Shown: positions 1 to 64,000 of the stretch, one piece after another | Layout of the letters: the number at the start of each line of letters is the position of its first letter | How positions within the stretch are numbered: position 1 is the stretch's first letter | Assembly (NCBI RefSeq): GCF_005221385.1 | Contig: NZ_CP039903.1 | Location: 2,232,001-2,296,000 of the forward strand | Length of the DNA stretch: 64,000 nt | Source: Agrobacterium tumefaciens | Lineage (GTDB): Bacteria; Pseudomonadota; Alphaproteobacteria; Rhizobiales; Rhizobiaceae | Direction: 5' to 3' | Notes under the pieces: model-generated | What the model was told of the DNA's origin: nothing | Seen by the model: the letters and a program-made list of their open reading frames with translations, nothing else | Database searches by the model: none | Position numbers and translations under genes: made by a program

Positions 1-536
1 AAGGGCATGGCATTGCGCATGCGGGTCGCATCATTATCCATTACGGTCAGATCGGCCCCGACGTAAGGTGCGAGATCCTTCTTGTTGATGACCAGCAGAT
101 CGGAGCGGGTGATGCCTGGCCCGCCCTTGCGCGGAATTTCCTCACCCTGACAGACGGAGATCACATAGATGGTGATATCGGCAAGATCGGGCGAAAAGGT
201 CGCGGCGAGATTGTCGCCACCGGATTCGATGAAGACGACATCCAGATCGGGAAAGCGCGCATTGAGCCCGGCAATCGCCTGCAGATTGATCGTCGCATCC
301 TCGCGGATAGCGGTATGCGGGCAACCGCCCGTCTCCACACCGACAATACGCTCCGACGGCAGCGCCTGCATGCGCACCAGCGCCTCGGCATCCTCTTTCG
401 TATAGATATCGTTGGTAACGACGGCGACGGAATAATCAGCGCTCATCGCCTTGCAGAGCTTTTCCGTCAGCGCCGTCTTGCCCGAACCAACCGGCCCGCC
501 AATGCCAACGCGCAGCGGGCCATTGCCCGATTTCAT
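1..536 (-). CDS. ureG: Urease accessory GTPase UreG (3' end outside window)
   Basis: UreG is a SIMIBI-class GTPase that, with UreE, UreF and UreD/H, delivers nickel to the urease active site. The visible 178 codons begin [14 protein letters not shown] and carry the P-loop GGPVGSGKT, then the conserved [10 protein letters not shown] and [13 protein letters not shown] segments. UreG proteins are usually about 205 residues, so some 25 C-terminal residues lie left of position 1. The ATG at 536 matches the usual family start. A GTG at 548 and an ATG at 587 behind a GGAGGAG are also in frame and would add 4 or 17 residues. It is the last gene of the block ureE-ureF-ureG, separated from ureF by a RIME-like repeat. 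Confidence 0.95.
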
Positions 537-634
537 GCCCGATTTCACGACTGTGTTTCCTTCTATGCTTTGGTTCTGTCTCACCATATCTCCTCCGCTA
601 CTCGCTTCAAGATATGCAAGGATCGTGCCGCGAG

Positions 635-760
635 TTTCTTCTCCCCGAGGGGGAGAAGGTGGCCCGAAGGGTCGGATGAGGGGGCAACGTCGCCGGATTT
701 CGGGGAGCTCGCCCCCTCATCCCGCTGCCGCGGACTTCTCCCCCCTCGGGGAGAAGAAAC
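635..760. repeat. RIME-like palindromic repeat, copy 1 (ureF-ureG gap)
   Basis: Two palindromic ends (TTCTTCTCCCC...GGGGAGAAG types) flank a core with CCCGAAGGGTCGGATGAGGGGGC on one side and GCCCCCTCATCCCGCTGCCGC on the other. The same sequence recurs near 17943, 25237, 35995, 42284 and 56328, with a variant at 48597. It sits inside the ure transcription unit, between ureF and ureG, so its RNA could fold into two hairpins and reduce ureG expression. The name follows the resemblance to rhizobial RIME1 elements. Confidence 0.9.
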
Positions 761-796
761 AAGCGGCATGCGCTCGCTCCATCGATGCTGTAACTT

Positions 797-1468
797 TCAG
801 GAGCGGAAAAGCCGCGTGCCCTGCACCTCGTGGCGCATCGCCGCCGTATCGGCGATGATCGTCGCGCTGCCGAGGTCATCGAGCGTGGATTGCGCAGCCC
901 GCGCAGCCATCTCCGCAATCACCGCCTCGCTTGCTGCCAGAATGGCGACACCATCCTTCTGGCCTGCCACGCCAAGGCGGATGCCGGCCGAAACCATTTG
1001 CGAGACGCCGGCATGTGCGAAAGCGGCAAGTGTTTCCTTAAGCGGCACCCCATGCGCGGCGGCCACTGCCCCGACGGCGACAGGATATGGACATTCCTCC
1101 GGCAACAGTTCCAGAACCACATGCGGCCATGCGCCTGCGGCAGCAACGAAGGCATCACCCAGAAGTATCGTTTCACGATATCGCTCCGCCGAGCCGGCCA
1201 GCGCCCGCGCCAGATTGGCTGTTTCATTCAGGGCGGCGGCATCGCTGGCCCTGCGCCAGCCTTCCGCCAGAAACACCGCGTCGTTCCACAGGCTGCCGTG
1301 GCGCAGAAGCGTCTCCACCCAGCCAAGAAGACCGGCTGCATCAGGCACACGCCCATCCTCAACCGCCTTTTCAAGCCCGCCGGAATAGGAAAAACCGCCA
1401 ACCGGAAATGCCGGCGACAGCCAGGCCATCAGCCGCAGCAGCGCGGCAACGCCGCGATCGTCGCTCAC
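797..1468 (-). CDS. ureF: Urease accessory protein UreF
   Basis: UreF (223 aa) is the all-helical protein that bridges UreD/H and UreG in the urease activation complex and acts on the GTPase. The N-terminal motif [17 protein letters not shown] is the classical UreF signature, and the length fits the family (about 220-240 aa). Translation would start at a GTG (1466-1468), 3 bp after the ureE stop, consistent with translational coupling. The end of the gene lies 37 bp from the RIME-like repeat that precedes ureG. Confidence 0.95.
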
Positions 1469-1471
1469 GGA

Positions 1472-1963
1472 TCAGCCGTGATCATGATGGTGGTGATCAT
1501 GGCCGTGCCCGTGACCATGGGAATGGCCGCCATGGGCGTGATAGGCACCGCGGGCCGGCTGGAAAGGTTCTTCCACCTCGCGCACCGTGGCGCCGAGACC
1601 TTCGAGCATGGCGCGGATGACGTGGTCGCGCAGGATGAGAATGCGCTCTTCTTCGATCTGTGCCGAAAGATGCCGGTTGCCCAGATGCCAGGCGAGCTCG
1701 ATCAGGTGAAGCCGATCCTTCGGCGTGATTTCAAACAGCTTTTCAGCCGCGGCCCGAACCTCGATCAGATCGCCGTTTTCCACCACCAGAAGGTCGCCAT
1801 GGGCAAACAGCACGGCTTCCTTCAGGTCGAGCATCACCATCTCGTCATTTTGCAGATGCAGCAGCTTGCGGCGCAGATGCCGCTGGTCATGCGCCAGCGT
1901 GACATAACCGGAAGGCTCGTCGCCAGGGGTTCCGGCGGGATGGTAAGAGGTAACGCGCAGCAT
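1472..1963 (-). CDS. ureE: Urease accessory nickel metallochaperone UreE
   Basis: UreE (163 aa) is the nickel-binding metallochaperone of urease maturation. The sequence begins [11 protein letters not shown] and has the two-domain layout of the family: a peptide-binding domain (about 1-75) and a metal-binding domain (about 76-135). The last 22 residues contain 12 histidines, the His-rich tail found in many UreE proteins that stores Ni2+. The ATG at 1963 is preferred because upstream in-frame sequence does not resemble the family. The IS481-type element lies immediately upstream, so this gene may have lost readthrough from the main urease cluster. Confidence 0.95.
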
Positions 1964-2061
1964 GGGATGATCCGTTCGAAAACTGTCTTGGGGGTCTGAT
2001 TTTTGCCGGATAGGCGGGGGGATTTCAAGGCGCGATTTCAGGGCACATGGCCACCAGAATG

Positions 2062-2087
2062 ACAAAGCCCGGCATCACAGCCGGGCC
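2062..2087 (-). terminator. Possible stem-loop terminator upstream of ureE
   Basis: AGCCCGGC (2066-2073) pairs with GCCGGGC (2080-2086) around a 6-nt loop. Read on the minus strand the stem is followed by TTTGTC. It would have ended transcripts coming from the peroxiredoxin side before the IS arrived. The T tract is short, so this is a weak call. Confidence 0.35.
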
Positions 2088-2126
2088 AGGTGCAAACCTT
2101 TCTCCACTTTCGCCGTCATCCTCGGG

Positions 2127-2131
2127 CTTGA
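2127..2131. repeat. Target-site duplication, left copy (CTTGA)
   Basis: This 5-bp direct repeat abuts the left inverted repeat of the IS. It equals the loop of the palindrome CCTCGGG-CTTGA-CCCGAGG that existed before insertion. Confidence 0.85.
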
Positions 2132-3383
2132 TGTTCAGCCCGGAGACATAGTTGACAGATGTTCGGAGACATCCCTGACACTTTTGCCGGTTGGCAGAGG
2201 AGGGGCGGGATGGCTTGGCGGGAGATTTCTGTCATGGACCAGCGTAGGGAGTTCGTGCTGCTTGCGACGTTGGACGGGGCCAATGTTTCGGCCCTGTGCA
2301 AGCGCTTCGGCATCAGTCGGCAAACGGGTTATCTCTGGCGGCGTCGGGCGAATGCGGGAGAGGCGGTAAAGGATCGCTCCCGTCGTCCGCACTCAAGCCC
2401 TCGACGGACATCCGATGATCTGGAGCGCTGCGTGCTTGCCATTCGTGACGAGCACCCTGCCTGGGGTGCTCGCAAGATCGCAAGGCGAATGCAGGATCTG
2501 GGCATCGAGCCTCCCTCAGCATCCACCGTGCATGCTGTCCTGTCCCGCCATGGTCGGATCGGACCGCAGGCAAGTGAGCGCATGACAGAGAGCCGCTTCG
2601 AGCGTGAAGCACCGAACCTTCTGTGGCAGATGGACTTCAAGGGGCGTACGCAGATGGGCTGCGGCAACTGGTGCTACCCCCTGACGATCATCGATGACCA
2701 CTCCCGCTTTGCCATCGCGATAGAGGCCTGCCTCAACGAGCAACTGGAGACCGTACAGACGAAGCTGGAGACGATCTTTCGCCGCTATGGCATGCCGCTG
2801 GCGATTTACTGCGACAATGGCAACCCGTGGGGTGCAGGTGTTCCAAACCAGTGGACGCGCTTGCGGGTCTGGCTTTTGAAGCTTGGCATCGAGTTGATCC
2901 ATTCACGACCCTATCATCCGCAGGGGGCGGCAAGAACGAGCGTTTCCATCGCAGCCTCAAGGCCGAGGTGACGGACTTCGCCGCGCTGAAGGATCAGGCC
3001 CATGCCCAGAGAGCTTTCGACCGCTGGCGTGAGATTTACAATCACCATCGCCCGCATGAAGCGATCGACATGGCTGTGCCTGCAAGCCGCTATCGGCCTT
3101 CTGCACGCCCATTTCCAAGCCAGCTTCCTGAGCCCGTCTACGACAGAAGCGAGATCGTGCGCAGCGTCAGTTCTACCAAAGGCTATCTCAGCTTCAAGGG
3201 CAAAGCATGGCGCATCCCGAACGCTTTCAGAAGCGAGCGCCTGGCCATCCGGCCACTCAACAGCCCAGGTCTCTTCGGCGTGTTCTTCGGGGCAACGCAG
3301 ATCGCAAAGATAAACCTCGAAGACAAAGTCTGACTGTCAGGGATCTCTCCGAACACATGTCAGGGATGTCTCCGGTCTTTACA
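2132..3383 (+). mobile_element. IS481-type insertion sequence with 5-bp target duplication
   Basis: The element is 1252 bp. Its ends are inverted repeats: the left end TGTTCAGCCCGGAGACAT (2132 on) matches the complement of the right end TGTAAAGACCGGAGACAT (ending 3383). The similarity continues inward through TGTTCGGAGA and ATCCCTGACA. The sequence CTTGA flanks both sides (2127-2131 and 3384-3388), a clean 5-bp target-site duplication. That implies fairly recent insertion. It carries one transposase gene, now frameshifted, and separates the ureC/peroxiredoxin side from ureEFG. Confidence 0.9.
2210..3333 (+). pseudogene. IS481-family DDE transposase, frameshifted
   Basis: The product starts MAWREISVMDQRR behind a GAGGAGGGGCGGG ribosome site. 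It has an N-terminal HTH (ALCKRFGISRQTGYLWRRR) and an rve/DDE integrase core with Asp in WQMDFKG and Asp in YCDNGNPW. Reading is then lost: the stretch around 2925-2937 needs one extra base to continue as HPQG-GKNERFHRSLK, where the third catalytic residue (Glu of NERFH) lies. The downstream frame continues to the stop at 3333. Without frame restoration the 5' product lacks the catalytic Glu and the C-terminal region, so the copy is probably inactive. A run of five G at the break leaves slippage possible. Confidence 0.9.
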
Positions 3384-3388
3384 CTTGA
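3384..3388. repeat. Target-site duplication, right copy (CTTGA)
   Basis: Right-hand copy of the 5-bp direct repeat flanking the IS, directly after the right inverted repeat. Confidence 0.85.
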
Positions 3389-3515
3389 CCCGAGGATCCA
3401 CCCGTCAGGCGTTTATGGATCCTCGCCTCAGGGGCGAGGATGACGGAGGAGAGGTTTTCGCCTGCTGTCGGCACCCCGAACACGACATCGGTGCCGGGCC
3501 TTCACAAAACCAAAA

Positions 3516-4052
3516 TCAGGCCGCAGCGCGGCTTTTCAGGTTTTCCAGAATGTTCTGCGGCGCGGAAACGCCGTAAGGGTCGGATTCGCAATTATCCTGA
3601 TAGCCCTCTTCCTCGAACCACTGCTCCACCAGACCGTCATTGATGACGGCGGCGTAACGCCAGGAGCGCATGCCGAAACCGAGATTGTCCTTGGCGACCA
3701 GCATGCCCATCTTGCGGGTGAACTCACCCGAACCATCCGGAATGACCTTGACGTTTTCGAGGTTCTGGCCCTTTGCCCAGGCATTCATGACAAAGGCATC
3801 GTTGACCGACAGGCAATAGATTTCATCCACGCCGAGCGCGCGGAATTCGCCAGCCAGCTTTTCGAAATCGGGAAGCTGATAGGTCGAGCAGGTCGGCGTG
3901 AAGGCGCCCGGCAGCGAAAACAGAACGACCTTCTTGCCCTTGAAATAATCATCGGAGGTCATGTCCTGCCAGCGGAACGGGTTGGGGCCGCCCACGGCCT
4001 CGTCACGAACGCGCGTGCGGAAAGTTACGGCGGGCACTTTTTTGCCGAGCAT
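3516..4052 (-). CDS. Peroxiredoxin, Prx5/AhpC-TSA type
   Basis: This 178-residue protein is a cytoplasmic thiol peroxidase of the Prx5 group, reducing H2O2 and organic hydroperoxides with thiol reductants. The peroxidatic Cys is in the motif PGAFTPTCS (C55), with the thioredoxin-like fold elements KKVVLFSLPGAFTP and the helix MNAWAKGQ following. A second Cys in YQDNCESDPYG near the C-terminus could act in resolution. It sits between the DUF2459 gene and ureEFG on the same strand. No functional link to urease is visible in the sequence. Confidence 0.9.
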   Translation of the reverse strand: MLGKKVPAVTFRTRVRDEAVGGPNPFRWQDMTSDDYFKGKKVVLFSLPGAFTPTCSTYQLPDFEKLAGEFRALGVDEIYCLSVNDAFVMNAWAKGQNLENVKVIPDGSGEFTRKMGMLVAKDNLGFGMRSWRYAAVINDGLVEQWFEEEGYQDNCESDPYGVSAPQNILENLKSRAAA

Positions 4053-4205
4053 GGCTTTTCTCCTGATCAGGTGTTTTACGCGGATCGCTTGGGATCAATC
4101 CGCACGGAATTCTTTTGCCGTTTCCATAGCGCAAGATGCGCTGCGGTGCAGCATAAAAATCGGATTCAAGTCATCGAATGTACGAAATCCCGCATCTGTG
4201 GAAGA

Positions 4206-4877
4206 TCAATTGTGGAGATCGACCGACCAGCGCAACAGCGGCGGCAAGGGCGTCCACCAGCCTGTTCGAATACCGGCCTCGCGCAACATGGCTGCCGACC
4301 ACGTGTTGCAGCCGGCCAGCGCATTAAACCAGCCATTCGCCTCGAAAAACGCGTCCGTCAAACCATAGGCGGCACCGGGGACAAGCTGGACCTTGCCGTC
4401 ATTTCTGACAAAACTTGCCCTGATACCGGCGAGAAGGCGCTGATAGCCTGCTTCTGAAATACGAAGCCGTTTCACTCCGGCCATATCGGCGGGAAAGTCT
4501 CCCGTCACGTCCACATGCATCACCGATCGGTCAAGCGTGAACGAGCGCAGCACCGGCAGCGGTTTCAGATCGGCCCAGGTGGGCGTCTCTATGTAAAACG
4601 ACCGTCCACCCCAGCCAAACACCAGATAGGCAGCTGCGGGATGATTGACGGCAATACCGTCCTCCTGCAACTCGGAAAACACCCGCCGCAGATCGTCATC
4701 GACCGGCAGGGCGATATCGGTGTGGATCGGATTGGACAATAGCAGAATCTCGCGATCCTTCGCGCCGCCGTCTGCATTGTCAGCGAAAAAGGGACGCGGC
4801 ACGGGGGTGCCGAGCACAAGAAACAGGACAATCAGCAGCACGCCGCCGCCGATCCACTTTGTGATAAATCTCAACAC
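4206..4877 (-). CDS. DUF2459/TIGR02117 urease-region protein
   Basis: A 223-residue protein with one N-terminal membrane segment (GGGVLLIVLFLVLGTPVP, about 11-28) and an exported domain with HTDIALP, FGWGGRSFY and FFEANGWFNALAGCNTWSA. These match the family described as a conserved protein of urease regions (DUF2459). The Cys in AGCNTW and the His in HTDI give the family the look of a papain/NlpC-like hydrolase, but that is an inference. The gene lies 9 bp after the ureC stop and is surely co-transcribed with it. Its role in urease biology is unknown. Confidence 0.85.
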   Translation of the reverse strand: MLRFITKWIGGGVLLIVLFLVLGTPVPRPFFADNADGGAKDREILLLSNPIHTDIALPVDDDLRRVFSELQEDGIAVNHPAAAYLVFGWGGRSFYIETPTWADLKPLPVLRSFTLDRSVMHVDVTGDFPADMAGVKRLRISEAGYQRLLAGIRASFVRNDGKVQLVPGAAYGLTDAFFEANGWFNALAGCNTWSAAMLREAGIRTGWWTPLPPLLRWSVDLHN

Positions 4878-4886
4878 GAAACGCCG

Positions 4887-6596
4887 TTAAAACAGGAAAT
4901 AACGCTGCGCCATCGGCAGCACGGTCGCCGGTTCGCAGGTCAAAAGTTCGCCATCCGCCCGCACCTCATAGGTTTCCGGATCGACCTCGGTATGCGGGGT
5001 GAGCGAATTGTGGATCATCGACGCCTTGGAGATGCCGCCGCGCACATTCTTCACCGGCAGCAGCGTCTTGGCGACGCCAAGGCGCTGGGCAAGGCCGGCA
5101 TCCAGCGACGCCTGCGAGACGAAAGTGACCGAGGAATTGGTGCGCAGCTTGCCATAGGCGGCAAACATCGGCCGGTAATGCATCGGCTGCGGTGTGGGGA
5201 TGGAGGCATTCGGATCGCCCATCGGGGCGGCGGCAATCGAGCCGCCGAGCAGCACCATCTCCGGCTTCACGCCGAAAAAGGCCGGGTTCCACAACACCAG
5301 ATCCGCACGTTTGCCGACTTCGATGGAGCCGATCTCGTGGCTGACACCCTGGGCAATGGCTGGGTTGATCGTATACTTGGCGATGTAACGGCGCACCCGG
5401 AAATTGTCGTTTTCGCCGGTCTCTTCCTTCAGGCGGCCACGCTGGCGTTTCATCTTGTCGGCGGTCTGCCAGGTGCGGATCGCCACTTCGCCGACGCGGC
5501 CCATGGCCTGGCTGTCGGAAGAGATGATCGAGAACGCGCCGATATCGTGGAGAATATCCTCCGCCGCGATGGTTTCCTTGCGGATGCGGCTTTCGGCAAA
5601 GGCGATATCTTCGGGAATGGACGGCGACAGGTGGTGGCACACCATCAGCATATCCAGATGTTCGGCCAGCGTATTGACGGTATAGGGCCGCGTCGGGTTG
5701 GTGGAAGACGGAATGACGTTCGGATTGCCGCAGACCTTGATGATATCGGGCGCGTGCCCGCCGCCCGCCCCTTCAGTGTGGAAGGCATGAATGGTGCGGC
5801 CCCTTATCGCGGCGACCGTATCTTCCACGAAACCGCTTTCATTCAGCGTGTCGGTGTGGATCATCACCTGCACGTCATATTCATCGGCAACCGTCAGGCA
5901 ATTGTCGATGGCGGCGGGCGTCGTGCCCCAGTCTTCGTGCAGCTTCAGCGAGGAGGCGCCGGCGAGGATCATCTCTTCCAGCGGTGCGGGCAGCGAGGCA
6001 TTGCCCTTGCCGGCCAGCGCCAGATTCATTGGGAAGGCATCGAAGCTTTCGATCATCCGCTCGATATGCCATGCACCGGTGCAGGTGGTGGCAAGCGTGC
6101 CATGCGCCGGGCCGGAGCCGCCGCCCAGCATGCAGGTCACGCCGCTCATCAGCGCTTCCTCGATCTGCTGCGGGCAGATGTAATGGATATGCGCATCCAT
6201 GCCGCCGGCCGTCAGGATCTTGCCTTCACCGGCAATCGCCTCCGTCGAAGGACCGACGATGATCGTCACGCCCGGCTGCGTATCCGGGTTGCCCGCCTTG
6301 CCGATGGCGTGGATGCGGCCATTCTTCAGGCCCACATCCGCCTTGTAGATACCGCTATGGTCAACGATCACCACATTGGTGATAACGGTATCGACAGCGC
6401 CTTGCGCCCGCGTCGCCTGGCTCTGGCCCATGCCGTCGCGAATGACCTTGCCGCCGCCGAATTTCACTTCCTCGCCATAGGTCGTGTGGTCCTTTTCGAT
6501 CTCGATGAAGAGTTCGGTATCGGCAAGACGCACCTTGTCGCCAACGGTCGGGCCGAACATGCCGGCATAGGCAGCGCGGGAAATCTTGTAAGGCAT
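4887..6596 (-). CDS. ureC: Urease catalytic subunit alpha (UreC)
   Basis: UreC (569 aa) holds the dinickel centre that hydrolyses urea to ammonia and carbamate. All active-site motifs are present: DAHIH (H136, H138), the lysine to be carbamylated in SLKLHEDWG (K218), H247 in VMIHTDT, H273 in [12 protein letters not shown], the mobile-flap pair MVCHH (C320-H321) and the metal-ligand Asp in [12 protein letters not shown]. Length matches the bacterial alpha subunit. Unlike the compact ureABC of many bacteria, three extra genes separate it from ureB here. Confidence 0.98.
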
Positions 6597-6600
6597 AGGC

Positions 6601-7245
6601 TCAGGCTCCTTCGGACGCGGAGAAAATCGATGTGGGAGAAATTCGTGTCAGCCGGCCCTCATTTGTGAGGGCTTCGACCAGTTGTTGTTCGGCGGCAAAT
6701 GGATGGCCGCTCCAGCCCTGATGGCCGAAACCGGCAATCGCCACCTCGTCACCATCGCCGCTCACACTCTCAAGAACATGGGCGATGGCAAAAAGGCCGG
6801 TGCTGGGGCAGACATAGGGCGCGGGCGTATAGGCTTCGAGCGCCACATCCATCCTGTCATGCACGCCGCGGGGAATGACGATGTGGCTCTTGCCGGTTTC
6901 CCGCGCAATTGCAGCGAAAGCGGCGGTATAATCGGCACAGAAATCGGTCAGTTCCGGCCAGCGCCGGCGAATATCCGGCTCCATTTCGGCAAACTTTGCC
7001 GGATCACGCACCGACCAGATGGCGGTAGCCTGCCGCACCCCGTCACTCTCGCGCCAGTCGGTGCCTTCAGTCATCTCACGGCCCGGCCGCCCCGTGTTGC
7101 AGACAGCCACCACATCGGTGCGCGTGCCGCCAGGCCCCAGCGACCGGCAATCATTAAAGCGGATGACGATGTCGGAACGGTCGATGAAATCAGCCGCACC
7201 CAACGGCAATTCCCCGTTTCCGACAATCGTGATGCGCCGCCCCAT
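6601..7245 (-). CDS. GT29 sialyltransferase-like protein in the urease cluster
   Basis: A 214-residue soluble protein, commonly labelled only as a urease-operon accessory protein in rhizobia. It carries recognisable sialylmotifs of glycosyltransferase family 29. The L-like motif is [20 protein letters not shown] (residues 7-31) followed by GTRTDVV. The S-like motif is [14 protein letters not shown] (146-159) with DEVAIAGFG. The VS motif H-x4-E is HPFAAE (H181, E186). There is no signal peptide or membrane anchor, unlike animal sialyltransferases. It lies 5 bp from the LprI-like gene and 4 bp from ureC, so it is co-transcribed with urease. The family call rests on motif spacing; substrate and role are unknown. 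Confidence 0.7.
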
Positions 7246-7250
7246 GCCGT

Positions 7251-7673
7251 TCAGAAACCCTCGCCAAGCTGGCGCAGTTCTTCCGCCCGCTTGCCGCTCA
7301 TTTCAGCGAGGCAGGACGAAATCAGCATCGGCTCCATCGTGCCGCCGCGGGCCTGAAAGCCGGAAAGCGCGCAATTGGCATCGCGGAACGCCACCCAGGC
7401 ACGCTGGGCCGCTACAAGCGCCTCGGTCGCGCCCTTGCCGTCCGCATCCGCCGTCTTGTCGCGCGCAGTGAGCGCCTTGCGCAGCTTCTGGTATTCGGCG
7501 TTGAGCTGCTTGTCGGCCTTTTCATAATCCTTGCCGGCGCAGATGGTCATATCCGTCTGCGTTTCCGGCGCTTTGCAATCCGGCTCATCCTGCGCCGCCG
7601 CCGGCAGCGACAAGCCGCCGGTCAGCAGCAAGGCTGCCACGAAACCGAAGTTTTTCCTGCTCATACCCATCAT
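7251..7673 (-). CDS. LprI-like (DUF1311) secreted protein
   Basis: This 140-residue exported protein has a signal peptide (MSRKNFGFVAALLLTGGLSLPAAAQ) and one LprI/DUF1311 domain: three Cys (CKAPE, MTICAG, ANCALSG) plus a fourth in SSCLAEM, and the ending QRAWVAFRDANC. The M. tuberculosis namesake inhibits lysozyme, but most proteins with this domain are uncharacterised. The start lies directly against the stop of the GFA gene and the stop is 5 bp from the GT29-like gene. Tandem ATG codons leave the start ambiguous by a few residues. Confidence 0.85.
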   Translation of the reverse strand: MMGMSRKNFGFVAALLLTGGLSLPAAAQDEPDCKAPETQTDMTICAGKDYEKADKQLNAEYQKLRKALTARDKTADADGKGATEALVAAQRAWVAFRDANCALSGFQARGGTMEPMLISSCLAEMSGKRAEELRQLGEGF

Positions 7674-8030
7674 TCAGGCCGCCGCGCCATCGAAAGCCTG
7701 CGGCTTCAGCGCCCGCGGATCGACGCCATCGAGACAATTGGCGTTCACCGCCACCATCGGAGTTCCATCCGGCCCGTCGGCATAGGCGAAACTCTCAATG
7801 CCGCAGGTGGAGCAGAAAAGATGATGAATATGGTGCTTGTTGAAGAGGTATTCCGTCAGTTTGTCCTCGCCGGAAAGCAGGGTGAATTTCTCGCGCGGGG
7901 CAAAGGCAAGCGTGGAACCCAGACGCTTGCAGCGTGAGCAATTGCAGACAATGGTGTGATCGAGATCGGCATCGACCTCGAAGCTGACGTCGCCGCATTG
8001 GCAGCTTCCATGATAATGCGCACTGGCCAT
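7674..8030 (-). CDS. GFA/CENP-V-fold zinc protein
   Basis: The 118-residue product is a GFA (glutathione-dependent formaldehyde-activating enzyme-like, CENP-V) domain. It has GSCQCGDVSFEV, then CNCSRCKRLG and FCSTCGIESFAY, the Cys set that binds zinc in this fold. The ATG at 8030 is chosen for the strong GGGGAGGT ribosome site 6 bases upstream; in-frame upstream sequence is not family-like. It starts 1 bp after the ureB stop. The formaldehyde function is proven only for a few members, so the reaction here is unknown. Confidence 0.88.
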   Translation of the reverse strand: MASAHYHGSCQCGDVSFEVDADLDHTIVCNCSRCKRLGSTLAFAPREKFTLLSGEDKLTEYLFNKHHIHHLFCSTCGIESFAYADGPDGTPMVAVNANCLDGVDPRALKPQAFDGAAA

Positions 8031-8031
8031 T

Positions 8032-8337
8032 TCATAACCTCCCCATGACCTGTTGACGAAAACCGTAAACCTCACGCTTGCCGGAAAGCGGCACCAGCGT
8101 TACTTCCCGCTTCTGGCCGGGTTCGAAACGAACCGCCGTGCCTGCCGGGATATCGAGACGCATGCCGCGCGCCTTGTCGCGCTCGAAAATAAGCCCGGCA
8201 TTGGTCTCGAAGAAATGGTAATGGCTGCCCACCTGCACCGGCCGGTCGCCCGAATTGGCCACCTCGATCGTCACCGTCGGCTGGCCGGCATTGAGCTCGA
8301 TGGTGCCCTCTGCGGCAATGATTTCGCCTGGCTTCAT
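8032..8337 (-). CDS. ureB: Urease subunit beta (UreB)
   Basis: UreB (101 aa) is the structural beta subunit of the three-chain bacterial urease. It begins [18 protein letters not shown] and holds the conserved [11 protein letters not shown] and [15 protein letters not shown] segments. An AGGAG six bases before the ATG at 8337 settles the start. The gene is separated from ureA by the DUF1272 gene, and from ureC by three other genes. Confidence 0.97.
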
Positions 8338-8357
8338 GGTGCTCTCCTTCATCTGTC

Positions 8358-8615
8358 TCAGGCGGCCGCCGCGGCCGCACAGCCTTCGGCCTTCAGCACG
8401 CGCGTCGTTGACGCCGGATTGTTGACGAGTTTTGCCGCCGGGCGGACCGGCCTGCGAACCAGCTCACCGCCGCAATTCGGGCAGGCGCCTTGAAGCACAT
8501 CCGTCACACAATCAACGCAGAAGGTGCACTCGAACGAGCAGATCATTGCATCCCGGCTGTCGGGTGCAAGATCGCGGTCGCAGCATTCGCAATTGGGCCT
8601 CAGTTCCAGCGCCAT
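8358..8615 (-). CDS. DUF1272 small zinc-binding protein
   Basis: An 85-residue protein of the DUF1272 family with a zinc-ribbon-like Cys set: [21 protein letters not shown] and CPNCGG. The tail is Ala-rich. It lies between ureA (11 bp) and ureB (20 bp) and so is co-transcribed with the structural subunits. The function of the family is unknown. The Cys pairs suggest Zn binding, and a link to metal handling for urease would be speculation. Confidence 0.85.
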
Positions 8616-8626
8616 GCCACCCTCCT

Positions 8627-8929
8627 CTATCGGATCGGTTCGTGGACGGTCACCAGCTTGGTGCCATCCGGAAACGTCGCTTCCACCTGCACATCATGGA
8701 TCATCTCGGCGATGCCTTCCATCACCTGATCGCGGGAAATCACATGCGCGCCAGCTTCCATCAGGTCGGCAACGGCGCGGCCGTCACGGGCGCCCTCGAC
8801 GACGAAATCGCTAATCAGCGCAATCGCTTCCGGGTAATTCAGCTTCACGCCACGCTCCAGCCGGCGGCGCGCCACCATGGCGGCCATGGAAATCAGCAGC
8901 TTGTCTTTTTCTCTTGGGCTAAGGTTCAT
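8627..8929 (-). CDS. ureA: Urease subunit gamma (UreA)
   Basis: UreA (100 aa) is the gamma subunit of urease. It begins [17 protein letters not shown] and carries the conserved [21 protein letters not shown] and [20 protein letters not shown] ending. Its length is exactly typical. It is the first structural gene after ureD, with a 111-bp gap (8930-9040) in which no gene is visible. Confidence 0.97.
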
Positions 8930-9040
8930 CGTCGTCCCGCAGCTTTCGCACCTGCTCCGCAAACCACTGAGGGTTTGGGGGAACAGATCCGACTTGTTTG
9001 ACAGACCCCGGTAGGTCGCCTGTCGCGAGCGATCCGGAGG

Positions 9041-9892
9041 TTACAGATTCCAGACTTTCGGCACTGGCGCGCCGTTTCGCAAGAGCGAAATGATCGGAAA
9101 AAGCAATTTTCTGAGGGAGAAACCATCGGCGGCAGAGACGCGCACGACAAGCTTGCCCTGCCATTCGCTGGCGCCGCCGCTTTCACCGGCAATAGCCCGG
9201 ATTTTAGGCAGAAGCGCCTCGGAGAGAGGCCCGATATAAAGCAGCGTCGCAAAGGCGACCTGACCGGCCAGAACCGCCGGCCTTACGGTCAGCTCCGCCA
9301 CCTCACCCTCGAGCAGAAGCTCTTCGGCATGCACCAGCCTGCCGCCGTGGCGAATGCGCCAGCGGTCACGAAAAAGGCCATGCGTCATCATCTCGCCCAT
9401 GGCCTGGCGGCCAAGTAAAACGGCTTCGACGGCGATGAATTCGGCAGATTGGTCAAGATCGGCTTCTAGTCTTCGGCTCAGGGAAGCGCGGTCGAAGAGA
9501 ATGGTTTCCTGCGGCAGCCAGTGTAACCGGGCACCCGGCCCGGCCGAAACGCGGGCGGTGACGGTGGCTGTGCCTGATGATGCCTTATAGACCTTTTCGC
9601 AGGCCTGCGTTGTCACCACCAGCGAGGTGCCGGCACCGGCCGTGGCCTGCCACTCTATTTCGTCTCCGCCGGTCAACCCGCCGGAAGAATTGATGAGAAT
9701 GGCCTCGGCTTCGTTCGAAAACGTATCCGGCAGTCGGATTTTGGCGCAGCCTTCCTGAAACAACTCGTCCAGCCGGCTGCGCCCTTCAACCGCCTTGGTT
9801 ACAATGCGTCCTCTGCCACGGGCGCGCTGCTGCCGGACAGGTTGAGCGTCTTCGCAACCGGAAGTGCCGATGGCTTGCTGTTGCTGCTGCAC
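9041..9892 (-). CDS. ureD: Urease accessory protein UreD/UreH
   Basis: UreD binds apo-urease and recruits UreF and UreG for nickel insertion. The core [45 protein letters not shown] and [14 protein letters not shown] are family signatures. The 5' end is uncertain. The frame stays open to 9940 but no ATG lies near the expected start. The GTG at 9892 (283 aa) has a GGAG 5 bases upstream and gives a length close to the usual 270-280, so it is used here. This start lies inside the 3' end of the preceding esterase gene (94-bp overlap). Confidence 0.88.
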
Positions 9893-11052
9893 GCGGTCTC
9901 CGATGTAGTTGCGGAAGCGGATGAGGCCTTGGCGCCACAATCCTTCTTGACGACGGCGTCCACCACCAGCTGCCCTTCCGTATTACGGAAGAAGTCCCAC
10001 ATTCTTTCGGCCGCATCAACCGTGCGGGTCACTTCGCCTGTGGGCATCTTGCGCTCCACGGCGGGTTCCGCCTTCGGCGTCTGTTCGCCGCCGGGTTTGC
10101 GGGTAACGACGGCGCTCGCGGCCAGCACTTCCGCCTTCATGGCGGCGCGCGGCCAGGCATGGTCCCAGTTTTCAATGACATAGGACTGGATGCGCGCACC
10201 GCCCTTGCAGACATCATAGGAATTCACGGTGAAGCTCTCACCCGGCTTGGTTTTGGCGCCGCCCTTGCAACCATCCATCTCGGCCCAGCGCTTCAGCGCC
10301 GTCTCACCGCCATATTGCCAATAGGATTTGCCACCACCCTGATAGGGGTTGGCAGGATCCTTCAACCCGGCAAAGGCGATGATCGACATAGGCCGCGCCG
10401 GTGCGCAGCTTGCCGCATCCGGTCCCCACTTGCCTTCGGTCTCCAGCGGATAACCCGCGCGCAGCGAAGCGACAAAGCCCGCGGCGGTGAAATCCGCGCT
10501 GCCATTGCAGATGAATTGCGACAGCATGCGCCCGCCGCCGGAATAACCGGAACCGTAAAAGCGCTCTTCATCCACGCAGAATTTGCCCTTGACCATGTCA
10601 ATCGCATTGCGAATGAAACCGACCTCATCCAGTCCACCGGGGCGCGTGGTAACGCCCGGCACGTTCCAGGCATGGGTGCCGGGTAATTCGCCGTTCAAAC
10701 TGCCAGCCAGTGCCACGACCATCAGGCCATCACGCTCGGCAAGCTTGTCCCAGCCGCTGCGGTTCAGCTGACCGTGCGGATTGCTGTTGGAGCCATGGAA
10801 ATCGAATACCACCGGCAACGGCTTTTTTCCGTCATAGGCGGAGGGAACGAAATAGACGCCGTCGCGTTTGTGCCCGTTAGAGAGAATGGAAAAATCATGC
10901 CGGCCTGGCTCCATGCCGGGTCCGGGAAGCTGACCGCAGGTCGATGCCGACGCCGCGGCACCGGCGCTTGCGCACATCGCAATGCCCAGAACGAGGGTGC
11001 GGGCGGAGCGGAACAACCGGGCAGCCCGGCCAGTTGCAAAGTCTTGATGCAT
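9799..11052 (-). CDS. Secreted PHB-depolymerase-type esterase
   Basis: A 417-residue exported alpha/beta hydrolase of the esterase-PHB/LpqC (CE1-like) group. It has a signal peptide ([20 protein letters not shown]), the oxyanion strand [13 protein letters not shown], the nucleophile elbow [10 protein letters not shown] and a likely catalytic His in ENWDHAWP. The last ~100 residues are a low-complexity tail rich in Ala, Ser and Lys that the family does not need and that overlaps ureD. The ATG at 11052 is preferred over the GTG at 11058 because AAGG lies 7 bases away. It lies between urt and ure on the same strand. The substrate is unknown. Confidence 0.85.
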
Positions 11053-11220
11053 TGACACGCCTTTATTGGCACTATGTCTCCGACGATACGTCGGAGGTGC
11101 ATGGAATGTAAGGGATCAACTGTCGCGGCGTGCGAATAGACTTTTCCTGTGTCTCGCATGCAGCATTTGCGCTGCCAATATCACAGGCTTTTATTCAACG
11201 AAATGCTAAAATTGCGCATA

Positions 11221-11247
11221 AAAGCCATGCAGAGGCGCATAGGCTTT
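11221..11247 (-). terminator. Possible terminator after urtE
   Basis: AAAGCCATGC and GCATAGGCTTT pair with one bulge about 60 bp beyond the urtE stop on the minus strand. The following bases are TTTATGCGCAATTTTAG. A second GC-rich stem, GCACGCCG/CGGCGCGC (11269-11288), lies closer to urtE. Either could end the urt transcript; neither has a long T tract. Confidence 0.4.
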
Positions 11248-11306
11248 CAAAATATTAATCGGCCGTTTGCACGCCGTGATCGGCGCGCAGCATTTTTAGT
11301 CTCGAT

Positions 11307-12002
11307 TTATACTGTCAGATGACGCCGCGCTTCCGGCGTATCCAGCGTTTCAGCCAGCCCCTCATGCACGATCTCACCGCGATCCATGATGTAAACGTAA
11401 TCGGCAAGCTCACGGCAGAAATCCAGATATTGCTCGACCAGCAGGATGGCCATGCCGGTGGAATCCCTGAGATATTTGATCGCCCGGCCGATATCCTTGA
11501 TGATCGACGGCTGGATACCTTCGGTCGGCTCGTCGAGAACGAGGATTTTCGGCCGCGTCACCAGCGCCCGGCCGATGGCGAGCTGCTGCTGCTGACCACC
11601 GGAGAGATCCCCGCCGCGCCTTCCCAGCATGGATTGCAGCACCGGAAACAGGCTGAAAATATCATCCGGGATGAACCGCTCCTTACGCGGCAGCGGCGCA
11701 TAGCCGCTTTCGAGATTCTCCTGAACGCTGAGCAGCGGAAAGATTTCCCGTCCCTGCGGCACGTAACCGACACCACGCTTGGCCCGATGGTAAGGCGCCA
11801 GCCCATCCAGCGCCGCCCCTTCAAAGCTGATCGTCCCGGCACTGGTGGCGTGCTGGCCGGTAACGGCGCGCAGAAGCGAGCTTTTGCCCACCCCGTTGCG
11901 GCCGAGGACACAGGTGATCTTGCCCATCTCCGCCGTCAGCGAAACGCCGCGCAGGGCCTGCGCTGCGCCGTAATGGAGGTTGATGTTGTCGACGTTCAGC
12001 AT
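11307..12002 (-). CDS. urtE: Urea ABC transporter ATPase UrtE
   Basis: UrtE (231 aa) is the LivF-like ATPase of the urea transporter. It has Walker A GRNGVGKS, signature LSGGQQQQ, Walker B ILVLDEPTEGIQPSII and the H-loop equivalent LLVEQYL, where Gln replaces His as is normal in this subfamily. The start MLNVDNINLHYGAAQALRG matches UrtE; a GTG three codons upstream is possible but an AGG lies well placed for 12002. It pairs with UrtD to power UrtB/UrtC. Confidence 0.95.
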   Translation of the reverse strand: MLNVDNINLHYGAAQALRGVSLTAEMGKITCVLGRNGVGKSSLLRAVTGQHATSAGTISFEGAALDGLAPYHRAKRGVGYVPQGREIFPLLSVQENLESGYAPLPRKERFIPDDIFSLFPVLQSMLGRRGGDLSGGQQQQLAIGRALVTRPKILVLDEPTEGIQPSIIKDIGRAIKYLRDSTGMAILLVEQYLDFCRELADYVYIMDRGEIVHEGLAETLDTPEARRHLTV

Positions 12003-12016
12003 TTCATCCACCTGTT

Positions 12017-12535
12017 CTAATTCAGCAATGTTCGTCTCAAAGCCTGCAGGGCATTTTCCTGCTCGCTGGTCTTGTCGCCACCGACCTGGCTGACCTCTTC
12101 GGCAATATCGATCAACTGTCGTCTTTCATCGAAATCGAGCGCATTCGCCCATAAATCGCGAAATCTGCGGATCGGGTCTTCGGGATTGACGACATTTCTG
12201 GATGCCCATTCTCCGAAGACGATAATTTCTTCCATATCCGCCGGCGAAATGATGTCTCTCATCTTTTCACGGACAACTTTTTTTGCCGCGTCGAGATACA
12301 TCGGCTTTTCGTTGGCAAGGCACATGAAGAATGCCACCGCAGCAATCGCAGGATCACGAATGGACGCGATTGGTGCGACTTCGGCCTTTTTCCGAAATGC
12401 CCTGCGCTTATAGGCGCCCCGCATTTTCTCGACGGTGTCGATGATTTCGCTACCGGCCTCACGCACCATCTTCAATCGCCAATACCAGACTGCCGCAGCA
12501 CCGATTGCCATAACCAGAATTCCAATCAACGCCAT
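12017..12535 (-). CDS. Membrane-anchored TerB-like protein in the urt operon
   Basis: A 172-residue protein with one N-terminal membrane segment (MALIGILVMAIGAAAVWYW), a basic stretch (KMRGAYKRRAFRKK) and a cytoplasmic helical domain. The end (LIDIAEEVSQVGGDKTSEQE) resembles the second half of the TerB/DjlA-type helical fold, where Asp-Gly precedes a Glu-rich helix. This family call is only pattern-based. The ATG at 12535 has GGAG 8 bases upstream. It is inserted between urtD and urtE, 14 bp before urtE, so it is part of the transporter operon. Standard urt operons lack such a gene. Confidence 0.6.
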   Translation of the reverse strand: MALIGILVMAIGAAAVWYWRLKMVREAGSEIIDTVEKMRGAYKRRAFRKKAEVAPIASIRDPAIAAVAFFMCLANEKPMYLDAAKKVVREKMRDIISPADMEEIIVFGEWASRNVVNPEDPIRRFRDLWANALDFDERRQLIDIAEEVSQVGGDKTSEQENALQALRRTLLN

Positions 12536-12611
12536 TCGATCAACTCCAGATTTTAAATTTTTCAACTTAAATCCGGTTATTATTACAGGCACAAGTAGAG
12601 GCCAGCTCTTT

Positions 12612-13373
12612 CTATCGCCCCAGATAATTCTCGATCACCTTCGGATCGCTGGACACGAAATCGATCGACCCTTCGGCCAGCACCGAGCCTTCGGCAAGGC
12701 ACGTCACCTTCACCCCCAGCTCGCGGATGAAGCCCATGTCATGCTCCACCACGACAACAGAGCGGGTCTTGGCGATTTCCTTCAAAAGCACGGCGGTTTC
12801 CGCCGTTTCCGCATCCGTCATGCCCGCCACCGGCTCATCCACCAAAAGCAGCTTCGGCTCCTGCGCCAAGAGCATGCCGATTTCCAGCCATTGTTTCTGG
12901 CCGTGCGAGAGGTTGGCGGCAAGATCGCCGCGGCGGTGGCCAAGGCGCACGGTGGCGAGGATTTCCTCGATGCGGGCCTTGTCTTCCTCCGTCAGCCGGT
13001 AGAAGAGCGTCGCGAAAACACCGCGCTTGCGGTTGAGCGCCAGTTCCAGATTGTCCCAGACGGTATGGCTTTCGAACACCGTAGGCTTCTGGAATTTTCG
13101 CCCGATGCCGAGCTGGGCGATGTCAGCCTCATCCTTCTTGGTCAGGTCGATACTGTCTTCAAACAGCACCGTGCCCGTATCCGGCCTTGTCTTGCCGGTG
13201 ATGATGTCCATCATCGTCGTCTTGCCCGCGCCATTCGGGCCGATGATGGCGCGAAGCTCGCCCGGCTCCACCACGAAGGAGAGCGAGTTCAGCGCCCTGA
13301 AACCGTCGAAGGATACCGAGACGCCATCGAGATAAAGCAGGCTCTTCGTTCTCTTTTCGGAAATCGTGTTCAT
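12612..13373 (-). CDS. urtD: Urea ABC transporter ATPase UrtD
   Basis: UrtD (253 aa) is the LivG-like ATPase. It has Walker A GPNGAGKTT, Q-loop GRKFQKPTVFE, signature LSHGQKQWLEIGM (the variant typical of UrtD), Walker B KLLLVDEPVAGM and the His switch VVVEHDMGF. It starts 7 bp after the urtC stop. The downstream gap before the TerB-like gene is 76 bp. Confidence 0.96.
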   Translation of the reverse strand: MNTISEKRTKSLLYLDGVSVSFDGFRALNSLSFVVEPGELRAIIGPNGAGKTTMMDIITGKTRPDTGTVLFEDSIDLTKKDEADIAQLGIGRKFQKPTVFESHTVWDNLELALNRKRGVFATLFYRLTEEDKARIEEILATVRLGHRRGDLAANLSHGQKQWLEIGMLLAQEPKLLLVDEPVAGMTDAETAETAVLLKEIAKTRSVVVVEHDMGFIRELGVKVTCLAEGSVLAEGSIDFVSSDPKVIENYLGR

Positions 13374-13380
13374 ATCCGCC

Positions 13381-14556
13381 TCACTCCGCCGCCTGTTGCG
13401 CCACTGTTACGGCACCGTCATTGCCCGGCTCTGCGCTGCTTGCCGCCCGCGCAACCCGCTTTTCACGCCGCCCGGCCAGATAATGCTGCACGGTGCCGAC
13501 GATGCCCTTCGGGAAGAACAGCGTCACCGCGATGAACAGGCCACCCAGCGCAAACAGCCAGAATTCCGGGAAAGCGCCGGTGAAATAGCTTTTCCCGCCA
13601 TTGACGAGCAGCGCACCGATGATCGGCCCGATCAGCGTGCCGCGCCCGCCCACCGCCGTCCACACCACCACTTCGATGGAGTTGGCGGGCGAAAATTCGC
13701 CGGGATTGATGATGCCCACCTGCGGCACGAACAGCGCGCCGGCAATGCCCGCCATCATGGCCGAAACGACGAAGGTGAAGAGCTTGATGTTTTCCACCCG
13801 GAAACCGAGGAAACGCACCCGGCTTTCGGCATCGCGCACGCCCACCAGCACCTTGCCGAATTTGGAATTGACGATGCCCGATGCGATCAGCAGGGAGAGC
13901 GCCAGCATCACCGCCGTCATGGCAAACAGCACGGCGCGGGTGCCATCCGCTTGCACGGAAAAGCCGAGGATGTCCTTGAAATCGGTGAGGCCATTATTGC
14001 CGCCGAAACCCATGTCGTTGCGGAAGAAGGCGAGCAGCAGCGCATATGTCATGGCCTGGGTGATGATGGAGAGATAAACACCGTTGACGCGCGAGCGGAA
14101 GGCGAACCAGCCGAACACGAAGGCGAGCAGGCCCGGCACCACCAGCACCATCAGCGCCGCAAACCAGAACATGTCGAAGCCTTGCCAGAACCACGGCAGT
14201 TCCTTCCAGTTGAGGAAGACCATGAAATCAGGCAGCACCGGATGGCCATAAACCCCGCGCGTGCCGATCTGCCGCATCAGATACATGCCCATGGCGTAAC
14301 CGCCGAGCGCGAAAAAGGCGGCATGGCCGAGCGAGAGGATGCCGCAATAACCCCAGACGAGATCAAGCGCGAGCGCCAGGAGCGCATAGGCCAGATATTT
14401 GCCCAGCATCGACATGATATAGGTCGGGATGCGGAACGCGCTGTCTTGAGGCAACAGCAGGTTGGAGGCCGGCACCAGCACGGCGATGGCGAGAATGATG
14501 CCGATGGCGATGGAAATGCGGCGATCGAGCGCGCGCAGGAGGAAGCCGGTAATCAT
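13381..14556 (-). CDS. urtC: Urea ABC transporter permease UrtC
   Basis: UrtC (391 aa) is the LivM-like permease with about ten membrane segments. It has the conserved ALDLVWGYCGILSLGHAAFF segment and the cytoplasmic coupling region GVRDAESRVRFLGF that meets the ATPase. The ATG overlaps the urtB stop (ATGA at 14553-14556), indicating translational coupling. The C-terminal 30 residues are polar and variable. Confidence 0.96.
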   Translation of the reverse strand: MITGFLLRALDRRISIAIGIILAIAVLVPASNLLLPQDSAFRIPTYIMSMLGKYLAYALLALALDLVWGYCGILSLGHAAFFALGGYAMGMYLMRQIGTRGVYGHPVLPDFMVFLNWKELPWFWQGFDMFWFAALMVLVVPGLLAFVFGWFAFRSRVNGVYLSIITQAMTYALLLAFFRNDMGFGGNNGLTDFKDILGFSVQADGTRAVLFAMTAVMLALSLLIASGIVNSKFGKVLVGVRDAESRVRFLGFRVENIKLFTFVVSAMMAGIAGALFVPQVGIINPGEFSPANSIEVVVWTAVGGRGTLIGPIIGALLVNGGKSYFTGAFPEFWLFALGGLFIAVTLFFPKGIVGTVQHYLAGRREKRVARAASSAEPGNDGAVTVAQQAAE

Positions 14557-16166
14557 GCTTCGATCGCCCTTCCCTTGAGTGCGAAGAGACCGCGCGGCCG
14601 CTTCTGGATGAACAGGATGATGAGAACGAGCACGAGGATCTTGCCGAGAACGGCGCCCACCGTCGGCTCGAGGAACTTGTTGAGCACGCCGAGAGACAGG
14701 GCGCCCACCAGCGTTCCCCAGAGATTGCCGACGCCGCCGAACACCACCACCATGAAACTGTCGATGATGTAGCTCTGGCCGAGATTGGGCGAGACATTGT
14801 CGATCTGCGACAGCGCTACGCCGGCGAGACCGGCAACGCCCGAACCGAGCGCGAAGGTGAAGGCATCCACCCACGGCGTGCGAATGCCCATGGAAGAGGC
14901 CATGCGACGGTTCTGCGTCACGGCGCGCATCTGCAACCCGAAAGCGGAGCGCTTCAGGAGCACCAGCAGCGCGAAGAACACCGAGAGCGAAAAACAGACG
15001 ATCCACACCCGGTTCCAGGTGAAATTGAGATAACCGACGCTGAAGGAGCCGGACATCCAGCCGGGGCTGCCGACTTCCCGGTTGGTCGGGCCGAAGATGG
15101 AGCGCACGCCCTGCTGCAGGATGAGCGAGATGCCCCAGGTGGCGAGCAGCGTTTCGAGCGGCCGCCCGTAAAGAAAGCGGATGACACCGCGCTCCATGAC
15201 AAGGCCGACAAAGGCCGTCACCAGAAAGGCGACGGGCAAAGCGATGGCAAGCGACCAGTCGAACAGGCCGGGGAAGCTGGAGCGGATCACCTCCTGCACC
15301 ATGAAGGTGGAGTAAGCGCCGATCATCACCATTTCGCCATGGGCCATGTTGATGATGCCCATGACGCCGAAGGTGATGGCAAGACCGATGGCGGCGAGCA
15401 GCAGCACGGAACCGAGTGAAAGGCCATACCAGACATTCTGCACGTAATCCCAGAAGGCAAGCGCGCTTTCGATGCTGGAAATGGCCTCGTCTATATCGGG
15501 TTTCAGGCTTTGATCCACGGAGGCCGACGCCGCCATGAGAATGCCGATGGCATCGCGCCCGCCGAGCTTCTTGATGGTCGCGATTGCTTGCCTTTTCTCT
15601 TCGAGCGACCGTTCGGAGGAGAGCAGCGAGACAGCCCGCGCCTCCTCCATCCGGGTCCGCACCTCAGTATCGGTCTCCTTGGCGATGGCCGCTTCCAGCA
15701 ATTCGAGATTTTCGGCGCTCGGCGCTTTCAGAACCGCATCGGCCGCAGAAAGCCGCACGGATTTTTCCGCGCTGAGCAGGGTCAGGCCGCCAAGTGCGGC
15801 GCGGATGACGCGACGCAGATTATTGTTGACCTTGATCTTGCTGACAGCCGCCTTCGGCGCTTCACCCGCACTTTCGCCCGTCAGCGGATCGATCAGCGTA
15901 AAATTGGAACCTGCCGGTTTCGTCATGAAAACCAGATTGTCGGCCTTGCGCACGTAAAGATCGCCCGCCGCAAAAGCCTCGAGCGCCGGCACGACACGCG
16001 CATCGCCCGTGGCAGCGATCTGCCCGATCAGCACTTCGGCCTGCTTGAAATCCGCCGTGCCGAGCTGGTCGATCAGCGCCTTCGGCTCGCTTTGCGCGAA
16101 GGATTGGGCGGCGATCCCCAGGGTGAGCCAGAGGAAGATGGCTCCGAGAAAAGATCGGATCGTCAT
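14553..16166 (-). CDS. urtB: Urea ABC transporter permease UrtB
   Basis: UrtB (537 aa) is the LivH-like permease. As in other UrtB proteins, the membrane part (about residues 245-537, with FGVMGIINMAHGEMVMIGAY and coupling motif MRAVTQNRRMASSMG) is preceded by a signal peptide and an exported alpha-helical HEAT-like region (about 25-230). That extension is absent from amino-acid LivH. The ATG at 16166 gives a proper signal peptide (MTIRSFLGAIFLWLTLGIAA). The 285-bp gap to urtA contains a palindromic mosaic repeat. Confidence 0.96.
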   Translation of the reverse strand: MTIRSFLGAIFLWLTLGIAAQSFAQSEPKALIDQLGTADFKQAEVLIGQIAATGDARVVPALEAFAAGDLYVRKADNLVFMTKPAGSNFTLIDPLTGESAGEAPKAAVSKIKVNNNLRRVIRAALGGLTLLSAEKSVRLSAADAVLKAPSAENLELLEAAIAKETDTEVRTRMEEARAVSLLSSERSLEEKRQAIATIKKLGGRDAIGILMAASASVDQSLKPDIDEAISSIESALAFWDYVQNVWYGLSLGSVLLLAAIGLAITFGVMGIINMAHGEMVMIGAYSTFMVQEVIRSSFPGLFDWSLAIALPVAFLVTAFVGLVMERGVIRFLYGRPLETLLATWGISLILQQGVRSIFGPTNREVGSPGWMSGSFSVGYLNFTWNRVWIVCFSLSVFFALLVLLKRSAFGLQMRAVTQNRRMASSMGIRTPWVDAFTFALGSGVAGLAGVALSQIDNVSPNLGQSYIIDSFMVVVFGGVGNLWGTLVGALSLGVLNKFLEPTVGAVLGKILVLVLIILFIQKRPRGLFALKGRAIEA

Positions 16167-16229
16167 GTCGGGTTCCTTGGGCGTTTTACGACGGGGCGTT
16201 TTTGGGTAATGCCACTTGAGTATGCGGTT

Positions 16230-16384
16230 TACCCCCCTCTGCCCTGCCGGGCATCTCCCCCACAAGGAGGGAGATCGGCAAGGTGCGCTCGCATCGCTCT
16301 ATCTCGACCGAAGAGAAATGCGGGGCCTAGCCACGAGTCGATCTCCCCACCTGTGGGGGAGATGCCCGGCAGGGCAGAGGGGGG
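16230..16384. repeat. Second palindromic mosaic repeat, copy A (urtA-urtB gap)
   Basis: Outer arms CCCCCCTCTGCCCTGCCGGG and CCCGGCAGGGCAGAGGGGGG are long inverted repeats. Inner arms GGGAGATCG/CGATCTCCCC flank a core of about 60 bp. The same arms occur at 33682-33838 and 43817-43974. Located between urtA and urtB in the operon, the RNA hairpin could separate high expression of the binding protein from low expression of the membrane parts. Confidence 0.85.
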
Positions 16385-16451
16385 CACGCTTGTTCAGTTT
16401 TCAACTATTGAAGCACCGCCCCCAAACAACGGGGGCGGCAACCACCCGCTA

Positions 16452-17741
16452 TCAGCTACCCTTGCCGCCGCACTTCCCACTGGCCACATTGAAGTTGCCG
16501 CACGACATCGGCTTCCGCCAGTCCGAGATCAGATCCTTCGAATCCGGCAGGTAATCCGACCATTCGTCACCCACAACCTGCGGGGTCTGCTGCACGATTT
16601 CGAACTGGCCGTCGGCCTGGATTTCGCCGATCAGCACCGGCTTGGTGATGTGGTGGTTCGGCATGACGGTGGAGTAACCGCCCGAAAGGTTCGGCACGGA
16701 AACGCCGATAATCGAGTCGAGAACCTTGTCCGTATCCGTCGTGCCGGCGGATTCGACGGCCTTTACCCAGGCGTTGAAGCCGATATAGGCGGCTTCCATC
16801 GGGTCGTTGGTCACGCGCTTGTCGTTCTTGGTGAAGGCATGCCAGGTCTTGATGAATTCGGCATTAACAGGCGCATCGACGGACTGGAAGTAGTTCCAGG
16901 CGGCAAGGTGGCCGACCAGCGGTGCGGTGTCGAGACCGGCAAGTTCTTCTTCGCCGACCGAGAAGGCAACGACGGGAATGTCTTCAGCCTTGATGCCCTG
17001 GTTCGCCAGTTCCTTGTAGAAAGGCACGTTGGCGTCGCCGTTGATGGTGGAAACCACGGCGGTCTTCTTGCCGGCCGAGCCGAATTTCTTGATGTCGGAC
17101 ACGATCGTCTGCCAGTCGGAATGACCGAACGGCGTGTAGTTGATCATGATGTCCTCTTCCTTGACGCCCTTCGACATCAGGTAGGCCTTCAGGATCTTGT
17201 TGGTGGTCTGCGGATAGACATAGTCCGTGCCGGCCAGAACCCAGCGCTCCACACCTTCGGTGCTGGCGAGATAATCGACGGCCGGAATGGCCTGCTGGTT
17301 CGGCGCCGCACCGGTATAGAAGATGTTACGCGAGGATTCTTCACCCTCATACTGAACCGGGTAGAACAGGATCGAATTCAGTTCCTCGAAGACCGGCAGA
17401 ACCGACTTGCGCGAGGAGGACGTCCAGCAGCCGAAAACGGCCGCGACCTTGTCCTGCGAAATCAGCTGGCGGGCCTTTTCGGCAAATAGCGGCCAGTCGG
17501 AAGCCGGATCGACCACCACGGCTTCGAGTTTCTTGCCGAGCACCCCGCCCTTCTTGTTCTGCTCGTCGATGAGCATCAGCATGGCGTCCTTCAGCGTCGT
17601 CTCTGAAATCGCCATGGTGCCGGACAGCGAATGCAGCACACCGACCTTGATGGTGTCGTCAGCGGCAAAAGCGCCATGGAAGGCGGTGGTGGACAGGATC
17701 GCGCCAAGCAGCGCAGCACTAAGCGTCTTGCGGAATATCAT
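16452..17741 (-). CDS. urtA: Urea ABC transporter substrate-binding protein UrtA
   Basis: UrtA (429 aa) is the periplasmic urea-binding component. It has a signal peptide (SAALLGAILSTTAFHGAFA), KVGVLHSLSGTMAISE at the mature N-terminus, and family motifs FGCWTSSSRKSVLPVFE, LFYPVQYEGEESS and GTDYVYPQTTN that distinguish UrtA from amino-acid LivK proteins. The ATG at 17741 has AGGGG 8 bases upstream. It is the first gene of urtABCDE. Confidence 0.97.
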   Translation of the reverse strand: MIFRKTLSAALLGAILSTTAFHGAFAADDTIKVGVLHSLSGTMAISETTLKDAMLMLIDEQNKKGGVLGKKLEAVVVDPASDWPLFAEKARQLISQDKVAAVFGCWTSSSRKSVLPVFEELNSILFYPVQYEGEESSRNIFYTGAAPNQQAIPAVDYLASTEGVERWVLAGTDYVYPQTTNKILKAYLMSKGVKEEDIMINYTPFGHSDWQTIVSDIKKFGSAGKKTAVVSTINGDANVPFYKELANQGIKAEDIPVVAFSVGEEELAGLDTAPLVGHLAAWNYFQSVDAPVNAEFIKTWHAFTKNDKRVTNDPMEAAYIGFNAWVKAVESAGTTDTDKVLDSIIGVSVPNLSGGYSTVMPNHHITKPVLIGEIQADGQFEIVQQTPQVVGDEWSDYLPDSKDLISDWRKPMSCGNFNVASGKCGGKGS

Positions 17742-17840
17742 CGGAAGAACCCCTCTCCTTGTTTGGCCTCTTATCAAGGCTCAGCGGCATCTGCGGCCGC
17801 TGCTGGGAGGGACTATCGATCTCGCGAACGCGAAACCGTA

Positions 17841-17856
17841 TACGTCAATTGACGTA
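17841..17856. promoter_or_regulatory. Perfect 16-bp palindrome upstream of urtA
   Basis: TACGTCAATTGACGTA is a perfect 8+8 palindrome centred 107 bp before the urtA start. Read on the urtA strand it contains TTGACG, a possible -35 element, though no convincing -10 follows. An operator for a dimeric regulator is a reasonable guess. No regulator can be named from the sequence. Confidence 0.5.
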
Positions 17857-17942
17857 GGCGGGGTGGCGAAAGATGCAGGGGGGAGGTTTTAAGGGCAGAT
17901 ACGAGTAAAGGGGTCCCATGTGGAATGGGCGGCTTAAACTTG

Positions 17943-18059
17943 TTTCTTCTCCCCGCCGGGGAGAAGTCCGCGGCAGCGGGATGAGGGGGCGAGATATCAG
18001 GAGAGCTTGCCCCCTCATCCGACCCTTCGGGCCACCTTCTCCCCTACAGGGAGAAGAAA
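17943..18059. repeat. RIME-like palindromic repeat, copy 2
   Basis: Same family as 635-760: TTCTTCTCCCCGCCGGGGAG at one end, the CCGCGGCAGCGGGATGAGGGGGC and GCCCCCTCATCCGACCCTTC cores, and CTCCCCTACAGGGAGAAG at the other. It lies between the divergent ends of the urt operon promoter and the DUF2735 gene. Confidence 0.9.
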
Positions 18060-18081
18060 TGCGCCGCACCGTCGTCTCACA

Positions 18082-18279
18082 TCAGGAATGCGGCTTATCG
18101 CCCCGCTCTTCATCCCGGATCGCTTCATCATGATACCAGGAGCCGAAATCCACATGCGGCTCCCGCGCCTGACGCTCAAGCTCGCTAAGTCCGCTGTTGC
18201 CGAACCTGGAAAGGCCCGCGCGCCCGCCGACCGGGAATTGATAGATCGTTGCCGTCTCGCGATGAATGCCAGTTGCCAT
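18082..18279 (-). CDS. DUF2735 small protein divergent from glnII
   Basis: This 65-residue protein begins MATGIHRETATIYQFPVGGR and matches the small DUF2735 family of Rhizobiales, often found beside glnII. No catalytic motif or membrane segment is visible; the sequence is hydrophilic with a Tyr-Gln-Phe-Pro signature. In-frame ATG codons upstream (18288, 18336) are possible starts. The 489 bp to glnII are the shared regulatory region. Confidence 0.75.
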   Translation of the reverse strand: MATGIHRETATIYQFPVGGRAGLSRFGNSGLSELERQAREPHVDFGSWYHDEAIRDEERGDKPHS

Positions 18280-18478
18280 TTCGATCATCTCACTTTGTTT
18301 GCATCGAGGCACTTTTTGTCTGAAGCAAACCCGCAAAGGCCGGATTCGCTCCGTTTGATTAAAAAAAAATCACGTTGCGAAAAATATAGGCACTAAGCGA
18401 CCAATCAGCAAGAAAAACCATTCCGGAAGCGCCAGTTTTTGGGGCAAATGCCGATCCGTCGCGCGCAATTGAAATCAT

Positions 18479-18495
18479 TGCACCGCAACAGGGCA
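18479..18495. promoter_or_regulatory. Candidate NtrC enhancer site upstream of glnII
   Basis: TGCACCGCAACAGGGCA resembles the NtrC dyad (GCACC-N5-GGTGC type) with an imperfect right half. It lies 180 bp upstream of the sigma-54 promoter, a normal enhancer distance. It is a single imperfect site, so it remains a candidate. Confidence 0.4.
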
Positions 18496-18658
18496 TTCTC
18501 TGCCAGGACGCCGGCTATCTATCAGGATTCAATGACGAAACATGAGGGGTGAATTTGCCTTCTGCGGCGCAGCAGGAACGGGTTCCCGCAATATCGCAGC
18601 CCTTGCGCTCCAGAGCCTCTGAAAGATTTTTCGAAGAATCTGCTAAACATCGCCAATC

Positions 18659-18674
18659 TGGCACGCGGCATGCA
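18659..18674 (+). promoter_or_regulatory. Sigma-54 (-24/-12) promoter of glnII
   Basis: TGGCAC-GCGGC-ATGCA matches the RpoN consensus TGGCAC-N5-TTGCA with one mismatch and exact spacing. It gives a leader of about 80 nt before the glnII ATG. Rhizobial glnII genes are known targets of NtrC and sigma-54 under nitrogen limitation. Confidence 0.75.
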
Positions 18675-18768
18675 TCTATGGGGTCAGCCCTTGAACGCGA
18701 AAGCGCTTCCGGCGGCGAAAGCCACGGAAGCCTCAAGGCTTCGCATCTTTACCTATGAGAGGTTCGTA

Positions 18769-19803
18769 ATGACTAAGTTCAAACTCGAGTACATCTGGCT
18801 GGATGGATACAAGCCGGTCGCCAACCTGCGCGGCAAGACACAGGTCAAGGAATTCGACGAATTCCCGACACTCGAGCAGCTGCCACTTTGGGGTTTCGAT
18901 GGTTCGTCCACCCAGCAGGCTGAAGGCCATTCGTCGGATTGCGTGTTGAAGCCCGTTGCGATCTACCCCGACCCGGCCCGTACCAACGGTGCGCTCGTCA
19001 TGTGCGAAGTCATGATGCCCGATGGCGTTACCCCGCACGCCTCCAACAGCCGCGCCACCATCCTCGAGGACGAGGATGCATGGTTCGGTTTCGAACAGGA
19101 ATATTTCTTCTACCAGGACGGCCGCCCGCTCGGCTTCCCGGAACAGGGTTACCCGGCTCCGCAGGGTCCTTATTACACCGGCGTCGGCTTCAAGAATGTC
19201 GGTTCGGTTGCCCGTGAAATCGTTGAAGAGCACCTCGACCTCTGCCTCGAAGCCGGCATTAACCACGAAGGCATCAACGCTGAAGTGGCCAAGGGCCAGT
19301 GGGAATTCCAGGTCTTCGGCAAGGGCTCCAAGCGCGCCGCCGACCAGATCTGGATCGCCCGCTACCTGCTGCTGCGCCTTTGCGAACAGTACGGCATCGA
19401 CGTTGAATTCCATTGCAAGCCGCTCGGCGATACCGACTGGAACGGCTCTGGCATGCATTGCAACTTCTCCACCAAGTTCATGCGCGAAGTTGGCGGCAAG
19501 GACTATTTCGAAGCCCTCATGGCCGCTTTTGCCAAGAACTGGCAGGAACACATCGACGTTTACGGCCCGGACAACCATCTGCGCCTGACCGGCAAGCACG
19601 AAACCGCTCCGTGGAACAAGTTCTCCTATGGCGTGGCAGACCGTGGCGCCTCGATCCGCGTTCCGCATTCCTTCGTCAACAACGGTTACCGTGGTTACCT
19701 CGAAGACCGTCGTCCGAACTCGCAGGGCTGCCCATACCAGATCGCTTCCGTCGTTCTGCAGACGATCGCGGAAGTGCCGCTCGCAAAGTCGGCTGCTGCC
19801 TGA
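18769..19803 (+). CDS. glnII: Glutamine synthetase type II (GlnII)
   Basis: GlnII (344 aa) is the eukaryotic-type, octameric/decameric glutamine synthetase used by rhizobia in addition to GlnA. It makes glutamine from glutamate, ammonia and ATP, and would capture ammonia released by urease. It begins MTKFKLEYIWLDGY and has FDGSSTQQAEGHSSD, the metal-binding FGFEQEYFFY, GSGMHCNFSTKFM and the C-terminal RRPNSQGCPYQIASVV. It lacks the adenylylation Tyr region of type I enzymes. AGAGG lies 6 bases before the ATG. Confidence 0.97.
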   Translation: MTKFKLEYIWLDGYKPVANLRGKTQVKEFDEFPTLEQLPLWGFDGSSTQQAEGHSSDCVLKPVAIYPDPARTNGALVMCEVMMPDGVTPHASNSRATILEDEDAWFGFEQEYFFYQDGRPLGFPEQGYPAPQGPYYTGVGFKNVGSVAREIVEEHLDLCLEAGINHEGINAEVAKGQWEFQVFGKGSKRAADQIWIARYLLLRLCEQYGIDVEFHCKPLGDTDWNGSGMHCNFSTKFMREVGGKDYFEALMAAFAKNWQEHIDVYGPDNHLRLTGKHETAPWNKFSYGVADRGASIRVPHSFVNNGYRGYLEDRRPNSQGCPYQIASVVLQTIAEVPLAKSAAA

Positions 19804-19814
19804 TAAGCCAAGAC

Positions 19815-19849
19815 ATGGCGTCGCCCTGAGCCGGGCGACGCCATTTTTG
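19815..19849 (+). terminator. Rho-independent terminator of glnII
   Basis: A 12-bp perfect stem ATGGCGTCGCCC/GGGCGACGCCAT (19815-19826, 19833-19844) with a 6-nt loop is followed by TTTTTG, starting 12 bp after the glnII stop. Confidence 0.9.
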
Positions 19850-20022
19850 TGTCCACCGAACGGCCAGGCCGGACTGGCGACCTTTCACGGAACGCCGCAC
19901 ACGGCATAGTCTTCCCCTACGCCAGCTCAAACAAGCTGCGTGGCTTTGACAAACAGCCTCGGATCTTCCGAAAATCGCAACATCGTTTTCGGTCCGATGC
20001 TCTGAAGCAAAAAAGGTGAGCG

Positions 20023-20793
20023 ATGGGCATTCTCCAGAAATTCTCTCTCGAAAACCGCACGGCCATCATCACCGGCAGCGGCCGCGGCCTCGGTTTTGAA
20101 ATTGCCAGCGCGTTTACCGAAGCGGGCGCCCATGTCTGGCTGACCGGCCGCAACGCCGAAACGCTGGAGCAGGCGGCAGATGTGCTGCGCAAGGCCGGCG
20201 GAAAAGCCGATTACGCCGCCTTCGATATTGCCGACACAGCGGCCGGCAGCGCCCTTGTCCGCCGTATCATGGACGAAACCGGCCATCTCGATATCCTCGT
20301 CAACAATGTCGGCGCGCGCGACCGCCGCCCGCTTGCCGAATTCAGCGACGAGGACGTGCTGGAACTCATCCGCACCGACCTCACCTCTTCCGTCTCGCTG
20401 TCGCGGGATGCGGCAGAGGCCATGAACATCAATGGTTACGGCCGCATCATCACCATCACCTCCATTCTCGGCCATATCGTCCGGCCGGGGGATGCGATCT
20501 ATCCCGTCGCCAAACAGGGGCTGACCGGGCTGATGCGCGCGATAGCCGTGGAATATGGCGCGCGCGGCATCACCAGCAACGCGATAGCGCCGGGCATGTT
20601 CGCCACCGAAACCAACGCCGCCCTTTCCGAAAATCCTGAGATGGTGGCCTTCGCCAAGCTGCGGGTGCCGCTGGAGCGCTGGGGCCGGCCGGATGAAATC
20701 GCCGGTGCGGCGCTGTTTCTGGCAAGCGACGCGGCCTCCTTCGTCAATGGCCATGTGCTGACGGTGGATGGCGGCATGTCGGTGCGGCTGTGA
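20023..20793 (+). CDS. Short-chain dehydrogenase/reductase
   Basis: A classical 256-residue SDR oxidoreductase. It has cofactor motif TGSGRGLG (residues 18-25), NNVG, the catalytic Ser in ITSILG, YPVAKQG (the YxxxK pair) and the C-terminal GHVLTVDGGMSV. It resembles gluconate 5-dehydrogenase and 3-oxoacyl reductase types. Arg in the TGRN position after the second strand suggests NADP(H), but the substrate cannot be read from the sequence. It lies 31 bp upstream of the transporter-kinase gene on the same strand and may be in its operon. Confidence 0.88.
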   Translation: MGILQKFSLENRTAIITGSGRGLGFEIASAFTEAGAHVWLTGRNAETLEQAADVLRKAGGKADYAAFDIADTAAGSALVRRIMDETGHLDILVNNVGARDRRPLAEFSDEDVLELIRTDLTSSVSLSRDAAEAMNINGYGRIITITSILGHIVRPGDAIYPVAKQGLTGLMRAIAVEYGARGITSNAIAPGMFATETNAALSENPEMVAFAKLRVPLERWGRPDEIAGAALFLASDAASFVNGHVLTVDGGMSVRL

Positions 20794-20824
20794 GAGGCCC
20801 GTTGCGGAAAGGCGCTCGATAGGC

Positions 20825-23800
20825 ATGGCCGCACGGCAACGCATCATCCCCGTCAGGCGCGAATATAACCGCTGGGTCGCCAACCAGACGCTGGAAGATT
20901 ATGCGCTGCGCTTCACCGCCAAAAGCGCCCGGCAATTTTCCTCAAACCGCATCTCCCACACCGCCATCGGCGCAATTTCCTTTCTGGCGCTGGAAGCCAT
21001 CGGCGGGGCGATCACCCTCTCCTACGGCACCACCAACGCCTTTTACGCCATCCTCGTCGCCGCCATCGCCATGCTGGCCGTCGGCCTGCCGATCAGCCGT
21101 TACGCCATCCGCCACGGTGTCGATATCGATCTTCTGACGCGCGGCGCAAGCTTCGGTTATATCGGCTCCACCATCACCTCGCTGATCTATGCCGCCTTCA
21201 CCTTCATGCTCTTCGCCATCGAAGCGTCGATCATGTCCGGCGCGCTGGAACTGGCGCTCGGCATTCCGCTGTGGATCGGCTACATCATCTCGGCTGTCAT
21301 GGTCATTCCGCTCGTCACCCATGGCGTGCGCCTCATCAGCCGCTTCCAGATCATCACCCAGCCCTTCTGGATCGTGCTGAACGTCCTGCCCTTCATCTTC
21401 ATCGCCTTGATGGACTGGGAAAAATACGATCTCTGGCGGGCCTTTTCCGGCATTCACCACGCTTCCGGTCCACCGGGCACGGTGGCGGATTTCAACCTCG
21501 TGGAATTCGGCGCGGCCTCGGCCGTCATCCTCGCATTGATGTCGCAGATAGGCGAGCAGGTGGACTTCCTGCGCTTCCTGCCTGCCGAGGGCCAGAGCCG
21601 CCTTCGCCACCGCCTTGCCGTCTTCCTGGCCGGCGCCGGCTGGGTCGTCGTCGGCGTGCCGAAGCTGCTCGCCGGCTCCTTCCTCGTGGTGCTCACCTTC
21701 AGTTCCGGCGTCTCGGTGGATCGCGCCGCCGATCCGGCCCAGATGTACCTCACCGCCTTCGGTTACATGATCCCCAACGAAACCGCCGCCATGCTGCTGA
21801 TGGTTGCCTTCGTCGTCGTCTCGCAGCTGAAGATCAATGTCATGAATGCCTATGCGGGTTCGCTCGCCTGGTCGAACTTTTTCTCGCGCCTCACCCACAG
21901 CCATCCCGGCCGCGTCGTCTGGCTGGTCTTCAACGTGGCGATCGCGCTGCTTCTGATGGAACTCGGCATTTACCGGCTGCTGGAAGAAACGCTCGGCATC
22001 TTCTCCATTATTGCCATGGCGTGGCTCTGCACCATTTCCGCCGATCTCTTCATCAACAAACCGCTCGGCCTTGCCCCGCCGGGCATCGAATTCAAGCGCG
22101 CCCATCTTTACGATATCAACCCCGTCGGTGTCGGCTCCATGGCGCTTTCGGCCACCATCGCCCTGATGGCGCATTTCGGCGCTTTCGGCCCGCTCGCCGC
22201 CTCGCTCGCGCCCTATCTGACGCTGATCGTCGCCTTCATCGCCTCACCGCTGATTGCCTGGGGCACGAAAGGCAAATTTTATCTCGCCCGCAAGCCGCGC
22301 CAGAAATGGCGCGAAGAAAGCACCATCACCTGCTCCATCTGCGAGCACCCTTTCGAGCCGGAAGACATGGCATGGTGTCCCGCCTATGCCGCACCGATCT
22401 GTTCGCTCTGCTGCTCACTGGACAGCCGCTGCCATGACATGTGCAAGCCGAAGGCGAAGCTGAACTATCAGGTGGCGACCGTCGCGAAATCCTTCCTGCC
22501 GGATCAGCTGGTGGCGAAGCTCGCTACCCGGCTCGGACGCTATGGCATGGCGGCGGCGATTGCCGTCACCGCCATCGGCGGCATATTGGCGATGATCGCC
22601 CATCAGGTCGGCACCGCCTCGCCGGAAACGGCCGATGTGGTGAACCGCACCATCCTCATCGTATTTTTTGTCTTCGCCGTCATTGCCGGCATCGTCTGCT
22701 GGTTCCTCGTGCTTGCCCATGACAGCCGGGTGGTGGCGGAAGAGGAATCCTCGCGCCAGAACACATTGCTGCTCAAGGAAATCGCCGCCCACAAGAAGAC
22801 CGACGCCGCCCTTCAGGACGCCAAGGAAACGGCCGAGGCCGCCAATCGCGCCAAGAGCCGTTATGTGGTGGGCCTCAGCCATGAATTGCGCACGCCGCTC
22901 AACGCCGTCTTGGGTTATGCCCAGATCCTCGAACGCGACGACACCATCCCCCAACCCCGGCAATCGGCGATCAAGGTCATCCGCCGCTCGGCCGATCACC
23001 TGTCGGGCCTGATCGACGGGCTTCTCGATATTTCCAAGATCGAGGCGGGCCGCTTGCAGGTCTATTCCAACGAGATCAATATTCAGGATTTCCTCGACCA
23101 GATCGTCGATATGTTCCGCCCGCAGGCGCAGGCCAAGGGGCTGGAGTTCCGCCATGACCGCTCCCGCGCCCTGCCGCAATATGTCCGCACCGATGAAAAG
23201 CGGCTGCGCCAGATCCTCGTCAACCTCATCTCCAACGCCATCAAATTCACCGATGAGGGCACCGTCACCTTCGATGTCGGTTATCGCAGCCAGGTGGCGA
23301 GTTTCACCGTCTCCGATACCGGCCGCGGTATTGCACAAAAGGACCTCGCCCGCATCTACGAGCCCTTCCAGCGCGGCGAGGCAGACAGCGTGCGCCCCAT
23401 GCCCGGCCTCGGCCTTGGCCTGACCATTACGAGGCTTCTCACCAATACGCTGGGCGGCGAAATCTCCGTTTCCAGCGAAAAGGACAATGGCTCCACTTTC
23501 CGCGTGCGCCTCATGCTGTCTGCCGTGCACCGGCCAAGCACGGCGCCGGCGGCGGAAAAGACCATCCGCTCCTATTCCGGCCCGCGCCGCACCATCGTCG
23601 TGGTCGATGACAATGAGGACCACCGCGAGCTGATGCGGCAAGTACTCTCCCCGCTCGATTTCGTGGTGCTGACCGCCCAGAGCGGGCCGGAATGCCTGAC
23701 GCTGATCGAGGGCGTGAAGCCCGACCTCTTCCTCATCGATATTTCTATGCCCGGCATGACCGGCTGGCAGCTTGTGACGAAACTGCGGGAAGCCGGGCAG

Positions 23801-24220
23801 ACCGCCCCGCTCATCATGCTCTCGGCCAATATCGGCGACGGAACCGTGGCGGGTGCGGGAGAAGACAATCACAACGACGCCATCGCCAAACCGGTCGATA
23901 TCCGCCACCTGTGCGACAGGCTCGCCGTGCATCTCGGCCTCAAATGGATCTACGAGGCGGATATGCCGCCATCGCCATCGCCGCCGCCCGTGGCGCAGAT
24001 CGTCCATCCCGGCGCAATTCACATTCAGGATTTGCAGCGTCTCGGTGAAATAGGCTACATACGCGGCATAGAGGCGAAACTCGCCGATCTTGCCCGCAAC
24101 ACGGATAACCTGCCCTTCACGCAGGAACTCGGCACCTATGTGCAGGCCTTCGATCTGGCCGGTTACGCGCATTTTCTCAAACGGTTTGCGGATAACGACA
24201 CGGGGGACGGCACGACATGA
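20825..24220 (+). CDS. NCS1 permease-hybrid histidine kinase fusion
   Basis: This 1131-residue protein joins a transporter to a sensor kinase. Residues ~1-480 form a ~12-segment membrane domain resembling NCS1 (cytosine/purine/allantoin) permeases, e.g. LLTRGASFGYIGS followed by FTFMLFAIEASIMSG. A Cys-rich module (503-540: TCSICEH, AWCPAY, CSLCC, RCHDMC) follows, then two more membrane segments (about 570-630). The kinase has the H-box GLSHELRTPLN (H686), N-box N804, G-box DTGRGIA and GLGLGL. The receiver has phospho-acceptor D972 in FLIDISMPG, and a ~90-residue helical tail ends the protein. Its last 4 bp overlap the response regulator. The layout is analogous to SLC5-type CbrA; the sensed or transported compound is unknown. 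Confidence 0.85.
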   Translation: MAARQRIIPVRREYNRWVANQTLEDYALRFTAKSARQFSSNRISHTAIGAISFLALEAIGGAITLSYGTTNAFYAILVAAIAMLAVGLPISRYAIRHGVDIDLLTRGASFGYIGSTITSLIYAAFTFMLFAIEASIMSGALELALGIPLWIGYIISAVMVIPLVTHGVRLISRFQIITQPFWIVLNVLPFIFIALMDWEKYDLWRAFSGIHHASGPPGTVADFNLVEFGAASAVILALMSQIGEQVDFLRFLPAEGQSRLRHRLAVFLAGAGWVVVGVPKLLAGSFLVVLTFSSGVSVDRAADPAQMYLTAFGYMIPNETAAMLLMVAFVVVSQLKINVMNAYAGSLAWSNFFSRLTHSHPGRVVWLVFNVAIALLLMELGIYRLLEETLGIFSIIAMAWLCTISADLFINKPLGLAPPGIEFKRAHLYDINPVGVGSMALSATIALMAHFGAFGPLAASLAPYLTLIVAFIASPLIAWGTKGKFYLARKPRQKWREESTITCSICEHPFEPEDMAWCPAYAAPICSLCCSLDSRCHDMCKPKAKLNYQVATVAKSFLPDQLVAKLATRLGRYGMAAAIAVTAIGGILAMIAHQVGTASPETADVVNRTILIVFFVFAVIAGIVCWFLVLAHDSRVVAEEESSRQNTLLLKEIAAHKKTDAALQDAKETAEAANRAKSRYVVGLSHELRTPLNAVLGYAQILERDDTIPQPRQSAIKVIRRSADHLSGLIDGLLDISKIEAGRLQVYSNEINIQDFLDQIVDMFRPQAQAKGLEFRHDRSRALPQYVRTDEKRLRQILVNLISNAIKFTDEGTVTFDVGYRSQVASFTVSDTGRGIAQKDLARIYEPFQRGEADSVRPMPGLGLGLTITRLLTNTLGGEISVSSEKDNGSTFRVRLMLSAVHRPSTAPAAEKTIRSYSGPRRTIVVVDDNEDHRELMRQVLSPLDFVVLTAQSGPECLTLIEGVKPDLFLIDISMPGMTGWQLVTKLREAGQTAPLIMLSANIGDGTVAGAGEDNHNDAIAKPVDIRHLCDRLAVHLGLKWIYEADMPPSPSPPPVAQIVHPGAIHIQDLQRLGEIGYIRGIEAKLADLARNTDNLPFTQELGTYVQAFDLAGYAHFLKRFADNDTGDGTT

Positions 24221-25146
24221 GCGGTCAGGCGGCGGCAGCCCCGAGAGACATTGTATTGCTGGTGGATGACAGCCCGGAAGCGCTCGGGTTTCTCACCGAT
24301 GCGCTGGAACAGTCCGGCTTTTCCGCCCTCATCGCCACCTCCGGCCAGGCAGCCCTCAACATTGCCGAACGCATTACGCCCGATATCATCCTGCTCGACG
24401 CCGTCATGCCTGTTATGGACGGTTTCGAGACCTGCCGCCGCCTGAAGGCCAATGCGGCGGTGGCGCAGGTGCCCGTCATCTTCATGACCGGGCTGACCGA
24501 GACCGAACATGTGGTGCGGGCGCTCGAATCCGGCGGCGTCGATTATCTGACCAAGCCGATCAACATCGACGAGCTGCGCGCCCGCATCCGCGTGCATCTT
24601 TCCAATGCCCGCTCGGCCCAAAGCGCCCGCGTCGCGCTCGACGCCGCCGGCCGCCACCTGCTCGCCGTGCGCGCTAATGGCGTCATCCACTGGTCGACGC
24701 CGCAGGCGACGCGGCTCGTCAACGCCGCCACCGGCCGCGATGACGGGCTGGAGATCGTCGTTGCCCATATTTCCGGCTGGCTTTCGGACAGGGTGACGGT
24801 GGATGCCGCCCGCGACACGCCCCTGACGATCACCGAGGCCGGCAGGCCAGCCCTGCAACTCTCCTTCCTCGGCGCGATGGGACCGGACGAATATCTCTTC
24901 CGCCTGACCGCCGCCAACGAGAAATCCGACGACCACCTGCTGAAAAACCATTTCGCCCTGACAACACGGGAATCGGAAGTGCTGCTGTGGATCGCCAAGG
25001 GCAAATCCAACCGCGATATCGGCGATATTCTCGGCCTTTCCGCGAGAACCGTGAACAAGCATCTGGAACAGATCTATGTGAAGCTCGGCGTGGAAAACCG
25101 GGCATCGGCGGCTGTGAAGGCGGCGCATATATTGCATCAGGGGTGA
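24217..25146 (+). CDS. Receiver-LuxR response regulator
   Basis: The 309-residue protein has an N-terminal receiver (LLVDDSPEALGF, D61 in ILLDAVMPVMDG, T in FMTG, K in YLTKPIN). A middle region of ~110 residues follows, possibly PAS-like (NGVIHWSTPQATRLVNAATG). The C-terminal LuxR/FixJ HTH (LTTRESEVLLWIAKGKSNRD to VENRASAAVKA) binds DNA. ATGA overlap with the kinase gene shows they are a cognate pair. Its targets are not evident; the nearby urea and glnII genes are candidates by proximity only. Confidence 0.93.
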   Translation: MSGQAAAAPRDIVLLVDDSPEALGFLTDALEQSGFSALIATSGQAALNIAERITPDIILLDAVMPVMDGFETCRRLKANAAVAQVPVIFMTGLTETEHVVRALESGGVDYLTKPINIDELRARIRVHLSNARSAQSARVALDAAGRHLLAVRANGVIHWSTPQATRLVNAATGRDDGLEIVVAHISGWLSDRVTVDAARDTPLTITEAGRPALQLSFLGAMGPDEYLFRLTAANEKSDDHLLKNHFALTTRESEVLLWIAKGKSNRDIGDILGLSARTVNKHLEQIYVKLGVENRASAAVKAAHILHQG

Positions 25147-25236
25147 CGACCGCCGTTAATATGCTAAGGTTCGTCCGGCATATATTTTCCGCTTGAGCGC
25201 GCAACGTCCACTCATTCGTCGAGCGGCGGCCCCTTG

Positions 25237-25362
25237 TTTCTTCTCCCCGAGGGGGAGAAGTCCGCGGCAGCGGGATGAGGGGGCAAGCTCTCCGCAAATC
25301 CGGCAACGTTTCCCCCTTCATCCGACCCTTCGGGCCACCTTCTCCCCCTCGGGGAGAAGAAA
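25237..25362. repeat. RIME-like palindromic repeat, copy 3
   Basis: Same family as 635-760, with ends TTCTTCTCCCCGAGGGGGAG and CTCCCCCTCGGGGAGAAG. It lies between the response-regulator gene and the P-loop NTPase gene. Confidence 0.9.
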
Positions 25363-25425
25363 CTCGCGGCGACCCATCACCCAAAATCACAGTCCGATCC
25401 GCTGACCCAACAGGAACAAACACCC

Positions 25426-25950
25426 ATGGACCGTTTCATCATCCTTTCCGGCTGCTCCGGCGGCGGAAAATCCACGCTTCTGGCCGAGCTTGCCCGACGC
25501 GGTTTCGCCACCGTCGAGGAACCGGGCCGCCGCATCGTCATCGAAGAAACCCGCAACAACGGCACCGCCCTGCCATGGATCGACATGGAGGCCTTCGCCC
25601 GCCGCGCCATCGCCATGGCGCTCGAAGACCGGCAAAAGGCCCCGCCGGAAGGCCCAATCTTCTTCGATCGCGGCCTCATCGATGCCGCCTCAGCGCTTCG
25701 ACACATAAATGGCGATGCCTTCATCGAGACGCTGCGGGATGCACACCGGTATAACCGTCTGGTCTTCCTCACCCCGCCATGGCCGGAAATCTACAGGGGC
25801 GACAGCGAACGCAAACACGATTTCGATGCGGCGGTCGAGGAATACAAGCGTCTGCTCCGCGATTATGACGCGCTTGGCTACGACATCGTCGTGCTCCCCA
25901 AAACACGCATCGAAGAACGTGCAGACTTTATCTTGACGCGGATCGGTTGA
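25426..25950 (+). CDS. Small P-loop NTPase (AAA_28 type)
   Basis: A 174-residue single-domain P-loop protein. It has Walker A GCSGGGKST (residues 9-17), EEPGRRIVIEE, and a Walker B-like IFFDRGLID. The pattern fits the AAA_28 group of small ATPases that resemble nucleotide or metabolite kinases. LTPPWPEIYR and the C-terminal Arg-rich lid are also conserved in that group. Substrate unknown. It stands alone, convergent with the deacetylase gene. Confidence 0.85.
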   Translation: MDRFIILSGCSGGGKSTLLAELARRGFATVEEPGRRIVIEETRNNGTALPWIDMEAFARRAIAMALEDRQKAPPEGPIFFDRGLIDAASALRHINGDAFIETLRDAHRYNRLVFLTPPWPEIYRGDSERKHDFDAAVEEYKRLLRDYDALGYDIVVLPKTRIEERADFILTRIG

Positions 25951-25979
25951 ACGGCACCCCGCAGGCAGCTGAACCGGCC

Positions 25980-26696
25980 TCAGCGACTGTCCAGCAATTG
26001 CGAAACGGTGACGAATTCAAACCCGCGTTGACGCAGACCGTCGATGATCAAGGGCAAGGCCTGCCGGGATATCTCGCGGCTTCGATACATGACATGCATG
26101 ATGATGATCGAGCCGTTTTTCGTTTGCTCGATAACGTGTTTTGCAAAGGCAGCCGTATCCCCGGCGACATCGGGAAACGATTCCGGCTCAACATCCCACA
26201 TGATGGTTTTCCGCTCATGCCGGGAAAGATACCAGGGCAAGGCCACCAGCTTCTTGCCATAGGGCGGCCGGAACATGATCTCGCCTCCGTAGCCCGCGGC
26301 CCGAATGGCCACGTCGGTGCGCTCAATTTCCTCCCTGATCCGCGCCGGTCCCATCAGCATCATGTTCGAATGCGCATAGCTGTGATTGCCGAGCTGATGC
26401 CCCGCGCCCACGATCATCCGCGCCTGCGGCAGGTTTTCTTCGGTTTCCTTACCCGTCAGGAAAAAAGTCGCTTTCACCCCGCGCTCCCTGAGGGTCGTCA
26501 AGACACTCTCCGTGAAGCGCGCCGAAGGTCCATCGTCGAATGTCAGCGCCACGACGGGCTTCTCCGTTTCGACCCTTGCGATGATGGTCCCGAAGAGTTG
26601 TGTCGTGCGGGATTTGCTGAAGGCGTGCAGGCCGAGAAGCGCGCCCGCCAGCACGGCAAGAACAAGGAACAGAAACAAGGCCCGCTTTATCGTCAT
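25980..26696 (-). CDS. Polysaccharide deacetylase (NodB-type)
   Basis: A 238-residue exported or membrane-anchored CE4 deacetylase with one N-terminal hydrophobic segment (ALFLFLVLAVLAGALLGLHA). NodB-domain motifs are TFDDGPSARF (motif 1), HQLGNHSYAH (motif 2, metal-binding H-x3-H), RPPYGKK (motif 3), MWDVEPE (motif 4) and IIIMHV (motif 5). All catalytic positions are kept. Peptidoglycan or another N-acetylated glycan in the periplasm is the likely substrate. The ATG at 26696 sits 5 bases after GGGGG. Confidence 0.92.
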   Translation of the reverse strand: MTIKRALFLFLVLAVLAGALLGLHAFSKSRTTQLFGTIIARVETEKPVVALTFDDGPSARFTESVLTTLRERGVKATFFLTGKETEENLPQARMIVGAGHQLGNHSYAHSNMMLMGPARIREEIERTDVAIRAAGYGGEIMFRPPYGKKLVALPWYLSRHERKTIMWDVEPESFPDVAGDTAAFAKHVIEQTKNGSIIIMHVMYRSREISRQALPLIIDGLRQRGFEFVTVSQLLDSR

Positions 26697-26774
26697 TGCC
26701 ACCCCCCATTGCAGTTTTCGTGAGAGGCTTTTGTTTCCCGCCTTGTTGTCTCCAGTGTGGCAGGCAGAAGCTGC

Positions 26775-26806
26775 AAAACAAAAAGCCCGGCATCGCTGCC
26801 GGGCTT
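26775..26806 (-). terminator. Terminator after livK
   Basis: AAGCCCGGCA (26783-26792) and TGCCGGGCTT (26797-26806) form a perfect 10-bp stem with a 4-nt loop. Read on the minus strand it is followed by TTTGTTTTG. It lies 23 bp beyond the livK stop. Confidence 0.9.
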
Positions 26807-26828
26807 CGATCGTGTATCGCAGAAAGGC

Positions 26829-27947
26829 TTAGCTGCCCTGCTGGATGTAGGTGAACTTGCCGTCCGGACCCTTCTTCCACTCGTACATGACGTAGCCGGG
26901 AAGCTTCGGGTCGCCCTTTTCATCGAAGGAGATGTCGCCGAGTGCAGTCGGGAAGGTACCCTTCTTCAGAGCTTCGGCAACCTTTTCCGGCTCGACGGAA
27001 CCGGCGGCCTTTGCCGCGCCTGCGATCGACTGCAGGGCTGCATAGGAGTAGAGCGTGTAGGCTTCGGGGTTGAAGCCGGCGGCCTTGAACTTCTCGACCA
27101 GCTCCTTGTTTTCCGGGCGCAGCGTCGGATCGGGACCGAAGGTGTTGAGCGTGCCTTCGACAGCGTCACCGGCGATGGACGCCAGTTCGTTCGAAACGAT
27201 GCCGTCACCCGAAATCAGCTTCGCCTTCAGGCCCTGATCGGCCGCCTGGCGGATGATCAGACCGGCTTCGGTGTGCAGGCCACCCCAGTAGATGACCGTA
27301 ACGCCGGCTTCCTTCATCTTGGAGATCAGCGCCGAGAAGTCCTTGTCGCCGACATTGACGCCTTCATACATGACTTCCGTCAGGCCGGCCGCATTGGCTG
27401 CCTTCTTGGTTTCATCGGCAAGGCCCTGACCATAGGGGGTCTTGTCGTGAATGACGGCGATCTTGGCGTCCTTGAAGTGGTCGGCAAGATATTTGCCGGC
27501 AATGCCACCCTGCTGGTCGTCACGACCGCAGGTGCGGAAGGTGTTCCACAGGCCACGCTCGGTAAAGACCGGGTTGGTTGCAGCCGGCGTCACTTCGAGA
27601 ATGCCGTTTTCGGCATAGACTTCGGAAGCCGGAATGGAAACGCCGGAGTTGAAGTGACCGATGACGAATTTCACGCCGTCGGCAACGAATTTATTGGCAA
27701 CCGAAATACCCTGCTTCGGGTCGGATACGTCATCGCCCAGCACGATCTTGATCTGCTCGCCATTGATGCCACCGGCGGCATTGATGTCTTTCGCAGCCTG
27801 TTCGGCACCCTTCTGGATCTGAGCGCCAAAAGCAGCGTTCGGGCCGGTCAGCGGTGCGCCGACAGCGATCACGACATCGGCCCAGGCCGAACCGCCGAAG
27901 GCGACCATGGCGGTCAGCGCGACAGCGGAAAGAAGAGACTTCTTCAT
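26829..27947 (-). CDS. livK: Branched-chain amino acid-binding protein (LivK/BraC type)
   Basis: A 372-residue periplasmic binding protein of the Leu/Ile/Val family. It has a signal peptide ([20 protein letters not shown]), [15 protein letters not shown] at the mature start, [15 protein letters not shown], and one disulfide-size Cys (TCGRDDQQG). It differs from UrtA in its motifs. It is followed by its own terminator and preceded by an inverted repeat in the leader. It works with the LivFGMH genes at 28589-32511. Exact specificity (Leu/Ile/Val or broader) is not readable. Confidence 0.93.
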
Positions 27948-27988
27948 TACTTTACTCCCAGTTCCTTGGATGGGTTGATTGCAAGGAC

Positions 27989-28016
27989 CTGTTCGGTACC
28001 CACCTTAACCGAACAG
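27989..28016. promoter_or_regulatory. Inverted repeat in the livK leader
   Basis: CTGTTCGGT (27989-27997) and ACCGAACAG (28008-28016) are perfect 9-bp inverted repeats separated by 10 bp, about 40 bp before the livK start. They could be an operator or an RNA hairpin between the DUF6867 gene and livK. No T tract follows, so a terminator is less likely. Confidence 0.45.
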
Positions 28017-28064
28017 AAACCGTTCCACTCTGACGAGCATTGTGCAGCCGGAAAAATCCGCCTG

Positions 28065-28418
28065 TCAATCTTTCTTCTTGTAGGAAAATGCCGACGTGCG
28101 ATCGTATAGCCAATAGTAGTTATTGACCATCTGGCTTGTCCGGCGCATGCGGAAACCGATGCTGGAAAAGACCAGAAGAAGAACGACGTCAAACACGTAA
28201 TAAAAGCCGTTGATGAACGGCCCGTTGAAGAGCGCGTGATGCAGGAAGCGCATCACCAGCCCCAATGCCAGCGTATAGATCACCACACGCGTATAATCGC
28301 CCCAGCCATCGGCCACGGACTTGCCCGTGCGCCATGCCGTCCAGAAACCCAAGAGGACAACCAGTGCGCGCAGAACATAACGCACGCCGTTATCGGTTTC
28401 GAAAAAAAGGCCCTGCAT
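28065..28418 (-). CDS. DUF6867-like small membrane protein of the liv locus
   Basis: A 117-residue protein with about three membrane segments (VLRALVVLLGFWTAW, VVIYTLALGLVMRFLHHALF, YYVFDVVLLLVFSSIGF) and a basic C-terminus. Proteins of this type are regularly found between livF and livK in Rhizobiales. No catalytic motif is visible. The ATG at 28418 (MQGLFFE) has GGGGA 5 bases upstream and fits the family; an ATG at 28430 is possible. An accessory role for the Liv transporter is inferred from position only. Confidence 0.75.
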   Translation of the reverse strand: MQGLFFETDNGVRYVLRALVVLLGFWTAWRTGKSVADGWGDYTRVVIYTLALGLVMRFLHHALFNGPFINGFYYVFDVVLLLVFSSIGFRMRRTSQMVNNYYWLYDRTSAFSYKKKD

Positions 28419-28588
28419 CTCTTTCCCCATCAGTGCCGGGCGAAAATGCCCAGACCCTGCCTTATCTGTCGTCCCGCCGTTTTGCCGGTGGGCATTTTAT
28501 TGTTTTGTGTGCAGCCGTTGCACGAAGGCAGCGGCTGAACACCGTTTGCAGTTTTGCGCCGCAAAATTTGCGGCGCAAGTAAAATCTT

Positions 28589-29317
28589 TCAGTGCCGTCC
28601 GCCTTCCAGATAAGCGGCGCGAACCTGTGGGTCGGCCAGCAGTTCCTTGCCCGAACCGCTCATCGTCACCTTGCCGTTGACCATCACATAAGCGCGGTCG
28701 GAAAGCTTCAGCGCGGCAAAGGCGTTCTGCTCCACCAGGAAGACGGTCAGCCCTTCCTCCTGGTTGAGTTTCTTGATCGCCTCGAAGATGCCCTTGACGA
28801 TCAGCGGCGCGAGACCGAGCGACGGTTCGTCGAGCAGAAGCAGCTTCGGCCTTGCCATCAACGCGCGGCCGATGGACAGCATCTGCTGCTCGCCGCCGGA
28901 AAGCGTGCCGCCCCGCTGGCTCTGGCGTTCCTTCAGGCGCGGGAACATCACGAAGATCTTCTCGACGTCTTCCTTGAAATATTTGAGGTTGTCGAGATTG
29001 GCGCCCATCTGCAGGTTTTCCAGCACCGTCATGCGCGGGAAAATCCTGCGGCCTTCGGGCGACTGGGCAATGCGCTTGCGGGCGATGAGATGCGTCGGCA
29101 GCTGGGTAATGTCTTCGCCGTCGAAGATCACCTGGCCGGCACGCGCCTGCGGGCTGCCGCAGATGGTCATCATCAGCGTCGACTTGCCGGCGCCATTGGC
29201 GCCGATCAGGCTGACGATTTCACCCTTGTTGACTTCGACATCGACACCGGCCAGAGCGCGGATATTGCCATAATAGGTTTCGACACCCTGGACTTTCAGA
29301 AGCGGTTCACCGGACAT
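28589..29317 (-). CDS. livF: Branched-chain amino acid ABC ATPase LivF
   Basis: LivF (242 aa) is one of the two ATPases of the LIV transporter. It has Walker A GANGAGKST, signature LSGGEQQML, Walker B LLLLDEPSLGLAPLIV and VFLVEQNAFAAL. It shares one base with the livG stop (29317), typical of coupled translation. A 170-bp gap with no clear feature separates it from the DUF6867 gene. Confidence 0.96.
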   Translation of the reverse strand: MSGEPLLKVQGVETYYGNIRALAGVDVEVNKGEIVSLIGANGAGKSTLMMTICGSPQARAGQVIFDGEDITQLPTHLIARKRIAQSPEGRRIFPRMTVLENLQMGANLDNLKYFKEDVEKIFVMFPRLKERQSQRGGTLSGGEQQMLSIGRALMARPKLLLLDEPSLGLAPLIVKGIFEAIKKLNQEEGLTVFLVEQNAFAALKLSDRAYVMVNGKVTMSGSGKELLADPQVRAAYLEGGRH

Positions 29318-30207
29318 CAGGCCGCTCCTCCGTCGAGTTCTTCCGCAATCACGTCTTCCACTTCATCATCCTCGACACCCAGATAGGCGGCGATGACCTT
29401 CGGGTCGTTCTTCACATGGTCCGGCGTGCCGTCGGAAATCTTCTGGCCATATTCCAGAACCACCACATGGTCGGAAATCTGCATCACAACGGACATGTCA
29501 TGCTCGATGAGGAGCAGCGACGTGCCTTCATCGCGGATGCCGCGCAAGAGCGCATTGAGCGCCAGCGATTCCTTCGGGTTGAGACCGGCGGCCGGCTCAT
29601 CGAGGCACAGAAGCTCCGGCCCCGTGCACATGGCGCGGGCGATTTCCAGACGGCGCTGCGCGCCATAGGGCAGATCACCGGCCGGGTCGTCGGCGCGGTC
29701 GATCAGATCGGCCTTTTCCAGCCAGTATTTGGCTTTCTCGATCGAGCTTGCAACCGCCCTCTTATAGGCAGGCAGGCCGAGGAGACCGAGAATGGTGTAA
29801 CCCGAGGCCTTCATCAGCGCATTGTGCTGCGCCACCAGCAGGTTTTCCAGAACCGTGAGGCCCGAAAACAGGCGGATGTTCTGGAAGGTGCGCGCCACCT
29901 TCGCCTTCTTGGTGATTTCGAAATCCGGCAGGCGCTCGAGAAGATGCGCCTCGCCACTTTGCTGGCGCATGGTGATCATGCCCATCGTCGGCTTGTAGAA
30001 GCCGGTGATGCAGTTGAAAACCGTGGTCTTTCCAGCACCGTTGGGGCCGATCAGCGCGGTGATCTCACCGCGCTTCGCCTCGAAGGAGAAGTCGTTGATG
30101 GCCATCAGGCCGCCGAACTTCATCGAGAGATGTTCGACCTTGAGGATCGTGTCGCCCGTCGTATTGCCGTTCGCATTGGATGTCATGTTCATCGTTCCGG
30201 AAGCCAT
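29317..30207 (-). CDS. livG: Branched-chain amino acid ABC ATPase LivG
   Basis: LivG (296 aa) is the second ATPase. It has Walker A GPNGAGKTT, KVARTFQNIRLF (Q-loop), Walker B LLCLDEPAAGLNPKES and LLIEHDMSVVM. The signature region PYGAQRRLEIARA is the LivG variant. There is a ~20-residue polar N-terminal extension before ILKVEHLSMKFGG and an acidic C-terminal tail. The ATG at 30207 overlaps the livM stop by one base (TGATG). Confidence 0.96.
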   Translation of the reverse strand: MASGTMNMTSNANGNTTGDTILKVEHLSMKFGGLMAINDFSFEAKRGEITALIGPNGAGKTTVFNCITGFYKPTMGMITMRQQSGEAHLLERLPDFEITKKAKVARTFQNIRLFSGLTVLENLLVAQHNALMKASGYTILGLLGLPAYKRAVASSIEKAKYWLEKADLIDRADDPAGDLPYGAQRRLEIARAMCTGPELLCLDEPAAGLNPKESLALNALLRGIRDEGTSLLLIEHDMSVVMQISDHVVVLEYGQKISDGTPDHVKNDPKVIAAYLGVEDDEVEDVIAEELDGGAA

Positions 30208-31604
30208 CAACCGTGACCTTCCTTGGTAAAGCTGCCGGACACGGCCTTGCGCTCCTTGAGGAAGGCCGTGGGTTCACGCGAGCCGACGAAGCCGCGCGGC
30301 TTGAACAGCATGACGATGACCATGGCGAGGCCGAACAGCAGCATACGATAGAGTTCCGGTGTGAAATCAGGCCCGAAGATGTGCTTCAGGAATTCCATTT
30401 CACGCAGAAGCTCCGTGCCGCCGACCATGACGAGGGCGGCAATGGCAATACCTGTCAGCGACCCCATGCCGCCAAGCACGACGATGGCGAGGATGACGGC
30501 GGATTCGAGGAACACGAAGCTTTCCGGCGACACGAAACCCTGACGCGCCGCGAAGAACGAACCGGCAAAACCGCCGAACATCGCGCCCGTCGCAAAGGCG
30601 GTGAGCTTGGTGATGACGGTATCGATGCCGAGTGAACGGCAAGCGATTTCGTCCTCACGCAGCGCTTCCCAGGCGCGGCCAATCGGCATGCGGCGCAGCT
30701 TGATCGTGACGTAGGCCGTCAGCATGCACAGAAGCAGGATCACATAGAACAGGAAGATCTTGTAATAGGCCGATGACATCGACAGGCCAAACGCCTTGGC
30801 GAAGTTGTTCGGCGCGCCGACATCGAAAGACCAGATGCCGAAGACGGAAGCCTTGGCGATACCGGAAATACCGAAGGTGCCCTTGGTCACATCTGTCCAG
30901 TTCAGCAACACGAGACGGATGATTTCACCAAAGGCGAGCGTGACGATCGCCAGATAGTCGCCGCGAAGTCTCAGAACCGGGAAACCGAGGATGATGCCCC
31001 AGAAGCCCGCGAGAATGCCGGCAAGCGGCAGAAGCACCCAGAAGGACAGGCCGAACTGGCTGGACAGCAGCGCATAGGAATAAGCGCCAACCGCATAAAA
31101 GGCCACGTAGCCGAGATCGAGCAGGCCGGCCAGCCCGACGACGATGTTGAGACCCCAGGCCAGCATCACGTAGATGAGGATCTGGATGCCGAAATTGTCG
31201 ACGAATTTCAGCGAACCCTGAAAACCGAACAATTGCACGGCGATAACAGGGTAAAGCAGCAGCAGAACCAGCGCCAGCTTGAGGAAGTGCTTATGGAAAA
31301 AGCCCTTGTCCTCGGAGATTTCCAGAATGCCGGTTTTTGCCTTGGCAAGCCTGCGGCGATCCATCGACGGTTTGAAGAAGCCGACCACGAGGAAACGGCC
31401 AATGGCGGCGACGGCGACGAAGATCGCCAGCAGCCCCCAGCGGGTGCCCCAGATCAGCTGGTTGTTGATATCCTGATAGGTGATGATGCCGATGTAGAGA
31501 ATGAACATGCCGAACGAGACGACGCCGGCAATCAGCCCCTCCTTCACCGCCGTTGCCATCAGGCTCGGGCTGGAAGCGGCATTTTCGGAAGCGATATTGG
31601 TCAT
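30207..31604 (-). CDS. livM: Branched-chain amino acid ABC permease LivM
   Basis: LivM (465 aa) is an integral membrane permease. The N-terminal ~130 residues, with two extra membrane segments and a basic linker, are longer than the E. coli type. The core has [41 protein letters not shown] and the coupling segment [15 protein letters not shown]. The stop is shared with livG; livH ends 4 bp before it. The C-terminal tail ([16 protein letters not shown]) is polar. Confidence 0.96.
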
Positions 31605-31608
31605 GGGA

Positions 31609-32511
31609 TCACACCTTCTCGACTTCCGGACGACCGAGAATACCGGTCGGCTTGAAGATCAGCACGAAAGCCAGGATGCCGAATGCCGCGACATCCTTGT
31701 AGGCGATGGAGAAATAGGCCGACCACAGGGATTCGATCAGACCGATCAAAAGGCCGCCGAGAACGGCGCCCGGAAGCGAGCCGATGCCGCCGAGAACGGC
31801 CGCGGTGAAGGCCTTGACGCCGGGAACGAAGCCGTCGCTGAACGAAGCCACGCCATAATACATCAGATACATCGTACCGGCGACAGCCGCCAGCGCCGCA
31901 CCCATGATGAAGGTGATGGAGATCGTCTTGTCGACATCAACGCCGAGCAGGGCAGCCATCTTGCGGTCCTGTTCGGTGGCGCGCTGCGCCCGGCCGAGCG
32001 GGGTCTTGTTGACGATGTACCAGAAGGCGAACAGCAGCACCGAGGTAACGACCATGATGATCAGCTGCTTCAGCGATACGGTGATGGCGCCGAAATGATA
32101 GCTTTCCGTCACCATGGACGGGATCGGCTTGTTGCGCGGGCCCTGGGTGACCTGGATGAAGTTGGACAGCGCGATCGACATGCCGATGGCGGTGATCAGC
32201 GGTGCAAGCCGGAATGAGCCGCGCAGAGGCCGGTAGGCGACGCGCTCGATGACCCAGTTCCACAGGCCGGTCATCAGCATGGCGACGACCATCATCAGAA
32301 GCAGAAGAAGCGCCACCGGAATGCCGGCGAAAAACGATGTTGCAATCAAAAAAACGATCAGCGCGGCGAAGCCGCCAAGCATGAAAATATCGCCATGGGC
32401 GAAGTTGATCATGCCGATAATGCCGTAAACCATCGTATAGCCGATAGCGATGAGGCCATAGATCGATCCAAGAGTCAGCCCGTTGATGAGCTGCTGGATA
32501 AAATACTCCAT
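31609..32511 (-). CDS. livH: Branched-chain amino acid ABC permease LivH
   Basis: LivH (300 aa) is the partner permease with about eight membrane segments. Hallmarks are [39 protein letters not shown] and the coupling motif [16 protein letters not shown]. It is the first gene of livHMGF, 4 bp before livM. The ATG at 32511 is the only reasonable start. Confidence 0.97.
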
Positions 32512-32844
32512 GTCTTTCCCCCGGGTATGGCCTCAAATGGGCCACGCCTCGTTATGTTAATTATAGGGGGAGCCCCTGCGGGCATCCCCACTCCCAAAAT
32601 GCATATCGTGTTCGCTAAAAATGTGAAGTCAAAAACAGGCGATCCTGCACAAAATTTGGAATTTCCACACCATCTGCCCGTTTCCCGGTCAAAAGAGCCA
32701 TGATTTCGGCAGGAAGTGCTGAAAAAATGACGCTGGAATGCTTATTTTAGTCTTGTCTACCGCCATTATTTGACGGGCGACGGGCAAAGGAGTAGCGACA
32801 TTGGGGATCGAAAGATCCCGGCACGGGATGGCAACGGCAAAGAG
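32512..32844. other. Intergenic region between livH and the CysQ-like gene
   Basis: This divergent 333-bp gap holds the promoters of livHMGF (minus) and cysQ (plus). No gene is visible. The sequence GGGGAGCCCCTGCGGGCATCCCC (about 32568-32590) is a GC-rich imperfect dyad near livH that could be a hairpin or operator. No convincing consensus promoter was identified. Confidence 0.4.
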
Positions 32845-33633
32845 ATGATCGACATATTGACGAAAGCGGCGCTGGACGCCGGGCAGGCAATCATGGCGGT
32901 CCATCGCGCCGGCCCGCATGTGTCTTATAAGGATGACTGCTCGCCGGTGACCGAGGCCGATCAACGCGCCGAAACAATTATTCTTGCGGCGCTGGCCGCT
33001 CATTTTCCCGACATTCCCGTGATCGCCGAAGAGGCTGTCTCAAACGGAATTCTGCCGGAAACGGGCAAGGAATTCTTCCTGGTCGATCCGCTTGACGGAA
33101 CCAAGGAATTCATTTCCGGCAAGGACGATTTCACCGTCAATATCGCGCTTATCCGCAACGGCGCTCCGGTTGCGGGCGTGGTTTACGCACCCTGTCGCGG
33201 GCAGGCATGGACTGGCGAAGGCAACAAGGCCGAAAAGCTCGCCATTTCCGGCGAGGGAGCAATCCTTTCCCGCCACCCCATCCGCGCGCGCCAGCGCGGC
33301 GCTTCGCCCGTGGCGCTGATCAGCCGCTCGCATTGCACGGCGAAGACGGAAGCTTTCGTGGCCGAACACGGGCTGAAAGACTGCATTTCCGTCGGCTCCT
33401 CACTGAAATTCTGCATGCTGGCGGAAGGGGCCGCCGATATCTATCCCCGCTTCAGCCGCACCATGATATGGGACACGGCCGCCGGCGACGCCGTGCTGCG
33501 TGCCGCAGGCGGCCGGACGCTCGATTGCGAAGGCCAGCTGCTCGGCTATGCCGTGAGGGGTGATGGTGAGGATGCGCTGGCCAATCCGGATTTTATTGCC
33601 GAAGGGGCGGTGGCGGTGGAAGTCGCGGGGTAA
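32845..33633 (+). CDS. cysQ: CysQ-like 3'(2'),5'-bisphosphate nucleotidase
   Basis: A 262-residue phosphatase of the inositol monophosphatase superfamily, CysQ subgroup. It hydrolyses 3'-phosphoadenosine 5'-phosphate (PAP) left over from sulfate assimilation. The Mg2+-binding motifs are PVTEADQRAE, EEAVSN and LVDPLDGTKEFISG; the second metal motif is MIWDTAAGDAVLRAAGG. The ATG at 32845 gives the family-length protein; in-frame sequence upstream is not conserved. It stands divergent from livH. Confidence 0.9.
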   Translation: MIDILTKAALDAGQAIMAVHRAGPHVSYKDDCSPVTEADQRAETIILAALAAHFPDIPVIAEEAVSNGILPETGKEFFLVDPLDGTKEFISGKDDFTVNIALIRNGAPVAGVVYAPCRGQAWTGEGNKAEKLAISGEGAILSRHPIRARQRGASPVALISRSHCTAKTEAFVAEHGLKDCISVGSSLKFCMLAEGAADIYPRFSRTMIWDTAAGDAVLRAAGGRTLDCEGQLLGYAVRGDGEDALANPDFIAEGAVAVEVAG

Positions 33634-33681
33634 CGGGCGCTCGGCGTCTTCTGCGACCTCCTGTGACGTGCGTGTGCGGTT

Positions 33682-33838
33682 TACCCCCCTCTGCCCTGCC
33701 GGGCATCTCCCCCTCAAGGGGGGAGATCGACTCGCGGGCGGGTTTCGCCCATCTCAACGTTTGCGAATGAAGTGGTGGCAGCGCCTCCTGCCGATCTCCC
33801 CCCTTGAGGGGGAGATGCCCGGCAGGGCAGAGGGGGGT
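33682..33838. repeat. Second palindromic mosaic repeat, copy B
   Basis: Same outer arms as 16230-16384 (CCCCCCTCTGCCCTGCCGGG and its complement). The core contains AACGTTTGCGAATGAAGTGG, which is the reverse complement, with a few changes, of the core of the copy at 43817-43974. It fills most of the gap between cysQ and the DUF2793 gene. Confidence 0.88.
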
Positions 33839-33949
33839 GAAGCGGCATACGCCGAAGCTCCCAAAATAATCCCATCCCCCCTCATCCCCACCCCACCCCG
33901 CCGCCTCACAATGCCCCGCGAACGAACACATCAGCGCGGAAGGCACATC

Positions 33950-34991
33950 ATGACGGAACAGACGGCGAGACTTCGGCTTCCCTATATCCTCCCCTCACAG
34001 GCACAGAAACACGTCACCCACAACGAAGCCCTGCAAAGGCTGGATGCGATCGTGCAGCTCACCATCAAGGCCGCCGTCGCCACACCGCCCGAAAATGCGG
34101 CGGAAGGAGACTGCTTCCTCATCTCCGCGGATGCCGCGGGTGACTGGGCCGGCAAAGGCGGCAGGCTCGCCTTCAAGCAGGATGGCGCCTGGCTCTCGTT
34201 CACGCCACAGCCCGGCTGGACGGCCTGGTTTGTCAGTGAGGATAAATATCGCATCCTGCACGACGGCGTCTGGCGCGACATGCCGCTGCCTGCCGCTGGC
34301 CGGATGGAAAGGGTTGGCATCGGCACGGATGCCGACACGACGAACCGTCTGGCGCTCGCCTCCCCCTCCAGCCTCTTCACCCATGCGCCGGAAGACGGCA
34401 GCCATCGCCTGACGGTCAACAAGGCGGGCAAGGCCGATACCGCCTCGCTGCTGTTCCAGTCAGGATGGAGCGGCCGGGCGGAAATGGGCCTTGCCGGCAA
34501 TGACGGGTTTTCGATCAAGACCAGCGAGGATGGCACCGCATGGCACACCGCACTTCTTTGCAGCGGCGACGGCCGGGTCTCGATGCCGGAACCGCCCGCT
34601 CGCCGTCGCCGGCCTGCCGGCGGGCACGACGAAACCTGCCAATGGCACGGCTGCAGGTTTTTCCGTGCTCTCCTTCGCCGAGGGCGGCTTTGCGCTCGGT
34701 GATGCGGTGAGCGGCGGCGGGCGCGAACTCGTGGTTCCGGCAAAGGGTCTTTATCTGGCGGCCTTGATGCTCGCCGTGGTCTCCTCTTCCGGCCACCGGG
34801 TGACGCTTTTCATCAACGGCGCGGCGGCCCCCTTCGGCATCGCCGGCAATGCATCGACTTCAGGCACCTCGCAGTCGGCAACCTCCATCCTTTCCCTCAA
34901 TGCCGGCGACCGCCTGCGGCTGCAGCATGAGGGGACGGCGGAATTTACCCAGGGTAACGGGAAAACATGCCTCTCGCTTGCAGCACTGTGA
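33950..34991 (+). pseudogene. DUF2793 (phage/GTA-like) protein, frameshifted
   Basis: The N-terminal part (MTEQTARLRLPYILPSQAQK, then HNEALQRLDAIVQL and GDWAGKGGRLAFKQDGAWLSFTPQ) is a DUF2793 domain, as in phage and gene-transfer-agent tail-associated proteins. The frame breaks near 34590-34597. Removing one C from GGAACCGCCC joins it to a second frame encoding RPLAVAGLPAGTTKPANG and a C1q/tail-fibre-like end (GLYLAALMLAVVSSSGHRVTLFING) up to the stop at 34991. The full product would be about 346 residues. As read, a shortened 250-residue protein with an unrelated Arg-rich tail ends at 34702. No other phage gene is nearby. Confidence 0.75.
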
Positions 34992-35183
34992 GTGCAAACA
35001 ACCGATGGACGATAAAAATTGCGATTTTTGGAAAAATTTTTTCCCGGCAAAATAAGGCGACTCGAACAGATCAGGCGAAACCGTTCAAATTCTTAATAAA
35101 TTGTCTAGAGCTGCTTAGGCAATTTTTAAAGGTACGGGGATAGAGTTCCCGTCATATGGTCTTGAGTTTGTATAGAGTGTCCA

Positions 35184-35459
35184 ATGACCGAAATGATACG
35201 CCCACGAGTTAAATATGTCATCGGCCCCGATGGCAGCCCTCTGACGATCGCGGATCTTCCGCCTGCCAATACCCGACGCTGGGTCATTCGCAGAAAGGCG
35301 GAGGTGGTTGCAGCGGTACGCGGAGGACTGTTGAGCCTCGAGGAAGCCTGCGAGCGTTATACGCTCACCGTTGAAGAATTCCTGTCCTGGCAGTCCTCGA
35401 TCTCCGATCATGGCCTTGCCGGCCTGCGCACCACGCGCATTCAGCAATATCGCCACTGA
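35184..35459 (+). CDS. sciP: SciP-type CtrA inhibitor (DUF1153)
   Basis: SciP (91 aa) is a small HTH protein that in Caulobacter binds DNA-bound CtrA and blocks transcription of its targets late in the swarmer phase. The sequence RVKYVIGPDGSPLTIADLPP, RRWVIRRKAEVVAAVRGGLL and LSLEEACERYTLTVEEFLSW is the DUF1153/SciP signature. It is near full-length for the family. ATG codons at 35184 and 35193 are both possible. It lies 2 kb upstream of ctrA on the same strand, as in many alphaproteobacteria. Confidence 0.92.
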   Translation: MTEMIRPRVKYVIGPDGSPLTIADLPPANTRRWVIRRKAEVVAAVRGGLLSLEEACERYTLTVEEFLSWQSSISDHGLAGLRTTRIQQYRH

Positions 35460-35682
35460 TATTGCGCCGGCGCGGCAACGCGCCCAAACCGAATTTCAAA
35501 TGCCCCGTCAGATTATCGACGGGGTTTTCGGTTTGATTTTGGATTCCCCCCGCATAGCATGTCCGCCCCACGGTAAAAGATTGTCGCCGGTTTGTGTCCG
35601 CTGCGTTCGCTTTCCCGCTGTTTCAATTCAGGCGCAAGCCATTACAGTGGCGAGAACGAACAGCAACACGGAGGCGCAAACC

Positions 35683-35964
35683 ATGGACATTCTCAGCACC
35701 GAAACCGGATCGCACGGCGAATATTCGGCAACCATCGACGGCCACAAGGCGGAGATGACCTATTCGCGCACCTCCCCTTCCCTTATCATCATCGATCATA
35801 CCGGCGTGCCCGATGCCCTGCGCGGCAAAGGCGTCGGCCAGGCGCTCGCAGCCCACGCGATTGATGAGGCCCGCAAGGGCGGCTGGAAAATCATTCCGCT
35901 CTGCCCGTTTTTCAAGGCTCAGACGCTGCGCCATAAAGAATGGGCGGATGTTATCCAGGGGTAA
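35683..35964 (+). CDS. YjdJ-type GNAT N-acetyltransferase
   Basis: A 93-residue mini-GNAT of the YjdJ/NATD1 group. It has EYSATIDGHKAEMTYSR, LIIIDHTGVPDALRGKGVGQ (acetyl-CoA loop G-K-G-V-G-Q), and ending IIPLCPFFKAQTLRHKEW with the conserved C and R/H near the active site. The ATG at 35683 follows GGAGG by 7 bases. Substrate unknown; it is not obviously in an operon. Confidence 0.85.
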   Translation: MDILSTETGSHGEYSATIDGHKAEMTYSRTSPSLIIIDHTGVPDALRGKGVGQALAAHAIDEARKGGWKIIPLCPFFKAQTLRHKEWADVIQG

Positions 35965-35994
35965 GCCGGCAGAATAGTCAAAAGCGTCGCCGCG

Positions 35995-36115
35995 TCTTCT
36001 TCTCCCCGCCAGGGAGAAGGTGGCCCGAAGGGTCGGATGAGCAACGCTAGCGATAGGCTGCACGCTCGCCCCCTCATCCCGCTGCCGCGGACTTCTCCCC
36101 GACGGGGAGAAGAAA
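35995..36115. repeat. RIME-like palindromic repeat, copy 4
   Basis: Same family as 635-760, but the core has lost part of the GGGGGC stretch (GGTCGGATGAGCAACGCTAG). It lies between the mini-GNAT gene and the convergent DUF1059 gene. Confidence 0.88.
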
Positions 36116-36188
36116 CAAGCGGCAGACGCTCGATCCTTCACAACCGTTCCCATATTGCGTCATTCATAAATGCGCGTCGGGCCTCCCG

Positions 36189-36392
36189 TCACGCCACCTT
36201 TAGCGGCGGCGTCCCTGCATGCATGCTGTGGCGGACTTCCTCGCGAAATTCAGGCGTATCCTTTGCGCCATGCACGGCAACAGCATGTTGCACGGCCGCT
36301 TCCATAAGCTCCTCCGGAGAATCGGCGGAGATGGCGATCGTGCATTTGCTGTCACTGGGGAATTCGCGGCAATCAATATATTGGCGGGCCAT
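36189..36392 (-). CDS. DUF1059 small protein
   Basis: The 67-residue product matches DUF1059: YIDCREFPSDSKCTIAISADS, then EELMEAAVQHAVAVHG and TPEFREEVRHSM. It is small, soluble and without recognisable catalytic residues. The start at 36392 follows GGGAGGGAAA. Function unknown. Confidence 0.85.
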   Translation of the reverse strand: MARQYIDCREFPSDSKCTIAISADSPEELMEAAVQHAVAVHGAKDTPEFREEVRHSMHAGTPPLKVA

Positions 36393-36556
36393 TTTTCCCT
36401 CCCTGCAATAGCCACCCGCACCCGCACGGGGCGCGTGCGCGTAAAAGCCTCCGGCTCACGGTCGGAACCCCCTTAAATTACGCCTTTCCCCACCCCCGGA
36501 CAATCGAAATCAGCGAGTGGCCGGGCGGCAGGGAGATACGGCGACCCGGCAAAACA

Positions 36557-36590
36557 AAAGGCCGCCCCTGAGAGGCGGCCTTTTAAAAAA
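36557..36590. terminator. Bidirectional terminator hairpin below fliJ
   Basis: AAAAGGCCGCC (36557-36567) pairs with GGCGGCCTTTT (36574-36584), an 11-bp stem with a 6-nt loop. On the minus strand it is followed by GTTTTGCC and would end the fliJ transcript. Confidence 0.8.
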
Positions 36591-36679
36591 ATGCATGCCG
36601 TCCCGTCATTGAAAGCCGCCTCCTGATCCACCGGCAGCCGTCAATGAGGACGATCATTCGTCCGATGTTGCGCCTGATA

Positions 36680-37030
36680 TCAGGCGCGGGCGCGGATTGC
36701 TCCGTCGCGGTTTTCGAGGGCAGCGGCCTTTTCATATTCGGCCTGCACCTCTTCCAGCGAAGCTTCGGCGGCTTCCTGCTGGGCCTTCAACTCCCGGATC
36801 GAGACCTGAAGATTATCCGCCCGCTGGCGCGCGGCCTTGGCGAAGGTCGGATAGGCAAAATGTGTCGGATCGGTAATGCCCGACTTGCTCTCTTCCAGCG
36901 AGATCTGATGCACCAGTTCCTTTGCCATCCGCTCGAATTCGGACATCATCTGCTGCAGCTGGTTAAGCTGCCGGCGTTTTTCATTGACCTGAAATTCCTT
37001 CAGGCGAACCAGGCTGTCACGCGACTTCAT
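36680..37030 (-). CDS. fliJ: Flagellar export chaperone FliJ-like
   Basis: This 116-residue, almost entirely coiled-coil protein matches rhizobial FliJ: MKSRDSLVRLKEFQVNEKRR, RQLNQLQQMMSEFERMAKEL and AKAARQRADNLQVSIREL. FliJ works in the type III flagellar export gate as the stalk of the FliH-FliI ATPase. It diverges from ctrA across 480 bp, and CtrA controls flagellar genes in this group. The ATG at 37030 has GGAG 8 bases upstream. fliI is not seen in the window. Confidence 0.82.
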   Translation of the reverse strand: MKSRDSLVRLKEFQVNEKRRQLNQLQQMMSEFERMAKELVHQISLEESKSGITDPTHFAYPTFAKAARQRADNLQVSIRELKAQQEAAEASLEEVQAEYEKAAALENRDGAIRARA

Positions 37031-37510
37031 ACGCAATACTCCATGGATAGCGAGACCCGGATCAAAAAGGCACTATGCCCCCCTGATCGGCCCGTTTAAC
37101 CCGCCCGTCACTCCGCAAAGGTTAACTCCTGTGCCGGAATGATTCCTAAAAGTTACCCGACGTTAATAAAAAACCACCGTCGTTAACCTTTCGTTTACGG
37201 GCATCGTTAATGATAAACACGATCATTTAAGGGTCGGTAAATGCCAGGTCCAAAAAAATGGGCCAGACGATGTAAGAGTCGATTGAATCACTTAGCGAGA
37301 AATCCTCACGTTAAGCTTCAATTTTGGCGATGGTGGATTCACGTGCAAAAACAGCGAAATGCCTTCTTTGCTTAATAAATTCGATACACCTTGCCAAAGG
37401 CAATTAGAATTTGTTAACCATTTGGTGGCAGCCTGCAAATCAGGCAACGTCTGGATCCGCATCGCGCGAGGCAATGTTTTACCGGTTCGCGGGCGGCAAA
37501 GGGGATAATT
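37031..37510. promoter_or_regulatory. fliJ-ctrA divergent regulatory region with CtrA and CcrM motifs
   Basis: This 480-bp gap is AT-rich for the window. It has a TTAACCAT half-site (37414-37421) and TTAACC-TTTCG-TTTA (37183-37197), both like CtrA-binding sequences. CcrM methylation sites are GAGTC (37276-37280) and GAATC (37285-37289). Several more TTAA motifs lie in both directions. This matches the known pattern of methylation- and CtrA-controlled ctrA promoters; exact start sites cannot be placed. Confidence 0.65.
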
Positions 37511-38215
37511 ATGCGGGTTCTACTGATTGAAGACGACAGCGCGACAGCGCAGAGCATTGAACTGATGCTCAAGTCGGAAAGCTTTAACGTCTACACGACC
37601 GACCTCGGCGAGGAAGGCGTGGACCTTGGCAAGCTCTACGATTACGACATTATTCTTCTCGACCTCAACCTGCCTGACATGTCGGGTTATGAAGTCTTGA
37701 GAACCTTGCGCCTTTCCAAGGTCAAGACGCCGATCCTCATCCTCTCCGGCATGGCCGGCATCGAGGACAAGGTGCGCGGCCTCGGCTTCGGCGCCGACGA
37801 CTACATGACGAAGCCGTTCCACAAGGACGAGCTTGTTGCCCGCATTCACGCCATTGTCCGCCGTTCCAAGGGCCATGCGCAGTCGGTCATTTCCACCGGC
37901 GAGCTGATCGTCAATCTCGATGCCAAGACGGTTGAAGTGGGTGGCCAGCGCGTTCACCTGACCGGCAAGGAATATCAGATGCTCGAGCTGCTTTCGCTGC
38001 GCAAGGGCACGACGCTGACCAAGGAAATGTTCCTGAACCACCTTTATGGCGGCATGGACGAGCCGGAACTGAAGATCATCGACGTTTTCATCTGCAAGCT
38101 GCGCAAGAAGCTGGCAAATGCCGCTGGCGGCGCAAACTACATCGAAACCGTCTGGGGCCGCGGCTATGTTCTGCGCGAGCCTGACGGCGCCACGGAATTC
38201 CTCGAAACCGCCTGA
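37511..38215 (+). CDS. ctrA: Cell-cycle master response regulator CtrA
   Basis: CtrA (234 aa) is the OmpR/PhoB-type regulator that controls replication, division and flagellar genes in alphaproteobacteria. It receives phosphate through CckA and ChpT. The receiver has acidic pocket EDD (7-9), phospho-acceptor D51 in [13 protein letters not shown], and K in [20 protein letters not shown]. The winged HTH has [38 protein letters not shown] and [12 protein letters not shown]. The last residues differ from the Caulobacter degradation signal but still end in Ala (FLETA). Confidence 0.98.
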
Positions 38216-38245
38216 TCTCTTATAAGGACAGGACAGTTTTAAAAG

Positions 38246-38271
38246 ACCCGCTGGCGACAGCGGGTTTTTTG
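38246..38271 (+). terminator. Terminator of ctrA
   Basis: ACCCGCTG (38246-38253) and CAGCGGGT (38258-38265) form a perfect 8-bp stem with a GCGA loop, followed by TTTTTG, 30 bp after the ctrA stop. Confidence 0.92.
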
Positions 38272-38354
38272 TTGTGCGTCACAGCCAAAACATGCCCGCT
38301 TCATTCGGACGCAACAGAAAGCGCATATTGGCACTCCCAAAAAGGACCAATGCC

Positions 38355-38870
38355 ATGAACCACCCTATCCCCACTCTCAAAACCCAACGCCTGACATTGC
38401 GCCCGCAGACCATGGCGGATTTCCCCGCTTATCTGGCCTTCATGGCCTCACCGCGCTCTCTCGGTGTCGGCGGCCCCTATGACCTCTGGAAAGCTTGGGG
38501 CGTTTTTTGCCACGATCTGGCCAACTGGCACTTCTTCGGCCACGGCGCGCTGATGATCGAGCTTGATGAAACGGGGGAATGCATCGGCCAGGTCGGCATC
38601 AATCACGGCCCGCTATTTCCCGAAAAGGAACTGGGCTGGCTGCTTTATGACGGCCACGAAGGCAAAGGTTATGCCGCCGAAGCCGCCATAACGCTGCGTG
38701 GCTGGGCCTTTGAAACCCTGAAGCTGCCCACGCTGGTGAGCTACGTATCACCGCAAAACAGCAAATCCGCCGCCGTCGCCAAACGAATCGGTGGTTCTCC
38801 CGACCCCTCCGCGCCGCGCAACGACCCGGAAGATCTCGTTTTCCGATATTACCCGCTCAACGTTGCTTGA
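38355..38870 (+). CDS. GNAT N-acetyltransferase (RimJ/RimL type)
   Basis: A 171-residue acetyltransferase. It has LKTQRLTLRPQTMADFPAY at the start, GECIGQVGINHGPLFPEKEL (strand 4), then LLYDGHEGKGYAAEAA (acetyl-CoA loop) and SYVSPQNSKSAAVAKRIGG. It fits the group that modifies ribosomal protein N-termini or small molecules. The ATG at 38355 has AAAGGA in front. Target unknown. Confidence 0.88.
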   Translation: MNHPIPTLKTQRLTLRPQTMADFPAYLAFMASPRSLGVGGPYDLWKAWGVFCHDLANWHFFGHGALMIELDETGECIGQVGINHGPLFPEKELGWLLYDGHEGKGYAAEAAITLRGWAFETLKLPTLVSYVSPQNSKSAAVAKRIGGSPDPSAPRNDPEDLVFRYYPLNVA

Positions 38871-39001
38871 AGGAATCGGGACGCGGCGCAAAACCGAAAG
38901 GTTTCAGCGAGGCGTCCCTCCATCTATCAGGCGGATAGGCGTCTCAATGCAGTTTCTCTTTGAGAAAGCCGCCGATTATCTCTGCGATTTGCGCATGGAT
39001 C

Positions 39002-39991
39002 TCAGCGCGGCCCCTGCCCCCCGCCATCCCGGCAGACGAAACCTTCACCCGGTGACATCTCTTCGACGATTTTTTCGCCATCGGGCTTGCACAGCTGCAT
39101 GAAGCTGAAGTGGCTGGCATCCGGTATCTCCCGATAGATCGTCGTGGTTTTTGGCAGATGCCGGGCGATATAACCGGAATCGGCCCTGATCGCGGCGATC
39201 TCCGGCGTCTCCACACCGGCAGCCAGAACCAGAACCGGCACATCGACACCTTCAAGCGTTCCCGGCAAAAACCCGGCGGCCGGGCCGAGATCGAGCGCAA
39301 TGGCCGCGCGGATGCGGATATCCCGCAAATCCATCGAAAGGCGCGGATCGGCCTTGCCACCGCCGATGATGCCGACCTTGGCCAGCAGCCGTGGCGCCTT
39401 GCATTGCGGTGGCGTTTTCTCTGCGTTGCAGTCCTTCAAGGCAAGTTCGGCGTTATAACGGCCTCCCACCAGCTCCATCGCGGTCCAGCCGCCAAGGGAA
39501 TGGCCGATCACGGCGATGCGCGTCTCATCGATCTCGCCGGCCAGCCGATCGTCATCAAGAAGTGCCGTCAGCGTTCTGCCGATATCGCGCGGTCGCTCCC
39601 ATAGCGGAATGACCTCGACTGCATTCTCTTCGGTAAAGGATTCGCCCTGATGATCCGGCGCGGCCACGACATAACCGTCCTGCGCAAGCTCTCCGGCAAG
39701 CCAGTTCAGATTGCGCCAGCTTCCGCCAAACCCGTGCGAGAGCAGAATGAGGGGGCGGGAACCGGGCGGAATGGAAGCACCCGGTTGAACCCCAAGGCCG
39801 TAAAAGGCGGCGTTTTCACCCACGACCTCGGTTTTTCCGGACGGAACAGCCGGATACCACAATGATACATTGAGCGCTCTTGCACCGGCATCGTCAGGCA
39901 ATTTGATCTGCTTGAAACCGATGGCGCTTTCCGCCATCGCGGCGGGAACAAGGGAGAAGATGACAATTGTCGCCAGAAGAAAATTGCGCAT
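39002..39991 (-). CDS. Exported alpha/beta hydrolase with likely 3' frameshift
   Basis: A 329-residue hydrolase related to dienelactone hydrolase and PAF-acetylhydrolase-like enzymes. It has a signal peptide (FLLATIVIFSLVPAAMA), SHGFGGSWRN (oxyanion), IGHSLGGWTAM (nucleophile Ser), Asp in LDLGPAAG/LVLAAG segments and His in ASHFSFMQ. As read it ends GGGQGPR at 39002. A six-C run on the plus strand (39017-39022) lies before the stop. With one base fewer the frame continues as GRAEIHAQIAEIIGGFLKEK to a stop at 38944, a typical helical end. The true gene may therefore be 38944-39991. Confidence 0.82.
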   Translation of the reverse strand: MRNFLLATIVIFSLVPAAMAESAIGFKQIKLPDDAGARALNVSLWYPAVPSGKTEVVGENAAFYGLGVQPGASIPPGSRPLILLSHGFGGSWRNLNWLAGELAQDGYVVAAPDHQGESFTEENAVEVIPLWERPRDIGRTLTALLDDDRLAGEIDETRIAVIGHSLGGWTAMELVGGRYNAELALKDCNAEKTPPQCKAPRLLAKVGIIGGGKADPRLSMDLRDIRIRAAIALDLGPAAGFLPGTLEGVDVPVLVLAAGVETPEIAAIRADSGYIARHLPKTTTIYREIPDASHFSFMQLCKPDGEKIVEEMSPGEGFVCRDGGGQGPR

Positions 39992-39999
39992 GAGATGCT

Positions 40000-40027
40000 C
40001 CAGGAGTTGATATGCACCAACTCCTGG
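40000..40027. promoter_or_regulatory. Perfect inverted repeat over the hydrolase ribosome site
   Basis: CCAGGAGTTG (40000-40009) and CAACTCCTGG (40018-40027) form a perfect 10-bp dyad with an 8-nt loop. On the minus strand the second arm ends in CTGG, directly followed by AGCATCTC and the ATG at 39991. The GGAG ribosome site is therefore partly in the stem. It could be an operator or an RNA switch. Confidence 0.5.
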
Positions 40028-40108
40028 CTCAAACCGCCGCCGCCCGAGACCTCAAACGGGTTTGAGGACGGACTGAAACACGATCAAGGCAGCGCCCTCA
40101 CCAATCGT

Positions 40109-40636
40109 CTAAACCCCGGCCACACGTTCGAAAAGCCGGATCGGGTGTTTCCGGAACGTCGTTTCGCGGAATGGCCGAAAGCCGAATCGGGCGGCAATGG
40201 CCAAGGAAGGGCTGTTCAGCGGATCGATCATGCAGACGGTCCGCTGCGAAATTCCGCTGCTGTCGAACCACCCGGTTACGGCCTCCACGGCCTCGGTCGC
40301 GACACCCTTGCCGCCCAGTTCGACATCGATTTTCCACATCGCCTCGGGAACACCATCGAAATCGGCCCCGTTTCCACGGCGCATATGGGCAAAGCCCACC
40401 TCGCCCACGATACGCCCCGTGGCCCGCTCTTCCACCACAAAGGGGCCGAACCCATAAGCGGACCAATGGCCGATAAAGCGCAAAAGCCTTGCGAATGCGA
40501 GTTCCGCGTCCAGCGGAGCAATCGCGGTAAGTCCCTCGATCTGTGGAACATCAGCCCCCCAGAACGCGCGATAAAGCGCTTCATCCCCGATGGCGTGTGG
40601 CCGAAGGAGAAGGCGAGCGGTGGTCAGACGAACCAT
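40109..40636 (-). CDS. GNAT N-acetyltransferase
   Basis: The 175-residue protein follows the RimJ/RimL-type GNAT plan. It has MVRLTTARLLLRPHAIGDEA, ATGRIVGEVGFAHMRRGNG, KIDVELGGKGVATEAVEAV (acetyl-CoA loop) and DPLNSPSLAIAARFGFRPF. The ATG at 40636 has GGAG 7 bases upstream; ATG codons two and six codons earlier are weaker. Convergent with nothing nearby; acceptor unknown. Confidence 0.87.
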   Translation of the reverse strand: MVRLTTARLLLRPHAIGDEALYRAFWGADVPQIEGLTAIAPLDAELAFARLLRFIGHWSAYGFGPFVVEERATGRIVGEVGFAHMRRGNGADFDGVPEAMWKIDVELGGKGVATEAVEAVTGWFDSSGISQRTVCMIDPLNSPSLAIAARFGFRPFRETTFRKHPIRLFERVAGV

Positions 40637-40723
40637 GAACATGCTCCCCAAAACGAAAAAAGGCCGGCACGTCGGCAGACGCAATCCCGGCCCTTTCGCA
40701 AAATCATCTCCGCAATCGAATGG

Positions 40724-41371
40724 TCACTCGGCAACCGTCTTTGCGGTAAAGACGATGCGATCTTCATGCACCTTATATTCCACCGTCATATTGGCCTCTT
40801 CCGCCAGAAGCAGCGTGTAATAGGGCTGCACGGAATGGGCATCGACCGCCTCTTCCAGCCGGCCTTCGTAAATCTCCACGAACTTGGCCGGAACGCGCAT
40901 CATCCGACCCTTGACGGTGATTTCGAACTTGGCGTCGCCATCGGGGCTTTCCAGCAGCACATCCACATTGCCGCCGCGCGGGATTGCGCCGTAAGCGACA
41001 AGGAAGAGGTTGAGCAGAAGTTTGACACGATTTTTCGGAACGATGGCCCGCGGACCGTTCCAGCTGACTTCAGCCTTCTTCTCAGCCGCAGCGAAATCCT
41101 GCGCGGCCTTTTCGGCCTCGCCGGTGTCGATGGAAGCACCGGCCGAGCCGGAAGCGCCAAAAGCGAGCCGGGCGAACTTCAGCCGCACGGATGCGTTAAG
41201 GGCTGACGTGCGGATGAGATCGAGCGCATCGTCATCCGTGCCGCCCTCGTCCAGCAGTTCGAGGCCGTTATTGATGGCGCCGACAGGAGAAATCACATCA
41301 TGGCACACGCGACTGCACAAAAGAGCCGCCAGATCGGGACCGGACAGCGTGATATTGAGTTTGCTCGTCAT
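40724..41371 (-). CDS. chpT: Histidine phosphotransferase ChpT
   Basis: ChpT (215 aa) passes phosphate from the hybrid kinase CckA to CtrA and CpdR. The dimerisation helix carries the acceptor His in LLCSRVCHDVISPVGAINNG (H24), followed by LELLDEGG. The C-terminal half is a degenerate Bergerat-type ATPase fold (KNRVKLLLNLFLVAYGAIPRGG) without the nucleotide-binding boxes, as expected for this family. It lies 2.5 kb from ctrA on the opposite strand, so sensor relay, regulator and inhibitor (sciP) are clustered here. Confidence 0.93.
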   Translation of the reverse strand: MTSKLNITLSGPDLAALLCSRVCHDVISPVGAINNGLELLDEGGTDDDALDLIRTSALNASVRLKFARLAFGASGSAGASIDTGEAEKAAQDFAAAEKKAEVSWNGPRAIVPKNRVKLLLNLFLVAYGAIPRGGNVDVLLESPDGDAKFEITVKGRMMRVPAKFVEIYEGRLEEAVDAHSVQPYYTLLLAEEANMTVEYKVHEDRIVFTAKTVAE

Positions 41372-41622
41372 AAAATTCTCTCCTGCGCAAGGGAGGCGCG
41401 GACGGTGTGGAAATTGTTAAGCCATAATGACACCATATTTGGTAAACCGATTGTTAATAGGATGGTTTCAAAATGCCAAATGCCTTAACAGGCCACATTG
41501 GAGCCCCGTGTATCCGCCAGGATGCACGACAGATGCTGTAGAACTTTGACTCTACGCATCGGCCCTTGCGAAAATCGATTCGGTTTTTCGGGCTGATGCG
41601 TTAACGAAACAGACGGACGGAC

Positions 41623-42219
41623 ATGACGATGCGCCTTACGAAAACCCGCACCATTGCACGCCTCGGACTGGGAAAGATTTTCGCGCTCCTTGCGAGCCTC
41701 TTGATGTGGGTCGCACCGGCCTTTGCCCAGACCAGCGATCAATATTCCATCCAGGAAGTCGTGGATGCAGGCCACGGATTCTTCGGTGAAACCACCGGCG
41801 GCCTTGCCAAGGTGGTGGAGCGCGCCTTCCAGCAATACGGACTTCCGAACGGTTACATTCTTGGCCAGGAAGGCTCCGGCGCCTTCGTTGCCGGCCTCAC
41901 CTATGGTGAAGGCACGCTTTATACCAAGAATGCCGGCCAGCATCCGGTGTTCTGGCAGGGCCCGTCGCTCGGGCTTGATTATGGCGGTCAGGGCACCCGC
42001 GCCATGATGCTGGTTTATAATCTTCCCTCCGTCGATGCACTTTACCGCCGTTATGGCGGTGTCAGCGGTTCCGCCTTCATCGTCGCTGGCGTCGGCATGA
42101 CCTATCTGAAGAGCAGCGATGTGACGCTCGCCCCCATCCGCACCGGCATCGGCGCACGCCTCGGCATCAATGTCGGTTACCTGAAGCTTACCCAGCAGCC
42201 GACCTGGAACCCCTTCTGA
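41623..42219 (+). CDS. DUF1134 envelope protein (EipA-like)
   Basis: A 198-residue exported protein with a signal peptide (IFALLASLLMWVAPAFAQ) and a DUF1134 domain: VVDAGHGFFGETTGGLAKVVE, ILGQEGSGAFVAGLTYGEGTL, YGGQGTRAMMLVYNLP and GIGARLGINVGYLK. The Brucella member EipA is a periplasmic protein needed for envelope integrity and its gene is CtrA-linked, which suits the neighbourhood. The biochemical function is unknown. Confidence 0.88.
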   Translation: MTMRLTKTRTIARLGLGKIFALLASLLMWVAPAFAQTSDQYSIQEVVDAGHGFFGETTGGLAKVVERAFQQYGLPNGYILGQEGSGAFVAGLTYGEGTLYTKNAGQHPVFWQGPSLGLDYGGQGTRAMMLVYNLPSVDALYRRYGGVSGSAFIVAGVGMTYLKSSDVTLAPIRTGIGARLGINVGYLKLTQQPTWNPF

Positions 42220-42283
42220 TTCGCTGAAATCAAAGTGCAGCGGAGCCAGCGGTGGCATATAGGACGAGAGATTGCGGCAGGTT

Positions 42284-42406
42284 TATTCTCCCCACCGGGG
42301 AGAAGGTGGCCCGAAGGGCCGGATGAGGGGGCAACGTTGCCGGCACCTCATGACCCTTGCCCCCTCATCCCGCTGCCGCGGACTTCTCCCCCACGGGGAG
42401 AAGAAA
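42284..42406. repeat. RIME-like palindromic repeat, copy 5
   Basis: Same family as 635-760, with ends ATTCTCCCCACCGGGGAGAA and TTCTCCCCCACGGGGAGAAG. It occupies much of the 315-bp gap between the EipA-like gene and the coiled-coil gene; no gene is visible in the rest. Confidence 0.9.
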
Positions 42407-42534
42407 CAAGCGGCGCTGACACCGCCTCTGCAATTGCCGGGAGACCCCTCCCCACGGTTGCAATAATAGCGTAACGTGCTTTCGCGCTCCTCTTTCCGAA
42501 TGCGCGCGTATCTGAGTTTCGGAGACTGTCCCGC

Positions 42535-43776
42535 GTGATCGAATATGCCATTCTTTTCGGATTGGGTTTTCTCACCGCAACCCTGCTGGCCCTGTTGATT
42601 GCACCCGCGATCCACCGCCGCATCGTCGCCTATACGGAAAACCGCCTGCGCGCGACGATGCCCATCAGCCCGCAGGAAGTCCGCGCCCAGAAGGATATGG
42701 CGCGCGCGCTTTACGCCGCTGAAAACGCCAAGGTTCGCCAGGAACTGGATACCGAGCGGGAGAAAAACACCTCGCTGCGCCTCGCCAACGAAGCCGCTTC
42801 CAGCGACGCCTATCGGCTGGGCGAACAGAACCGCAGCCTTTCGCTGAAAATCGAGGAGCTGACGCTGGAGATCGGCGAATTGCGCGCCGCCCTCGATACC
42901 AGCGAAGAACGCGCCGGTGCCATTGCCATGAGCCTCACGCAACAGGAACAGGCCGCCAACGAGCGCGCCGCCCAGATGTCTGATCTCACCGCCCGTCTCA
43001 CCAATCTGACGCGCGAGCTGGATGATTCGAAAATCACCGCCGCCACCCGCGATCTGGAAGCCGAGCAGGCAAAACAGAGCGCCTCGCGCTTCCGCAAGGA
43101 AGGCGAAACCGCCACCCGCGAATTGCAGGATGTGGCGGCCCGCAACAAGGAAGCCATGACGGCGGTTGCGCGCGAAAGCCGCAAGGTCACGCGTCTGGAA
43201 GACCAGGTCGCCACTGTGATGGCGAAAAATGCCGATCTCGACACCATGCTGACGCTGCGCAATCAGGAAGTCGCCCGCCTGAAGGAACAGCTGGCGGCAA
43301 CTGGCGGCCGCAGCAACGACATGATCATTCGCCTGCCGAACCCGGCCGTGCCGGTTGAGAAAGCGGCGAGCCAGTTGCAACCGGCGACCCCTGTCCCGGC
43401 CCCAGCTGCCGCGCTCGAAACCACACCCGTCGTTGCTGAGGACGTGACACAGGCGGTGACCACGGAGGAGGCCGCGGTCTCCCCCATGGTTGAGCCGACG
43501 ACACCGTCGCCGGAAGGTCTGGAGCAGGAAATCGAGGACATCCGCAATCAGGGAACGGCGCTCACCGAACGTCTGCTGAATGTGCGCGGCACTGGCAATG
43601 ACGAACCCATCCGCCGCGAAATCGCGCGGATCGCCGCAAAGATGATTGCACTGACGGCTGCACAGGAGGGCGAGACGTCGCCTATTCCGGGTCTGCTGGC
43701 CAAGGCCTCCGGCTCATCGGGGCGGGAGAGCCTTGCGACGGGGGCGAGTGCGTTGATGAGGAAGCGGGAACAGTAA
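42535..43776 (+). CDS. Membrane-anchored coiled-coil protein of unknown function
   Basis: A 413-residue protein with one N-terminal membrane segment (AILFGLGFLTATLLALLIAPA). A long Ala/Glu/Arg-rich coiled coil follows (about 55-275), then a Pro/Val/Ala/Thr-rich linker (280-340) and a small helical C-terminal domain (GLEQEIEDIRNQGTALTERL). The start is a GTG at 42535 with GGAG 10 bases upstream. The layout is that of an envelope-tethered scaffold; no enzymatic motif is seen. It is followed by a palindromic mosaic repeat. Confidence 0.8.
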   Translation: MIEYAILFGLGFLTATLLALLIAPAIHRRIVAYTENRLRATMPISPQEVRAQKDMARALYAAENAKVRQELDTEREKNTSLRLANEAASSDAYRLGEQNRSLSLKIEELTLEIGELRAALDTSEERAGAIAMSLTQQEQAANERAAQMSDLTARLTNLTRELDDSKITAATRDLEAEQAKQSASRFRKEGETATRELQDVAARNKEAMTAVARESRKVTRLEDQVATVMAKNADLDTMLTLRNQEVARLKEQLAATGGRSNDMIIRLPNPAVPVEKAASQLQPATPVPAPAAALETTPVVAEDVTQAVTTEEAAVSPMVEPTTPSPEGLEQEIEDIRNQGTALTERLLNVRGTGNDEPIRREIARIAAKMIALTAAQEGETSPIPGLLAKASGSSGRESLATGASALMRKREQ

Positions 43777-43816
43777 AACTGGTGGTGCGGGATAGTCCGC
43801 CTCAGTGGGTGTGGTT

Positions 43817-43974
43817 TACCCCCCCTCTGCCCTGCCGGGCATCTCCCCCTCAAGGGGGGAGATCGGCAAGAGGCGCTGCCACCGCTTCATTCGCGAACGT
43901 TGAGAGAGGCGAGACATCTCCACGAGTCGATCTCCCCCCTTGAGGGGGAGATGCCCGGCAGGGCAGAGGGGGGT
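43817..43974. repeat. Second palindromic mosaic repeat, copy C
   Basis: Outer arms are identical to those at 16230 and 33682. The core GAGGCGCTGCCACCGCTTCA is inverted relative to copy B. It lies between the coiled-coil gene and the convergent TrmH-type gene. Confidence 0.88.
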
Positions 43975-44009
43975 GAAGCGGCATACGCAAAGGCAGCGGT
44001 AAGCACTCC

Positions 44010-44870
44010 TTAAATCCGCCCCATCACCCCTGCCATCTGATAAAGCGCCAGACCCGAAGCCGTGCCCGCATTCAAGCTATCCAGCTGCGGCGACTGCGCA
44101 ATCCGCGCGGTATGAAACCGCGACAGCACCGATTGCGGCAACCCCTCGCCTTCCGTGCCGATGACAAGCGCCATGCGCTCTGAACGGGGAATATCACGGA
44201 TTTCGGTCTCGCCGTTTGGCGAAAGGCTCCAGATGGCAAAACCGGCCTCGGACAGCCGCTCCAGCATCTCCACCGCAGCACCACCGCGATGATAGGGCAC
44301 AGAAAGGACCGACCCAACGGAAACCCGCAGCGCCTTGCGATAGAGCGGGTCGCAGCACGTCTCGTCCAGCAACACTGCATCAGCATAAAACGCCGCCGCA
44401 TTGCGGAACATCGCGCCGAGATTATCGTGATTGGAAATACCGCAGCCCACCAGCACCAGCGAGGCGGCCGGAAGCGCGGCCGTCATCTCCTCCAGCCCAT
44501 CGCGTTCCACCCGGCGGCCGAGCGCCAGAATGCCGCGATGCAGGTGGAAACCGACGATACCGTCAAGCACCGGCGCTTCGGCCACATAAACGGGAACATC
44601 ATCAGGGAAATCGGCAAGAATATCGGCAACGCCGGCAAGCCGGTTTTTGAGGATGAGAATGCTTTCCGCCGCAAAGGCGCCACCCGCTTTGTGGGCGGCG
44701 GCCAGCATGCGCAGCACCACCGTGCCTTCGGCAATGAAGCGGCCCTGACGCCCGGTCAGGTCACGCTCGCGAATATCGCGAAAGGCGGCGATGCGCGGAT
44801 CGGCCGGGTCTTCGACCGGAATCAGCGCCCGCCCATCCAGCAGCACACCCTCGTTGCCCTCACTGGGCAT
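44010..44870 (-). CDS. TrmH/SpoU-family RNA 2'-O-methyltransferase
   Basis: A 286-residue SPOUT methyltransferase. The N-terminal substrate-binding part has RDLTGRQGRFIAEGTVVL. The knotted SAM-binding domain has motif 1 SNHDNLGAMFRNAAAF, motif 2 LVIGTEGEGLPQSVL and motif 3 QLDSLNAGTASGLALYQM. It would methylate a ribose in tRNA or rRNA; the target is not deducible. The ATG at 44870 lies inside the 3' end of the preceding gene (11-bp overlap). Confidence 0.9.
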   Translation of the reverse strand: MPSEGNEGVLLDGRALIPVEDPADPRIAAFRDIRERDLTGRQGRFIAEGTVVLRMLAAAHKAGGAFAAESILILKNRLAGVADILADFPDDVPVYVAEAPVLDGIVGFHLHRGILALGRRVERDGLEEMTAALPAASLVLVGCGISNHDNLGAMFRNAAAFYADAVLLDETCCDPLYRKALRVSVGSVLSVPYHRGGAAVEMLERLSEAGFAIWSLSPNGETEIRDIPRSERMALVIGTEGEGLPQSVLSRFHTARIAQSPQLDSLNAGTASGLALYQMAGVMGRI

Positions 44871-45252
44871 CAACAGTCACATCGGCCAGAAAACGGCCGG
44901 CCGCGACGTTGAAGACCAGCGCCTTGCGGGTGCCATTGGCGAGCCGGCCATAAAACAGCATGTCGCCGCCGGAATAGCTGACATTGTCGATCACGAAGCC
45001 CTGCGGCAGGCTGGCGGTGACGGCCAGCGGGCCGTTGCCGGTGGGAACGGCAAGATTTGGCGCAGCACTCTGCGTCTGAACCGTTTTCGACGGCCCCATC
45101 GCCTTGTAGACAACCGCACCGAAGACGGCCATAAGGCTGATAAACATCACGGAGCCCGACACGATCTGCAAACGGATCATCTTGCGGCGAACTTTTTCCA
45201 CGGCCGGATCAAGCGGCTTGTCTTCCTGTTCGTCTGGCTCGATCTGCGTCAT
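44860..45252 (-). CDS. Conserved hypothetical single-pass membrane protein
   Basis: The 130-residue product starts MTQIEPDEQEDKPLDPAVEK. It has one membrane segment (IVSGSVMFISLMAVFGAVVY, about 29-48) and a periplasmic domain of ~80 residues with LPQGFVIDNVSYSGGDMLFY and RKALVFNVAAGRFLADV. Not recognised beyond a Rhizobiales conserved type. The start follows AGGGAA; it diverges from the RluD-type gene by 38 bp and overlaps the TrmH-type gene downstream. Confidence 0.75.
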   Translation of the reverse strand: MTQIEPDEQEDKPLDPAVEKVRRKMIRLQIVSGSVMFISLMAVFGAVVYKAMGPSKTVQTQSAAPNLAVPTGNGPLAVTASLPQGFVIDNVSYSGGDMLFYGRLANGTRKALVFNVAAGRFLADVTVDAQ

Positions 45253-45290
45253 CGGGTTCCCTGAAATGCTGATGGATCGGAAAAATAACA

Positions 45291-46313
45291 ATGAACGACC
45301 CCTTTAAACAAGGCGGAGACGCAAGGAAAGTCCTGATTGCCGGGGAAGACGCCGAAGGTCGCCTCGATGTGTGGCTGGTGGGCGAAGTTGGCGGCGATCT
45401 GTCACGCAGCCGCCTGAAGGCGCTGATCGAACAGGGCGCCGTCCTTCTCAACGGAACGCCCGTAACCGAACCGAAAAAGAAGGTGCATCCGGGCGATCGC
45501 ATCGAAATCGTCATGCCGGAACCGGAAGACCCCGTGCCGCAGGGCGAGGATATTCCGCTCGACGTGGAATATGAGGACGAGGACCTGATCGTGCTCATCA
45601 AGCCCGCCGGCCTTGTCGTGCATCCGGGCGCCGGCAACTGGACCGGGACGCTGGTCAACGCCCTCATTCACCATTGCGGCGACAGCCTTTCCGGCATTGG
45701 CGGCGTGAAGCGGCCGGGCATCATGCACCGGCTGGACAAGGAAACCTCCGGCGTCATGGTCGTGGCGAAAAACGACAATGCCCACCGTCATCTTGCCGCG
45801 CAATTTGCCGATCACGGCCGCACCGGGCCGCTGGAGCGGGCCTATAAGGCCGTCGTCTGGGGCCGCCCGCGCACATTGCGCGGCACCATCGATGCTGCCC
45901 TTGGCCGCGGCGCCGACCGCACCAAACGCACCGTCAAACGTGAGGATACCGATGACGCCCGCGAAGCGATCACCCATTACGAGGTAATGGAACGCTTCCA
46001 TGAACGGCCTGACGCATCCTGCCTCGCCTCCATGGTGGAGTGCCGCCTGGAAACCGGCCGCACCCACCAGATCCGCGTGCATATGGCCCATATCGGCCAT
46101 CCGCTGATCGGCGATCCCGAATATGGCGCGTCCTTCCGCACCAAGGCGAACCTTTTGGAAGAACCGGCCAGAAGCACCGTCAACCGCTTTCCGCGACAGG
46201 CGCTGCATGCCTATCTGCTGGCCTTCGAACACCCTCGCACCGGCGAGGTGATGGAGTTCGAAACCGATATGCCTGACGATATGCAAGAACTGCTTGAAGC
46301 CCTGCGCAGCTGA
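45291..46313 (+). CDS. RluA-family pseudouridine synthase (RluD-like)
   Basis: The 340-residue enzyme has an N-terminal S4 RNA-binding domain (GDLSRSRLKALIEQGAVLLN). The catalytic domain has IVLIKPAGLVVHPGAG, the catalytic Asp in GIMHRLDKETSGVMVVAK, LETGRTHQIRVHMAHIGHPL and FPRQALHAYLLAFEHP. RluD makes pseudouridines in helix 69 of 23S rRNA, but RluA-family paralogues differ in target. The N-terminal 20 residues are variable. Confidence 0.93.
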   Translation: MNDPFKQGGDARKVLIAGEDAEGRLDVWLVGEVGGDLSRSRLKALIEQGAVLLNGTPVTEPKKKVHPGDRIEIVMPEPEDPVPQGEDIPLDVEYEDEDLIVLIKPAGLVVHPGAGNWTGTLVNALIHHCGDSLSGIGGVKRPGIMHRLDKETSGVMVVAKNDNAHRHLAAQFADHGRTGPLERAYKAVVWGRPRTLRGTIDAALGRGADRTKRTVKREDTDDAREAITHYEVMERFHERPDASCLASMVECRLETGRTHQIRVHMAHIGHPLIGDPEYGASFRTKANLLEEPARSTVNRFPRQALHAYLLAFEHPRTGEVMEFETDMPDDMQELLEALRS

Positions 46314-46600
46314 AAACTGGTATGGCGCGGTCAAAAAAACCGCGCCACGTATCTCGCCGGAAGTCTCGGATAATAAAAAAAGATTAGCGGATAGCGATAT
46401 TCCGCAGTCGGTCCTTTTTGTAGACCGCCCCAATTTCGCTTCAATCGTCGCACCTCCTCGGCCCCCGCAAGGCTTGTCATCGTCCCCGCAAACACCGTGG
46501 CCGCATGCCGAGCTTGCCGAATAACCGACGCCGCAAGCAACGCCTTCCGTTCGATGCAAAAGCCTGAGCGGAACCGGCATGATGACGGGATCTATCGCGC

Positions 46601-47425
46601 ATGAATATCGAAGACCGCCGGTTCATATTTCAGGATCTACGCAGCATAGAAGGTTATATCGACCCACCCGATGCGCTTGTCTTCAAGGCTTTGCTGCAGG
46701 CGCAGACGCGGGACGATCTCAAGGGTGGAATGGCGGAAATCGGTGTCTATTATGGCCGCTCCTATTTCCTGCTGCGCAAATTCGCTGGGACGCAGGAAAA
46801 GGTGCTGGGCGTCGATCTGTTCGATCTTGATCCGCCCGAAGATGGCAGCCTAGACCAATATGAGCGGCTGATGGAAAACGGCCGCCGGCTGGGTTTTGCC
46901 ATGGATGAGGACTTGATCATCAGGGGCGACAGCACCCGGCTGGCCCCCGCCGAGATCACCTCACGCATCGGCCCGGCGCGCTTCTTCAGCATCGATGGCG
47001 GCCACCACCTGCATCACGTGCTGGCGGATGCGAAACTGGCGATGGAGGTGATCGCCCCGCACGGCATCATCGTTTTCGACGATACCTTCAACCCGGCCTG
47101 GCCGGAGGTGACGGTGGGTGTGGCCGATTTTCTGCGCACCCATGGCCATAGCCTCGTCTGCTTCGGCATGACCAAATATAAAACCTATGTCTGCCGCCGG
47201 GAATTTCACGCGACTTATGCGGGCGCAATTGCCACTGACCCCGATCTGCAGGCGCTTGGCCATGTCGAGACGCAGTTCCTCGGTTCCAACGTCGTGCGCC
47301 TGCACAATCCCATGCGGCGACGGGTAATGTATGAGCTGATGGTACGCTCCGGCCTTGGCGGTTTTTCGGAACGAATCTACCGTTCGAAAGTTAAACAGGT
47401 CAGAGACAATGCCGCCGGAACATAA
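46601..47425 (+). CDS. Class I SAM-dependent methyltransferase
   Basis: A 274-residue protein of the Methyltransf_24 group. It has MAEIGVYYGRSYFLLRKF (motif I region), VLGVDLFDLDPPEDGSL (motif II acidic), IRGDSTRLAP, FFSIDGGHHLHHVLADAKLA and IIVFDDTFNPAWPEV. Such enzymes often modify sugars or are linked to cell-surface polysaccharide genes; none are beside it here. It lies in a 287-bp gap after the RluD-type gene, and rpoH follows 168 bp downstream. Confidence 0.85.
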   Translation: MNIEDRRFIFQDLRSIEGYIDPPDALVFKALLQAQTRDDLKGGMAEIGVYYGRSYFLLRKFAGTQEKVLGVDLFDLDPPEDGSLDQYERLMENGRRLGFAMDEDLIIRGDSTRLAPAEITSRIGPARFFSIDGGHHLHHVLADAKLAMEVIAPHGIIVFDDTFNPAWPEVTVGVADFLRTHGHSLVCFGMTKYKTYVCRREFHATYAGAIATDPDLQALGHVETQFLGSNVVRLHNPMRRRVMYELMVRSGLGGFSERIYRSKVKQVRDNAAGT

Positions 47426-47448
47426 CGCATGTGTGAACGCAGCGTTCG

Positions 47449-47477
47449 CTTGAAACGCGGCGGGCGCATACATATCT
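47449..47477 (+). promoter_or_regulatory. Candidate heat-shock (sigma-32) promoter of rpoH
   Basis: CTTGAAA (47449-47455) and CATATCT (47471-47477), 15 bp apart, resemble the RpoH consensus CTTGAAA with a downstream CCCATNT-like box. It lies 117 bp before the rpoH ATG. Autoregulation of rpoH by its own product is reported for alphaproteobacteria, but this assignment is a pattern match only. Confidence 0.4.
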
Positions 47478-47593
47478 GTCACATGGGTTCGTGCGGGGTC
47501 GGTAACGACCCGCAGCTTACGGCGTGCCTCGGGCGGGTGATTTTGCCACGCCAGAGAGGGCGCCGTTCCAGACCATAGATAAGGGGGTGCTTT

Positions 47594-48496
47594 ATGGCCC
47601 GCAATAGTTTGCCTACGATTACGGCCGGTGAAGCCGGTCTCAATAGATATCTCGACGACATCCGTAAATTTCCGATGCTGGAGCCGCAGGAAGAGTACAT
47701 GCTTGGCAAGCGTTACGCCGAGCATGGCGACCGCGACGCCGCCCATAAGCTCGTCACCAGCCATCTGCGTCTCGTTGCCAAGATTGCCATGGGTTATCGC
47801 GGTTATGGCCTGCCGATCGGCGAAGTCGTGTCCGAAGGCAATGTCGGCCTGATGCAGGCGGTGAAGAAGTTCGATCCGGAACGCGGTTTCCGTCTTGCCA
47901 CCTATGCCATGTGGTGGATCAAGGCCTCGATCCAGGAATATATCCTGCGTTCGTGGTCGTTGGTAAAGATGGGCACGACGGCCAACCAGAAGCGACTGTT
48001 CTTCAACCTGCGCCGGCTGAAGGGCCGTATCCAGGCAATCGACGACGGTGATCTGAAGCCGGAACACGTCAAGGAAATCGCCACCAAGCTGCAGGTTTCC
48101 GAAGAAGAAGTCATCTCGATGAACCGCCGCCTGCATGGCGACGCGTCTCTGAATGCGCCGATCAAGGCTTCCGAAGGTGAGTCCGGCCAATGGCAGGACT
48201 GGCTGGTGGACGACCATGACAGCCAGGAAGCCGTGTTGATCGAGCAGGACGAACTGGAAACCCGCCGCCGCATGCTGGCAAAGGCCATGGGCGTGCTGAA
48301 CGACCGTGAGCGCCGTATCTTCGAGGCTCGCCGCCTTGCGGAAGATCCGGTGACGCTGGAGGAACTCTCCTCAGAGTTCGACATCAGCCGCGAACGCGTG
48401 CGCCAGATCGAGGTTCGCGCTTTCGAGAAGGTTCAGGAAGCGGTGCAGAAGGAAGCGCTGGAAGCTGCGCGCGCATTGCGCGTGGTGGATGCGTAA
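47594..48496 (+). CDS. rpoH: Heat-shock sigma factor RpoH (sigma-32)
   Basis: RpoH (300 aa) directs transcription of heat-shock genes. It has the conserved region 2 (HKLVTSHLRLVAKIAMGYRG, then DPERGFRLATYAMWWIKASIQEYIL), the RpoH box NQKRLFFNLRRLKG that distinguishes sigma-32, and region 4 with ERRIFEARRL and FDISRERVRQIEVRAFEKV. AAGGGGG lies 6 bases before the ATG. It ends in a strong terminator. Confidence 0.98.
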   Translation: MARNSLPTITAGEAGLNRYLDDIRKFPMLEPQEEYMLGKRYAEHGDRDAAHKLVTSHLRLVAKIAMGYRGYGLPIGEVVSEGNVGLMQAVKKFDPERGFRLATYAMWWIKASIQEYILRSWSLVKMGTTANQKRLFFNLRRLKGRIQAIDDGDLKPEHVKEIATKLQVSEEEVISMNRRLHGDASLNAPIKASEGESGQWQDWLVDDHDSQEAVLIEQDELETRRRMLAKAMGVLNDRERRIFEARRLAEDPVTLEELSSEFDISRERVRQIEVRAFEKVQEAVQKEALEAARALRVVDA

Positions 48497-48524
48497 GCCG
48501 TCCTTAAACGTCCAAGTCAATATG

Positions 48525-48558
48525 AAGCCCGCAGATCGCAAGATCTGCGGGCTTTTTG
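48525..48558 (+). terminator. Terminator of rpoH
   Basis: AAGCCCGCAGATC (48525-48537) pairs with GATCTGCGGGCTT (48542-48554), a 13-bp perfect stem with a 4-nt loop, followed by TTTGTTTG. It begins 29 bp after the rpoH stop. Confidence 0.93.
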
Positions 48559-48596
48559 TTTGCCAGACGCATGGTTGCGGAGAACCGGTGGGCGTT

Positions 48597-48776
48597 GCCC
48601 CCTCATCGCCTCGCTTGCGCTCCGGCACTTCTCCCCGGCGGGGAGAAGAATTTGCGGCGACGTCTCATTCCGCATCAAATGTCAGGGACTATGTCTGAAG
48701 AGCGCAATCGGGCGCGGCAGTTTCTTCTCCCCGCCGGGGAGAAGTGCCGGAGCGTAAGCGAGGCGATGAGGGGGCA
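48597..48776. repeat. RIME-like repeat variant, copy 6 (arms turned outward)
   Basis: Left arm GCCCCCTCATCGCCTCGCTT with CTCCCCGGCGGGGAGAAG (48597-48650) is the inverted copy of the right arm CTCCCCGCCGGGGAGAAG with AAGCGAGGCGATGAGGGGGC (48721-48776). The core arms carry GCCTCGCTTGCGCTCCGGCA instead of the CCGCTGCCGCGGA of other copies, and the stem-loop ends face each other. About 70 bp of unique sequence separates the arms. Confidence 0.8.
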
Positions 48777-48801
48777 AGCTCTCGGCAAGCCCCCAAAATC
48801 A

Positions 48802-51084
48802 TCACTGACCGCCGGCAGCAGGAGCCGCCGCCGCCCATTCGCTGAGCGCCTTGTCGAAGGCGGCGATGCCGTCATTGCCCTTTTGCAGCGTCAGAAGCGC
48901 GCGGCGACCGTTGCGATAGGAGACCGGGATGTCGATCCAGTTGCGGCTCTTCAGCAGCTCCAGATTGGTCTTCATCGCATCCGGGAAGTCGTTAAGCGCG
49001 ATCATGTGGAAATCGTCGGTGATCTTGGCCGGAACCGCGATCAGGGCATTGCCGCGATCCTGCTCCGTGCTCTTCATCGCGATACGCTGGACGCTGTCGA
49101 TCGCGCCGCCTTCGAAACCGGGCGAAACCGAGAAGACTATCTCGATCAGGTGGCTGGCCGGCAGGGACGGATCGGTGTTGCGCTTGAAGGTAATAAGCGC
49201 ACTCAAGCCGCGGCCGGGAACCGTGATCTGGCCCTGAACGGTGGGCGATGGCTTGCCTTCCGCATCATTTTCCTGCTGCAGCGACCAGGAAACGCTGCCC
49301 TGAATGGCCGTTGGAACGGTCTGGCCCAGCACTTCCTCGTAAAGGAACATGCGATCGCCGGTGGCGGCAGCGGCAGGTTGCTGGGCCGGCGGCGTGCCGG
49401 CAGGTGTTCCATTGGGCGTTCCTGCGGGCGCGCCGGCAGTATTGGCCGGAGCCTCACCCGCAGGCGGCGGCGCGACGTTCTGCTCGTAAACCGACTGGCC
49501 TTCTGCCGTAACCGGCTGGCCGTTCGCGCCCGGCGCAGGTCCCTCGTCACGCTCGGTCCCGTCGGCCAGAAGCCGCTGGGTAAACTTCGTGCCGGTCACG
49601 GAACCATCGTCGCCATGCGTCGGCGTCTGGTGGTTTGCCGGCTGCTGCCCGGTGGCGGGCGGCTGCTGGGTTGCAGGCGGCGTCGATGTCTGCGCTTCAC
49701 CTGTCGGAGTAGTGGCCGGAGGCGTCTGGGTCTGGCCACCATTCTGTGCCGATTGCACCAGCCCGCCGACCATGTCGTTCAGGGCGTCGCGGTTCATCCA
49801 CAGCGCATAACCGCCACCTGCCAGAAGCCCGGCCCCGACAAGGGCAAGCACAAGCGACGCATAGTTGCGGCGCGGCTTCTTCTTGACCATGTAGGCGGGC
49901 GTCGCGGCACCTGCGCCCACGGCGGGTGTATCGTCCGCAGTTGCCCGGCTGGAAGACGACGCGCCATCGTAGCCGATCAGCTCATCCAGATCGTCCCAGG
50001 GGGTGCGTTCCTTGTTGTCCTTGGCCGGTGTCTGATCGCCGAAGGGATCATTGTCGGCGCGCGGCAGAGCCGGCGCGTCCTTGGCCGGAATGGCGATCTC
50101 CGTGTCCTGGAAATAGGACGAGAAATCCTCAACGACGGCAGACTTTTTCGGTGTCGTATCGTCCGCCTGGCGCGGTTCGGAAAATTCATCCTGCCGGCCG
50201 AAGACCGGATCGTGATCGACTGCCGCATGGCCGAAGCGGTCATCCGCATCGCGCTTTTCCGGCTCGAAATTCACCGCCAGGTCCTGATAATGCTGCGCGG
50301 CATAACCGGCAACCAGCGGGCGCTCGTCCGTCTCGGCACGCACGTCGGCATAGTCGTCAGCGGCGGGCGCATCGTCGGCCTGCGTTTCTTCAAGCTTGCG
50401 CCAGTCGTCCTCATCCACCGGCTTTGCCCAATGGGCGGGAACGGACGTGTCATCTTCGCGCGGCGCGGTTTCGAATTCGCGATCGTGCTCGTCAGCCGCG
50501 CGATAGGCCGGCTCTTCCTCCGCACGGGTGAAATAGGTTCCGTGCGTTTCATCGGAAACGGCGGGCGTTATCGGCGCGGGCGCTTCATAGAGCTCTTCCG
50601 GCTCGCGCTCTTCTTCACGCTGTTCCTCATAAACCTGCTCATCCTGCTCGGCGGCGGCGGAAACCGGCGCTTCGTGGCGAGGCTCTTCCTCGACGGCGGG
50701 TTCTTCATAAGCCGGCTCTGGCTGTGCGGCCTCGGTCGAGGCGGGTTCTTCCGCCTCGACAGGCTCGGCGGCATGGGCCGCGCGATCCTCATCGATATCG
50801 TGCTGATGGTAAGGTGCTGCGGCCTCTTCGGCAGCGGAGGAGAATTCTTCATCCTCCTCCAGCGCCGGAAGCGCCTCGGCATATTCGCTGTCCACCTCGG
50901 CGATTGCGGCGTCCAGCTTGGCGATCTGCCGGCGCAACAATTCTTCCGGCGGACGTGGCTTCATATTCTCGAGTTGGCGCACAACCGCACTGCGCGCCTT
51001 GTCGTAAACCTTCGCCCGGTTTTCGGGAGTATTGTTCGCCAAGCCATCCACGGCCTTGCGAATGACTGCTACAAAATCCGCCAT
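48802..51084 (-). CDS. Large bitopic protein of unknown function
   Basis: A 760-residue protein starting MADFVAVIRKAVDGLANNTP. A short helical N-terminal domain (1-70) has RPPEELLRRQIAKLDAAIAE. An acidic disordered region (70-400) rich in Glu, Ala and Pro follows, then a basic patch (KKKPRRN), one membrane segment (YASLVLALVGAGLLAGGGYALW, ~420) and an exported Pro/Thr/Gln/Ala-rich linker. The folded C-terminal domain (~565-760) has VSWSLQQENDAEG, IEIVFSVSPGFEGGAID and WIDIPVSYRNGRRALLTLQKG. Not recognised as a characterised family. It lies upstream of the rpoH-side repeat, 70 bp from purA's stop. Confidence 0.8.
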   Translation of the reverse strand: MADFVAVIRKAVDGLANNTPENRAKVYDKARSAVVRQLENMKPRPPEELLRRQIAKLDAAIAEVDSEYAEALPALEEDEEFSSAAEEAAAPYHQHDIDEDRAAHAAEPVEAEEPASTEAAQPEPAYEEPAVEEEPRHEAPVSAAAEQDEQVYEEQREEEREPEELYEAPAPITPAVSDETHGTYFTRAEEEPAYRAADEHDREFETAPREDDTSVPAHWAKPVDEDDWRKLEETQADDAPAADDYADVRAETDERPLVAGYAAQHYQDLAVNFEPEKRDADDRFGHAAVDHDPVFGRQDEFSEPRQADDTTPKKSAVVEDFSSYFQDTEIAIPAKDAPALPRADNDPFGDQTPAKDNKERTPWDDLDELIGYDGASSSSRATADDTPAVGAGAATPAYMVKKKPRRNYASLVLALVGAGLLAGGGYALWMNRDALNDMVGGLVQSAQNGGQTQTPPATTPTGEAQTSTPPATQQPPATGQQPANHQTPTHGDDGSVTGTKFTQRLLADGTERDEGPAPGANGQPVTAEGQSVYEQNVAPPPAGEAPANTAGAPAGTPNGTPAGTPPAQQPAAAATGDRMFLYEEVLGQTVPTAIQGSVSWSLQQENDAEGKPSPTVQGQITVPGRGLSALITFKRNTDPSLPASHLIEIVFSVSPGFEGGAIDSVQRIAMKSTEQDRGNALIAVPAKITDDFHMIALNDFPDAMKTNLELLKSRNWIDIPVSYRNGRRALLTLQKGNDGIAAFDKALSEWAAAAPAAGGQ

Positions 51085-51154
51085 AAGCACTTTCTCGTCG
51101 TGACCGGCGACGTACCGGCCCGATATGGTTTATGAATCTAGATCGCCGAGGACA

Positions 51155-52453
51155 TTAATCCTCAAACGGATCAGTCACAAGTATGGTGTCGTCACGCTCC
51201 GGACTTGTCGACAGAAGCGCGACAGGCGCCCCGATCAATTCCTCGACCTGACGGACATATTTGATTGCCTGAGCAGGCAAATCCGCCCATTTTCGGGCAC
51301 CGACGGTAGATTCCTTCCAGCCTTCCAGCGTGATGTAGATCGGCTCGACGCGCGCCTGCGCGCCCTGGCTGGCCGGAAGATGGTCGATTTCCTGCCCGTC
51401 AAGCTTGTAGCCGACGCAGATTTTCAGCTCGTCGAGACCGTCAAGCACGTCAAGCTTGGTGAGCGCGATGCCGGTAATACCATTGGTGGCGACCGACTGG
51501 CGCACCAGTGCGGCATCGAACCAGCCGCAACGGCGCTTGCGGCCGGTGACGGTGCCGAATTCATGGCCCTTTTCGCCCAGGAACTGACCGATCTCGTCAT
51601 TCAGCTCGGTCGGGAACGGACCTTCGCCAACGCGGGTGGTGTAAGCCTTGGTGATGCCGAGAATGTAACCCAGCGAACCCGGACCCATGCCCGAACCGGC
51701 GGCGGCCTGGCCGGCAACCGTGTTGGAAGAGGTCACATAGGGGTATGTGCCGTGGTCGATATCGAGCAGCGAGCCTTGAGCGCCCTCAAACAGGATGCGC
51801 GCACCGGCGCGGCGCTTCTTGTCGAGCAGCAGCCACACGGTTTCGCTGAACGGCAGGATGCGCTCGGCAATCGAGCCCAGCTCTTCCATGATCGTCTCGT
51901 GCGAAACTTCGGTCGCGCCGAAACCGCGGCGAAGCGCGTTGTGATGCGTGAGGATACGGTCGACCTTGGCGGAAAGCGCCTCCATATCGGCCAGATCCAT
52001 GACGCGGATGGCGCGGCGACCAACCTTGTCTTCGTAAGCCGGGCCGATGCCGCGACGGGTGGTGCCGATCTTCGTGCCGCTGTTGGAGGCGGCGTCTTCG
52101 CGCATGCCGTCCAGCTCGCGGTGCAGCGAAAGAATAAGGGTGGCATTGTCGGCGATACGCAGGTTTTCCGGGGTAACCTTGACGCCCTGCGCTTCCAGAC
52201 GGCCGATTTCGGCGATCAGCGCATGCGGATCGACCACGACACCATTGCCGATGACGGCGAGCTTGCCGGGACGCACGACGCCGGACGGCAGAAGCGAAAG
52301 CTTGTAGCTGATGCCATCGATGACAAGCGTATGGCCGGCATTATGGCCGCCCTGATACCGCACGACGACATCTGCCCGCTCGGACAGCCAGTCGACAATC
52401 TTGCCTTTGCCTTCGTCGCCCCATTGCGAGCCGACCACCACAACATTCGTCAT
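51155..52453 (-). CDS. purA: Adenylosuccinate synthetase PurA
   Basis: PurA (432 aa) joins IMP and aspartate with GTP to make adenylosuccinate in AMP synthesis. It has the GTP loop [11 protein letters not shown] (residues 8-18) with catalytic Asp13-type residue, [40 protein letters not shown] and the IMP site [16 protein letters not shown] segment ([21 protein letters not shown]). Length is typical. It diverges from the EamA gene by 220 bp. Confidence 0.98.
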
Positions 52454-52673
52454 TTCTTGCTTTCCTGCTCATGGCGCTTGCGCGCCCGATAACCCGATGG
52501 GAAACCCAAACCCGCGAATGTATACTGTGTTGTTTTACGGAAAGCGACCCTGTTTCTTATGGAGAATTTTGCTTTTTCCGTGACAAGGCGTGGATTTCCC
52601 GCATTATCTCGCCCCGTGGGGCCCAAGCGCGGGCGCAAGACCGCCATTCACCCCTTAACCGTTTTCCCGCCCC

Positions 52674-53582
52674 GTGAAGAAGCGAAACATCAGCGTGCCC
52701 TCCAAAGCCTATATCGCCCTCATCATCGCCACGCTCTGCTGGGGCGGCAACACCGTTGCCGGCAAGCTGGCCGTCGGCCACATCAGCCCCATGGCCTTCA
52801 CCTTCCTGCGCTGGGTCTTCGCCGTCGCCATCATCTTCGCCATTTCCGTGCCGCAACTCATCAAGGACTGGCCGGTGGTGAAAAAGCGCCTGCCGTATTT
52901 CTTCGTGCTCGGCAGCGTCGGTTACACCGCCTTCAACGTGTTTCTCTACACGGCCCTGCAGCACACCTCCGCCATCAATGCCGCCGTTATTCAGGCCGGC
53001 ATTCCCATGGTCATCTTCGTCCTGAACTTCATCCTGTTCCGCACCCGCGTGCTGTTCGGCCAGATCGTCGGCTTCTGTCTCACCATATCAGGCGTGGCGC
53101 TTCTCGCCTCGCATGGCGATCCGGTCTCGTTGCTGCAACTGGAAATGAATGTCGGCGACGCGATCATGCTGCTCGCCGTGCTCGTCTATGCCATCTACAC
53201 CGTCATCCTGCGCTGGAAACCGGCGGTCGACTGGCGCACCCTGATGGCCATCCCCGCCTTCTTCGCCCTCCTCACCTCCGTGCCGCTGATCTTCTGGGAA
53301 ATCTCACGCGAGAGCGTCGTCTGGCCGGATCAGAAGGGCTGGGTGCTGGTGGTCTATGCCGCCATTTTTGCGTCCCTCGTCGCGCAGATCCTGTATATCA
53401 AGGGCGTTGAACAGATCGGCGCCAACCGCGCCGGCCTCTTCATCAACCTCGTACCCGTCTTCGGCACGCTTCTTTCCGTCGTGGTGCTCAGCGAAACCCT
53501 GCACACCTACCAGATTGCGGCACTCGTCATGGCGCTCGCCGGCATTGCCGTCGCGGAACGAAAAAAATCGCCGGCTTCCTGA
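52674..53582 (+). CDS. EamA/DMT-family transporter
   Basis: A 302-residue membrane protein with ten predicted segments in two EamA repeats. It has ALIIATLCWGGNTVAGKLAV (start of repeat 1), LYTALQHTSAINAAVIQAGIP, and the second repeat AIMLLAVLVYAIYTVILRW with GANRAGLFINLVPVFGTLLSV. Such transporters export amino acids or other metabolites; the substrate is unknown. The GTG at 52674 (MKKRNISV) has a poor ribosome site; a GTG seven codons on is an alternative. Confidence 0.9.
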   Translation: MKKRNISVPSKAYIALIIATLCWGGNTVAGKLAVGHISPMAFTFLRWVFAVAIIFAISVPQLIKDWPVVKKRLPYFFVLGSVGYTAFNVFLYTALQHTSAINAAVIQAGIPMVIFVLNFILFRTRVLFGQIVGFCLTISGVALLASHGDPVSLLQLEMNVGDAIMLLAVLVYAIYTVILRWKPAVDWRTLMAIPAFFALLTSVPLIFWEISRESVVWPDQKGWVLVVYAAIFASLVAQILYIKGVEQIGANRAGLFINLVPVFGTLLSVVVLSETLHTYQIAALVMALAGIAVAERKKSPAS

Positions 53583-53609
53583 TCCAGATAGGATCAGGAA
53601 AAACCGGCG
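53569..53609 (+). terminator. Stem-loop spanning the EamA stop codon
   Basis: CGCCGG (53569-53574) with CCGGCG (53604-53609), and TTCCTGATCC (53576-53585) with GGATCAGGAA (53591-53600), form a long interrupted stem that includes the TGA stop. There is no T tract on the plus strand, so it may serve as 3' RNA stabiliser or as a terminator for the opposite gene. Confidence 0.55.
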
Positions 53610-53636
53610 TAGTCTGGCAGGCATGAAGAGATGGGC

Positions 53637-54170
53637 TTAAAGCGCGGTTTCGCGCTCGGCCGGAGAAAAGACGGCATTACCGAGAACGATATCGCCCTTG
53701 TCGGTTGTAACGATCAGCACTTTTTCGAGCGATCCGTCATTGTTTAGCGAAAAGGCGAGGCGCAGCGCGCTCGAAGACCAGCCGGCACCGGCAAGCGCCG
53801 TGCGCTTGATCGCGGCGCAATCACCACAATCGCCAAGGCTTAACGAAGGTGTTGCCGGCACATCGGTTGCGAAGCCGGAAAAATAATCATCGAGCGCACC
53901 CATGGTGGCGTTTACATCGCGGTTGACGCGCAACAGTTCCTCACGACGCTCGCCGTTAAGCGGCGCGGCAATCGTCGAAACACATTGGCCGGCGGAAAGA
54001 ACACAGCCATCAAAACCGCCCGGCGCCGAAACACCGATCTCCGTCACCGCGCTCTTTTCAACAGCGGCAAAACCACGGGCAAAACCGGCAGCACCCGCCG
54101 CATCGGCGTGGGTGGACATGGAAGCAACGACAATTCCGCAGATGGCAGCAGCAATAATCTTCTTCAACAT
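53637..54170 (-). CDS. Transglutaminase-like (BTLCP) exported protein, probably inactive
   Basis: The 177-residue protein has a signal peptide (KKIIAAAICGIVVASMSTHADA) and the BTLCP fold: LLRVNRDVNATMGALDDYF, then GDCGDCAAIKRTALAGAGW with the Cys of the active-site GDC motif (C115). The family normally follows with GHAVLTV holding the catalytic His. Here the position reads SLEKVLIVTTDKGD, with Glu-Lys in place of Gly-His. The Asp after it is kept. The protein is also short for the family. It is probably a non-catalytic, ligand-binding homologue. Confidence 0.72.
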   Translation of the reverse strand: MLKKIIAAAICGIVVASMSTHADAAGAAGFARGFAAVEKSAVTEIGVSAPGGFDGCVLSAGQCVSTIAAPLNGERREELLRVNRDVNATMGALDDYFSGFATDVPATPSLSLGDCGDCAAIKRTALAGAGWSSSALRLAFSLNNDGSLEKVLIVTTDKGDIVLGNAVFSPAERETAL

Positions 54171-54843
54171 TTCATACCCCGTTTGGCGATCCGCCGGCTT
54201 GTGCCGGTCTCGATTTCTGTTTTGTGGGAACGTCTCTTTTCAGAGGCGCTCTCCGTCTGTGATCCCACAATGGCACACGACTGTTTTCGAGCGCTTTAAG
54301 CCGATTGCTACAATTTTATCGGTTTTCATTTTTGTACAGCGACCGCTTTTTATTCAAATATGCGCCGATATCACCGCCCCAATTCGGAAGCAGTGTTGAG
54401 AGGCGATAAATGGGCCGCATCACTGCGGGGTATTGAAAGGATGGTTGAGGGTTTGCAGGCGATGCGGCCCCGGTCTCAACATATACGCCGCCCGCCAAAC
54501 CGGTTCCTGTTTGGCGGATGGACATATGCCGGCTGCCTTAACCGTGACATCGGGAAATTCCCCGGTTCGGCCGCCTGCCCCGTCCACCTTGCGCCGCGCG
54601 CACGCTCAATGACCGGGATAAGGAGATTATAGCGAGCCGGCCGGACCCGTGGACGCGCGGGGATAAATGTATCGCGAAAAAGGCACGCAGGAGAGGCGCG
54701 GCACACGCTTTCGCCCCATCCCGGCCACAGGAATTTTCAGCGGGTTAACAGGCCCTTGATCGACGGCATTTGAATTAACCTTGTCTTAAAACCCGACGTT
54801 AATGGTTAGCAATTTAAGAATAGCGGAACGAAAGGGTTCCGTT
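54171..54843. other. 673-bp intergenic region without a clear gene
   Basis: Between the BTLCP-like and the lipoprotein genes no open frame looks coding. CCGCCAAAC (54492-54500) and GTTTGGCGG (54509-54517) form a 9-bp stem with an 8-nt loop and no T tract. The segment 54410-54540 has near repeats of GCGGCC and ATGCGGCC. The end (54770-54840) is AT-rich and fits a promoter for the lipoprotein gene. A small RNA cannot be excluded. Confidence 0.4.
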
Positions 54844-55428
54844 ATGCGTGGCGTATTTGCCGTAGTTTTTCTGATGCTCGTTCTGGCCGGCTGCGCCACC
54901 GCACCGTCACAGGTCACCAATGCCTGTGCGATTTTCGAACAGCGGAACGGCATTTTCAACAACTGGCGACGTGATGCGAAAGCGGCCGAACGGGAGTTCG
55001 GCGTGCCCGTGCCTGTCATGATGGCGACGATCTATACCGAATCCGCCTTCCGTCCCTATGCACGGCCGCCGCGCACCAAGCTGCTGGGCTTCATTCCCTG
55101 GACGCGCCAGTCGAGCGCTTATGGTTATGCCCAGGCGCTGGATGGCACATGGAGTGTTTACCAGCGCGAAACCGGCCGCCGGGGAGCAAGCCGCACGGAT
55201 TTCACCGATGCCATCCATTTCGTCGGCTGGTATCACGCCAAAAGCCGCCGCGAAAACGGCATTTCGCTGAACGATCCCTACAATCTCTACCTCGCCTATT
55301 ATTCCGGCCATGCCGGTTATGCCAAGGGCAGCTGGCGCAACAATTCCGCCGTCCAGAAGGCCGCCCGCCGCTCCGCCAACATGGCGCTGCGTTACGAGGC
55401 GCAGCTGCAGCAATGCGGATATCGCTGA
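54844..55428 (+). CDS. Lytic transglycosylase-like lipoprotein
   Basis: A 194-residue lipoprotein with signal peptide and lipobox LVLAGC (Cys near residue 18). An SLT-like domain follows: VPVPVMMATIYTESAFRPYA (catalytic Glu in YTES), SSAYGYAQALDGTWSVYQRE, DFTDAIHFVGWYH and YNLYLAYYSGHAGYAKGSW. It would cleave peptidoglycan glycan strands in the periplasm. The ATG at 54844 follows AAGGG by 7 bases; an upstream in-frame ATG would spoil the signal peptide. Confidence 0.87.
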   Translation: MRGVFAVVFLMLVLAGCATAPSQVTNACAIFEQRNGIFNNWRRDAKAAEREFGVPVPVMMATIYTESAFRPYARPPRTKLLGFIPWTRQSSAYGYAQALDGTWSVYQRETGRRGASRTDFTDAIHFVGWYHAKSRRENGISLNDPYNLYLAYYSGHAGYAKGSWRNNSAVQKAARRSANMALRYEAQLQQCGYR

Positions 55429-55482
55429 GGCTCGGCGGGACGAGCTCCGTTGGGATTATATGACGGAGCAGCAAATCCTTCC

Positions 55483-55603
55483 TCCGTCACCCCAGACTAG
55501 ATCCGGGGTCCAGTGCGATCAAGTCCTTGATCGCGAAAGACTCTTTCCACGGCGCAGACGCGCCGTGGCTGGATGCCGGCTCAAGGCCGGCATGACGGAA
55601 GAC
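55483..55603. repeat. REP-type palindromic repeat before the MhqD-like gene
   Basis: CCGTCACCCCAGACTAGATCC-type left arm (55483 on), CACGGCGC/GCGCCGTG near 55558-55573, and GATGCCGGCTCAAGGCCGGCATG (55573-55597). The last is a palindrome of the same style as the one disrupted by the IS at 2132 (stem, CTTGA/CTCAA-like loop, stem, then GACGG). Confidence 0.65.
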
Positions 55604-55607
55604 AGCA

Positions 55608-56222
55608 TCACTCCCCGTAAACCGAGAGAAATTCCCGCACGGCATCGATCTCGTTCGAGCGAATTTCATGCCCGCCCGGATGCCATACCGTCTCCACGGT
55701 TCCACCCTGCGCCTGAAGGCTCTGTTCCAGCGCCGTCGTCAGCGGCACCGGGCAGATCGGATCGCGCTCTCCCGCCGTGATCAACACCCGGCGCGTGGGT
55801 TTTGCCGGGGAAATTTTCGGCTCGAACGGGATCAGCGGATGCATCAGCACTGCGGCATCAAAAAGCTCGGGCTGTTCGATCAGCACATTGGCGAGAATAT
55901 TCGCGCCGTTGGAAAAGCCGAGACCGATGATTGGGCCGGACTGGTAGTGTTCGCGGTTTGCCTTGACGAAATCCGCCAGCTTGTCGGTTGCCCGGGCAAG
56001 GTCGGCCATGTCGTAAACGCCCTCGCCCGTGCGCCGGAAGAAGCGCGCTGCACCATGTTCGGAAACATCGCCGGCGGGTGAGAGAATGGTGGCCTGCGGC
56101 AAAAGACGGGAGCCAAAGTCGAAGAACTGGTTCTCATCGCCACCCGTGCCATGCAGCACGACGAAAAGCGGAGCACCGGCGGCACCGGCGCGGGATTTGT
56201 GGAAATAGGTGTCCTTGTTCAT
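55608..56222 (-). CDS. MhqD-like carboxylesterase/hydrolase
   Basis: A 204-residue alpha/beta hydrolase of the phospholipase/carboxylesterase group. It has LFVVLHGTGGDENQFF (oxyanion), IGLGFSNGANILANVL (nucleophile Ser), ITAGERDPICP (Asp) and WHPGGHEI (His). It resembles MhqD, which is paired with an extradiol-type dioxygenase (MhqO) in quinone and aromatic detoxification. The MhqO-type gene lies just upstream on the same strand, with a RIME-like repeat between. Confidence 0.87.
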   Translation of the reverse strand: MNKDTYFHKSRAGAAGAPLFVVLHGTGGDENQFFDFGSRLLPQATILSPAGDVSEHGAARFFRRTGEGVYDMADLARATDKLADFVKANREHYQSGPIIGLGFSNGANILANVLIEQPELFDAAVLMHPLIPFEPKISPAKPTRRVLITAGERDPICPVPLTTALEQSLQAQGGTVETVWHPGGHEIRSNEIDAVREFLSVYGE

Positions 56223-56327
56223 CGGATAATCCTTTCTGGAAGGAGAAGGTTCAACAGCTTCCGCACAGCTTCGGCGGCCAAACGGAGCATTCTCATGTGG
56301 AACGAGCGGCTTGCGGCTTGCCGCCTG

Positions 56328-56452
56328 CTTCTTCTCCCCGCCGGGGAGAAGGTCGCGGCAGCGGGATGAGGGGGCAAGGGTCGTGAGATACGGCAACGTT
56401 GCCCCCTCATCCGACCCTTCGGGCCACCTTCTCCCCGAACGGGGAGAAGAAA
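56328..56452. repeat. RIME-like palindromic repeat, copy 7 (inside mhq pair)
   Basis: Same family as 635-760: TTCTTCTCCCCGCCGGGGAG end, GTCGCGGCAGCGGGATGAGG core, GCCCCCTCATCCGACCCTTC, and CTCCCCGAACGGGGAGAAG end. It separates the MhqO-type and MhqD-type genes. Confidence 0.9.
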
Positions 56453-56502
56453 GACGAGGCAACGTCCTGCCAAAACGCAATGGAGGGCTAAGTAAGAGCG
56501 GA

Positions 56503-57447
56503 TTAAACCGCCTTCTCGTCCCCAAGCGGTTCCAGCTGCTTTTCCAGCGCGGAGCGCAGATGCGCATGCTGGCTTGGCAGCTTCAGCGCCTCGCCGAGAT
56601 GGGCGGTATCCTCGTCGCGGTCGAAACCGGGTTCGTTGGTGGCCACCTCAAACAGCACGCCGCCGGGTGTGCGGAAATAGATCGCCCAGAAATAATCGCG
56701 GTCGATGACGGGAGTGACCTGATAGCCCGTATCCATCAGCGCCTGGCGTACTTCCAGCTGCTTGGCGCGGTTTTCGACCGCAAAGGCGATGTGGTGCACG
56801 GACCCCGCACCCAGCCGCGCGCCGGAGATATTCGGCATGGTTTCGATGTCGATGAAGTCGGCACCATTGCCGCCGGGAATACCGAGGCGCAGCACGCCAT
56901 CCTGACGATCCACTTCCTGATAGCCCATGAATTTCAACAGCTCGGCAGTTGCCCCTTCATCGCGAAGACGCAAGCTGGCGCCCTGAAAACCATGGATCGC
57001 CTGATCTTCGCCGACACCATTGCCGGTCCACTGCGCGCGATTGTCATCCCTCACCTCGACCAGCGCGAAACCGTCTCCGTCAGGTCCGGCAAAATGCAGG
57101 CGTTTGTTGCCGAAGGCCTCATCGGCCTTCAGGCCGTCAACACCGGCCTTTGAAAGCCGCTCCTGCCAGTAGCCGAGCGATCCCTCCGGAACGGAAAACA
57201 GCGTCGTGCCCACTTCACCGGTGCCGGGACGGCCCTGGGCGATATGCGGGAACGGGAAATAGGTCATGACGGAGCCGGGCGTGCCGACCTCATCGCCATA
57301 ATAGAGGTGATAGACGTCAGGCGCGTCGAAATTGACGGTCTTTTTTACCCGGCGCAGGCCGAGCGTATCGGTGAAAAAGCCGTTATTCTGGCGCGCACTG
57401 GCCGCCATTGACGTGACGTGGTGCAGGCCCTTGATCTGGTTGAGCAT
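56503..57447 (-). CDS. Ring-cleaving dioxygenase, MhqO type
   Basis: A 314-residue two-domain VOC (glyoxalase/dioxygenase-fold) protein. It has MLNQIKGLHHVTSMAASARQ, then PNISGARLGAGSVHHIAFAV and GGVLFEVATNEPGF. Metal ligands are His in LHHVTS and SVHHIA, and Glu in LFEVA. It is close to MhqO/MhqA-type hydroquinone-specific dioxygenases that open aromatic rings or protect against quinones. The ATG at 57447 follows AAGGGG; the gene precedes the MhqD-like hydrolase. Confidence 0.9.
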   Translation of the reverse strand: MLNQIKGLHHVTSMAASARQNNGFFTDTLGLRRVKKTVNFDAPDVYHLYYGDEVGTPGSVMTYFPFPHIAQGRPGTGEVGTTLFSVPEGSLGYWQERLSKAGVDGLKADEAFGNKRLHFAGPDGDGFALVEVRDDNRAQWTGNGVGEDQAIHGFQGASLRLRDEGATAELLKFMGYQEVDRQDGVLRLGIPGGNGADFIDIETMPNISGARLGAGSVHHIAFAVENRAKQLEVRQALMDTGYQVTPVIDRDYFWAIYFRTPGGVLFEVATNEPGFDRDEDTAHLGEALKLPSQHAHLRSALEKQLEPLGDEKAV

Positions 57448-57615
57448 GATAAACCCCTTTTCGCCTGGCAGGCCTCGCAATCGGGCCCGCCCTGTTCATG
57501 GCGTAAAGATGGGGTAAGAGGCGCAGAAGGCATAGACCGGACAACGGGAACGGATTGTTCCCGATTGGTGAACGATAAAACTCACTGTTCAGCCGAATCC
57601 GCCATGCCGCAGACC

Positions 57616-58692
57616 TCAATGGTCGTCGGCAGCGCCCATGGCCCAGTAACCGACAGCCCGCAGCGACGCCTTGGGGAAGGCTATTTCATCGGTCAGGAAG
57701 GATTTCGCCGCCCTCGCCTCGGATTTTTCGCAGGCAACAAAGACATGCAGGCCTTCGTGGTCCGCACTCCAGGCGTGGTCGCGCAGCGCCTTTTCGATGA
57801 GGCCGGAGGTGCCGGCAGGCTTGCCGCGACGATAAAGCCATGTCCACTCGACGTCGGCCGCGCAGACAATCTCCTGCCGCTCAGCCTCGTCGTCAATTTC
57901 AGCGTAGACGCTGAGTTTCTTGCCGACAGGCATTTCGGCTGCCATGCGCAGCATCACCGGCAGCGCGGTTTCGTCACCGGCAAAGACGTAACGCTCCGCC
58001 TCCGGGCAGGTGCCGCTCGGGCCGATGATGCCGAGAACATCACCCGGCTTTGCCGTCGCGCCGAAGGTCGCGCCCGGCATATCGTCACCCTCATGCATGA
58101 CGAAGTCGATATCCACTTCGCCGCGACCGACATCGCCGGAACGGATGGTATAAACGCGTCGCATCAAAAGATCGTCGCCGGCCGGCCAGACGATGGCGCC
58201 GGTGGGTGCCAGGTAGGGCCAGACCGGCGCACGGGCCTGATCCGGCACCAGGAGCAGGCGGACATGCATGCCGCCGGTGACCAGTCTTTCGATGCCGCTT
58301 TCGACCGACACCACCAGCCGGCGCATATGCGGCGTGAGGTTATAGGCGCGGGCAACCTTGCCGATGAAGAGATTGGGCAATTCCCGCTGGTAGGCCCCAT
58401 GGCCGCTCCAGCGGAAATCCAGCCCCGTCTCGCCGGAAAACTCGACAATATGCTCGGCCACCATGGCCTTAACCGACATCAGGATATGTTCGGAAATGCA
58501 GTTCACCCGCGCGGCGAAACGGCCGCCTTCGGCGCTGAAGCTGCCATGGCCATATTCTGTCTTGAAGCGCACCGTCGGCCCCTCACGCTCCATCTCCATA
58601 TGCTCGGAAAAATGATCCTCGAAAGCATCGACGATCGACAGCGGATCGGGCAGCGAGACGGAGGTTTCTGCAGACAGGAGAGACACGGGCAT
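57616..58692 (-). CDS. Siderophore-interacting flavoprotein (DUF2218-SIP)
   Basis: A 358-residue protein with an N-terminal DUF2218 domain (about 10-95; FKTEYGHGSFSAEGGRFAAR) and a SIP-type FAD/NAD(P)H reductase. The reductase has the flavin motif MRRVYTIRS, IDFVMHEGD, GIIGPSGTCPEAERYVFAGD and ending SLRAVGYWAMGAADDH. Such reductases free iron from ferric siderophores in the cytoplasm. It is followed by ung. Iron-regulated context is plausible but no Fur or RirA site was found. Confidence 0.9.
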   Translation of the reverse strand: MPVSLLSAETSVSLPDPLSIVDAFEDHFSEHMEMEREGPTVRFKTEYGHGSFSAEGGRFAARVNCISEHILMSVKAMVAEHIVEFSGETGLDFRWSGHGAYQRELPNLFIGKVARAYNLTPHMRRLVVSVESGIERLVTGGMHVRLLLVPDQARAPVWPYLAPTGAIVWPAGDDLLMRRVYTIRSGDVGRGEVDIDFVMHEGDDMPGATFGATAKPGDVLGIIGPSGTCPEAERYVFAGDETALPVMLRMAAEMPVGKKLSVYAEIDDEAERQEIVCAADVEWTWLYRRGKPAGTSGLIEKALRDHAWSADHEGLHVFVACEKSEARAAKSFLTDEIAFPKASLRAVGYWAMGAADDH

Positions 58693-58762
58693 AATCCTTC
58701 ACTTTATAGTCCGGTTATCTTTAATCCCGGCAGCCGCAAAGCGCAAAGGTATTTATGAGTAT

Positions 58763-59476
58763 CTAAAGAAGGTTTTTGTCGCTTCCCGCCGTTTCCGGCA
58801 ATTGCCAGTCAATCGGCTGACGGCCGTGGGAAACGAGAAAGGCGTTGGCCTTGGAAAAATGGCCATTGCCGAAAAAGCCGTTATGGGCCGAAAGCGGCGA
58901 AGGATGCGGCGAGCGCAGCACCAGATGCTTGCGCTGATCCACAAAGGCCGCCTTTTTCTGGGCGTAGGAGCCCCAGAGCAGGAACACCACGTGATCGCAT
59001 TCGTCATTGACGGCGCGGATGACGGCATCGGTGAACTTCTCCCAGCCCTGCCCCTGATGTGAGGCAGCGCGGGATTCCTCCACCGTCAGCACGCTGTTGA
59101 GCAAAAGCACGCCCTGTTTCGCCCAGCTCTCAAGAAAACCGTGACCGACCGGGCGGATGCCGAGATCGGCCTGCAATTCCTTGTAGATATTGACGAGCGA
59201 AGGCGGAATGCGCACGCCGGGCTGGACTGAAAAACACAGACCGTGCGCCTGGCCAAGCCCATGATAGGGGTCCTGCCCCAGAATGACGACCTTGACTTCA
59301 TCCAGCGGTGTCAGATCCAGCGCCCGGAAATATTCGGCACCCTTGGGAAAGATGCGCTTGCCGGCGGTTTTTTCGGCAAGCAGGAAGTCTTTCAGCTTCA
59401 GCATGTAGGGGCTGGCGAATTCGGTGGAAAGAACGCGTTTCCAGCTATCCTCGAGTTTGACGCCTGCCTCTGCCAT
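58763..59476 (-). CDS. ung: Uracil-DNA glycosylase Ung
   Basis: Ung (237 aa) removes uracil from DNA. Family 1 motifs are [18 protein letters not shown] (catalytic Asp and the water-activating loop), [19 protein letters not shown] and the His-containing [21 protein letters not shown]. The length is standard. It ends 70 bp from the SIP gene start on the same strand. Confidence 0.97.
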
Positions 59477-59490
59477 GATGTGCCTCTACC

Positions 59491-59886
59491 CTATTTGAAC
59501 CGGTTGCCGCGCTGCAATACTTCGATCTTGTAACCATCCGGGTCGCAGATGAAAAAGTATTTCGCGAAAGGCTGGCCCTTATAATCGGCTTCGATGATCT
59601 TGCCGGGCGAAAGCCCGATCTCGGTGAAGCGCTGGTGTTCGGCATCCACATCGGCAACGCTGACGGCCAGGTGACCATAGCCGTCACCCAGCGCATAGGG
59701 CACTTCGCGACCCCGGTTGACGGTCAGCTCCAGCTCGAAATCGCCCTCGGCATTGCTGAGATAGATCAGCGTAAAATTCTCGAACTCGGCGCGTTCCGCA
59801 ACCTCAAGCCCGAAAGCCTGCGTGTAAAATTCCACCGAACGCTTTTCGTCCAGCACCCGGACCATCGAGTGGATCAGCTTGGCCAT
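59491..59886 (-). CDS. Glyoxalase I-like VOC protein
   Basis: The 131-residue protein is a one-domain glyoxalase-fold enzyme: MVRVLDEKRSVEFYTQAFGL, then YLSNAEGDFELELTVN, YGHLAVSVADVDAEHQRF and FICDPDGYKIEVLQR. Metal-ligand positions are His in IHSMV, Glu in FELELT, His in GHLAV and Glu in KIEVLQ. These fit lactoylglutathione lyase (GloA). It lies 14 bp upstream of ung on the same strand. Confidence 0.88.
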   Translation of the reverse strand: MAKLIHSMVRVLDEKRSVEFYTQAFGLEVAERAEFENFTLIYLSNAEGDFELELTVNRGREVPYALGDGYGHLAVSVADVDAEHQRFTEIGLSPGKIIEADYKGQPFAKYFFICDPDGYKIEVLQRGNRFK

Positions 59887-60138
59887 GGTGTTTCCTTCTT
59901 CTTAACCCTTGGTGGTCCGGTTATGCTCCGGACATCGCGGCCCAAGGGGATAAAGACTGAGCGTCGCGCTTTCAACCCTAAAGGCGACCTGCGACAGGAG
60001 GTAACGGTCCGATCACGCCAAATGTGATGGCCAAAACCGCCGGTTTTCCCGGTGTGGCGAGGGCCTGCGGCAACAAGGCTCGCGGTTTTCTCGCAGCCGC
60101 TCTATCATGAGTAGATAAGTCATGATACCGGCATAGCC

Positions 60139-60495
60139 ATGCGCCTTCTATACCTCTGTCTTGGCTGGCTTATGGTCGCGACCGGCATTGTCGGCGCGTT
60201 TCTTCCCGTTTTGCCCACCACGCCGTTTCTTCTTCTGGCGCTCTGGTGCTTCTCCCGCTCTTCGCCCAGGCTCGAGGCATGGCTTCTCAGCCACCCCAGA
60301 TTCGGCCCTTCGCTTCGGCGTTGGCGCGAACGTGGCGCAATCGCCCGCAAGGCCAAGATCGCAGCCTTGTCGGCCATGACGGTGAGTTACGCTGCCTTCT
60401 GGTTCCTCAGCGACCCGCCGCTCATGCGCGCCGCAATTGTTGCCGCCGTCATGCTCGGTTCGGCGCTGTTCATCGCCACCCGCCCGGAAAGCTGA
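60139..60495 (+). CDS. YbaN/DUF454 small membrane protein
   Basis: A 118-residue inner-membrane protein with YLCLGWLMVATGIVGAFLPVLPTTPFLLLALWCFSRSS, then PRLEAWLLSHPRFGPSLRRW, and two more segments (AMTVSYAAFWFLS, AAIVAAVMLGSALFIATRP). This is the DUF454/YbaN signature. In other bacteria such proteins are often next to heme-uptake genes, as here with hmuV. Function unknown. Confidence 0.87.
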   Translation: MRLLYLCLGWLMVATGIVGAFLPVLPTTPFLLLALWCFSRSSPRLEAWLLSHPRFGPSLRRWRERGAIARKAKIAALSAMTVSYAAFWFLSDPPLMRAAIVAAVMLGSALFIATRPES

Positions 60496-60562
60496 ATTTC
60501 AGACTTTCGAGCTTTGCCGCATTTGCGGACGGAAACCGGCTTCCACTTTTCCTGGAAAGGCC

Positions 60563-61345
60563 CTAGCGGTGCCGCGACTGCGGCAGCACATAAGGAATAT
60601 GCCGCGCCGGCAACCGGCCGACAACGCCGCCAATGCCGTAAACCCGCGCAATCGTCTCGTCACTGATGGTTTCCAGCGATGGCCCGCTCGCCGTCACCCG
60701 GCCACCATGCATGACGATAAGTTGATCGGCAAATTCCGCCGCAAGGTTGAGATCATGCAGGATGGCGAGCACGAGACCGCCACCAGCCGCAAAATCGCGC
60801 GCGGTTTCCAGGACCGCGATCTGGTGGCCGATATCGAGACTGGCCGTCGGTTCATCGAGAAACAGTGCCCGCACCTCACCATTTTCGACCGGAAAGGGCA
60901 CCTGCGCCAGCGCCCGGGCAAATTGCACGCGCTGCTGCTCGCCGCCCGACAGCATGTTGTAGGAGCGCTGCTCGAACCCCCGCAAGCCGGCCTTGGCAAG
61001 CGCCCGGCGGGCCTGTTCTTCCGGCGCGCGCGATCCCTGCGCCACCGCGCCCATGCGGACGATTTCAAGCGCGGTAAAGGGAAAGGCAAGCTGGGTATTC
61101 TGCGGCAGCACGGCCCGCAGGCGGGCAAGCTGGACCGGCTTGAACAGCGGCAGGGCGATATCGTTATAGGTCACCGAACCATGTTCCGGATGCAGCTCGC
61201 CACACAGAACCTTCATCAGCGTGGATTTACCCGCACCGTTCGGGCCGATGATGACATTGACCTTGCCCGGCTGCAGATCGACGCTGACATCGTCCAGCAG
61301 GCGGCGACCGGAGCGGATGAGGGTGATGTTTTCGGCCCGGATCAT
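60563..61345 (-). CDS. hmuV: Heme ABC transporter ATPase HmuV
   Basis: HmuV (260 aa) is the ATPase of the heme importer. It has Walker A GPNGAGKST, Q-loop RAVLPQNTQLAFPF, signature LSGGEQQRVQFARAL and Walker B ALFLDEPTASLDIGHQ. The H-loop His is in AILHDLNLAAEF. The ATGA overlap (61342-61345) with hmuU shows coupled translation. It is the last gene of hmuTUV. Confidence 0.96.
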   Translation of the reverse strand: MIRAENITLIRSGRRLLDDVSVDLQPGKVNVIIGPNGAGKSTLMKVLCGELHPEHGSVTYNDIALPLFKPVQLARLRAVLPQNTQLAFPFTALEIVRMGAVAQGSRAPEEQARRALAKAGLRGFEQRSYNMLSGGEQQRVQFARALAQVPFPVENGEVRALFLDEPTASLDIGHQIAVLETARDFAAGGGLVLAILHDLNLAAEFADQLIVMHGGRVTASGPSLETISDETIARVYGIGGVVGRLPARHIPYVLPQSRHR

Positions 61346-62430
61346 GATGCGTTCCGCATGGAAAAGCCGCCGCGGCCCAGCAGCAGGAACAGGAAGACCG
61401 GCGCGCCGATCAGCGCCGTGACGACGCCGATGGGCAGTTCCGCCGGAGCCGCCACCGTGCGGGCGAAACTGTCGGCCAAAAGCAGCAATGCGGCGCCGCC
61501 TAGTGCCGATGCCGGCAGCAGGAAACGGTGCGACGGACCGATGGCGAGGCGCAGAAGATGCGGCACGACGATGCCGACGAAACCGATGGAACCGGCCGCC
61601 GCCACGCTCGCCCCGCAGGCAGCGGCAACGGCCAGGATGACGATCCGCTTCAGCCGCTGCACCGGAATGCCCATGTGGAAGGCGGCGGCATCACCCAGAA
61701 TCAGCGCATCCAGCCCGCGGGCGACGAAGGGGATGATGGCAAGCACGATGATGATGAAAGGCAAGGTGGCGAGCACCTTGGCGGGTGTTGCCCCGCCGAG
61801 TGAGCCGAGCGACCAGAAGGTAATGTCACGCAGCGCCCGGTCGTCGGCGACGAAGATCATCAGTCCGGTCAGCGCACCGCTGATTGCCGCAACCGCAATA
61901 CCGGCCAGAATGAGCGTGGTGGTGGAGGTGGCGCCATCCTTTGTCGCGATCAGATAAAGCACCCAGGTGTTCAGGAGCCCGCCGAAAAACGCCATCAGCG
62001 GCAGGAAATGCGGGCCGAAAAACACCGCAACCGTGGCAAGCGCGCCTTCCCCGAGAGAAATCGCGGCAACCGCAAACAGCGCTGCCCCCGAGGTGACACC
62101 GACAATGCCGGGGTCCGCCAGCGGATTGCGGAACAGCCCCTGCATCATCGCGCCGGAGACACCAAGCCCCGCGCCGATCAACATGCCGAGTGCCGTGCGT
62201 GGCAGGCGCACCGCCTCGAGAATGATTTTATCACGGGCGTCGAGCTCGGCCGCGCCGCCGGTGAGATAAGCCCAGAGTTCGGAGATGCCGACGCCCGTCG
62301 GTCCGCTGACCAGCGACACACCACAGGCAAACAGCAGGATGCCGACAAGCACGGCAAGCGTGACGACCCCCTGCCGGGATCTGTCGCCGGCAAACCTGCC
62401 CTCAGCGGAACTCAAGGCAGCAAGGCTCAC
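61342..62430 (-). CDS. hmuU: Heme ABC transporter permease HmuU
   Basis: HmuU (362 aa) is a FecCD-family permease with about ten membrane segments. Markers are RLPRTALGMLIGAGLGVSGAMMQGLFRNPLADPGIVG, GWSLGSLGGATP-type cytoplasmic turn (WSLGSLGGATPAKVL) and VGFVGIVVPHLLRLAIGPSHR. The start is a GTG whose bases overlap the hmuT stop (62427-62430). The N-terminal 20 residues are polar. Confidence 0.95.
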   Translation of the reverse strand: MSLAALSSAEGRFAGDRSRQGVVTLAVLVGILLFACGVSLVSGPTGVGISELWAYLTGGAAELDARDKIILEAVRLPRTALGMLIGAGLGVSGAMMQGLFRNPLADPGIVGVTSGAALFAVAAISLGEGALATVAVFFGPHFLPLMAFFGGLLNTWVLYLIATKDGATSTTTLILAGIAVAAISGALTGLMIFVADDRALRDITFWSLGSLGGATPAKVLATLPFIIIVLAIIPFVARGLDALILGDAAAFHMGIPVQRLKRIVILAVAAACGASVAAAGSIGFVGIVVPHLLRLAIGPSHRFLLPASALGGAALLLLADSFARTVAAPAELPIGVVTALIGAPVFLFLLLGRGGFSMRNAS

Positions 62431-63320
62431 GGCTTCACCGCCTCCGGGTAAAGCTTCGCTGCCAGCTCACGGCCGGCGGCCGGCGTGCGCGGGCCAAAAC
62501 CGATGAGATAAAGCCCGTCCATGCTGATCAGCGCCTTTGAAGCGGCGGCCGGCGTGGACTGGAAGGCGGGCAGCGCAAAGATCTCGGCCGCCTTGCCGGC
62601 ATGGTCGCCGCGCGCCATCGTCAGCACGACATCGGGTGCGGCGGCAATGACCGCCTCATCCGTCAGCGGCTTGTAACCACTGATTTCCTGAGCGGCATTG
62701 ATACCGCCGGCCATTTCGATGATCGCCGCGGCTTCCGTATCCTTGCCCGCCGCCATGACGCGGCCGCCAGCGCTGGAGAGCACGAAAAGAACGCGCTTCC
62801 TGTTCTTTTCAGGGACAGTCGAAACATCCTTGGCAAGTGCATCCAGTCCGGCCCTGGTGTCCGCCGCCAGCGCCTTCGCCTTGTCGGAAAGCCCCACGGC
62901 CGCGCCGATATCCTCGATCTTCTTCGGTATCGCATCGCCGCTTGGCGGCGTGTCGACCGTGACGAAAGGCACCGCACTGGCCTTGAGAATAGCAACGACA
63001 TCCGCCGGGCCGGAGCCGTCTTCGGAGAGGATGAGATCCGGTTTCTGCGACAGAATACCTTCCGACGACAGCGCCCGCATATAACCGATGTCAGGCTTGG
63101 AAAGCGCGTCCGCCGGATAGCTGCTGGTGCTGTCGCGCGCCACGATGCGATCCTGCGCACCCAGCGCATAGAGGATTTCCGTCACCGTTCCGCCAACCGC
63201 GACAATACGTTTCGCCTCCGGATTACCCTTGTCCGAAGCCATGGCAGCCGGCGCGGCAAAGGCGATTGCGGCGGGCACGAGTGCGGCGAGAACAAGCGGG
63301 CGAAGGCGAAAATTCAACAT
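62427..63320 (-). CDS. hmuT: Heme-binding periplasmic protein HmuT
   Basis: HmuT (297 aa) is the periplasmic heme carrier. It has a signal peptide (LVLAALVPAAIAFAAPAAMA), KRIVAVGGTVTEILYALGAQ, DSTSSYPADALSKPDIGYM (with the heme-ligand Tyr region), LSEDGSGPADVVAIL and TPPSGDAIPKKIEDIGAAVG. The ATG at 63320 follows AGGATAACGCC; longer in-frame starts would place extra residues before the signal peptide. Genes for HmuR and HmuS are not in the window. Confidence 0.95.
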   Translation of the reverse strand: MLNFRLRPLVLAALVPAAIAFAAPAAMASDKGNPEAKRIVAVGGTVTEILYALGAQDRIVARDSTSSYPADALSKPDIGYMRALSSEGILSQKPDLILSEDGSGPADVVAILKASAVPFVTVDTPPSGDAIPKKIEDIGAAVGLSDKAKALAADTRAGLDALAKDVSTVPEKNRKRVLFVLSSAGGRVMAAGKDTEAAAIIEMAGGINAAQEISGYKPLTDEAVIAAAPDVVLTMARGDHAGKAAEIFALPAFQSTPAAASKALISMDGLYLIGFGPRTPAAGRELAAKLYPEAVKP

Positions 63321-63516
63321 GGCGTTATCCTGAAACACGACCAAACACGAGCGGGCGCGGCTTTGCCCGCACCATTTAACTTGAGTTCTTTGCACATGTT
63401 TATGAGCCGCGCAATCAATAAGTGGAGTAAATTTGTTCGCTTTGTCGTGAGCCTCTTCCCAACGTCGCCGCGGCTGGATATCCTGACTGAAACTGGAAAC
63501 TTAAAGGGAGAATTTC
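63321..63516. promoter_or_regulatory. Divergent hmuT / heme-oxygenase control region
   Basis: This 196-bp gap must contain promoters for hmuTUV (minus) and the IsdG-type gene (plus). I did not find a convincing Fur, RirA (IRO) or Irr (ICE) box by eye. AT-rich stretches lie at 63375-63440. Iron control of such loci in rhizobia is known from other species; here it is only expected. Confidence 0.5.
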
Positions 63517-63864
63517 ATGTTTATCGCAATGAACCGTTTTCGCGTCGTGCCGGGTTACGAGGAAACCTTCGAATCCATCTGGCGCGAGCGCAAATCGCAC
63601 CTCAGCGAATTGCAGGGTTATATTGAATTTCACATGCTGAAAGGCCCGAAGGCGGACGACCATACGCTTTATGCCTCGCACACCGTGTGGGCCACCAAGG
63701 AAGACTTCCTGAACTGGACGAAATCCGAACAGTTCCGCGCCGCCCACGCCAAAGCCGGTGATAACCGCGGCAAGGTGGAATATCTCTCCGGCCCGCATTT
63801 TGAAGGCTTCGACGTCATCATCCATGAAGACAAGAATGGCGAACGCCGTTCGATTGCCGCCTGA
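63517..63864 (+). CDS. IsdG/HmuQ-type heme-degrading monooxygenase
   Basis: A 115-residue ABM-fold protein. The IsdG-type catalytic triad is present at the expected positions: Asn in MFIAMNRFRV (N6), Trp in FLNWTKSEQF (W67) and His in RAAHAKAG (H77). Such enzymes open the heme ring to release iron. It diverges from hmuTUV and is followed by hutX. AAGGGAG lies 7 bases before the ATG. Rhizobial relatives are called HmuQ or HmuD. Confidence 0.92.
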   Translation: MFIAMNRFRVVPGYEETFESIWRERKSHLSELQGYIEFHMLKGPKADDHTLYASHTVWATKEDFLNWTKSEQFRAAHAKAGDNRGKVEYLSGPHFEGFDVIIHEDKNGERRSIAA

Positions 63865-63874
63865 GGCACAGCAG

Positions 63875-64000
63875 ATGAGCATTGCAGCCCAAAGGACCGA
63901 TGACGACAGACAGGCCCGCGCCGCCGCCGCCCTTGCCGAAAAGCCTGACGGTATCGTGGAAGCCATCGCCGCCAAGGCCGAAGTAACACCGGCCGAAATT
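63875..64000 (+). CDS. hutX: HutX-like heme carrier, N-terminal part
   Basis: The first 42 codons (MSIAAQRTDDDRQARAAAAL followed by AEKPDGIVEAIAAKAEVTPA) match the start of HutX/HuvX cytoplasmic heme-carrier proteins, and the rest is beyond the window. It lies 10 bp after the heme-oxygenase stop and is co-transcribed with it. It would carry imported heme to the degrading enzyme. Confidence 0.8.
   Translation, partial: MSIAAQRTDDDRQARAAAALAEKPDGIVEAIAAKAEVTPAEI

Follow-up and report, generated by a model that had tools for sequence, protein, structure and literature searches.

Cytoplasmic regulators that respond to urea or amides, such as UreR and AmiC/AmiR, are known, but we are not aware of a membrane-bound receptor kinase for either urea or formamide; in our literature search, conducted mostly outside subscription journals, neither a fusion of NCS1 to a kinase nor a two-component system that senses urea was found to have been described before. 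The closest described systems join other transporter folds to a kinase. In the SLC5-STAC sensor kinases CbrA and CrbS/MxtR, a transporter fold is followed by a linker domain and a histidine kinase: in the available portions of the respective articles, the STAC linker is described as a four-helix bundle (PMC13022988), CbrA as taking up histidine (PMC7918813), and CrbS as a hybrid kinase with a LuxR regulator that acts at an imperfect palindrome (PMC5715377). Ks-Amt5, an ammonium transporter domain fused to a kinase, has lost transport, according to the available text on it (PMC5764959).

Here, we describe a sensor of Agrobacterium tumefaciens, encoded in a window of 64,000 nucleotides (the whole stretch of DNA that was analysed, to which all coordinates for this genome refer). 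The sensor shares with CbrA and CrbS/MxtR the combination of transporter fold, linker and histidine kinase, a likeness to CbrA-type fusions that the preliminary description of the locus had rightly drawn, and with CrbS also the hybrid kinase, the LuxR partner and a palindrome (PMC5715377), but its membrane domain and its relay appear to be different. Like Ks-Amt5, it would reuse a nitrogen transporter as the receptor of a kinase; Ks-Amt5 differs in having the Amt fold, and the available text on it mentions no 8-Cys domain, receiver or LuxR partner (PMC5764959). The fold of its N-terminal domain is that of CodB and Mhp1, with R216 and Y285 of CodB kept, whereas the stacking aromatics and the Na2 threonines are replaced and a kinase is fused. 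The DUR3 urea transporters (SLC5 type) belong to another family, and their likeness to the sensor does not exceed that of other LeuT-fold proteins. From the architecture, conservation, gene linkage and operator placement, as read from the sequences, we consider it likely that the sensor is an NCS1-derived receptor kinase for urea or short amides, whose LuxR regulator controls the urt genes from the operator TACGTCAATTGACGTA.

The sensor gene (20825..24220, plus strand) encodes 1131 aa, in which five regions follow one another on the same strand: an NCS1-like 12-helix domain with the CodB/Mhp1 fold (residues 23-485, 20891..22279); a domain with eight invariant cysteines (residues 503-540, 22331..22444; C503, 506, 518, 526, 529, 530, 536 and 540); two extra membrane helices (residues 575-628, 22547..22708), placed by mean hydropathy over 22 alignment rows and appearing in the structure model as helices 569-598 and 600-659; a kinase core, composed of HisKA (residues 677-742, 22853..23050, H686) and HATPase_c (residues 789-898, 23189..23518, N804 and D831); and a receiver (residues 924-1033, 23594..23923, D972 and K1022). 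The last two regions, recognized by Pfam and by their conserved sites, contain the H, N, D and D residues of a hybrid histidine kinase, and the succession of NCS1-like membrane segments, kinase and receiver in one frame, as first observed, is confirmed. The tail after the receiver (residues 1062-1118) is kept in close relatives, with no Pfam match and no apparent HPt-like histidine motif. The next gene (24217..25146, plus strand) encodes the LuxR regulator that had been named as the partner: by Pfam, it consists of a receiver (residues 13-125, D61) and a GerE/LuxR HTH (residues 248-302), as is expected of a NarL/LuxR-type response regulator; the ~120 residues between the two (126-245) match no Pfam family.

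The comparison with the structures of CodB and Mhp1, proposed at the outset, has identified the N-terminal domain as the 12-helix LeuT-type fold of these NCS1 transporters. The argument for NCS1 rests on this comparison and on an intermediate, the stand-alone permease L161, because the direct sequence routes to solved relatives have failed: the Pfam model PF02133 does not match the sensor at E up to 10, the sensor-family profile has 0 matches in the PDB, where L161 and L050 have chance matches only, and hhalign aligns the profile with E. coli CodB at a probability of 11% over 152 columns. L161 does match PF02133, and hhalign reaches 99.9% with L161 as the intermediate and 97% with L163. Within the window genome, no PF02133 permease was found, and the membrane part of the sensor is matched at the sensor locus alone.

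The residues of the sensor have been mapped to CodB through these intermediates, at ~20% identity. In the available text on CodB, W108 stacks on the base and forms an aromatic sandwich with F204 (PMC9379551); in the ~20% identity alignment, these stacking aromatics are replaced by L/F129 and L238, respectively, Q105 by T126 and A207 by Q241, while the Na2 threonines T278/T279 are replaced by the invariant K336 and the near-invariant I337. The R216-Y285 pair persists, as R250 and Y343, in 136/136 rows that cover it. Of the CodB residues compared, retention of the substrate contacts having been put forward as a check, R216/Y285 are kept, and W108, F204 and Q105 are changed, as are the sodium ligands T278/T279. 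E133, Q241, E244, Q245, K336, N338, N341 and Y343 are invariant in the pocket, and the loss of the aromatic walls together with the gain of fixed polar groups suggests, at this ~20% identity, that small polar amides would fit the pocket more readily than flat bases. On the same alignment, the lysine at the sodium site argues against sodium symport, an activity that the membrane domain has probably lost. Since the domain has no match to PF02133 and lacks both the base-stacking aromatics and the sodium ligands, we describe the protein as an NCS1-derived sensor rather than as an NCS1 transporter. JGI names label parts of its relatives “purine-cytosine permease-like”, which is consistent with the fold and misleading for the ligand.

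Between the membrane domain and the extra helices, the eight cysteines are present in 136/136 alignment rows that cover them, and perhaps hold two zinc sites. Their domain is modelled as short strands; the linker region is without a match in a Pfam scan, and structure comparison of the 8-Cys model returned no standout family. FYVE/ZZ/RING-like zinc fingers, in which a cross-brace fold binds two metals, were weighed as a possible class for it. Across 249 genomes, the domain is confined to the sensor (36 matches, plus one chance match).

The sensor is present in a large number of soil bacteria: full-length copies occur in 20/289 genomes of the class, where a 21st listed genome (G138) was left out as containing a distant permease only, and in 52/398 genomes of the phylum, from 18 family codes, where two further listed genomes were left out as containing a fragment or distant permeases. 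Rhizobium, Sinorhizobium, Bradyrhizobium, Methylobacterium and Roseibium are among the carriers in the best 80 of at least 591 confirmed stretches. For the comparison of gene neighbourhoods, 136 related loci were collected: 19 of the 20 class loci, these best 80 of at least 591 stretches, and 37 of the 40 phylum loci, drawn from part of the phylum places; one species may appear twice, and L050 and L161-L163, with distant stand-alone permeases only, were left out. The regulator gene lies directly downstream of the sensor gene in 133/136 of these loci, the exceptions being L128, on a 3.8-kb contig, and L164 and L165, where the same membrane and 8-Cys module is carried on a different kinase core (27-28% identity). 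In both L164 (8502-11156 of its own stretch, minus strand; no receiver by Pfam) and L165, fmdA is found ~5 kb downstream of the sensor gene.

With the window included, 128/137 loci have urt, fmdA, ureC or urea-carboxylase/allophanate genes near the sensor in the stretch examined per locus; five of the other nine are on short or broken contigs, and in L040, L041, L043 and L047, which are uncut by contig ends, the 20 kb examined contain neither urea nor amide genes. Two main types of locus are seen: the first has canonical urtABCDE, often with ureC, and includes the window; the second has a more distant urt-like transporter, with a UrtA ~36-42% identical to that of the window, together with FmdA (formamidase) and in most cases a small gene, presumably that of FmdB, and no ureC was found in the stretch examined. 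A few loci have urea carboxylase and allophanate hydrolase. The laboratory strain Rhizobium johnstonii (leguminosarum) 3841 (L092) shares the arrangement of the window. FmdA scores above its cut-off in 39/398 genomes, 38 of which have the sensor (the exception is G387), while 14 genomes have the sensor without FmdA and 345 have neither; the Fisher p of this association, 3e-40, is uncorrected for kinship. One Ectopseudomonas genome has been described with an urtABCDE operon and LuxR two-component genes close, by locus tag, to fmdA, in an article the available part of which does not analyse the sensor itself (PMC13296017). The gene context of the stand-alone relatives is mixed: at L161:9249-13673, the nearest one met, an NCS1-type permease, is followed by a double carbon-nitrogen hydrolase and by a binding protein that resembles UrtA/AmiC (Peripla_BP_5), a hint that amides are relevant to this relative too, and L243 (G489), unlike L161, has no amide genes among its four scanned neighbours.

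In the window, the urea genes occupy the minus strand: urtA, the urea ABC binding protein gene (16452..17777; TIGR03407, 563 bits against a cut-off of 492.75), with its likely ATG at 17741; an ORF expected to contain urtB (14553..16265; tblastn match, 70% identity to UrtB of L049); an ORF containing urtC (13381..15006; TIGR03408 above cut-off, ORF residues 192-504); urtD (12612..13373; TIGR03411 above cut-off); urtE (11307..12011; TIGR03410 above cut-off); and ureC, for the urease alpha subunit (4887..6596; PF00449 and PF01979). The glutamine synthetase gene at 18670-19803 is GlnII-like, with a score below the NCBIfam cut-off, and is probably outside the sensor transcript, since a strong, terminator-like stem (19815-19844) follows it, ahead of the SDR, sensor and regulator genes; glnII is also close to the sensor in L051, L072 and L088. 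No close match (>36% identity) to the SDR gene was found in the other related loci, and no RNA element reached its gathering score at 8000-30000 of the window. The branched-chain amino acid type ABC transporter genes at 28589-31604 (ATPase and DUF3382 permease) are not part of the sensor system.

Our search for a common operator drew on 77 loci with a divergent region between urtA and the sensor gene; after thinning by identity, 46 regions remained, with the window excluded, and exact dyads were counted. The dyad TACGT-N6-ACGTA occurs in 23/46 regions, and no dyad exceeded 5 occurrences in any of 20 shuffled sets; the consensus of the symmetric matrix is CGCATACGTCAATTGACGTATACG. Its best match in the window, scoring 31.3 with the next best at 8.5, is the palindrome TACGTCAATTGACGTA at 17841..17856 in the urt promoter, ~107 bp upstream of the likely ATG of urtA, and the 5.5-Mb genome contains no other perfect copy. 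Because a perfect copy of the family operator stands in the urtA promoter, the tie of the sensor to urt in the window is direct, and the functional link with the neighbouring urea genes that the preliminary description had supposed is supported, as it is by the gene context of the 128 loci, the window among them, with urea or amide genes. A wider regulon is not indicated in the window genome: there is no second perfect site, the 6 places with 2-3 mismatches equal the yield of a reversed control pattern, and a looser pattern, matched with one mismatch in every case, gives 23 places (the operator included), compared with 11 from its control.

In loci with non-adjacent urtA and sensor genes, the operator mostly accompanies urtA rather than the sensor gene. 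Among the 39 urea-type loci with urtA outside the discovery set, the window included, 31 have their best match, at a score of at least 24, 57-79 bp before the first aligned codon of urtA, with the sensor gene ~1-13 kb away; many of these 31 are Rhizobiaceae, and they are thus not independent. A strong operator lies ~1300 bp before urtA, ahead of a porin gene, in L042, L044 and L046, and a match of 24.6 lies ahead of the sensor in L182; best matches are weaker in L038 (16.8), L178 (13.9), L185 (16.1) and L049 (19.0). In L040, L041 and L043, the sole zero-mismatch ATACGYNNNNNNRCGTAT match of each genome is located 165-190 bp upstream of the sensor gene, and the system may thus regulate itself. 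A score of 20 is reached in 40/57 loci outside the discovery set and, within 600 bp before urtA, in 50/77 discovery-type loci; the best scores of letter-shuffled loci average 7.8, with a maximum of 23.5 in a single locus, so that 20 is not a clean threshold. No site at this score was found in 17/57 non-discovery loci: L038, L047, L049, L069, L178, L185 and L196, the kinase-swapped L164 and L165, and all eight loci that have ureC but no full urtA (L167, L169, L171, L183, L184, L187, L189 and L191). Among urtA promoters sampled as controls, 0/20 from sensor-less genomes (highest 5.8) and 0/20 unlinked ones from sensor genomes, all FmdA-positive (highest 11.4), score at least 20, compared with 15/20 linked ones (misses 3.2, 7.0, 13.0, 13.7 and 17.5), several of which come from genomes that also contributed to the matrix.

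Two pocket positions follow the type of locus: position 129 is F in 58/58 formamidase-type loci and L in 58/70 urea-type loci, and position 340 is T in 58/58 and M in 53/70, respectively. We have rejected these positions as a ligand switch: 12 urea-type loci have F129, and loci of one type tend to group together on the tree (at least 6 changes are needed, 2 of them forced by well-supported branches), so that kinship alone may explain the pattern.

The preliminary description had read the protein as a transceptor that senses or imports a purine, pyrimidine or allantoin-like compound, hydantoin being a further candidate, the breakdown products of which the urea genes would process. The NCS1 fold, the retained R250 and Y343 and the proximity of urease and urt agree with this, but the loss of both stacking aromatics and of Q105 (now T126) does not, and neither does the lack of a PF02133 permease in the genome; the recurrent neighbours handle urea and small amides (urea/amide uptake, formamidase, urease, urea carboxylase and allophanate hydrolase), and formamidase is not known as a step in the usual breakdown of purines or allantoin. 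We give this ligand class very little credence, and the initial interpretation as a whole is partly supported. A membrane domain that both signals and transports urea or amides, perhaps driven by protons, would account for the complete 12-helix fold and for the retention of both R216 and Y285 of CodB, and CbrA, a comparable fusion, takes up histidine, as far as the available text goes (PMC7918813); the replacement of the Na2 threonines by an invariant lysine and a near-invariant isoleucine, the dedicated urea ABC transporter that adjoins the sensor, and the loss of transport reported in the available text for the fused ammonium sensor Ks-Amt5 (PMC5764959) make continued transport unlikely.

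It is also conceivable that the membrane domain is a mere anchor and that the 8-Cys domain is the real sensor, of zinc, nickel or redox state, tuning the urea genes to metal supply. The eight cysteines are fully conserved, and urease requires nickel; against this, the membrane domain has polar residues in its pocket that vary no more than the cysteines, the same cysteines occur in formamidase-type loci, where no ureC was found in the stretch examined, and across 249 genomes the domain is confined to the sensor, apart from one chance match. We see a slight chance that this is so. For the receptor of urea or short amides that we favour, gene context is a surer guide to what is controlled than to what is sensed, and the sensor could respond instead to nitrogen status or to some other nitrogen compound; in formamidase-type genomes, the signal is more likely an amide than urea, because the unlinked urtA there lacks the operator.

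In the mechanism that we propose for this receptor, a small amide, urea in the window genome and formamide-like amides in many relatives, would bind where the hash and bundle helices once enclosed the transported substrate, and the resulting movement would be relayed to the kinase by the 8-Cys domain, in the cytoplasm, and by helices 13-14. Judging by the conserved sites, the kinase would autophosphorylate at H686 and then phosphorylate its own receiver at D972, and phosphate would be passed to D61 of the partner regulator, directly or via an unseen phosphotransfer protein. The LuxR-type regulator would then bind TACGTCAATTGACGTA, placed before urtA by sequence, and switch on urtABCDE, and the imported urea would be split by urease. 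In this scheme, we infer what the ligand is, in which direction control acts, by which route phosphate is transferred and that transport has been lost. More tentatively, and with rather more doubt than confidence, we suggest a class of Proteobacterial receptor kinases in which a non-transporting, NCS1-derived receptor for urea or small amides has a lysine where the sodium ion used to bind and relays its signal through a new cysteine domain, and in which urea and formamide operons have been switched alongside small changes of the pocket (129, 340).

The sensor is thus a widespread candidate for a membrane receptor kinase for urea or formamide, for which a partner, a DNA site and target genes can be named. 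It would add a further transporter family, NCS1, to those that have been turned into receptor kinases, with a relay domain that appears to differ from STAC, and may help to ask how the movements of transport are turned into signals.
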